A stretch of DNA of 64,000 bases, taken from assembly GCF_048128805.1 (NCBI RefSeq), contig NC_136001.1, positions 5,772,001 to 5,836,000 on the forward strand, given 5' to 3'. Below are positions 1 to 64,000 of this stretch, one piece after another. This DNA is from Centroberyx gerrardi. Taxonomy: Eukaryota; Chordata; Actinopteri; Beryciformes; Berycidae. The notes under the pieces were generated by a model. It was not told the DNA's origin. It saw nothing but the letters and a program-made list of their open reading frames with translations, and ran no database searches. Each line of letters opens with the position of its first letter. Position 1 is the first letter of the stretch. Made by a program: the position numbers and the translations under genes.

Positions 1-1150
1 TTGACAGAGATGAACAATTAGGCATAAAGTAAGGAACTCACATTTAGTGCAAATTAGAGGCCTATTGTGCAAGGGCCATATGTAGTAATTGCAACAGTCT
101 TTGGGCTTCTTTTCAACCAACAGCAATTGTATTGTATATTGTTATCGGCATCAAAGGAACATGGTCAATAGGCAAATTTTGATATCGCCCAAGCCTAGCC
201 CTAACTCCTAGTACACACCTTTTGATTAATGTTACAATCTAATATTGTGCTGTGATTGCACAGTTACATCCAATTATGTCCCTTCTAGCTTTCTGAATCT
301 CTAGGTGAGCTGCAGGTAAATAAATAACATAAAATTCCTCTTTTGATATACATGCCCACTGGGTCAGCAGATTGGGTCTTTTCTGTGGCAAAACTAGCTA
401 CAACATGTGTATTAAACTATTGTGTTGTGGAGAGTCCCTAGATGCACATTCAAGTTTATATAACAATAATAATAAGCAAGTAGACACCATATGGTTGGTA
501 ATTCGGTGACCTTTGTTATACCAATAAGGACAATATAATATGACACGTTATTGATAAGAGTGATTTCTATGAGCACTGGAAAGTTCATTGGACAAAGTCT
601 GCAAAATCACTGGCATAAATAACTGCTCAAGGTTACATCCCTGCACAACTTTCCCTGCTCAAGTGTGTTAGCCTGGAATGAAATCTAGGAAGAGTAGGCT
701 ACCCATGTGCCCCACCAACCTCCCCTTTCCCGTATCACAGTTTACACATGGCTGTATTATTTTATGGCAATGTTTGTTGCTCTTGGTTTGAAGTTATGTC
801 CTCCCCCTTAGGGTTGCGTCTGGTGATGCATCAGGTGGGTGCGTTTTATTATTTCTTTGAAGGGTATCAACTTCTCCCATTCAGTGTTTGATGTCACAAG
901 CGTTACATTATCCTGGTCGAAATTCTGATCTTTCTCAAGAGTTGTGATATAATAACTGGGTAGCTTTACTTGTATTGTGTCCATAACAAAGCAGCATGAA
1001 CATTAGACGTGACAAATATGTTGTTTTATAATTGTTAGCCACGTTACTGTGTAATAGGTTTTTTTTGTTAACGTCTAATTAGAAATAGTTCATATGTTGT
1101 TAGGGGCCTGTAAAATTAAGGGTTACCCCAAAACTCAATCTTCTGACCAG
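1..1150. other. Intergenic, no gene recognised
   Basis: AT-rich sequence with stops in all frames. I see no exon, RNA gene or clear mobile element. It is the 5' flank of the chitinase relic that follows. Confidence 0.6.
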
Positions 1151-1430
1151 GTTCTCCATCATGGTGTCCAATGTAGCCAACTATCAGAATTTAATTCAGT
1201 CGGCTGTCAAATTCCAGAGGGCTGAATTTGATTGTCTGGACTGGGAGCACTGGATCTCTTGGAAGATCAAGGTAGAATGTACGTTACTATATTTTCACCA
1301 AAATGCTGTGTAATGGTTCTATCCCTTTCTTTTGTGCTGTCTCTCTTGCTCTCTCATTTTTACCTCTCTATTCCGCCCTGTAGGTCGACAACCTGAAGGA
1401 GATCAAATTTGCTGGAGAAAAATTTTGAGC
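1151..1430 (+). pseudogene. Chitinase relic with fused exons 5 and 9
   Basis: A short decayed copy of a GH18 chitinase. From 1151, after an intact acceptor, the sequence follows coding exon 5 of the neighbouring chitinases (FSIMVSN, then QNLIQS), but the catalytic stretch is shortened to FDCLDWEH, so the usual DGLDLDWE is broken. After the part matching TGGATCTC-TTGGAAG it jumps to the last bases of exon 9 (GATCAAG) at about 1271, followed by a donor. About 110 bp later, after an acceptor at 1382-1383, comes an exon-10-like piece (VDNLKEIKFAGE) that ends in a stop near 1426-1428. Exons 6-8 and most of exon 9 are gone. No promoter, start codon or chitin-binding exon is visible. This is a dead gene fragment on the same strand as the two chitinases downstream, and marks a third, collapsed member of the tandem cluster. 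Confidence 0.8.
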
Positions 1431-3004
1431 GATTTTCTGTACTCTTACTTTACATCAATATCATATTTTCATACATCATAATATTTTAGCCTTCAGTTAC
1501 CACAGCAGCAATTGAAGTGAAAGAACTTAAAAAGCTTGAAGTACATCGCTTGCACACCAAAACACCCATTGCTGAGAGTTTAACAACAATGTCAGTGTAG
1601 AGGCACTCATCATCAAGTAAGTGCTTGTGGAGTTTTTGCAGGAAAACTGTTATAGAAAACAAATGAAGATTCCCGCATTCAAAATTCACCTCTGCTGTGT
1701 CTTTTATTGCCTGTTCACGTTTCAGTCTTGATACCGAAATTGATACAGAAATTGATTCTATGGGTGATGTGATGGGGATCGGAGTCTTTCCCAGCACCAT
1801 TTCAAGGAGTGCCTATGGTGTGTATGTTCCATATTTATCATAAAACTAGCAGTTAACCATATGGTCATGGAAAACATGAAAAAAACACTACTGTTCAAGT
1901 AGCAAGAGAAGCAATATAAAATACTGTAAAATATTTGACATGTCCCTCCAACATCAAGAAGTATGACACAATTGGTGAGCTTTACTATATGGATAGGAGC
2001 GTTATAAAGAGATATAGGCCATTGGTGTGTCATGAAGACATTGTTCATTGTTCTTCATGTTACATATCAAAGTGACAGTTATTTGACCTACTGTATATTA
2101 GACCAAAGTTTGGGATATCAGTTGTCAGTAAGTAGAAAACAGCACAATGTAGGGCAGTTCGACAAGGTTAGTTAATTCAGATAAGGACTTATCCTTGGAT
2201 GAGAAGTACCTGGGTTGTTTCCTCATACATTGGACCGACATTATCTATTAGGCAACAGCCACTTAGTAATCACTGATTAGATTAGTCTGGTGTTTTGTCC
2301 ATTCTCAAACAAATATCCTATAATACACAAGACAACAGTTCATATACATTATTCGAATCAGGTAGAAACTCTGGACCTGCTCCATAGACAATAAATGGGG
2401 CCCATGGTTCTGAACCAGAACTTGCCACCACATGTATGTAAATTTAAATTGATTAGCATCTATCACAATTTGCTTAAATGTTGGAAGAATTTGCCTTGTT
2501 TGCTTATAGTGGAAACTATGCAATGTCCAACAATGATCACTTTCATTTCTGCCTTCAGTCTATACATTATTCTAACTATTATTATTGTTTTTGTTAATAT
2601 TGCTAGTATATAGTAGTAGTGTTAGCGTTATTAGTGTTCAGTATTAGTATCACTTCACAATGCAGGCTACTTTTCCATCTAAGTGGAAACTTGCAAAGAT
2701 CTTATATAAATCTTTATAAATACTAAACCAAAGACTATTTCTCAAATGGGGTCAATCATCTTTAACAGCAGTGATGTCTGTCGTCAGGTTAATAAATAGC
2801 TGTCAATCGCATGCAACTTTCATACTAATACCTCTTATTAACAGGGTCCATGCCCTTTGTTTTTCCATTATGGTCACACACAGTTGTAAAAGTTCTATCT
2901 ATGACCTGAATGGGCTTTGTTCATTCCAAGACCTTGAAGAAACATATTCTCTCTCTGGCTCTGCTTGGTTTCTATATCTCAAACTATGTACAGCATCTAA
3001 AACA
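1431..3004. other. Intergenic, no gene recognised
   Basis: AT-rich sequence with only short spurious open frames. I recognise no feature. Confidence 0.55.
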
Positions 3005-3373
3005 TAGGGCTGGACGATATGGTTGAAATCAATATCATGATAATCATAAGGATTTTTCTCGATATCAATATATATCACGATATGGTTCATGTATGCAAAA
3101 TCACGTTAAATAATCAAATTAATGTTCATCTCATTGAACCGAATGGTAATGTTAGGTGTGATGTCAAACAAAAATAAAATTGAAAAAAATTGAAATTTTC
3201 AAATAATATCCCTACCATACCTCATTTTATCAGAGTTTTTAAGTAAAATTTGCTTGTCATCATCAATTTAGACAGCAGAAATGTGTGTCACGATATTAAA
3301 ATATCTTCATATCATCACGATATGATTCCACTGAAAGACAATAACGATAATATTGAATTATCGTCCAGTCCTA
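3005..3373. mobile_element. hAT-type non-autonomous element, 369 bp
   Basis: The ends form an imperfect terminal inverted repeat: TAGGGCTGGACGATATGG on the left, and ATTATCGTCCAGTCCTA on the right. The element is flanked by a perfect 8-bp duplication, CTAAAACA (2997-3004 and 3374-3381), the size that hAT transposases make. The interior is AT-rich with repeated CGATAT motifs and no coding capacity, so it was mobilised in trans. It lies between the chitinase relic and the intact chitinase. Confidence 0.88.
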
Positions 3374-3747
3374 CTAAAACATATGGAGTCCACTGGGATT
3401 CACAGCTCTACACTCATCCTCTAGCTTATATGGTTCTTACTACTAGATCAAGTTCTTTAGTTTGTCATCTATACAATAAACTATCTTTTCATAGCAACAT
3501 ACCCCTCATCTGCACAACTAATTGGGAAAAATATTTACATGAATATGTGTCTGATTCAAACTGATTGATTCAAACATAATTCTATCCTACCAGGAAAAAA
3601 TAATCTCACTAGCAGCCTCAACAGCGGCTAAAACTGGGCCGCCATAAATCAACTGTCACTTCTGATTTATAGTACTTATCTTAGCAAAATATTATGACCC
3701 AATAATGTTTAATCTGATATCCAACCCACCTCGTGTCATCAAAACAG

Positions 3748-3756
3748 TATAAAAAG
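3748..3756 (+). promoter_or_regulatory. TATA box of the intact chitinase gene
   Basis: TATAAAAAG lies about 385 bp upstream of the coding start. Transcription would begin near 3778. A donor-like site after CCCAAG at 3820 and an acceptor at 4108-4109, just before the coding start, imply a short non-coding first exon and a 5' UTR intron. Confidence 0.6.
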
Positions 3757-4132
3757 CAGGTTATTACTGTTGCTCACTGGTTCTTTCCTTGGTTCTTCTT
3801 AATCTGGTGAAAGTCCCAAGGTAGGCTTAGAGGAGCAGTTCAGTTTCTTTATTAATTAAAATAATAGAATTGGTCATTTATACCTCTACTGAACCATTAT
3901 ATGTAAAGTCTAATTTTTGTTTTAGTTTCTTTATGGGTCATGTAGTCCATGTTTGTTTAAACCAATTTAATTATTGGCTTATTATGCATGTTGAAGAGAT
4001 CTGAATGCAAAGGTTCAAATATTACAGAAAAATCAGTCCGAATTCTGTAGAATTTTGCCTCTCTTTGCTAACATGTTTAAACATCCTTCTTCATCTTGTT
4101 GTGTTACAGTAAAAACCAGCTTTGAGATCAAG

Positions 4133-7100
4133 ATGACCAAGCTCACCATTCTTGCAGGTGACTCATTGTTACTCATTACTATAACTTTGATGTTACTCAT
4201 CTTCTGAAAACCAGTACAGAATTTAACCATCTGTAGAGTGGGTGTATTATTACAGACAGTTTTTGACATCAAGTGTCTCTCTCTTTCCATAGGCCTGTGC
4301 CTGGTATTATGCCAGCTGGGTAAGTGATGCTTGCCTTACATGTATTTTCAAACAAATAACATTAGTATTCTAGTTTTCAGTTTTAGTTATGGATTGCCAA
4401 CAATGTCCAAGCATGCAAGTTGTGCAACCTCTTCATATTTGTCTGAACATACAGTTATTTTTTCTACTTCAAACATTAATCAGTAACTCAATAAACAACA
4501 AGTACAAGTTGTGCAGAGTCCCACAGTGCATTCATGGTGATGGCATATAGATCTAATTAATGATCAGTTGATTAATTAATGATCAGTTTATTAGAATGTG
4601 ATCTTCTTTACTGCTTAATAATTGCCTGTTAATATTGAAGTGACTGGCATTTGATAAATCACAGTTGGAGGATTTTCTAAAAACAAATTTACATTCTAAG
4701 TAAGAAGTAAGTTCTCCTCATCATCAAATCTCATTTGCATACAAAGAGATTTTATACAAGTTATCTACAGTGTGAAGATTTATGGTTCAATTTTCCCAAC
4801 AATTCATCTTCATTAGATAAATTATATACCTCTCAATAAAGAACAGCGTTGATTTGCACAAAACGACTTTTACCTTTTACCAAACAATGACAATGTTTCA
4901 TATTACCCAGCTATAGGGGAGGGAAGCGTCCCACTTCTGGTTGCCCTGGCTGAATTTGGCTGATGAAGACCATGTTGCTGTAGCAGCTGCACTATGATAA
5001 AATAGATCTCTGACATATAAATGACCCAAGATGTGCTTTCTCCCTACAACACAGCAACTGCCACCCAGATGGTGTGCTACTTCACCAACTGGTCCCAGTA
5101 CAGACCTGACCAAGGGAAGTACAAGCCAGAAGATGTGGACCCCTTCCTGTGCACCACCCTGATCTACGCTTTCGCCATGATCAACAGCAACAATGAGCTG
5201 ATCACCTATGAGTGGAATGATGAGGTCCTCTACAAGTCCTTCAATGGCCTGAAGGCTAAGTAAGTGGCCTATAGGGAGCTGAAATTTCAGTTATCATGAC
5301 AGCACTATCTTAGAGTACACTTTAAAATGTGTTGTTCTACCAAGCATAGAAAACATTTGGTGCTACATAGAGAATGTAATAATCCTCCTCAATAATCTCT
5401 TCTGTGTTTAGGAATCCTCATCTGACGACTCTGCTGGCCGTTGGAGGATGGAACTTCGGTTCAACCCAGTGAGTATCCAAGTGGTGTCAATATCCCTGAT
5501 TTGCTCTGCGAAAACATAATTGGATTTTCCGCTTTTGTGAACTTACCCCCATATATGGGTCTTATTACAACTGATTTTAATTCCTCCAGATTCTCCATCA
5601 CGGTGTCCAATGCAGCCAACCGTCAGAAGTTCATCCAGTCTACTATCAAATTCCTGAGGACTCATGGATTTGATGGTCTGGATCTGGACTGGGAGTACCC
5701 TGGATCTCGTGGAAGTCCCCCAGAGGACAAGAGGAGGTTCACACTGCTCTGCCAGGTGGAACATTGACCTTTTAATCTCATGTTGAATGAGGAGCAAATT
5801 ATCCATTGAGTGTACTAGAAACTGTCTTATCAACTGCTGTGTGCATTTACAGGAACTTGTCGCTGCCTATGAAGCTGAGGCTGCAGCCACTGGCAACACC
5901 CAGCTCATGCTGACTGCTGCAGTGTCTGCAGGAAAGGGAACCATTGATGCTGGATATGAAATCGCTGAGATTGCCAAGTGAGTCTTTTGGAATGGCTATT
6001 ACTTAAACAACAAGGAATGGAAATTATCAAACAAATGATATTGTGTGTGGGTGCAATCACTCTTACAGGTTGTTTTCTTTGGTTTGAACCATGGTTGAAA
6101 AGTTTGAAGTCTGTGTAACTTCAGCTAAGCTTGATGGACTTGTCTACGCTCTTCTTCTCTGGTGTTCATACCAGTTAAGAACACATGAAGAAATAGCTGA
6201 ATATCAGCATCAATCCAGACTTAATTTTGTTATACTAGGTTTTCCAAGCATGAGGAACTTTTGGCTATCATATGTCAACATTCGTCTCCATATACCCATA
6301 ATGTTTCCTGTTATTGGTACGGATTATGTTCTCAGTAACGAACCGCACCGCAGAGACAGCAGAGACCTGCAGCAGAGACCATGCAGTTGGTGCCACCCGA
6401 GTTCAAATAAACCGCTCCAAACATGCTTGGTGTGAATACAGCCTGTGTTTTGATGTGTCTCCAGATATCTGAACTTCATCAATGTGATGACCTATGACTT
6501 CCATGGAACTTGGGAGAAATTCACCGGACACAACAGCCCGCTGTTTCGTGGATCCCAGGACAAGGGTGACCTTATCTACTTCAACACTGTAAGGATATAT
6601 ACGAGTACATTAAACCAATAGAGCAAGAGGCATGAGATGAAGAGATGGAATCTGTGTCATGCATGTCTCATATGTAATATATGTCTAAAACTTGATCACA
6701 GTAGGCATGGTCTTGCATTTAAACCTCAATTACAACCTTTTTCTCTGTTGATTCTTCCTTTAGGACTATGCCATGAAGTACTGGAGAGACAACGGCACCC
6801 CAGTGGAGAAGCTGAGGATGGGTTTTGCTGCTTATGGTCGTACCTTCCGTCTGACATCATCAGACACTGGTGTTGGAGCCCCAGCTAGCGGCCCTGCATC
6901 AGCCGGACCATACACACGTGAAGCTGGCTTCTGGTCCTACTATGAGGTAAAGTCTAGATACTGAAACGTAACTGGTCCAGTACAATTGGTGATGAATCAA
7001 CCTAATATGTAAAGTATGGATAAATTGTTCTCAGTTTAATTTTTTTCATTGCCTTTTTCAGATCTGTGGCTTTATGAAGGGCACCAAAATTCAGTGGATT

Positions 7101-8045
7101 GAAGACCAGAAAGTTCCCTATGCCACCAAGAACAGTGAGTGGGTAGGATTTGATACCAGGGAGAGCTATGAGATCAAGGTAGGTGGCACATCAACACCAT
7201 ATTTTCCACACATCCAGATCATATCCACGGCACAGATGTATCATTCTCTATCTGTTTCCATCACATAGGTCCGCTACCTGCAGGAGCAGAAGTTCGGCGG
7301 TGCCTTTGTGTGGGCGCTGGATCTGGATGACTTTGCTGGACGTTTCTGTGGAGAGGGCAGCCACCCTCTGCTCTCACATCTCCGCAAACTTCTTGATATT
7401 GGTAAGTCTTTGAGAACATTTTCCTTGTTCCAATTTTTGTTTGAAAATTGTTTGAACTTCAGTTCAACTTCAGCTCACTGCTGTTTAGGAAACAGTTTGT
7501 ATTTCTTAAGTTTCGATTCACCACTTCACTGTGGGTGAAGAAGTGTCCATACCGGACACCAGAATTTCATTTGGGCAAAGCGAATCCCAATCCAGGGGCA
7601 AGGGACATTCCTCTCTACTAGTTTTCCTTTTACGCTTAAGATAATTTATTTTTCCATAAAAATATTGTGTAGTGCAGCTTTGTGTCATAAAAAGGAATTG
7701 CTACCGCTTCACATGCACCACAACCACAGTTCCTTACATCCACACAGGCCTCAATGTAAAGCCCATCTTCCTTTCCATTCTTTTCTCCATCTAGAGCTGC
7801 CCCCACTGCCCCCTACCACCACCCCCAAACCCGGCGTTAGCACCCCCGCCCCTCCAACCACCACCACCACCGCCACCACCCACGCTCCAGGGACTGGCTT
7901 CTGTAACGGCAAACCAGACGGCTTGTACACCAACCCAGACGACAAGACCACCTTCTACATGTGCGCTGGTGGCATCACCCATGTAAGGAGCTGTGGACCT
8001 GGATCCATCTTTGATGAGGGCTGCAAGTGCTGTGTCTGGCCCTGA
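4133..8045 (+). CDS. chia: Acidic chitinase, secreted GH18 with chitin-binding domain
   Basis: Endochitinase that hydrolyses beta-1,4-GlcNAc chains of dietary or pathogen chitin in the gut or extracellular space. Coding exons: 4133-4157, 4293-4319, 5055-5259, 5412-5468, 5590-5755, 5853-5977, 6465-6588, 6764-6946, 7062-7178, 7269-7401 and 7795-8045, giving 470 aa, the usual length for the acidic mammalian chitinase family. A signal peptide is followed by CYFTNW. The sugar-binding GGWNFG is in exon 4. The catalytic DGLDLDWE ends at E140 in my numbering and MTYDFHG (M210, Y212, D213) is intact, as is the WALDLDDF strand. A Thr/Pro-rich, mucin-like linker leads to a complete six-cysteine CBM14 domain ([10 protein letters not shown] to CKCCVWP). 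All introns are GT-AG. Every catalytic residue that I can check is present, so I expect an active enzyme. Which of the several fish chia paralogues it is cannot be decided here. Confidence 0.95.
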
Positions 8046-8146
8046 GCAATGACCTAGAACGTGTGAGGCAAATGCTAATGCAAACATCTAACATCTGACA
8101 AATTAAATTACATCAAGTAATAATCTGGTGCTAAAAGGTATCTGGG

Positions 8147-8187
8147 AATAAAGAACTCTGCTGTATGAAAAAAAAAAAAAAAAAAAA
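8147..8187 (+). terminator. Chitinase poly(A) signal followed by a genomic A20 run
   Basis: AATAAA at 8147-8152 is followed, 15 bases later, by a run of 20 adenines (8168-8187). The spacing is that of a cleavage site, so this looks like the end of a polyadenylated cDNA written in the genome. A second AATAAA lies near 8241. Confidence 0.75.
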
Positions 8188-8189
8188 TT

Positions 8190-11010
8190 GTAGATTCGCA
8201 ATTAGGTTTGTTCACTTTTTTTTTTAAACCTCTGTTGAGAAAATAAATAAACAGTTTTTCTGCAAAATATTGATGCAGTCTTTCTAAATTTAAACAAATT
8301 CTAATCTTAATGCTTTAACTGATGTTATCACTTTCGGGATATTTTTTCCCTGGACATTTGCATTTTTAACCACTGCCCAATTTCCTTGTTGGGAACAACT
8401 GGACTAAATCAACAACACAAACAGCCAACAACAGCCTACAACTGTCAAGCTGTGTTACACAGAAATGCAGCAAGCAAAGTTAGAAACCTGGTTCATTTTC
8501 TCTTTCTCTTTTTTCACCTTACAGACTGTTTTGTCTTACTATCAGTCTCTGGTGACAAAACAATAAACCACCTATGTTTAACAGCATGCACAAAATACCA
8601 AATAATACAATTGTGTGAATAGTAACCTCTCTGTGAAGTTCTCCATTAACTGTTTTCTAGTCAATTGCCTGGATTGACGTTTGCAGTCAACTGATTAAGC
8701 ATTGCTTGTCTGTTTTTCATCCCAAACCAATGGGTGGACATCATGGTCAAGGACTCTTCACTTCTGTCCATAGTTTCCCCTTTGATGATGTCTTTCCCTC
8801 AGTCTTTCATACCAACATCATCTTAACTACTGGTCCTTGTGAAACATCAGCAGAGATATTTTCTTTGAGACATGGGAGCCAAAATGATGGGCAACCTAGC
8901 ATTTTTATACATGATCCTAATCATGATGGGATATTAACTGCTTAATTAACTTAGAGACCACATCTGTGTGGATGCACCTGCTTTCAATATACTTTGTATG
9001 CCTCGTTTGCACAAGTGTTGCCTTTATTTTGCATTTACCTTCATCTCTATATCAGAAGGCCTTGTAGTGATTCAAAATCAACAGCCACTGGCCAAGAATA
9101 AGGTGGGTTAGTTCCAAAAAAAACCTGTTTGTTATGTAATTACAGCCATGAAGTTGGCATTTATGAGATATCTAGTAGTCATTGTGAAAGAACCACAACA
9201 GCCAACCCGAGGCTTCATGCAAAACATGTTTACTGTTCTTGATTTTGCACTTCAAAATATTAATTATGTGGAAAATCAAACACGTCAGTCTCCTTATGTG
9301 TGGAGATTCTTTCATGCTGACATCTAGAAATGTTCATATATGACAGAAAACTGGAAAAACAATTTGTCAATCTAAGTGATCAATTATCTGAGATAAGTTT
9401 TTTTTCTAAGATACGTTTTTTCAGAAATATTGATTTTGGCTTGGATTTTGGCATACTATAATTCCAAAACATTTGAGCGACGGGCTCATGCCCTAGGATT
9501 CACTTGTTTGGTCATAAATAATTCTTTCCAGATGGCTTTCAGGGTTGGTATAAAATATCATAAATTTTGTGAGATGCGTCATAAAGTTTCTTCCCTACAA
9601 CTGACTGGGCTTCATGTTTCCAAACTAATTCTCTGATGCTGCATTCTATAATGTTACATGGGGTCAACTTTCATGATGAGATTATTTACGCAGTTAATAA
9701 CTCACGATGGGAATCCAATTCATGTTTCTACATGGCTTTTGCTCCAGCAGGGCCCTTAAGTCTCTCCACAATGTAGCAGTGGCTCATAGAGGTTTATTTG
9801 AGGATGTTAGGGGATTCACATTGTCAACACACAACAAAGGGTGTGAGTAGGGTGTGAGAAGTATTCAGCCTAAGTGAAAGCTGAGTCTCAGACAAATCCT
9901 CAGACTGTAGCTCCCCAAGCATCGCTCAAAGGCTCCCAGATATTGACTGACCTCCTCATGACGTCATTGTAGGAGATTTGAATTATGTTTTGCCATTTTG
10001 TATTGAACTGAGTTCATGATAGTAGAATTTTCCACCACACAAGATTCACACAACAATTCCTCCTTACTAACAGAATGGGTAATAAGATCAAATGCTATCA
10101 AAATGCTAGATTGAACAATAGCTGTTTTTCCATGCATCCTCCATCAGTAGCCTATCCACCCTGTTTTTGCTGGTTAGTCCTGCAACTTTACCCTTGAGGT
10201 GAAAGCATGACAGTTTAGTATAACATCTCCTTTTTCTTGCCTGCGTACGTCTGTCAAGCACTATGTCACCAACAGCATATCACCATTACACCGATGGATA
10301 TTAAAAGATACAGGTACAGCGTAGGTGTTGCGTTTCATATATGGGTTCAATGTCACAAGTGCTCTAGGTGAAAATATTAAAATGGGTCACTCTTGTTTCT
10401 GTGGACAAAATAAAGAATAATAGCAGTCTAATCCAGTCCTTCCTGTTAAGGGAGAAGGGCATAAAGATTTTAACATACGGATTTCTATACATACTGTGAG
10501 TTCCAAGTGGCTGTTACTAATATTAAATTAATATTTAATGCTTCAAAACAATAGACTGCTGTTTTAAAAATGTATGAAAACTTAAAAAAGTTATGTCATG
10601 TAAAGTTTTTTTCAATTTCCAGCATCGTAATTTCATTTTGAGGCTGAAAATAGAAATGAAACCTCTTAGTATGTACGTGTATACCATTTCTTCCTAAATA
10701 TCACTCTTTTGACGGCTTATGGTTGTTCACGTCACTTTTACATCCGATATGCACTGTCCAACAAGACATGTGACTATAACTCTGCCATCACACCCAGACC
10801 CAGACACTGTCCAACACATCCCACACCTGTCATTATGTCTCTCCAGAGAACAAGTCTATTATAAGGTATGCTGGGTAAATGTCGCAGCCATTGGAATACT
10901 GTGACTCGTAGTAATGTGAGAAGTAGCGCTGGAGTGACGTTACCCCATGTATCCATTCTGTCTCTCTTCCACGGTGTGAGCTGCCACACGATGGGACTTT
11001 CCTTATTTCC
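8190..11010. other. Intergenic between the two chitinases
   Basis: About 2.8 kb with no exon or RNA gene that I can recognise. Sequence just before the second chitinase has an acceptor-like TTTCCAG near 11006-11012, so a non-coding first exon probably lies in the last kilobase, but I found no convincing TATA box. Confidence 0.5.
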
Positions 11011-11046
11011 AGAGCTCAAATTGAGAAGCAAGCAAAGACGACTGAG

Positions 11047-14000
11047 ATGAATGCAGGAATAGCGAGCATAATTGGTGAGAATTCCCTTTGTTGTTTCTAT
11101 CTTTCCATTAGTCTATTGTGATACTTTTTGCAAAAATGAAAAATCAATCTTGTGTTGATGTGCACATTAAAAAAACATATATTTATGCAAATTGAAATAC
11201 AGCCACTTGCATTTAATTGAACTTGAATCTGAACTGTGCCTCCTACAGTGGCTCTGCAACTCTTCATTCAGATCGGTGAGTAACATACTTTCCTATTTTG
11301 TTGCATGGGGCAATAATGGGAGGTGTTGTTTCACTTAACAACCTATACATTGTTTCCTCAACCCAGCAACCACAACCAAGCTGGTATGTTATTTCACCAA
11401 CTGGTCGCAGTACAGAACTGGAGTAGGGAAATTCCTGCCACAAAATGTGGACCCTTACCTGTGCACCCACCTGGTCTATGCCTTCGCCATCATCAGTCAT
11501 GCCAATGAGATCACTGAATATGAGTGGAATGAGAAAACTCTCTACAAATCGTTCAATGAGCTCAAGAAGAGGTAAGAATTAAATGCTCAAAATGTCAAGT
11601 TCTCTCTAAATGTTGTATGCCTACAGTATACATGGTGTTAAAAGCTAAAGAACTTATATATAGTCAACCAGTCAAGCAATCAATCATTTTCTTTCTCTCT
11701 TACTCGCATACATGTAACCCATGAGCAGAAACTCAAGGCTGAAGACTTTACTGTCGGTCAGAGAGGGGAGCCATGGTGGATCCCAGTGAGTCTAATCTCT
11801 GTTGATAACTCCTTATGAAAGTCTTCCATCTGGTGATGGAAGGGGAGAATGGCGATAAAGTAGTATTATTTTTTTAAGTGCATTGGTTTGCAATTATAAG
11901 TTAGGGTTATGCTGATGTATTGGTTTGTCAATATCTTGGGCCAATATTAGCCTTGTATTCAAAATCAGATCTGTTCCAGTCAGTGTCGTCCACCCCTGAT
12001 CAAACTATTGTCCCATCACTTAGGTTCTCTATCATGGTTTCCAGTGCAGCAAACCGTCAGACATTCATCCAGTCATCAATTAAGTTCCTGAGGACTCATG
12101 GATTTGATGGTCTGGATCTGGACTGGGAGTACCCTGGATCTCGTGGAAGTCCCCCTGAGGACAAGAAGAGGTTCACTCTGCTCTGCAAGGTGCTGGAGAC
12201 TCTCTCTTTCTTTTCTCTAGAGTCTGCAGGATACCAGCTGATCATTTATGTTCTCAACTAGAGGTCTGATACCTTGTGCTTTCTATTTGTCCTCAAGTAT
12301 CGGATGTTGACTCTTTGCCATAAAACCCAGTCTGTACTCCATAATCTGCAATGACAGTTCATAACATGTTTACATCTAGCGCGATACGGAACAATGTAAT
12401 TAAATCTAAAGTTGACTAGTTAAAAGAGCATTTCAGGTAATTTTTTGTATACTGCGGCGCCTAAGGCAGACATATAGAGGCCCACCCTCCTTTGTATCAC
12501 TGGAAAGGTTTAGGCTATTCCCGATTGAGCAGCCTCAGGTTTTGTTATCTGTGTCACACCAGGCAATTTCCATGAAACGTGATGTTCAACACTTGGACAC
12601 TTCCTTTCATTCTATTGTCATTCTGTCACTCAGACTCATAAAAGCCACAAGGACTGGACTGAGACTGGGAGGGGGGGCAGTGCTGGCTTGAATAACAGAT
12701 TTTGTTGTTTTTGCGTAGTGTTGTAGTGTCGTAGAGTTGGATTGTATCCTGAGGAAACCAGGTAAATGGGATATCATAAAAACATTTAAAAGTCCATGGT
12801 TTTGATGTCACATCACTTATTATTATTTTATAGGATTTGTTGACAGTAAGCAATGCATTAAAAAACAACAGCCTTATCCTTTAAGGTAACTTCCTAAATT
12901 CTAAGTGTATTTTCTTGGACTTCTAGGAGCTTTCAGAGGCCTATGAAGCAGAGAGTAAAGGAAGTGGGAACACACGACTGATTCTCTCCGCAGCAGTGGC
13001 AGCAGAAACAGATGTTATTGATAAGGGGTATGAAATCACTGGGATGTCCAAGTAAGGCTTACAGTACATTAATAATCAGAATAAAATGGTTTAATGGTTT
13101 TGTCATTAGATGATCACATGTTGCTCCAATAACACTTCTTTGTGTGTGTGTGTGTGTCTGTGTGTGTGTGTCTAGGTACCTGGACTTAATCAGTGTTAAG
13201 ACCTTTGACCTCCATGGTGGTCAAGATGGAGTGACAGCCCACCACAGTCCACTGTACCGGGGAACACTCGCCACTGAAAACAATGCCAACATAGTAAGAA
13301 AACATTTTATGTAACAAATCATCAGGCAAAGCAAAGGGGTGCTCTGCAGGGTTGGGGCCATTCATGAACTGCATGGTAAATTCCAATTTAGTTCCTGGAA
13401 TTGGAATTGGAATTGAATTGCACCCAGCTCTAAGGAAACAGAATTGGAACTGAATTGGAATGAGAGGAAACAGAACTGAGTTCCATGAAATTCCATGAAA
13501 TTCCACTTCTAAGAGAGGTTGTCTTGACTTGCTAAACATTATAAATCAAACATTATGAATCAAATAAAAGACAGTTCAACAAACAAAATGCATTCAATCA
13601 TAATATATGTATTGCAATTACATGTTATGTATCAAATACCACCTGAAAGTAACCATTTCATGGTATTCAGTATTGATAATTTATAACACTACGTGTAATC
13701 TCAGATATGTGGAAAGAAGAAAAAAAAAACATGGAATCACAGAATTTCAATGATTTAAATTAAACTTCCTTAAATTCCAATTCAATTCTAGTTCTGTTCC
13801 CTGTAGGGTTTTTTTTCAAATTCCAATTCCAATTCCTCAGTTGAATTGGAATTGATGAGTTCATTCATGAACTGACCCCAATGCTGGTGCCCTGCGAAGA
13901 GCCTTTCTTGCTATCTGTCAACACTACCCTACTGTGAAGTCCATGGGATCTTCTAGGAGTGGTGATGCCATTTTTCAAGAGACTTGACTGTTTGTTTGGA

Positions 14001-17000
14001 TCCAGTAGCTTGCCTTGAACATAACCTGGTCCAGAACAGGTGAGCTGTGCAGCCTAAGTGACCATGAGGATGTACCCCTGCTTAAAAGTGTTCCACTCCC
14101 ATGAGACCGAAAAGTCAGTTATGCCCAAAGTTAGCTCATTAACCCACTAATCTTACCATCTTGCCACCCATTAATTGAAAGTGAGACAAGTCCCAGGTCG
14201 ATGCTTTGCTAGGTAAGATCATATATCATGACACCATAGTAGAGCAACTCCCCGGGTAAACAAATAACCTCACTAACAGCCCTTCCCTTTCTTCCCTGCC
14301 AGGATTATGTTATGCAGTACTGGCTGGACCGAGGAGCCCCAGCAGGGAAGCTGTTGCTGGGCTTCCCCGTCCATAGCCATTCTTTTACCCTCTCCACCAC
14401 ACTCACAGGCCTGGGTGTCCCAGTCAGTGGCCCTGCCACCCCTGGGCCCTACACCCAGCAGATTGGCCTCTGGTCCTACTATGAGGTAACGGGAGCAGGG
14501 AGCAAGTCTATCCATATATAGTAGAGATATCAACATAATCATAGCAATAGTAATATCAACATATTACTACTAGTGCTGCTACCACTACTAGTGCTACTAC
14601 TACTACTACAACAACTACTACTACTACTGCTTCTACTGCTGCTTCTACTACTACTACTACTACTACTGCAACTGCAACTACCACTACTGCTACTACTACT
14701 ACTACTACTACTACTACTGCTACTACTACTGCTATTACTACTATTACTGCTGCTACTACTGCTACTACTACTACTACAGAAGTATATTGTCACACATATT
14801 TATGCCTGTTGTTTCTTCCCTAGACCTGCGCCTTCCTAAAAGGGACCTCAGTCCAGTGGACTGATGGTCAGAAAGTTCCCTACGCTGTCAAAGGCGGTGA
14901 GTGGGTAGGCTTTGACAACCAGAAGAGCTATGATGCCAAGGTATATGACCCTCTTGTGGAAGGGAACACAGATATTTTAAAAAGGCCCTGTAGATTTGAG
15001 CAGACACAGTGTCTTTCCCCCGTTCGTTTTATAGGTGGGCTATCTGAGGAGCAGGCAGCTTGGAGGGGCTGCTGTGTGGACACTGGATATGGATGACTTC
15101 TCTGGGCAGTTCTGTGGGCAGGGCACATATCCACTGATATCACATCTAAGAAGCCAACTCAATAAAGGTAAGGCCACCATACAGTCTTATACTGCAGTTA
15201 TAGACAGCATACATCATAAATATGTCATGACCTTTACTCTCTGGGCACCAATTCACTAAACCCTAAGCTATGGCAAAGTCTCTGCATCTAATAACATTTG
15301 CCACCAAAACTTCCAAACCTGCTTATATGTCTTTTAAATGTCTGGGGACAAAGTGGAGCAATGACTGAAGACTGACAATATATTATTGTTTGGTTGTGTG
15401 ATCAATTATTAGACGTAGGTCACCAATCTACTGATAACCTATCAGCTTAGCGGGAACATTGGTCCTGAATGCTCGTTGATGTGGTTTTTGGTAACACTCT
15501 ACTTGAATTGTTGGTTCTAAGTCATCTAATAAGTGCATGAGAAAATGCATTATGATTCTATGAGGCTGCTAAACGTAATGTTTATCACTGGAACCTATAT
15601 TTCTTTATTTATAATATAAAGTACCACTACTGCTACTGAAATATTAATATATTTATTTTGTTTATAAGCTGTGGATTTCTTATCAGTGTTCTTTCTCTTC
15701 ATGAACTCATAATATCATCTAAAGTACATCAAATGATCTGTCATGACAAGTAATAATAATATAAATGTACATTTACTATGAGCTGTAAATGCTTTGTTAG
15801 CCATACTAATCTTCATACTGATTAAACTGCGATCAACTACAAGTGCAGTATGACACAGTGCATATGCATTTACTTTTATTATGGGCTGTAGAATAACTGT
15901 TGCATGACATAATACACTGTAACAGACACGATTTTGGATCAGGTTTCAACAGCTCCATTATTCACTGTGTTCATCTAAGGAATTATATTAGCTCAACTGA
16001 CAGATGAAAAAAATATCTTTTGGATAATACCAAATACATGAATATAACACTAATGTTAGGGTTTGAATATAGAGGCTTTGCAGTTGCATCACAAATGTTC
16101 TATCAACCATGTCTGGTGTCATCATGGAGGTGTATTGGAGAAGTAGCTGTGTGCAATAATGGCTAAATGTAAAATAACCAGGCTAGAAAAAGAGTGCTAG
16201 CTGAAAAGACTGTTGTGGTGTGACTGTAGATCCATTCAGTAACGTTTGCTCCTTTAGTCTTAGCTTCCTATAACAGCCTCATAACCTGGCTATACCAGAT
16301 TAATAATGCATTATAGCGTATTAAGATTAAATTATTATTATGTTAAATATATGAGCCCCAGTTTTAAATATATTACTTAGAACAGTCCCATAATCTGCTA
16401 GTGCCAGATTCATGATGTGTTATAGTGTACTAGGACATTTTCTGATGAAGTTATAATGTAATATGTTTTTATGATGCACATATGATGAACAATTCAAGCA
16501 AAGTGGTACCATTGTTTTATATTTTTGGCTTCCAAATAGAGTGCCAATTTGGTCTCTACTATAAAGATAAAAACTACAAGATTAAATTTTGTCTCATGTA
16601 GGCTAAGGTATGGGAAATGCCATACTTACATACCCAACTGACAGCCATGATTACTCCATAATTAAAGGGAATCAGATCGTGCAAACTAACTGGAAATGTA
16701 AATAAAATATGTACATTGAAGAGTCCACTTGATGCATCTCCCCAGTATATTTCTTCCTAGACTGGATACCACAGCAAACAACTCCTGCTGTCCCTCTCCC
16801 CACCACCACCACCACCTCCTCCTCCCTCCCTCTTGACCACACCCAGCCCACACAGCACCCGTCCCAGATCAGCGGCACCACCACAGAAACACCAGGCCAC
16901 AGCTGCTTCCAAAACATCACCGTTGTGTATCCCAACGATGGCTTCTGCACACACAAACTGGACGGACTGTACCCGAGGTCGGAACACCCAAAGACGTTCT

Positions 17001-17158
17001 ACAAATGTGTGCGGAGCGAGACGTCCATAACGAGATGCCACACCCTCGTGACGGAGCACAGTAAGGGAGTGCGAACAACGCCTCCGGGAAGATTAGCTGT
17101 GGTCAGCCTTGCAATAGCCGCACTATTACAGATGTTAGGTGTGTGGAGTAATGGGTGA
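11047..17158 (+). CDS. Diverged chitinase-like protein with hydrophobic C-terminus
   Basis: GH18 family paralogue of the upstream chitinase. Coding exons: 11047-11074, 11249-11275, 11367-11571, 11729-11785, 12024-12189, 12927-13051, 13176-13293, 14303-14485, 14824-14940, 15035-15167 and 16761-17158, giving 518 aa. Exons 3-6 and 8-10 are exactly as long as their counterparts, and there is no stop or frameshift. It has a signal peptide ([19 protein letters not shown]) and CYFTNW. The catalytic DGLDLDWE is intact (E141). However, GGWNFG is replaced by REGSHG, losing the substrate tryptophan, and MTYD has become KTFD (Met to Lys, Tyr to Phe). After a Thr/Pro/Ser-rich linker the CBM14 domain keeps three cysteines (GFC, YKC, TRC) and loses the other three. 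In their place is [14 protein letters not shown] and a hydrophobic tail, [18 protein letters not shown], then SNG and stop. That tail resembles a GPI-anchor signal or a single membrane span. I infer a surface-bound chitin-binding or weakly active protein. A donor-like CACA/gtaagg near 17060 could give another 3' end. Confidence 0.85.
13139..13172 (+). repeat. (TG)n microsatellite abutting a splice acceptor
   Basis: An almost pure TG run ends three bases before the exon 7 acceptor of the second chitinase, where it takes the place of the polypyrimidine tract. Confidence 0.85.
13347..13887. mobile_element. hAT-type MITE in intron 7 of the second chitinase
   Basis: The ends are CAGGGTTGGGG on the left and, reversed, CAGCATTGGGG on the right. 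The flanks GTGCTCTG (13339-13346) and GTGCCCTG (13888-13895) match at 7 of 8 positions, a worn hAT duplication. Both ends continue inward with ATTCATGAACT and repeated AATTCCAATTCC motifs in opposite orientation. No coding capacity is seen. Confidence 0.82.
14558..14778 (+). repeat. (CTA/CTG)n triplet repeat in intron 8
   Basis: About 220 bp of imperfect CTA, CTG and CAA triplets in the intron between exons 8 and 9 of the second chitinase. Long open frames here (poly-Leu, poly-Ser) are artefacts of the repeat. Confidence 0.92.
15490..16511. mobile_element. About 1-kb inverted-repeat element in intron 10
   Basis: GGTAACACTCTACTTGAATT at 15490 is matched in inverted orientation by AACAATTCAAGCAAAGTGGTACC at about 16489-16511. 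This end sequence is that of a very common teleost non-autonomous DNA element. The interior contains degenerate inverted motifs (CATTATAGCGTATTA, TGTTATAGTGTACTA). It accounts for most of the long last intron of the second chitinase. Confidence 0.65.
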
Positions 17159-17578
17159 TTTTGTTTCATATGGACAAAGTGTTTGGACACTGGTGTACTG
17201 TGAAGGAAGTGAGATGCTATGAAACTGTGGACAACTAGGAGAATCCCCCAAAGAGCATCATATTCAAAAGTATTTTTTTTATTTTTTTTATTTTCATTAT
17301 GGTCTTCATTTACACAATGAACATCATTAAATCATAACCATATTAAGTTTGAAACATTAGTATAATTACTGTAAACAAACGAGACCATCAGCAAGAAAAC
17401 CGTCAGCCTCTACCAGCCTCTACACTGTATTATACATTGTGTGCCACCACGTCAGATTTGGCAGGAAATCTGCTGCGCTGCTTTACACAGAGGTTTTTTG
17501 CTATGAACATAGCAATTAAATAATGAGTTATAGTTGGACACTAAAAGATCCAATATTCATTAAAAAAAAGATACATTC

Positions 17579-17584
17579 AATAAA
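17579..17584 (+). terminator. Candidate poly(A) signal of the second chitinase
   Basis: AATAAA lies about 420 bp after the stop codon and is the first canonical signal that I find downstream. Confidence 0.45.
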
Positions 17585-17589
17585 ATGGG

Positions 17590-18219
17590 ATTACAGGTAG
17601 GTAAATAAAGGTTTATAGACAGGATACAGCACCTTTTTACTTCTTTTTACTTTTTATTCTCAAAGGACAAGTCAAAGTCCCGATTTTGATATGCTTGTAT
17701 AAGAGATTATTAATTTCACCCCTTCCCCACTGCTGACCGCTGAGTATCACATATTTACTTTTCAGCAAATCCCTAAAGTCACTGGAGATCTAATGGAGTA
17801 TAATAAATAAGAATGGAGTATAACAAATTATAAATAAGAATAAATAAGTGAATTAACACATAGGATCAGTATGGATCAGTGGCAATCTGTAGGATCCATG
17901 GTTGCATCTAATATACTTGAGTTTCAGGAAAGAATAGGATACAATCAAGCATGATGACATAAGCATAGTTTATTGGCCAGTCATTTTTAATGTGTTCAGA
18001 AGGTATTCTAGTTAACATCACTCTTCATCCAACCTGCCAAATCAATAGATGCACGTCAACGTGAACCTCAAAGTGCTTTGGCGGCATTGTGTGACGGCAA
18101 TGTTCAACAACAGCACAAAGGCAAATCTTCCTCTCTCCACATGAGTATCATGGGATTTCCAAAGAATAGATCACTGGAATGTGAGTCTATGTGTGAAGAT
18201 TTTATAAAGTCTATGCTGG
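17590..18219. other. Intergenic, no gene recognised
   Basis: AT-rich flank of the second chitinase with no recognised exon or repeat. Confidence 0.5.
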
Positions 18220-18718
18220 TTTTCACACAGCGCTTAGCCCAGGGCTAAGTGCCTTCTTAGCCCTGGGCTAAGAAACGATTCACACAGGCAAATTCCAAAG
18301 TGGGATAACCCCGACTTTAGCCCAGGGCTAGCTGGCCCTGCTCCGGAGCAGGGTTAACCCCGACTTTTCAGGGTTATCCCCAGAAAATTGTTTAAAACCA
18401 GGGTTATCTGTTGGCTGTGTGAACAGGGTTAGAACACTTTTGTGTCACTTGTGTGTTGTCCAATCAAATCAAACTTCTCCTTCACAATGTTGCTAAGCAA
18501 CGATGCATTGCATTCCTAGGCTCAAGTGTTTTTATTACCATAGAATATTCAGACATGTAAGCCCTGGGCTAACAAGAATGTTGTGTGAATCGCTGGTCCT
18601 GGGCTAAGAGTTAGCCATGGATTAAATGTCTGTGTGTGAACAGGGGTTAAGCTAACACTGGGCCAACTGTTAGTCCAGGGTTAAAATAACCCTAGGCTAA
18701 GAATGTGCTGTGTGAAAA
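18220..18718. mobile_element. Inverted-repeat MITE rich in AGCCCTGGGCTA motifs
   Basis: The outer ends TTTTCACACAGC (18220-18231) and GCTGTGTGAAAA (18707-18718) are exact inverted repeats. Inside, variants of the short palindromic motif TTAGCCCTGGGCTAA recur many times in both orientations. I could not identify a target duplication, so the superfamily is open. Confidence 0.72.
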
Positions 18719-19009
18719 GCCATATCATGACTGTACCTTACATAGCCAGTTCCTACTGTTCACTGATAAAAGTCAATAAAGGTCACAGATTACTTTAATG
18801 CCCCTTTGAAGATATTTCAAAGTTTAAAATTACACAATGTTCATCTTTAAAAACCACTTGCCACAGCCAACAGCAGTAGCAACACACTGCTGTCAGAGAC
18901 CAGCCAGTGGAAGCCAGTGAGCTTTCCTGAAGCTTCAGGACCAATTAAGAAAATGTATTGAGTAGCTTGAGAGGCCATGATATCTAGTTAGATTTTTTGC
19001 CTATGTATA

Positions 19010-19054
19010 GGGTTAGGGTTGTGCACTTATGTGTGTGTATGGGTTAGGGTTAGG
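19010..19054 (+). repeat. Short telomere-like GGGTTA repeats
   Basis: Two separate short runs of GGGTTAGGGTTAGGG type are seen. This is too short to call a telomere fusion and is probably a minor repeat. Confidence 0.6.
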
Positions 19055-19068
19055 GATATGTGTGTGTA

Positions 19069-20214
19069 TTTAAAGCTGCTACCAGTAGAATTTGAAATTT
19101 GATGACTTTGGTGACCCCCTTCACATCAAACACACACAAGCCTTTCAGTCCATGTCTCAGTATATTGTTTCTAATGTCAGCGTCACTCCAATAAACACGG
19201 CACTTAGTTCACGTAAAATGTTTGCATTAGTTAGTTGTTCACTCAATTATTGGAATCGTTAACTAGCTAACGTTGGCGTTAGCACGCTATCTTGCTCTTG
19301 TCCTAGGCTGTTTATCAATATGACGAGAATGAATGGAGTCCCAAGATTCATTGCGAGAACGGCGCATCACGTCTGAGCAGCGCTATCGTCCACAGTACAG
19401 TCAGTGGAAACAGATGGGAAAATGAACAGCTGTGTGTCTTAATTAATCACACATGCGATGTGAAGCACACAGTCCATCTCACACTGTGAGGAAGCTTCTC
19501 TGTGCTTACTTTCATTAAAGAAAAGATTAGGCCTAGTTCTCATCAAGAGAACTTGGGAAGAACTTTCTCCACAAGGTCACAAGTATCGACTTGGTATTCT
19601 TGGATTTCATAGTCAGCTCTAGTCAAATGAGAACTTAGTGACTTAGTGCCCCTTTCCCTGGCTGTGATGTGCCAAATAATGAGGCTTAGACTTAGCTACT
19701 AGCTAAGATAGCTTAGTAGCTGTCCGGGTAACTAACGATAGTAAACTATGCCATGGTGCACATTGTGATCAGGCACAATGTTCTAGGAAGCGTTGATTAA
19801 AAAGCTTTGGTAACAGATTTTGTTAGACTTGTCCAGTAGAAAGAAAGACAGTTCAATGTCTAGTCTTGAACCCCTCTCTCCAACAGGAGTGAACGCCCGG
19901 CTGAGGTTCACTCTCCCTCTTTGTTGTTTTTGCCTCCTCTATCAAAGGCTTCTTTTAGCATTTTATTGAAGGTACAGCTAGCTACCGTCGGCCATTTTGA
20001 GTAACATCACACTGTTCATTGAAAGGGGGCAGTCCTCTTCCTGTTTGTTGAGGCACTTCCTTTCGTAAGTCTATCCTGCACAAGTCTCAGGAAATCATAC
20101 CCAGGGACACATAGAACAAACCATTCTTCCCGGCGATGGCCATTATACTATGCCATCAAAATTAATTTGAGAATAATATATTAAGGTAAATATTCTACAT
20201 GTGGCAGCTTTAAA
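19069..20214. mobile_element. About 1.1-kb inverted-repeat element
   Basis: TTTAAAGCTGCTACCAGTAGAAT at the left is matched in reverse by ATTCTACATGTGGCAGCTTTAAA at 20192-20214. There is no coding capacity and no clear target duplication. I infer a non-autonomous DNA transposon. Confidence 0.6.
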
Positions 20215-21118
20215 TTTTTACTAGTAAAAACAGAAATGTTGCTACCTTAATATGAACTAGTATCTAATAACCAGCGAATTTACAATAGTGATTAGTAACC
20301 GGTAAAATAGTGACTAGGGAGCAAAAATAAATTCTAGTGGCTAATTGTTAGTGACAAGTGCATTTTAGGGAATACATGATAAAAGGGCCTGCAGAATGCT
20401 CAATTTTACTATGTAATGTTAACTCATAGACCTTTTTAACTCTGCTGGTAACAAAATCACGTGTACAAGGTCAGAATACAAAAAAAGAGAAAAGTTCCAG
20501 GGTGAAACCATGGATGTATTAAACTATGGATGAGGCATTCAAAGATGGCGGCCCATCCATTCCAATGAAAGTTGCTCACCCAGCACACACCTGGCAGTAC
20601 GGAGGCCCTGAGAGGCAAGTGAGAAAAAAAAAAAAATCTGGTGATCCATTTTCTAAGTCTGATCTAAATTGTTTTCTCTCCTGTGTTTATGACTTAAGAA
20701 CAGGTGGAAAAAAAAAACAAAGCTTGTTTTCTCGAGATAACGAGATAATTAACTCGTGATCTCGAGATAACAAAATGTCGTTTCCTCTTATTACAGATAA
20801 TGTTTATCAGAGATCAGGTCAGATCAAGATCAAAAATAATTGCAAGCACGGCCGTTCTCGGCTTCCGTACATTTTTCTAAGTTTTTTTTTTTTTTTTTTT
20901 TTTTCATCTGTGAAAACAGGTGAAAAAAAAAGTTTTGGCAGGTGAAAAAAAAAAAAGTTTAAGTAAGTGTTTGTTGTTGTAATACTCATTTCGGCCACAA
21001 GAGTGCACCACTACCCTATGTTCTAAATAGGACTAAAAGCATTCATGTTTTCTTCCAATCCCGTAATAGACAGGGTGGTGCCCGGCAACTGAATGCGGAA
21101 GACCAAAACCCTGTTGTC
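20215..21118. repeat. Low-complexity stretch with CTCGAGATAAC palindromes
   Basis: Several poly(A)/poly(T) runs (20624-20636, 20882-20904, 20949-20956) are seen. CTCGAGATAACGAGATAA is followed by a second CTCGAGATAAC at 20733-20770, a motif of common fish short elements. No gene is recognised. Confidence 0.5.
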
Positions 21119-21606
21119 TGTAGCATAGCTGCTGAAAAATGTCCAGAAAACAATCAACTGCACCTGAGAGATGGATCTATCCTAACTGGATGGAGCAAAC
21201 GTGCAATCAGTAAGTGTCACCGCTTTGTGATTATATTTACAGTTTATTCCAAGTACAGTCAGCTGGGCATGAGAACATGTTGAGGTTTGCTAACGTGTGC
21301 TTGTTTGCGACATTGTGTTCTTGTTTATTTTACACTCTATGATGCTTTGTTGTTAAATCAGTTGTGGACAGATGTGTCCGCTAACGTAACTTGAGAATGA
21401 GAAATGGATACGGTAGTTTATGGTATTTCAGTCCGATTAGCATCGGGTAGCGATTTAGCTCCAGTCCTGATGAGACAGAGTTTGATGCGGGCCTGTGAAT
21501 ACGAGGAAGCCTGTTGGCCACAACGACAACAGTTAGCAATAGGGGCAAAAACATGTGCAGCTAGAGTCGGTTGTAGGCTACCTCAGCCAAAACGAGCACC
21601 TTTTAG
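21119..21606 (+). repeat. Left arm of a large inverted duplication
   Basis: About 490 bp that recurs inverted at 24388-24893. Both arms carry ATGTCCAGAAAACAATCAAC, a short open frame (MSRKQSTAPERWIYPNW) and then a donor-like GTAAGTG, so the unit may have come from an exon of a mobile element or host gene. I cannot name the family. Confidence 0.8.
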
Positions 21607-22496
21607 ACATTTAGAATCAACTACATAGTAATTATTGAGGCTGTAGTTTGTGGTAATGTAGTTTTGGATTGCAGAGATGCAGAGATTTCAGAGTTGGCTC
21701 TTCAACTGTCCCCTTTGTTCCTCCACAACCTAGCCTGACCTCCCCACCTACCAAGAGACCATCCAGGAGACCGTCTTGACCTAATGGAGGAGGAAGAGGA
21801 TGAGGAGGACCCTGGGCCTGCTTAGCCGACCCTCTGAGCCAACTTTCAGTATGTTTACCAACACATTTTTATTGCACACACAAAACTTTGTAAATATGAA
21901 AATTCAATAAATATACAAATGTCATAAAGTATAAACTATAGTATAAAGTAATCCATAAATGAAAATTGCAAATTTGCTACACACTAATATGTGATGTACA
22001 CTCTTGTAATGGAACTGATGATTTCTGTGTTTCTGTTACTAAAGCCCCAGCACTAGCTGACAAAGGATCTGTAGGCTAGACACTGAGAGGAAGGTACACA
22101 TACTGTCAATATATTTCATTTGAATATTTAGTCTCTTCTTTTGTTGTTTTGGTTATCTGGCATGAGGTCAGGTTGTAGTTGGGTGTGTTCCACGAATACA
22201 TAACAGATAACTAAAAATATCAAATTATAGATCATTTTGGTGATTGATACTGCACTACTTTACTACACTGCAATAACTGCTGCAGTGGAACACTCCCCTG
22301 TGTACCTTCACAGATGTAGATTTTGTAACATAACAGCACCCCATTATGGTCCTGCACAAGCAGTATTATGTTTCTACATGTGCCTTTTTAATGACTTTTC
22401 TATAATAAAATAATTTTATTCTGTATGAACAGTCAGTGTTGTGGTTAGTTTTTGGTTTCACGTTTAATTTACATGGGTGTGTAAAGGGAAAAAAAT

Positions 22497-22603
22497 ATAT
22501 AATCCCACACACTGTCTACACTTACATGGTGCTTTATTACATTTCAGTTATTGAAATGTAATAAAGCACCATGCAAGTGTAGACAGTGTGTGTGGGATTA
22601 TAT
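22497..22603. repeat. Near-perfect hairpin, about 50-bp arms
   Basis: The left arm (22497-22546) pairs with the right arm (22552-22603) across a loop of about 5 nt, with one substitution and one extra TG. It is much better preserved than nearby repeats. Confidence 0.92.
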
Positions 22604-23840
22604 TACTTATTCAGTAACTTTTGTCCTATGCCCCTGTCACTAAAAGACTTTTAGGTGTGCTTTTCAGTTGTTTCTCTACATGGATGTGTAATAAAGTATA
22701 ACAACACACAGTTATTTTACTCAAATTTATTGTCATGTAAAGTATTATCCAAAGTTACATGTTGGCCATATTATTTGGCAAATCAATTCATGCACAGAAT
22801 GCATAAAAGAAACTTACTGCTCTATACCTCTAAGCTGTAAGGGCCCATAGTCTGCTTTATAAATGTTCATTGTATTCTGTAGTGAGAACACATTCAAACA
22901 TACAGGCTCCAGGATGACCCACCATGCATGTAGGTGGATCCTGAAGCTGATTCATTCTTCTGGTAACCTACGGAATGAGACAGGGTAACTGTTATTGAAT
23001 TTTGCAAGCTTTATAAGAACATTACACTGACAATGACGTTTATATTATATGTTTATCATTTAGCATCATTTTTATGTTTCTAGGTTGCCACAACCCCAGC
23101 TGATTACAAGACTAGACTTACCAGACTAGGTGCAAAGACAGAATGTGAAATGTTACATCTCATCAACCAGTAACTCCCTTCCATTCATTTGGCGTTAGAA
23201 GTGAAATATTAATGGTAATCAGAGTCCCTGATCGACAAAGTACTTTTCAAGTTTTGCCACGTTACAGTTGCGGTTGTCTCGTGTAAGGAGATGTGTCCGC
23301 TAGGGGTGGGCGGATCGATCCCAAAATATCGATACTACAGATACTACGTCTCGTTTTTGAAGATCGATTCTAGTGTCAATAGGATCGATACCAGTTTCAG
23401 TTTCTCTCTTCCACGTTGTACCCATTTCATCAAAGAGTAGAACTGTCTGTGCAAACAACGTTCCGTTGTCGTGAACACATCTTAGTGCATGCATGCACTC
23501 TTTGCTTCTCTACTGCTGTTGTCGTGTCGTGTGCACTCAAACAACCAACATACGCGTCGCGCACCCTGAGAACCATTGCTCTAACTGAAGGAAAGAAGAA
23601 TGGTTGAGGGTAGTTTGTGCTTTTGTTTAGTTATTTGCACTTTGCTTATTATAAAAGTTGTGAAAGTTTTAAAACATTCATTGTTCTCCACAAATAATTG
23701 TGTGCACTTTGTTTATTCAAAAAACTTTTTTTCATGTTTGCACATTCAATTTACAATAATAAAAAAAATATTTTTGTTATTTGCCTTTAAAAACTGTCCT
23801 GTGTTTTAACATGCATGTGATTAAGTAATTAACAGTGGAA

Positions 23841-23922
23841 AGCAAAAAAAACTGGCTTCATTCATTTATGTAGCACTTTTTTACAAAGTGCTACATAAAT
23901 GAATGAAGCCAATTTTTTTTGC
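23841..23922. repeat. Near-perfect hairpin, about 38-bp arms
   Basis: AGCAAAAAAAACTGGCTTC and the sequence to 23878 pairs with 23885-23922 with one or two mismatches and a 6-nt loop. It lies inside the hAT element. Confidence 0.9.
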
Positions 23923-23930
23923 TACATAGA

Positions 23931-24003
23931 TGCTTCAGTTGGGAATCAAACCCGGGTCTCACAGGTGGCAGGTAGAAATTCTACCACTCACCTTACAATG
24001 GTT
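23931..24003 (-). pseudogene. tRNA-Gly(GCC)-like fossil
   Basis: Read on the minus strand this has a D-arm-like GAGTGGTAGAATTTCTACC, the anticodon arm CCTGCCACC with GCC, and a T-arm GACCCGGGTTTGATTCCC, ending CTGAAGCA. These follow tRNA-Gly(GCC) closely. The acceptor stem is eroded, the anticodon stem no longer pairs well and TTCGA has become TTTGA, so it is probably not functional. It may be the head of a tRNA-derived SINE captured inside the hAT element. Confidence 0.72.
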
Positions 24004-24387
24004 GCTAACCTTTGGCAAATAATTTAGTGGTCATGAAAATGTATTCAGATTTAGCCTATTGATGATGCATTCACCTCATAAATCACGACACACTGCTCTC
24101 CCCTACATGAAAGTACATAAGCTGCTTTTAATAATAAAAAGTATCGGTATCGGTATCGATATCGGCGATTCTGGCCCTGTATTACTTGGTATCGGATCGA
24201 AACCAAATTTTGCGGTATCGCCCACCCCTAGTGTCCGCAAAGTGAGCCAGAGGAGCTAACCTTAGCTAGCGCGCTAACGCTAACACTAACACTAACACTA
24301 ACACTAGATTAGCTTGCTGCAAGTGGCACTATCCCCTGACCTTGATTATAGTACGTGTGTCCTAACGGCACCGGGTTAACGAGACGA

Positions 24388-24893
24388 GGTGCTCGTTTTG
24401 GCCGGCTGAGGTAGCCTACAACCGACTCTGGCTGCACATGTTTTTGCCCCTATTGCTAACTGTTGTCGTTGTGGCCAACAGGCTTCCTCGTATTCACAGG
24501 CCCGCATCAAACTCTCTCTCATCAGACTGGAGCTAAATCGCTACCCGATGCTAATCGGACTGAAATACCATAAACTACCGTATCCATTTCTCATTCTCAA
24601 GTTACGTTAGCAGACACATCTGTCCACAACTGATTTAACAACAAAGCACCATAGAGTGTAAAATAAACAAGAACACAATGTCGCAAACAAGCAAATGGAA
24701 CATAACTTTACACACGTTAGCAAACCTTGACTTTTTCTCAAGCTCAGTTGACTGTACTTGGAATAAACTCTAAATATAATCACAAAGTGGTGACACTTAC
24801 CGATTGCACGTTTGCTGTTGAGTCACATCCAGTTAGGATAGATCCATCTCTCAGGTGCAGTTGATTGTTTTCTGGACATTTTTCTGTGCTACA
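24388..24893 (-). repeat. Right arm of a large inverted duplication
   Basis: Inverted copy of 21119-21606 with scattered substitutions and a few indels. Here the short frame is interrupted after MSRKQSTAPERWIYPNWM. A run of CTAACA/CTAACG units (24275-24305) lies nearby, between the hAT element and this arm. Confidence 0.8.
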
Positions 24894-25248
24894 CTAGTAA
24901 CGTTACAATTTACCGGCACATCCCGTTACTCCCACAATCTTCCTCCAAGCTGCCGATTTCCATTGCTTATCCTTAAATAATCTGTGATTGATGGGGTATA
25001 ATTCCGGATATTTACCTACTTCATTGATTAACTGTTCATTATCCATCTTTCTTTCTTCTTTTTTTTTGGAGGGCCATTCATAAAGTGAATGAATGGATAT
25101 ACAGGATAGCCTACATTTATTTGATTTACTAGGCGATGTTCTTTTTTTAGATGGAAAACAAATGTCTCTTTCTAACTCTGTTCAGTATCTCAGCCACTTG
25201 GAGAGCGCTGGTTACGTCATCGCTGGTCTCAGCCGCCAGCGGGCCATC

Positions 25249-25320
25249 CGGCGTACGCCGCGGCGTCGCCCGTTTTCAAGTGCTGACTCCACCTACCTGG
25301 GCCAGTTTCGGCGTACGCCG
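25249..25320. repeat. Two CGGCGTACGCCG palindromes 60 bp apart
   Basis: The 12-bp perfect palindrome occurs at 25249-25260 and 25309-25320, in a GC-rich block inside AT-rich LINE sequence. The sequence between and after the copies is not otherwise duplicated. Confidence 0.9.
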
Positions 25321-25691
25321 GGTCGAATTACAGATGGACCCACTCTTACCTTGAAACGGCGAGTGCTGCCACAACTATTCCAAAGTTTGCCCGGTGTCCG
25401 TGATTTCCACATTCCACAGAATTCCTCTTGAAATGCCCTTTCGGTGTAGGAAAATCCCAGTTAAACTCTCCAATTTTCACAGACAAATGCTTAAAATTTG
25501 GAATCTCATATATTGTATAAACACAATTTCTCTCCACACCTGTATACAATCTGGAACAATAAGAATATAATACATAAGAGAAAATCTATTTTCTCCCAAA
25601 CTCTATTTAGTCATGATGTTATCTTTATTAAACATTTCATTAATGGTATGAAGAATGCAACTTTGAAGACTTTATAACCAAATACAATGTC

Positions 25692-25880
25692 TGCATTACA
25701 ATTTACAATTTCCCATTTGGCAGACGCTTTTATCCAAAGCGACGTACACATGAGATTTTAATACAACACAAGCAAGGTTCTAGTCAGGAGAGAACAACGA
25801 GCGTAAGTGCCATAAAGCTAAGTTCTGGTCCAACAGGACATAGGTGCTACGAGGCAATGCATAGAGTACATAGAGGCAGA
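25692..25880. repeat. Common fish short repeat inserted in the LINE
   Basis: Contains CATTTGGCAGACGCTTTTA followed by TCCAAAGCGACGTACA, a motif seen in great numbers in teleost genomes. LINE coding sequence resumes directly after it, so it inserted later. Confidence 0.7.
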
Positions 25881-27004
25881 TAATGGCTGGATACCAAACC
25901 ATAACTGAAGCCATCCCTCTTGGTTTGATCCAACTTGTTAGGTTCTATGGAGACTCCCCCTCGATTTCTCTACTAGATTCTATTGCTACAATTAAATTAG
26001 AGGGAATGGATATTCTAAGCCCTAAATGCACTAACAAATACTTACGGAAACGTACTCTGGATACATGTGTTCCTATTTCTAAAATATACTGGAATGCGGC
26101 TTTGGGATAGATTCTTTGGGATAAGCTCTTCACTGTACCAAATAAATATTGTATACTAAACAAAGTGAAAGAGGTGTCTTATAAACTTATTCACAGAATT
26201 TATCCTGTAAAAACATACATTGTAAAAAGATTCAAAGTTGCCTCTGATGACAAATGTGTATTTTGTAATTCTTGCCCTGAAACAATTGAACATTTATTTT
26301 GGAAATGTTGTTATGTTAGAGAACTTTGGAGTGGACTTCAGGACTTCTTATAGACAAAACCAACTCTGAATGTCAATCTCACCAAAAAGGACATCCTTTT
26401 TTATTTTCATAAGGACAATATGGACAATGAAATCTCCTTTATAATCAATCTCCTTATTTTATTGGGAAGATACCTGATTCATAAAACAAAATGGTCAGCA
26501 AGCAAACCTTCTTTTAGTATTTTTAAAACTGAAGTGAAAGCATATTTTAAAACTGAAAATTGAAAAATGTAATAACCATAAAGCAAAGAAAACAAAAAGG
26601 ATCTTTAACAAACATGATCTTTCTTTTGTGTAATACTCCCACACGTCAATGATGATAGATTGAATTCTCTTGTTCCTTGTGTTTTTGTATTGTGTATTTG
26701 TATTGTATGTCTATGTGTATTTCCATTGCATGTCTATCTGATTCATTAAAAAAAAAATCTGTCATGGACCAAACAGCTGTTCACAGTGTAACCAACTTTG
26801 ATTGGTTATCTGGCAGTTCACTGGTTTGCCATTGGTTCACTTGATATAGTAGGGCGCAGCGTTTGCCTGAAAATGTAACAAACTAAAAACTATCTTATTA
26901 AAAAATGTACAAGAATTCAGGGTGGCAAGAAACGGAATGTGATTAAGAATAAAATAATATACACAATTTCCAAAATCTGGCTCCTCCCTCGATGGAGATC
27001 ATTC

Positions 27005-27273
27005 ATTTCCAAAACTAAAGCAGTGCGCGGCCTCGGCTCACGGCGCGTGTCATCGTCCGCTCTGCCCACAATTCCAACAGCGCCGTCCTGCGCTGTCATT
27101 GGTTCATGAGACGCAGGGGCGGAGCAAAGCAACAGGCACTTGCATCCATCCAGGTAAAACTAATCACCATAGCAACGATCCATATGCCATTCAAAACATC
27201 CATGCATTTTTTAAATTTGTTTTCGCATTTGAACAGCTGCACAGACCAAAAAGACGGTGAAAACTTTACCAGG
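27005..27273 (+). promoter_or_regulatory. Candidate catsper1 promoter and non-coding exon
   Basis: A small CpG-rich patch (27025-27125) has an inverted CCAAT box (CATTGGTTCATG) and a GC box (GGGGCGGAGC). A donor, CCAG/gtaaga, at 27273/27274 ends what is probably a non-coding first exon. The next acceptor is at 27766-27767, one base before the coding start. There is no TATA box. Confidence 0.5.
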
Positions 27274-27474
27274 TAAGACAAGCTTCATGAAACAATTTCA
27301 GTTTTAGTTAATGTCACAGCAGAGCTGATACAAAAAAATACATATTTTACTGTAAATTCCTTGTAGGTCAGTAATTGTTTGACATAATCAGTTTTAAACT
27401 GAATTTAACGTCTTCCTTTATATCCGTTATAGCTTAGCTAGCTAGCTGTTGTAACTGACATTGTAACTGACTAT

Positions 27475-27557
27475 CGTTAGCCGGTTAGACTTAGATTATG
27501 TCTAACCGGCTGACGTTAATTACGGCTAACGTTAATTAACGGTATATACCGTTAATT
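27475..27557. repeat. Short palindromes in the 5' UTR intron of catsper1
   Basis: AGCCGGTTAGAC pairs with GTCTAACCGGCT, and about 25 bp further on AATTAAC-GGTATATACC-GTTAATT (27534-27557) is a perfect 24-bp palindrome. TTAACG motifs surround both. Confidence 0.8.
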
Positions 27558-27768
27558 ATCGACATACGTTAATTGAAACATTGGTGCCATTGGCTTTGTG
27601 CAATTTTGATTATTTTGATTTTAACGTTAGAGTCAAATCCTAACAACCAATACAACAACTCAACTATGCAGGAAGTCCTCATTTGTTCTGAACCATAATT
27701 GGCCATCAGAAATGAGATGGAGAATGTGTGAGATGTGTCTTGTCTCTGCTGTCTGTCTGTCTCACAGG

Positions 27769-28152
27769 ATGCAGCCTACACCTTCTCAGACCAGGCAGCC
27801 AGCTGCTACGAAAGGTAAGATTCAAAGGAAGCTAATTGAAAGGGCTGAACGGCTTATATACCATTACATTATCAGTGGTATTAATAGTATAGTGTAATAT
27901 TATTTAAGCAATAACACACCAGGGGTGTTACACTGGATATCAGCACGGCTGTTCTACAAACAAAATTATTTATCAAGTAGCCAATGGTAATTTGAGACAA
28001 CAGATTTTTGTCAATTCAATTCAATGTGCTTTATTGGCATGACAGTTTATAAAAACATATAATAAAGCAAATATTGCCAAAGCATGTAACAAGAAATTAA
28101 TCATCAATCAACCAATATTTCAGAAAATAAATCCCATCCCCTCACATTTATC

Positions 28153-28204
<52 letters not shown>

Positions 28205-31200
28205 GCTGTGTATTCAGACGCTCCACTGTCCTCTATCAGTGGTTCTGTGTTTATGTAACTCGTGTTTGTGAGGAAAATTAAATCAGCAAAATATAATATT
28301 AGCCATTAAAAATAGAGCATTTAGATTTTTGTCTTTATATTTATATTAGAACAGCTGTAAAGTGGAGTGTTACATACAGCAAAATGTCCCACTGCTGTTA
28401 TACTGCATATCAGTACTCATGGAATGCCTCCTGTCCAATCAAATTACTCGAGCGGAACTAACTGTTGTATAATACTATATAATATTAGCCTTGTTGACAT
28501 TGCCACCAACTGACATCCAGTGAGGTCACAGAGAAAATAATCACTCTGACTGAGCTTGAAATGTAGGCATCTCTCTCTCTCTCACTCTATCACTTTCTCT
28601 CAGCTGAAGAAGAAGAGATGAGTCTGGGACAAAGACTCCAGGTCTGGCGGTGGAGGTTTTTCACAGCCCTGGACATGCTGGTTGGACACACATGCTTTAA
28701 TCGACTGATCGTCTTCACGCTGGTGATCAACACCATCTCTATAGTGGCCCGGGCAGCTGACGCTGTTGAGCTCAGAGCAGGTAGGAAAATATGGTACACC
28801 AGCTCATTATTGGGCAGATAATGACCAATTTTTTTTATTTTTGTGTGAACTATTACTTTAAAAGAATATAGCTTCAAGCCTTAATTAAGTAAAAGTCAAA
28901 TGTGTAAATAACATCTTTTCTCAAATTCAAGGATGGCACCTTGATGTACTGGAGTGTCTGTTCCTGGCGATCTACATCAATGAGTGCGGACTGAAACTCC
29001 TGGCCTGGGGGCGGCTCTATTTTAAAAATCTATGGAACAATATTGGTAAGACTTCAATATAAATCTAGCAATATTCCCATGTTTTGTATTTCATAATGCA
29101 AGACAGCCCATCCCAAAACAAACTGTACTTTCTCTGTTTTCTTCCTGACACTTTCCCTCTCTGTAACTATCCGGCTCACCCAGATTTCATCCTTCTGGTC
29201 GTGGCTCTCCTGGACTTGTCCCTGAAACGCATGGGCTCTCTTGGGGGATCCGATGAAGGCCCGCCCTCGGAAATCGCACAAGTCCTGAAGAACGTGAGAG
29301 TGTTCCGGGCCCTGCGAGTGTGCCGGGGTCTGCGCCTCGTGCGGTAGGTCGGGCGCCTAAATGTCTTCACTTTACTTCTTCTCTCATGAATCGTTTGACC
29401 ATCATGATAAATGCCATGGAGTCTTTTTGGTCCTAATATCTTTGCTGTTTGTTGAATTCCCAACAGCCATGTCAGCAGCCTCGAGGCTGTGATGAGAGCC
29501 GCTGTCCAGTCTGTCCGGGCCGTGTCGGGCGTCGCCGTCTACATGATCGTGGTCCACTACATGCTTGCCGTCACTTTCACCGGGTTGTTCAGGGAGTCGG
29601 ATCCACAGCACTTTGGCTCCTTGTTCAGGAGCATGTTCACTCTGTTCCAGGTGCTCACTCTGGATGACTGGACCAGCCTCTACTACACCAGCAAGAACAA
29701 TGGTGAGTGAAGCTTCATGTATTACTGAGCAGCTTCATTCCAACATGCTTTACATCCATTTTGAAATTCCTTAGAGAAGATTTGAGAAGCACAGATGATG
29801 CTACCCTCAAACATGTAAATATTTTGTGGGAACATCTCTAAACATGGCTTACTGTAATGGCAACTCATGATGTGCTTTGCTTTCCCTCCAGCAGTCATGT
29901 TGTAAGAAGTCATTTGGCAAGTGTTAGGTCTAGATATGATTTCTTATCATTTTCATATTCTGTACCATCATCAAAAATAATGAACAATGACTCATTTTAA
30001 TCAACCCATTTTCAGAATTGCCTTATGTTTAATACGTGTGCAACTGTCAGAGTCAGGATCATACAGTACAAACAACAAACACTGAACAGTTACATGGCAC
30101 ATGCTTTTAAAATGCGCAGCAAGAAACTACAGCACTAATTGCAAATAGTCCAAATGAGTATTTGTTAGAGGACCTCTCCCTTCATCTTCATTATTAAAAG
30201 GAACCTAGGTATTCATGATGGCATAATATGACAAAACCAATTTTAATGTGTGACAGGGATTATTGCAGCTCAAAGCTATGAACATTGCAAAATAATCAAA
30301 GAAATCACATTTACATCCAAATGATCGTCTTTGAAAACTAAATTGAGCCACTGCATCTGAATTCCTCATGCCATGCACAGCATCATTATTTGTTTGAACA
30401 GCAGATGGCGACGAAGTGTGATTGCACTCCTGGGATTTGACTTTGCATCTGTTGAACAGAAGTATTAGGGGCGGGGCTTTGGATCGGGGTGGGTCTGCTG
30501 CTATTGGTCAGATCAAAGATTGAGTGACAGGCTTCTCAATCTCTGCCAGTCAGTTCCCTTTGTGTGTTGTCCGTCACATTTTGCAACATTCATAGTTTTG
30601 GGCTGCAGTAATTGGTGTTTGGCTTGTGATACCAAATCTCTTTGCGTTGTAATAAGTTAACAATACTCTTGTCATGGTATTTGTCCTGACTTGTGACTTA
30701 CAGTCATCTATTTAATCATTTCAGGTGCACCTCACATTATCATCTTCCTGGTCCTGTACATCATGATACAGTGCTTCGTATTCCTCAGGTAAGTTGGCAG
30801 GTTTACATGCACATTAATATTCTGAATATGAGCTTATTCCAGGGATCTGCTGTTTACCTGGAATGATCAGTAACTACTGTTTTCATATAGCTGTATACAT
30901 GGAAACAGGTCACTGTGTTAAATAGTGGTGCATCATTTGATGCTCGTGACTCTGTGGAAACACTAAACCCAACAATAAACAACAACAACAAGCATATTCA
31001 GGCTTTTCTGATTCAGGATGTGGGCTTATCCCGGTTATTGTAAACAGGATATGGTGTATGGAACATTTAATATCCTGAATATAAATGTAAATAATGTATT
31101 TTACAATTTTCTCATGACAGTCTGTCCATTGCTCTGGTGGTGGATGAATATCAGCACATAAGGGCGTCCCAAATACAAAAGGTATATGCTCTACAACAAA

Positions 31201-31907
31201 TAATATGACAATATAAAATGTAAGGGATTGTAATTTGGAGTTATTAACAGTAGACATAAAACATGCTTTAAATTTCATCACATGAATAATGTCAAAATGT
31301 CACTTACAGAATTCACAGAAGGACGACAACAAAGAGCAGGAAACAGGTTGGTTCAGAATTCTGCTTCAAGTATGAGCTTCCAAGAGGGGAAATGCTGTTG
31401 ATCTGATGGATCAGTGAGAGGAGAATGTTTGTCACATGTCATGTATCACATCTTCAGAGCCTCAGAACAAAGAGCCACAGTCAGAGCAGCAGGTGCTTGA
31501 GGAGACACTCAGACAGACCTATGGCGACACTGAAGAAGGGAAAAGGTGAGGCGTTCTCCTGGACACACTGAAAATTACACACTGATTCTTCATGATTAGA
31601 TCCAAATGGATCGATTGGGTATTTGGGTTTGCTTTGTGACTCGCAGGAAGACGCAGCTAGTCAGCAGGTACCTGACATTACTGGCAGAGATAGAGGAGAC
31701 CACCGAAGAATACCGCTCCCAGGCCGCTCTTCTGGATCTGCTCGTAGACTCCTTTGTTGAGGTACTGAGCTGTTTGATTCATCTGCTGTTTGATTCATCT
31801 GCTGTTTGATTCATCTGCTGCTTGATTCATCTGCTGGAACCATGACTGCTGCAAGATGCTGAAACACTGCTGTTCTCTTTCAGGCACCAGAAGAGGAAGA
31901 CAATTAA
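27769..31907 (+). CDS. catsper1: Cation channel sperm-associated protein 1
   Basis: Pore-forming alpha subunit of the flagellar, pH-gated CatSper calcium channel. Coding exons: 27769-27814, 28604-28780, 28932-29045, 29184-29343, 29467-29702, 30725-30788, 31121-31181, 31310-31346, 31458-31545, 31647-31761 and 31884-31907, giving 373 aa. One six-helix domain is present: S1 (LIVFTLVINTISIVAR), S2 (ECLFLAIYINECGLKLL), S3 (DFILLVVALLDL), then an S4 at about 146-166 with six arginines at every third position (VRVFRALRVCRGLRLVR). The pore filter is TLDDW (230-234), the CATSPER1 form rather than VDGW of CATSPER3. S6 (IIIFLVLYIMIQCFVFL) follows. The C-terminal EEYRSQAALLDLLVDSF matches the CATSPER1 tail. 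The N-terminus is only about 35 aa and lacks the long His-rich region of mammals. All introns are GT-AG, and there is no lesion. Its converging neighbour is setd5. Confidence 0.88.
28015..28202 (+). repeat. Fish short repeat and (TG)n in catsper1 intron 1
   Basis: CAATTCAATTCAATGTGCTTTATTGGCATGAC-type sequence at 28013-28045 is a frequent teleost repeat. It is followed by about 24 TG units at 28154-28202. Confidence 0.75.
31770..31833 (+). repeat. Four tandem 16-bp units in the last catsper1 intron
   Basis: CTGTTTGATTCATCTG is repeated four times, the last copy with one change. The array starts nine bases after the donor of the last intron. Confidence 0.95.
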
Positions 31908-32019
31908 ATAATCAGTTCAATTCATTATATCCATTTTATTATATCAATTATCATATTAATCAATCTTATCATATCAATCATTATATCAGTAATTCATTAA
32001 TTCATTATTTCAAGTAATC

Positions 32020-32025
32020 AATAAA
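32020..32025 (+). terminator. catsper1 poly(A) signal
   Basis: AATAAA lies 113 bp after the stop codon in AT-rich sequence, at a sensible distance for a short 3' UTR. Confidence 0.7.
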
Positions 32026-32029
32026 GTCA

Positions 32030-33825
32030 TTTCTGCAACAGCAGTGGAGCCTCACATTTTTATCCATTTTCAGCTCATGGTAAAGCACAATGATTGGTCT
32101 TTTCTAATCACTGGATTGGTCTTCTTCAAATGTGAGACTGTCTTGTAATGCTTAATACCCCTGAGAATGTTTCACCCATTGAAAACGGAACATGTAGAAT
32201 GAAACGTATTTTGAAAGAAATGTTTACTTTACCCTACATACAGTATAACAATTTGTCTTGGATCATCTCTTAAATAAGTCTTATCTGTCATCATATTGCA
32301 GTTCATTGCCCTCAGTTACTTTTCTCCATCTTACCTCGGTTATTACATTTTACCTTCATTAATTACATGTTTTTCCAATCACAAATATCAATATTGTGTT
32401 TTTAATTCTACAAGTCAGTCTTACAGAATATACATGATACATTTTTTGAATGTCTCTTCCTTGTGAGTACTTCCTGACAACATTGACTAAAGCCACACAG
32501 TCCAAGTTAACCAACATGCTGTTGCCTCAGTGTAGAGATAGTATTGCTTGTAGCCATTATTAATCTGCTGCAGTACTGATTTAAAACATGGGATTGACCT
32601 ACACTGGATCAAAGGTGAGTCTCCTCACAACATTTGGCCATGACATAAATATTAGAGCTCTCTGATCAATTTAAATGTAAGTATTGCTTGTGAAAAAAAT
32701 CAGTTAATCTATTATCATAAATAATATTCTGGGTTTGTTTGGTGTCACAGCAACACCAAGGTTTACTTGAGTTTGCAAGTAGTTATTAGTATCTAGACTC
32801 TTGTCATAGCAAAATTTCTATATGCTTGATCTCCCTATACAGTGCCCAGAAACACACCTGGTTGGAAATAGACTCTGCCATTTACATAGATAATACACAT
32901 TATCAGTATGTAACTCAAGCAGGTTAACTCAAGTTGGACATCTAAAGATACATTTATAGACAGTACAATAAATTAGAACCACCAAAGCCCAAATATATTC
33001 ATAACTTTAATAGGATAAATAAAAGTACATAGGCATAGTCTATAAACTGAGAATTTCGAGATATAAATATATAAAATAGTAAGTAGGTGCATAGAATTGC
33101 ATATGCTATGTAGCTGGTTAACTACAGCAATGTTATACGTTAGCTAGCTTGCAAGCGACCTATTTAATCAGCAGAGAAAATACACCAAAATAGAAGCCAT
33201 ATTATTGTTCTGAAGTCTTGTCTGCTAAACATAAGAGTCAGCTGACTTGTAGGTTGAGTTTAATGTGATCTAGTTTGATGGATAAAGCTGTAGAAGAGTT
33301 TCCTGTTTACACACAGTCGAGGATGCGCGCGCAGCTCAGGGGCAGTTAATATAGAACCTCCTTGCAGTAGCCTGTCAACAGTGGAAGTAGAAGCGGTGAA
33401 TGCGCAGATGGAGCGTTCCCGTGTCCTAGAGGCGCATTCACTGAGCTCCAGAAAATACAGCTTCTCTTGGCAGCTTCCAAAGAAAAACGGACCTAATGAT
33501 TTAAAAATTGATAATTCAAAGAGTCCTTTTTCGACTTTTTTTTCAAACATTTTGACGTGTGTCTTTTCTAATGTATCTCTATGGGGAAAAGCCCTTTTGG
33601 GCCCTATGGCGTCATGTAGCTTGCAATTCCGAGCTTTACTTCTACACCAAAATCGCCGCACAGCTACCAATTACTTTGTATTTAATCATCAAATTCAATA
33701 CGTGAGCACCCATGTTAATGTTTGATGTCATAATAATAATGAAAAATGCCATAATATATGCCATTTTAACTATAAACGCTGCATGTATTACACTGTGCAG
33801 AATATATACAGAATACATACCTCTT
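32030..33825. other. Intergenic, no gene recognised
   Basis: AT-rich sequence. Open frames near 33260-33725 on both strands overlap each other and have no recognisable domain. Confidence 0.5.
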
Positions 33826-34258
33826 TGAAGAGGTTCCAGGGGTTCTTGAGGAGGTTCTGGGGGTCTTTGAAGATGTTCTTCGGGTCTTTGAGGAAGTTCC
33901 AGGGGTTCTTGAAGAGGTTCCAGGGTTTTTTAAAGAGGTTCCAGGGCTCCTTCAAGGGGTTCCAGGAATCCTTGAGGGAGTTCCAGGGAGTCCCCCAGCA
34001 AACTGAGATATAGTTTAATTTCATTATAATTTAATTTGCTAGAATATCCTATTTAAGGAATGTATAAGAATGATTATTGCTCAGTGATTACAATGTAGTT
34101 CTACTACAGTGTAGTTCTACAATTCAATACTAAATCAACAACAGCAAAAGTATTCCCATATGGGTCCCTGGGACTAAATCTAATCAAATGGGGATCCGTG
34201 GGGCCTAATGTGTGTCTTTTGGAGGTCTGAGTCATGAAAACATTTGAGAACTCCTGAC
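33826..34258. mobile_element. hAT-like remnant with expanded internal minisatellite
   Basis: Seven or eight degenerate units of roughly 24 bp (33826-33995, of the type GAGGTTCCAGGGGTTCTTGA) give an in-phase eight-residue protein period, with no other sign of coding. The following 250 bp ends in TTTGAGAACTCCTGACAG and resembles, in the same orientation, the element at 56407-56696, whose right part contains a single unit of this type. I infer that one end of a hAT element was amplified here. I could not place its left terminus. Confidence 0.6.
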
Positions 34259-35373
34259 AGTAGAAGACTCTCTCTCTCTTTGGGTTCTTGCTGTGTGGCA
34301 CCTTGGCTCTTGGAGCAGGTGCTGGGCCAGGCATAAAGGTATAAAGGCCATCTGGAGCGGTGAGAATGAAGACTTCCACATGCTGAGATGCGTCAGACCA
34401 ACCATCTGGTCTCTCCTTTTCCTCCACTGAGACAACCTGTCGTCACTGCGGCCTCCGGCTCGCTCACTACAAACATACCTGTTCACTCTCTGGCTTCGAT
34501 TAGCATCTGTCCGCCTGCTGCAGCAGGAGAAACCAAACGAGTGTGAAGACCTATCCCCTCTTTTTACGCTAGTGCTTCTTTGGATTCATTCATGGCTCTG
34601 TGTTTTGGAGGGAAGTTTGCCTGAGATGGGTGATGTCATGTGGGCTTTCTGTCTGCCCATGGGTGTAATCTGGAGCAGCATTGGGAATGTTGACTGTTTT
34701 GGGGACTAAGACCGAGAAACTTAAGGCTTTCAACCAATGAAAATTAACCCAATTTGAATTTTGCTCAGGACACACAAAAAGTGATGGACAGATGCATAAA
34801 TCTAGGTGAAGGAAACAGGGATGTAGTGGTAAATAAAAAAGGAGGGTAAACTATAACCTCCAGGCAGTGAGGCAAACAACCACCAGTAGAAACAAAAATC
34901 AATTATATTCTTAGAGAAGCGTTCATTCATGCTTCCTCTCGCCTTAAAAGATCCCATGTTCATATGATTATCAGTGTGATACTACTTAATATGATGTCTA
35001 CTATGAATTTATGTCATAAAGATATAAGTCTGGGCCAGTTTACCCTGCATTACATCCCTGAAATTAATACAATTATCATAATCATCAAGACAGATAGAAT
35101 AATCATAATAATTAACACAGAGAACCAATAGCGTACCTTTCTTTCATAATGCATCCAGAGACTTCTTCACCAGCATAGCTCAATGCTTCCCTCTAGTGGA
35201 CATGGAGAGTACTGATGCTGTGTAGAATAGGACGTTGTGTTTAATGTGCAGTACTGAAAAATGGTCAGGAATCTATTTGGAAGCCATCTCTAAAGACAAA
35301 AAATCAGGGAGCATTCAGGACCAAGGTATGGTAATTATTTATTGTGAATGTTGTTGTTTCTACTTTATTAATT
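34259..35373. other. Intergenic, no gene recognised
   Basis: No exon, RNA gene or clear repeat that I can support. Confidence 0.5.
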
Positions 35374-35920
35374 AGGGGAGACTGGGGATGATTGTAACAC
35401 ATTTTGTCTCAGTCCCTATAACTCTTGAGAGTTTTGGTGTTAGATCTCAAATTTTGACACAAAGTGCCCACATTTGTCTGCTACAAATAGCAATCACAAT
35501 CATGAATTGATGTCAAATACAAGGACTTCCATTGTTACAACCTACCCCAATACTGGGGTAAGTTGTAACAAGAGGAAAGAAGCTAAATTTGAGCCCAGAC
35601 TATACAATTTGTATTAGAACAGCTCTAATGAAGAATGTATGACATTAAAGAACATGACTGTCAGTGTGTGTGTGTGTGTGTGTGTGTGTGTCTTTGACTA
35701 CACTGATCCTTTTGAACTGAACCATTTTAACATCTCTTAACTGTGCATGCATGTATGGGTTGTCTTTTTAACAAAATTAACAGAAATCTCAGTTAAACTT
35801 AAATCTTAAGTCAATTAAAACTTAATTGACCTGAAATGTGCTGTTCCATCATGTGACTGTTTAATCTGAGTCACAGTAACACTTTTTTCAACAGTGTTAC
35901 AACTATCCCCACCCGTCAGA
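35374..35920. mobile_element. Non-autonomous element with GATTGTAACAC ends
   Basis: GGGGAGACTGGGGATGATTG followed by TAACAC at the left is answered by GTGTTACAACTATCCCCACC at the right. Inside is a palindrome-like CTACCCCAATACTGGGGTAAG, and a (TG)n run at about 35664-35691. Stops occur in all frames. The right terminus is worn and no target duplication is clear. Confidence 0.55.
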
Positions 35921-36495
35921 CATTATATTTCTAGCTGTTGTAGAATGGTGGTTTGAGATTAGCATGGATGGAATGCATGACATTTTACTTGAAAGACTAC
36001 TGTTTCATCTAATACAAATTCTATCATTTTAACTTCAATGCTATCAGTGCTAATCAAAATATAAACTTGGTTCAAAAAAATACTTTCTTACCTCAAAATC
36101 ATTTTTTTGGCTGTAAAATCTGCAGCTTTGCTTACACAGCCATGAAACTGCACATGTAAGATCAGGAAGGAAGCGGGTGGGGGTGGCTGTATTGCATTCT
36201 GGTCTGTTGAAGCTACTTTGGGTGGAGAAATTGGTCTCTCTTCCTCTTCTGCGATGGTTTTCTCCCTGTATGATCGATAGAAATTAGCTGCCAATAGCTG
36301 TTTTTTAGTGTTAAATTGTTTTAGGGTGGATTTTTCCTTTAACTGGCCACCCCTTGCAGAGGTTTCTTGTGATGGGAGGAGCTAACAACACCTCCAGAGG
36401 GCTCAACAGTGAATTTCGGTGTCCTAGATCCACCCCGATCTACACCTAAACTTAACCTACACTCCATCAGGCTACATCACACTGGACTATAGAAC

Positions 36496-36961
36496 AGTGA
36501 GGGCTGATATATCAGGCTGACATTGGCCTTTTACTATAGAAAATCAGATATCAGCCAGTCATTGTTGTCCACCTGTGGTATGATGGAGGTTCCTCCCTCA
36601 CCACAGCTACATGAAATGTCTGTAAAACCTGCAGTGAGATTTGATTTTCTTTGCACATTTTATTCCTTCATGTAAAGTATTTTTTGTGTAGATTAATTCT
36701 TCACGTAAAGCAGTAATGTATCCCAAATTTTCCCTACCATTGAATAGGCGAGGGGGGTGGGGGTGTCACCCTGCATTAAGGAGCTGCTAACCCTAAAAGA
36801 ATTTAATTCATCTGCATTTCAGTGGAGAGTTTTAGTGTCCCATGATGGTCTAAATGCTGTTCCAAAGGTTTTTCCACCCTGACAAGAATACAATTCTGGG
36901 GGGGAAACACTGAATACTTGTATTTTTTCGGCAAGAAAAATATCAGTATCGGTTGAAACCT
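36496..36961. repeat. Dispersed repeat family, copy A
   Basis: Shares GACATTGGCCTTTTA, the GATGGAGGTTC-CTC...ACCACAGCTACAT block and the AATTCTGGGGG-AAACACTGAAT block with the copy at 60564-60998. Fragments of the family also occur at 49536-49755 and 57191-57412. Confidence 0.75.
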
Positions 36962-37644
36962 AGTGACGTTCGATTTATGTCTCTTGTACGTGTCCACTTT
37001 TCAGGCTGTTACAATGCACCCTGAAAGATAAATGGAGTGCTTTCCCGGTTAGTTCAGATACCTACAAACCATACTGAAATGTAAAGGTTTGCCCGCATCC
37101 ATGCCCGTCCACTCAAATGAAACATCAAAATGGCAGTTTTCAAAATACATTACCATCATGATTATTTTATTATCAAAATGCATTACATCTCTTTTGCTTC
37201 TTAAATCTTTTGGAGGGGGGAGAAAAAAAAAATCGAAATAGTTACTACTATGCTCTGTGTAAAAATAAAACAAAAACTAACAAAATCTGATCTTTACAAA
37301 AAAAAAAAAAAAATGAAGTGTCTGGTTTTTGGAAGAACCCAGGAACAGACCCGATGATTAGCATCCAACCACCTGACAAAAGTCGGTCGCTCAGACCCCA
37401 AAACAAATATCATGCGGTAAATTTAGTGTACTATATTTTTCTCCGTACAAGTCTCTATAACACATTTTCTTTCTATACAAAGTACACATATTCATACATA
37501 TTGTCGTATTGTGTCATTTAGGTTGTATTTCTTTCATTTTAAGGTGCTGGTTAAAATTTTGGGTCACAAATTTTTTTTTTTTTTTCAATTATTCGGAAGT
37601 CTTTCTGTCTGTCAAACATTCATGTAACATGTGAGTACCCTTCT

Positions 37645-37708
37645 GTCTGTGGGTGGATGGGGTGGGGGTGGGAGGGGGGGCAGGGAGGAGGGGGGTGGGG
37701 GTGGGGTT
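37645..37708 (+). repeat. G-rich tract, C-rich in setd5 mRNA sense
   Basis: Many runs of three or more G (GGGTGGGGGTGGG type) give quadruplex potential on the plus strand. In the sense of setd5 this is a poly(C)-rich stretch, probably within the 3' UTR. Confidence 0.75.
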
Positions 37709-39351
37709 TAAAGGTCAGGCGTCCAGTCAGGTGACCAGTCCCTCGGTCTTTGAAGTTTTCCATACAAAAATCCAGCATTTGTTCCGGTACAACATCCTCG
37801 GTCCAAACAAACTACCAAAAAAAAAAAAACAGGAAGAGGAGAGAGCGACTCCCACCGTGCTTCAGCTATCAGTTTAACGTTGTGTTGAGGTCCCGCTGCA
37901 GCGCTCATGGCACACGACTCAATAACTTATTCTGTCATCTCTTTTCCTTACAATTCAGTTGGTGAGGATCTTATTAAAAAAAAAAAAAAAAAAAAAGGGA
38001 TTACAGCATTCTGTGGAAAGGGAAACTTTATGAAGCAGCTCTCGCATAAAAATAAGGAGAACACAGCAGCTTTTTGTTATCTTGTTTTTATATACCGTCC
38101 AAACCATCCCATAGAAACCTCCCTTCCCCCATTTTGTGGTATACGGAATGCAAGGATTGGTCAGAAAAAATACTCATATAAATTTTCAAAAAAAATTTAT
38201 ATATAAAATCCATACAGGATTCAAAAGAAATGAGACAAACCCAACAACGGAGTAAAGAAAGTCAGATTATTAGCTTCTCATTTTGTTCCTGCATTCCATG
38301 ATAAAATATATGTATGATCAGGATGCAATTTGGAGGACAATAAACAGATTCAAAATGATGTAATGACGAGATGAATGCAGCCGTTCGTGGGGAACATAAC
38401 TGGATTTCAAATTTATTGGAAAAACAAGACTGCAGCACCATGAATCATAAGACCTGTATGTCTCAAGTACAATATCGGAAAACCTACAGTGACGTAGTAC
38501 TAAAGTGAAATCAAAACAGTCGAGTGGGGATGAGAGAACAGAAGAGGAGAAAATAGAACAGAAAAAAATTAATCAATGAACATCAGAAAAGATGGAGAAC
38601 CTTGAGAAAAAAAGCTGTTTTTTTTATGCTTTTCGAGACACAAAAGCTGGTAATCATATGGAATGATCCTATCCGGGGAGCTCCTGTCCTCCCCGCCTGT
38701 CAAATGCATCTTTATAACGGATGATCAACACATCAACTTGCACCGTTTCCCCTTTCCAAATGAAACACTTATTTACTGACAGACTTGGCTGCTCGCCAAA
38801 TCAAAAAAGTAACCTTGGAAAAAAAAAACCAAAAAATAAAACAACTCTTGCTTTGAGTTACATCTGCATCGCAGCATTTATCCGACCTGGGTACCGAGAC
38901 GACGGGTACGCTTTTTTTTTTTTATAACTTTGTACAGATATTTGTGTAGAAGTTTTTACTTTCCAACGTTACGTAGCCTGTTTGCACAGTCCGACACATC
39001 AGGAAACACTGGGGGCAATTTCAAGTTACATGTGATTTCTCTATTTTTCAGAATGTGTCTTTTTTTCTTCTTTTTTTTTCCCAAATCGCTTCTTTCCACT
39101 GATTCCTTAATGATGTCCAAAGTCAATGATTAGCTTTGTGCAGAATGCAGTAATTTGTTTTTCTGAAAATAAAGAAAGAAAAGACAGAAAATAAGAAAAA
39201 GGAGAAATCCATACAAGAAGTCCTTGCTCCTCTTAGGTCTGTACATTTCCCCTCCCCGAACTCCCTGAGCCCCATTTCACCACAGGTTTAGGGGTTGAGG
39301 AGGTACGCAGCTTCATACACACAAACACGCTCACATGCACACACTGACTCT

Positions 39352-39360
39352 CTCTCTCTT

Positions 39361-39414
<54 letters not shown>
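39352..39414 (-). repeat. (GT)n(GA)n microsatellite next to the setd5 stop
   Basis: About 19 CA units (39376-39414) and then CT units (39352-39375), read as GT and GA in setd5 sense. The repeat begins 12 nt after the stop codon. Confidence 0.93.
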
Positions 39415-39417
<3 letters not shown>

Positions 39418-39426
39418 AACAAGGTC

Positions 39427-56834
<17,408 letters not shown>

Positions 56835-56858
56835 GACGTCCAGCACAGCGACGCGTGG

Positions 56859-56945
56859 GAGGGGGGGGAAGAGGGGGGAGGGGGGAGGGGAGTGGGAGGG
56901 GAGGGATGGGACGGGACAGGGGGGAGGAGGAGGAGGAGGAGGAGA
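56859..56945 (+). repeat. G-rich tract in the template of the setd5 leader
   Basis: Runs of G separated by single A or T. In mRNA sense it is a C/U-rich stretch ending about 25 nt before the setd5 start codon. Confidence 0.85.
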
Positions 56946-56959
56946 GGTGAGGATGGGAA

Positions 56960-57037
56960 TCACAGGTTCCCAACTACAGCGACAGGCCACTCGAGGGGTG
57001 GGGCGCCGCCGAGCCGCAACCCACGGCTCACGGACAT
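56960..57037 (-). promoter_or_regulatory. setd5: Upstream ORF in the setd5 5' leader
   Basis: The start exon appears to begin at 57045, after CTCTCCCCAG. Its first ATG (57037) opens a 25-codon frame (MSVSRGLRLGG...) that ends at 56960, before the main start at 56834. The main start is chosen because it gives the conserved SETD5 N-terminus. If the exon start is right, ribosomes must re-initiate or skip this uORF. Confidence 0.6.
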
Positions 57038-57190
57038 GGGGAGACCTGGGGAGAGAGGGTGACAGGCAATGAGTGATACATACCCCCACACACAGCTTGG
57101 ATACAGTCAAAACATCGCAAAAACAAGCTTCATGAGTCAGCATGTTATATGGAATGATGGAAAAAAAACTGCACTCACTGTACTTTCCTT

Positions 57191-57412
57191 TAGGGTCCGA
57201 CTGATATTGGTTTTTGAAGGCCCATACAGATATTTTTAGACTGACAATATTCAAAACCTTTAATTTGACCCTTTTTTCCTGCCAACAAATTACAAGGATT
57301 CAGTTGTTCCCCCCAGAATTTTATTCTTGTCAGGGTGGAAAAGCCTCTGAAACAGCATTTAGACTAAATCTCTCCATTGAAACCGAGAATAATTAAATGC
57401 TTTTAGGGTTAG
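57191..57412. repeat. Dispersed repeat family, copy C
   Basis: Begins TAGGGTCCGACTGATATTGG and contains the CCCCCAGAATTTTATTCTTG block of copy D in reverse. It ends near TTTTAGGGTTAGACCCA. Confidence 0.65.
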
Positions 57413-57419
57413 ACCCACC

Positions 57420-60400
57420 ATACCTATTCAAAGGTAGATTATGCCTTTATTGAAGAATTCAATTACAATAAAACATTACTGAACAATTAAATGAAGAAAT
57501 TAAAAGAGCAAAGAAAATAAAATTTCATTGCAAGTTTTATCTGATAGGATTTGATAAAAGCCCAAATATGGTGCTTTACCATATACACAGCTCATTGGCT
57601 GTGGCTGTCATTTGATTATAATCACCTGTTACTTTATTACAATCACCTGTGATTTTCCTACCAAGATGGCTGTTTGGTGATGTAACAGAATACTATGAAT
57701 ATCGTCCTGGTATATCAGCAAACCGGCCTAACCCTAATTTCATTAGTACTTCTTAATTAATTTGGTTTCATTTGATGAAGCAGCAGAGTTTGTTGACATA
57801 AAAATACTGTTGGGTGACCAACAGCAGCGGCAAAACCCGTAAGGAGCAGAGCACAGCAGGGTCAACAAGTAATTGAACACCAGTAGGCCATCTTGGACAC
57901 TGTTACAATAGGAAGCCGTAATTAACCTGTACTTTCTGTAACAGCCTCCGAGAAGTCTAGAATTATGACCCAGTGTGGGGCCTGTTTTCATAGATCATTA
58001 CTTATTTCAAATCACCAGAAGAGAACAACCCTTTGGATAATTGCTTATGACTGCTTTCTGTTTGACTAGTGAAACAAAAAACAAATTATGGCTTGTTCAA
58101 GCATGGAGGCACTAAGTTCCGGTTAAACTTGCCTCCTTTACAAGGGGCAACAACAGCACAGTCACAGTTGAACATTAACAGACAGATGGTTGTCATGTCC
58201 ACATAACAACAATAAACACAGCGCTTCAGTGGAAAATCATCCTAGCATCCCTAATGAAGATCCAAATTTGCTGAGTCATCTTGACAAAAAAGGCTTTGAG
58301 TAAGGAGCAGCAGAGAGCTTTTATCTGCCCCGTCTAAAATGACAACTTGATATGGACATAGTGTGGTAGGACTGTCTCTTATCCATACAGAGGCTTCCGG
58401 TATGGATATGGAGGGGGGGCTATTCAGAGAGCAGAAAAACAACCAGCGGCTGCACAGCTCTGTTTATACTGAGCCTCCCATCAGGACGCACTACCAAGGA
58501 GAACCAGCAGGGGGCGCCTTCCTCCCAGACGGCCCGGAGGGGTGAGTCATCCGACATGAGGCTGGGCCCTCTAGTCATGTGATCACACACTGCTGAAACA
58601 CTGACCCACACTCCTCTGCTCTCTCTCCCTCTCCATCTCTCCCTCGCTCGCTCATCCGCCCAGGCAGACGCATAGCTAGCAGGCTTGCAGGCAGTAACCA
58701 CGGCTGCAAAAAGAGGAACAGGGCCTTCTGTGCTCCTTTCACACGCCGAGGAGAGGATTTGGCTTACAGCAAGGTCATCCCTCGGCCAGACGCATGCAAA
58801 CACAGTCACCCACAAACACTACACTGATCAGATTCACCAGAACACAAGCTTCAATGGCGGAGGATTCTGATTCTTTTCACAAGAGGAAATTATGAGCTCC
58901 AGACTTAAAAAAAAATAAAATAAAAAAAAAAGCCCTGACATAAAACATGGGCTGCCTGAATTGCTGGTTTATTAGGAGAAGCCATCCAAAGCAATAGCAG
59001 CAGCAACAGGATGTATGACATTTCTGTAGCTGTCCCCTGGCTACAGCCAACTGTTGCCCTCGCTCTACAGCACCGAGGCAACCACAGTAAGGCTGGGGAC
59101 TTCCAATAATGTCAAGGTCAGTTCACCCTGCTCACTGTCAAACAGAGAATGTCAGCCCCATCTGGCTGGATAGACACTGGTAGGTAGCAAAAATAAATAT
59201 CAACATGCTTTCTTAATTTCAAGAAAAGGTGTAAAGGTTTGGTTTCAAATATAGAACATTCTAGCACATCTCAGGTCTCAGACAAATGGGCTTGGTGTCA
59301 AGATACCCCAAGACAAATACTGGAAGACAGATTTTGGTTGGGACTAAACAATAATTGTTTTTGTTCCACTTCAGTTCCACCTCAAATGTGACTCACTGAC
59401 AAAAGAACAGCCCGGAAGGTCGCACAAAGGGTTAACTCCAGTTTCTGACGCATTAGACGAGATGGCATGGAGTGGATCCCATGGTGCCCCATCCACAGCC
59501 TTTATGAGGACCACTTGGCTGTTTATTAGTCTTGTGGATGATCCCCGTCTCACTGAAATAGCTACCTAGCTCCAACCCAACCCACAAAGGGAGACACTAT
59601 TTGGGCCTCTTCCAAAAGAGCCAGACGGTGAACTAGGGAGGTAAATTCCATACGAAGAAGGAAAGCCTTTCTTTACCTCTCTCTCCCTGTCCCCCCCCCC
59701 TCCCCTCCCCTCCCTTCCCTCCCTTCCCTCCCTTCCCTTCCTTGTTCGTTCCTTTGGCCATGAATACCGGGCTCAAATTACCAGCGGGCTCAACAAAGTC
59801 TTTTCACTTCCACTAGAACAGAGGCCATTTTGGAGAGGAGTCTGAGAGGGAGGGGTGCGCGCACACACACACACAAACAGCACAGAAGACCCTCTCTCTC
59901 TCTCACCGTCTCTCCAATGTCTCCCTCTCCCCTCCCTCCTTTTTAACCCTCCAGTCTTCAGACACTGTTAGGCGCTCCTAGACTCATTTTGTACCGTTGT
60001 GCAATAAATTATTTGATTCCCTTTAATATTTTAATGCGTCCCTGGAGTGATATAGTGTACGCATGTCGTCATAGGGAGTGGGACAAACAAATCCAACCAT
60101 GCAAGCATACACACAGCAGCTCAGAGGCACGTACACATACACACACAATGCCACGCCTCACCTCAACCGAGCTCGGCGAAGCAAGTCTTGTAAGCGTTGG
60201 ACAAAAATAACATACCGATAGACCAAAAATAGTCAGGCACACCAACATGCAGAGACGCATACACACACACACATTCTGCTTACACTCCCTCTAGCACTTT
60301 AGTTAAACCCCTACACAGAACAGGTGAAATGGGAGAACATAAGAGCATACTCATTCACTATAGGCCTACAGGACAGTTTTTTCCCTATTGGGAAACCCCC

Positions 60401-60555
60401 AAAGTAAGGGAGAGGCAACTGAGAAAGGCCTTAGGCAGGTTGTCATTCAGTAACTTCTACCACCGGCTCAGTGACCTTGCTGTGCTGCTGAATGTTAAGA
60501 CCGAGGATATAAAGCCTTCTGTCTTTGCTGAAAGACACAGTTGTACATAAACAGC
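57420..60555. other. Upstream flank or first intron of setd5
   Basis: No coding exon is recognised. A polypyrimidine low-complexity stretch lies at 59691-59745 (CCCTT/CCCTC units) and a short A-rich run at 58906-58932. A non-coding setd5 first exon may lie here or beyond the window. Confidence 0.45.
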
Positions 60556-60563
60556 ATACACAC

Positions 60564-60998
60564 TGGGGTTAGACCAATATCTGTCTGACATTGGCCTTTT
60601 ATGTAATATTGGATATTGGCCAGTCGTGTCGTCCACCGGCGATATGGAGGTTCTTCCGTGACCACAGCTACATAAATATAGTCTGAAAAACTTAATGTAG
60701 AAAAAAATAAATTTACCTGTATGATTTTTGTTGTTTTTGTAAATTAATTCTTCCTTTAAAGGCATTGATGTATCTCAGATTTTCCCCTTTATTACATAGG
60801 TGGGGTGAGTGCTAAACCCACCTAATCCATCCATTTTACCATCCTGACAAAAATAAAATTCTGGGGGAAACACTGAATGCTTGTAGTTTTTTGGTATGAG
60901 AATGGACACATTTAGAGATATTGAATATTGGTAATCCGCAGCTTCAATCCAAAAATACTGATTACAGGCCTCCAAAAACCCATATCGATCAAACCCTA
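60564..60998. mobile_element. Dispersed repeat family, copy D, probable hAT MITE
   Basis: The left end TGGGGTTAGACCAATAT and the inverted right end TAGGGTTTGATCGATATGGG match. The flanks ATACACAC (60556-60563) and ACTCACAC (60999-61006) agree at 6 of 8. It is the most complete copy of the family in the window. Confidence 0.75.
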
Positions 60999-60999
60999 A

Positions 61000-61687
61000 C
61001 TCACACTTGCAAAAAACAATCACACGCACAATCCATTTACAGATGTTTTTTCCACATATGGCTTCAAACAGACAGGCTTATAGACCTATAATACATACAT
61101 ATACACAGAGTTTGGGTATGAACAGCACGTCCATGCTCACACAGCGTCCACCTGTGCCTTGCCAGACCTTCACAACACATCCAGTCCAGTGAGATTACAC
61201 CAGCCCCCTCAGTCAGCCCCCGCACACATGCTGGCTGTACAAGGCAGGATATGAATATATCTGCCGTTCCCTGGCGCTGTGCAGGTTGAGCTGCACTCCC
61301 CGAGCTACAGCAGGAGGAAATTGAAGATGAAGAACAGGCAAATCAATAGGGCCTGGCTTCAAGACAAATGGGAAATGTGGCCGGGGAGAAAGTATGGCTC
61401 GTTTTAGATCTTATTTTACACTCACCCAAACACATTTACAAATTTACAAAGACATACACTCTCTCTCACACACATAAAAACACAGGAGAGACGTGATGTG
61501 AGACTCTTATGTGCATGCAAAGTGGTAGGCTATGCCTACGTCATTTCTAAGTTGTGTGAGACATTTATGCTAAACAATCTGGCAACGTAACAGTAGCCTA
61601 CTTCATTTGTCACAAATGGAAAAAAAGGAACATAGATTTGGGCCTACAAGATTGTAGTGGATATAGTGTGGGTAAGTGACACGTGGT
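61000..61687. other. No feature recognised
   Basis: Upstream of setd5. No exon or repeat that I can support. Confidence 0.45.
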
Positions 61688-62642
61688 ATGGCTGGGCAAT
61701 ATGACCTGAAATCCATATCACGATATACTGTCACATTTACCCCAATATCGATAAATGAAACAATAATTTGTTTATATTTTCTACCTTGGTGAACAAATAC
61801 TACATTCTCTATTAGTGACATGGCCCTCTGTCAACTACAGTACTGGAATAATCAGGATAACCACATCATTCATCAATGTATTGTCAAGAACAGATCCACT
61901 CTACTGTATTGCTACGCTGTGGTATGTTAGCTGTCTTTCAGTATCATAGTAGCCCGTTAGCCAAAACCAAACTTCAATTCTAAGCCTGTTATGCAAAAAA
62001 ACTCTTTGTTAGCTCTATTTAGTTATAAAATATTCACCTGCAAAAATGTTTTTTGTCATGCATAAATTAGCCACCAGTTACAAACACACATTAGGATACG
62101 AACACTGGGCAAGCGAGCATCATTCAATACAAGGTGAGAGAGCGCCGTTTCATTAGCATTAGGCAAAATTAATAAATTCCACAACTGTTATGCAAAACTG
62201 CCTAGCTTGCTAAACGTAGCCTAGTTTTTAACCAAAATATTCACCAGTAAAAAATATTTTTTTGTCACATGTAACCACTGCAGATGCAAAGCTACGCGAC
62301 CAATGCGGGGTGAGCGAGCATCAGAGGTACAAGTTTATTCCAGTTCCATTATTTAGTATAGGCTACGTTATGGCAATTTCACGTCATCTCTTTTATATAC
62401 ATGTCTTCTCTCTGCAGTCTGCAGTGAGGGGAGGGGGCGGGGGGCGCGAGCGAGTGGCAAGTCTTCTTCTTTACGACAGTGAAATACTACCACTAAGGGA
62501 CTCAAGGGGTCACCAGAGTCATCAAGCACTTGACAGCACTAGAGGAATGCATTTACCAAACATATCAACATGTGGGAAATTAGGTCGGTAAAAGATTCAA
62601 AGTGTTGGTTTCGGTAAATGTTCGTTATACCACCCAGCCCAA
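61688..62642. mobile_element. Worn hAT-like element, about 955 bp
   Basis: TGGCTGGGCAATATGACC at the left and GTTATACCACCCAGCCCA at the right are inverted and of the common fish hAT type. Near the left end CACGATAT and ATATCGATAAA motifs occur. The flanks agree poorly, so the boundaries are approximate. Confidence 0.6.
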
Positions 62643-64000
62643 CTATACAAGCTATTAATTTGAAGGCCTATGTTGTTAAACTGCTTTGTGAATTTCAATA
62701 AATGACAGGGATGATAAAAAATGACAGGGAAAATAACAAAAAGTGCAAGCACCTACACAGCATTAAAAAAAAAATCGAGCAGCATTACAACAGCTCTTCC
62801 ATCTGTATTATATTCTCCGAATTGAGTTGTCTTCCCAAAACTTTATGAAAAAAAATAAAACAATTATGCGATTCAAAGGCTGTCTGCTCTGGACAGACCA
62901 TTTCTCCCCACAGTAGCACAATCCTGGGCCCCAAACACAATTACACAGCACAAGAGCTGTCTGAAACAGATATGGCCGCAGCACAGGCAGCTGAAAACAC
63001 TCCTGGAAGTCATCATTAGAATGAGCAACCACTGGCCGGCCATTCAGACAATTACACACAAACATAGATTGGAAAACTTGTTTTGTACACTTGAGCTGAT
63101 GATGTGGGGGCAAAGAAATGATAGATATGGAGAATTGATGTGAACATCTGGCACCATATTTAGAAATGCATACTATATTTCTAGGGGCTGGTGGCTGGGT
63201 AATATCTACACTAGATAACCCTTCAACTCTAGTAGCGATGTGTCCGTTGTCATGCTGAGCGGTGGAGCGTCCTGGGAGAGCAGTGTGGCCTTCCCATTAA
63301 CACAACAATGTCCAGCTGCCTGAATGGACCGGGACCAGACCGGGGATGAGAGACACACAATGGAGAACAAAGGCCGAGCGGGTGCTGTAAGAGGGGTGGG
63401 GGAGAGAGTGGTCGACAGCAGGGCCAGCGTGACACAAAATCAATCATCTGTTTCAGAGCAAACAAGCCAGCCACTGTCCGTTTGAGGCTGCAGTAACCTA
63501 GAGGAGAAAAAAGGAACGAGGGAGCTACTGCTGCCTGTTTGGGCTTGACTAGCCCTGTCTGGCCTGCTGCTGCCTCTCTTTCCTCTTCGTCGCACAGACA
63601 GAGCTGCTGCCACTGAATAAATTAACCGTTATCAAGACTACCTACTGAAGTCCAAAGCAGCGGCAATCCTAAAACTGAACTTGATTAAATAAGAAGTATT
63701 AAGCCTGAAAATGACTGACCCAATCTCCACTGTGCTGTGTTGCTGGTTGAGATTAACATGTTGTATTTTGTGAGCCTTAGAGTCAGGTACACTCGGTCCT
63801 CACAAATGGCAGCAGTCCCTGCACAAAGTGTCTACTCCCAAATGTGGTGAGGGTGGATTTTTTCCAAGAGGTAGTCTAGCAGAAGCATGAGGCACAAAAA
63901 AAGCTGCCTCGTTATTAGATAAGCTCAAGCTCTGGCATAACATAAACCAGAGACACCCTCTCTGTCTCTCACCACGTGATCTCACTGCATGACAAACACA
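62643..64000. other. No feature recognised
   Basis: Upstream of setd5 and unresolved. Several short open frames have no recognisable domain. Confidence 0.45.

Follow-up and report, generated by a model that had tools for sequence, protein, structure and literature searches.

What does a chitinase-like gene encode when its last exon keeps only the first half of the chitin-binding domain and then runs into a hydrophobic tail? This question is raised by gene B, an 11-exon, 518-residue glycoside hydrolase family 18 (GH18) gene at positions 11047-17158 (+) of the window, the whole 64,000-nucleotide stretch analyzed here (C5:5772001-5836000 of the Centroberyx gerrardi genome). In the gene model, built from sequence, all ten introns follow the GT-AG rule, the exons join in phase and the frame runs without a stop over 518 codons. 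The features are listed below in window positions.

11047-11074, + strand: exon 1, start codon and first part of the signal peptide, placed by its GT donor and phase
11249-11275, + strand: exon 2, hydrophobic part of the signal peptide, 27 nt
11367-11571, + strand: exon 3, beginning of the GH18 domain
11729-11785, + strand: exon 4, in which the GGW lid (GH18 motif I) is replaced
12024-12189, + strand: exon 5, with DGLDLDWE, the catalytic motif, intact and a weak donor AAG/GTGCTG, score 2.88
12927-13051, + strand: exon 6, GH18
13176-13293, + strand: exon 7, motif III MTYD replaced by KTFD and HGSW/HGTW by HGGQ
14303-14485, + strand: exon 8, GFxxYG replaced by GFPVHS
14824-14940, + strand: exon 9, GH18
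15035-15167, + strand: exon 10, motif IV (VWTLDMDDF) kept
16761-16939, + strand: first part of exon 11, S/T/P-rich linker bearing the new cysteine C435 and NIT, an N-glycosylation sequon
16940-17038, + strand: first half of CBM14 in exon 11, 33 residues, cysteines 1-3 (C449, C469 and C479)
17039-17155, + strand: tail of exon 11, 18 residues, then 18 hydrophobic residues and SNG; candidate omega site S487-K-G
17061-17062, + strand: possible alternative splice donor ACA/GTAAGG, matrix score 6.64
17156-17158, + strand: stop codon TGA
17579-17584, + strand: AATAAA, possible polyadenylation signal ~420 nt 3' of the stop; 17159-18400 contains seven AATAAA/ATTAAA words, this one included
5055-8045, + strand: exons 3-11 of paralogue A, canonical GH18 with intact CBM14

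From 38 matches in a GH18 search, together with tblastn run exon by exon, we obtained ten gene models of the GH18-CBM14 type in the 779-Mb genome. Genes g1, g2, g3, A and B form a tandem row on C5 (5.748-5.789 Mb), h1 to h4 lie on C14 (18.56-18.62 Mb) and k1 is located on C5 (22.62 Mb). The paralogue models are rule-based, assembled from tblastn exons with last-exon acceptors picked by pyrimidine content; that of h4 is ~5 residues short in exon 10. Exon 7 measures 118 nt in gene B versus 124 nt in the nine paralogue models. Candidate 27- or 30-nt counterparts of the signal exon were located upstream of exon 3 in all nine paralogues, with more than one candidate in two genes, by a search that required hydrophobicity as a criterion; the exon pattern suggests that the secretory signal of gene B is probably real. 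Exon 11 is preceded by an AG acceptor, and its third frame (16761-17158) has no stop before the TGA. Read in this frame, the exon has the content ascribed to it by an earlier, sequence-only reading of the locus: cysteines 1-3, a hydrophobic run and three further residues before the stop. No repeats were found within 16700-17700.

The chitinase-like identity assumed in that reading was borne out by the Pfam GH18 profile (PF00704), to which the whole protein aligns over positions 1-317 of 317 with 300.2 bits (cut-off 29.6); its exon structure likewise marks gene B as a GH18 member. Gene B keeps DGLDLDWE, its version of the DxxDxDxE motif, in exon 5 as well as the motif IV stretch. Three other active-site elements are altered. 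The motif I lid reads REG instead of GGW, of which GG is invariant in all nine other genes and W in eight; g1 also lacks the lid Trp. Motif III (MxYD) reads KTFD instead of MTYD, whose M and Y all nine other genes share, and the YG of GFxxYG is HS. In total, gene B deviates at 16 of the 127 positions at which the other nine genes do not vary, with changes in motifs I and III and at CBM14 cysteines; 11 of these deviant positions belong to GH18 and cover, among others, both GGW glycines, M and Y in MTYD and the YG pair in GFxxYG. The same leave-one-out count yields 20/131 for g1, which has an intact CBM14, 12/123 for h4 and 8/119 for k1, and the larger deviation of g1 counts against a special status of gene B. 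An alignment with AMCase places Gly at the Trp of GGW and Gln at the Trp of HGSW. According to excerpts of a simulation study of human CHIT1, the lid Trp99, Met210 and Tyr212 are directly involved in catalysis (PMC12502790). Because residues with direct catalytic roles in CHIT1 are replaced, gene B has likely lost most or all chitin hydrolysis.

The chitin-binding module is truncated. Against the CBM_14 profile (PF01607; cut-off 22.1 bits), exon 11 of gene B scores 14.3 bits over positions 1-32 of 53, whereas the corresponding exon of paralogue A reaches 36.2 bits over positions 1-47. By this curated test, gene B falls outside the CBM14 proteins. It lacks cysteines 4-6 and the terminal Trp, both of which are present in all nine other modelled genes of the genome; together with the profile coverage, this upholds the proposed loss of half the domain. 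The accompanying premise, a six-cysteine CBM14 at the end of family members, holds for the nine paralogues here but fails for salmon Chia.5, for which excerpts of PMC10234404 describe a truncated chitin-binding domain.

The C-terminal part contains four cysteines in gene B; h4 and k1 have seven there and the other seven paralogues six. The extra cysteine, C435, precedes C1 by 14 residues. Neither this fourth cysteine (in HSCFQNIT) nor the altered GH18 active-site motifs had been remarked on in the sequence-only reading. The disulfides of CHIT1, Cys420-Cys440, Cys450-Cys463 and Cys460-Cys462, correspond to C1-C2, C3-C6 and C4-C5, and each of the six CBM14 cysteines is reported to be critical to chitin binding (PMC4844120, in part). 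Since C1 and C2 stay and C4 to C6 are absent, C3 is orphaned in gene B. The extra C435 could pair with it, which would keep the cysteine number even, and we infer a C435-C479 disulfide. With all six cysteines reported critical to binding, the gene B stub should, by analogy, not bind chitin as CBM14 does. Across the 33 codons of the half domain, comparisons with g2, g3 and A gave pN values of 0.33-0.36 and pS values of 0.73-0.86, in the range of intact CBM14 domains compared with each other (pN 0.20-0.40, pS 0.54-0.93; five comparisons). Structure prediction of exon 11 yielded a mean pLDDT of 50.8, too low to be informative.

A normal domain end might lie elsewhere, and splicing from near 17060 into another exon restoring CKCC had been named as evidence against the tail. 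No such exon was found in the window or by a genome-wide CBM14 search. Six plus-strand CxCC words occur downstream in the window (27741, 28195, 35343, 48709, 51469 and 55191), none in a CBM14-like context. Among the 20 matches listed from the genome-wide search (28 candidates scored), the nine above the cut-off are the nine paralogue exons, and no match among those listed lies near exon 11 of gene B. Two further candidates were rejected: a CBM14 exon hidden in intron 10, of which tblastn detected none, and a frameshifted normal CBM14 end, as the other two frames of exon 11 lack CxCC. Read-through to 17158 is, as judged from the sequence, the sole complete last exon identifiable for gene B.

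Estimates of divergence point to long retention of the gene. Over 357 GH18 codons, gene B differs from g2, g3 and A by dN 0.24-0.27 and dS 0.93-0.98, giving pairwise dN/dS ratios of 0.25-0.29; the C14 genes are so distant that dS approaches saturation (~1.9-2.3). On the B branch, three-point dN/dS estimates from six comparisons span 0.14-0.37; the value exceeds that of the compared relative in three cases, equals it in one and falls below it in two, and with this mixed outcome an acceleration of gene B is not clear. In neutral-drift simulations of a paralogue GH18 part, the frame stayed open in 1 of 300 runs at 0.23 substitutions per site and in 0 of 300 at 0.46. The low dN/dS and the fast frame loss under neutrality argue that gene B has been kept, and by these estimates it is an old, open and constrained gene. 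In trees restricted to the paralogues of this one genome, gene B groups with g2/g3/A at 62% support at the codon level but not at the protein level.

Among the ten modelled genes, the tail is peculiar to gene B. It consists of HTLVTEH followed by S487 and 31 residues, with a candidate omega site S487-K-G, a spacer of 8 and a hydrophobic run of 18. Small residues at omega and omega+2, a polar spacer and a C-terminal hydrophobic run, the elements of a home-made GPI rule, are thus all present. This rule, composed after the tail was seen and not equivalent to a trained predictor, is passed by gene B and by none of the nine other C-termini of the family; among four human GPI proteins used as controls, it accepted DAF and THY1 and missed CD59 and PLAP (2/4). 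We also applied it to 66,667 chance reads of 25-60 codons, a set drawn mostly from noncoding DNA of this genome that was unscreened for genes and includes exons of ion-channel and minus-strand genes. A hydrophobic segment ended 3.5% of these reads, 1.1% (742/66,667) passed the full rule and 0.15% (98) passed it with a segment 17 or more residues long. Among dinucleotide shuffles (n = 20,000), 20% were open for at least 25 codons and 0.16% of all passed the rule; an open frame of the tail's length is by itself unremarkable.

A source of the tail was sought in paralogue 3' ends and nearby DNA; across the chitinase clusters and the window, non-self matches reached E 0.48 at best. A protein search of the genome returned 11 matches and no second copy of the tail. 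These were exon 11 itself, nine paralogue CBM14 exons that align only up to query position 47-49 (cysteine 3 being position 46) and one tail-spanning match at C14:28525695 (E 1.25, three stops), which was taken as chance.

Codon usage in the tail is noncoding-like. Its synonymous score of -0.348 per codon compares with a noncoding mean of -0.26 and a coding median of 0.243, where coding controls are overlapping windows from chitinase genes of this genome only and 'noncoding' DNA was unscreened for genes. Only 4 of 331 such coding windows reach so low a score: two lie in h3 and two in gene B, one of the latter overlapping the tail. The hydrophobic part is lowest, at -0.691 per codon over 19 codons. 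When amino-acid content is scored as well, the tail matches the noncoding median, and a single one of the 331 coding windows drops to its level. Usage is coding-like in the linker (0.283) but neutral in the half CBM14 (-0.016). The cumulative score has its maximum near 16973 (20.28), still stands at 19.1 at 17063 and declines to 3.02 across the tail. The test is weak in this family because whole genes themselves score low (h2, -0.028; h3, -0.018; gene B, 0.079). Within the tail, the donor ACA/GTAAGG at 17060 scores above 27% of 70 paralogue donors, on which the matrix was both trained and scored (78 donors recovered, eight of them from gene B), and belongs to the best-scoring 4% of the window's 3,636 GT sites. 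A GT after 17208, beyond the stop, scores higher still (8.67).

Tail codon usage and donor fit two readings: either a noncoding stretch was recruited and is now translated, or the real transcript omits these bases. We place the former, with recent recruitment, slightly ahead because no replacing downstream exon was found. In the omission case, the tail would be a chance read-through or be spliced off at 17060, and the product would be a secreted chitinase-like protein with neither a working CBM14 nor an anchor, resembling the mammalian chitolectins or salmon Chia.5. This is quite possible: the codon usage is noncoding-like and worst where the tail is hydrophobic (-0.691), the donor outranks over a quarter of the family's own, frames of such length are not rare (20% of shuffles), and salmon Chia.5 provides a precedent for a truncated chitin-binding domain (PMC10234404, in part). 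It is opposed by the lack of any CBM14-like exon found downstream, by read-through being the one complete ending identified, and by the rarity of a GPI-like end by chance (1.1% or lower). Moreover, good donors arise nearby by chance, as past the stop, and the codon argument loses force in a family where h2 (about -0.03), h3 (about -0.02) and gene B (0.079) score so low. Early decay of a once functional gene that is losing motifs and CBM14, its frame open through luck, is distinctly unlikely. The 16 changed invariant positions with motifs I and III and CBM14 cysteines among them, the weak exon 5 donor (2.88) and the low whole-gene codon score (0.079) would suit such decay, but 518 codons without stop or frameshift would hardly survive neutrality (1/300 simulations open at 0.23 substitutions per site), dN/dS is well under 1 without clear acceleration on the B branch, the catalytic motif and motif IV are retained, and g1 deviates more (20/131) yet has an intact CBM14.

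The kind of anchor can also be weighed. Having only three residues after a hydrophobic run favors a GPI over a transmembrane anchor, and by this geometry a GPI anchor appears likelier for gene B. A type I transmembrane anchor is highly improbable: 18 uncharged hydrophobic residues are long enough to span a membrane, but SNG alone would face the cytosol and the arginines would lie on the luminal side, contrary to the positive-inside rule. For the GPI- or membrane-anchored protein suggested by the sequence-only reading, the GPI-signal geometry and the short end after the run speak in favor, while the noncoding-like codon usage of the tail and the usable donor at 17060 weaken the case; anchoring of the product by the tail is plausible, whereas the epithelium or gamete offered there as example sites are conjecture.

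Our preferred account, held tentatively at somewhat short of an even chance, is that gene B is an intact member of the cluster, CBM14-less and probably non-catalytic, which quite possibly carries a GPI anchor gained through its recently recruited tail. A presumably transcribed gene would yield a secretory GH18 protein that lost chitin-matrix targeting along with half of CBM14. Chitin hydrolysis would be mostly or wholly lost through replacement of motifs I and III, with the Asp-Asp-Glu motif retained, and GPI transamidase would probably swap the translated hydrophobic tail for lipid near S487. The outer cell surface would then display a lectin-like GH18 head carried by an O-glycosylated stalk. 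A more far-reaching version, a vertebrate GH18 turned GPI-anchored cell-surface glycan receptor in which a noncoding stretch became a GPI signal once CBM14 cysteines 4-6 were gone, a new cysteine rewired the disulfides and the cleft was rebuilt around an intact catalytic triad to bind rather than cut, we regard as doubtful.

Teleosts are potentially able to synthesize and break down chitin and may retain a chitin-based gut barrier (PMC10234404, in part). If fixed at the cell surface without a chitin-matrix module, the gene B product would qualify as a possible receptor for that matrix or as its local remodeller, and the gene would offer a clean case of a GPI signal gained through losing a domain end. 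If the tail is unused, gene B is still a diverged chitinase relative with its catalytic triad kept and its lid lost.

Among teleost CHIA/CHIO-type genes, paralogues g2, g3 and A match gene B in the lengths and phases of their exons and share with it signal exon candidates, GH18, the S/T/P-rich linker and the tandem cluster, but they keep GGW, MTYD, YG and a six-cysteine CBM14 and lack the hydrophobic tail. Gene B is unusual within its own genome. Its best solved relatives are mammalian AMCase and chitotriosidase (E down to 2.8e-136), with which it has DxxDxDxE in common; in the alignment, the equivalents of their Trp99, Met210, Tyr212 and what we take to be Trp218 and Tyr267 are Gly, Lys, Phe, Gln and His. 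Salmon Chia.5, a CHIT1 member, resembles gene B in its truncated chitin-binding domain but has loss-of-function mutations in the catalytic motif, which is intact in gene B (PMC10234404, in part). With this truncation in print, CBM14 truncation alone is not new. The main text of PMC10234404 contains neither 'gpi' nor 'anchor' and hence mentions no anchor for Chia.5, and 'gpi', 'anchor' and 'membrane' are absent from the main text of PMC1945033. In the literature searched, whose coverage excludes most subscription papers, nothing on a vertebrate GPI- or membrane-anchored chitinase was found, and the phrase 'GPI-anchored chitinase' led, judged by titles, to fungal work only.

The GPI-anchored chitinases of fungi have a GH18 fixed at the cell surface by GPI, as proposed for gene B, in an otherwise unrelated architecture. 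Further parallels are the chitolectins (CHI3L1, YM1 and OVGP1), which like gene B combine a GH18 fold with a changed active site and no working CBM14. Gene B most likely works like an anchored chitolectin. Chitolectins have lost the catalytic Glu and retained the GGW lid; gene B is the reverse, with the Glu kept and the lid lost, and carries a hydrophobic tail besides.

The chitinase row on C5 contains, besides gene B (the chitinase-like gene with half a CBM14 and a hydrophobic tail), a second diverged member, g1. Compared with chitinase paralogues of the same genome, g1 carries DGLNLDWEF in place of the catalytic motif DGLDLDWEY and GGTVNG where GGWNFG is expected, and 20 of 131 invariant positions were altered in a leave-one-out count among ten gene models; its CBM14 is intact in the gene model. 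This gene and the features identified around gene B are as follows.

C5:5748573-5753756, g1, diverged chitinase (gene model and motif comparison)
Window 1146-1250, plus strand, decayed chitinase exon 5 fragment between chitinase genes g3 and A
Window 14560-14780, long CTA/CTG-type trinucleotide repeat tract in intron 8 of gene B, near exon 9
Window 28567-29707, plus strand, voltage-gated-type ion channel exons (PF00520 profile search)
Window about 36000-57300, minus strand, ORFs of a long chromatin-type gene (sequence reading)

Further chitinase relics may lie elsewhere: an incomplete second copy of exon 9 is present at C5:5769049, and an exon 5 stands alone at C14:18578531, on another chitinase-bearing contig. 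Sequence inspection of window 18220-18720 revealed numerous GGGCTAAG-like words and their reverse complements, a cluster that is perhaps a palindromic mobile element.

The minus-strand ORFs, four of which were tested and gave no Pfam match, look similar to setd5. For the ion channel exons downstream of gene B, Pfam profile searches scored PF00520 at 34.7 bits for window 29456-29707 and at 14.4 bits, under the cut-off, for 29069-29344. These exons encode the pore stretch TLDDWTSLYY, which is similar to that of sperm CatSper channels.
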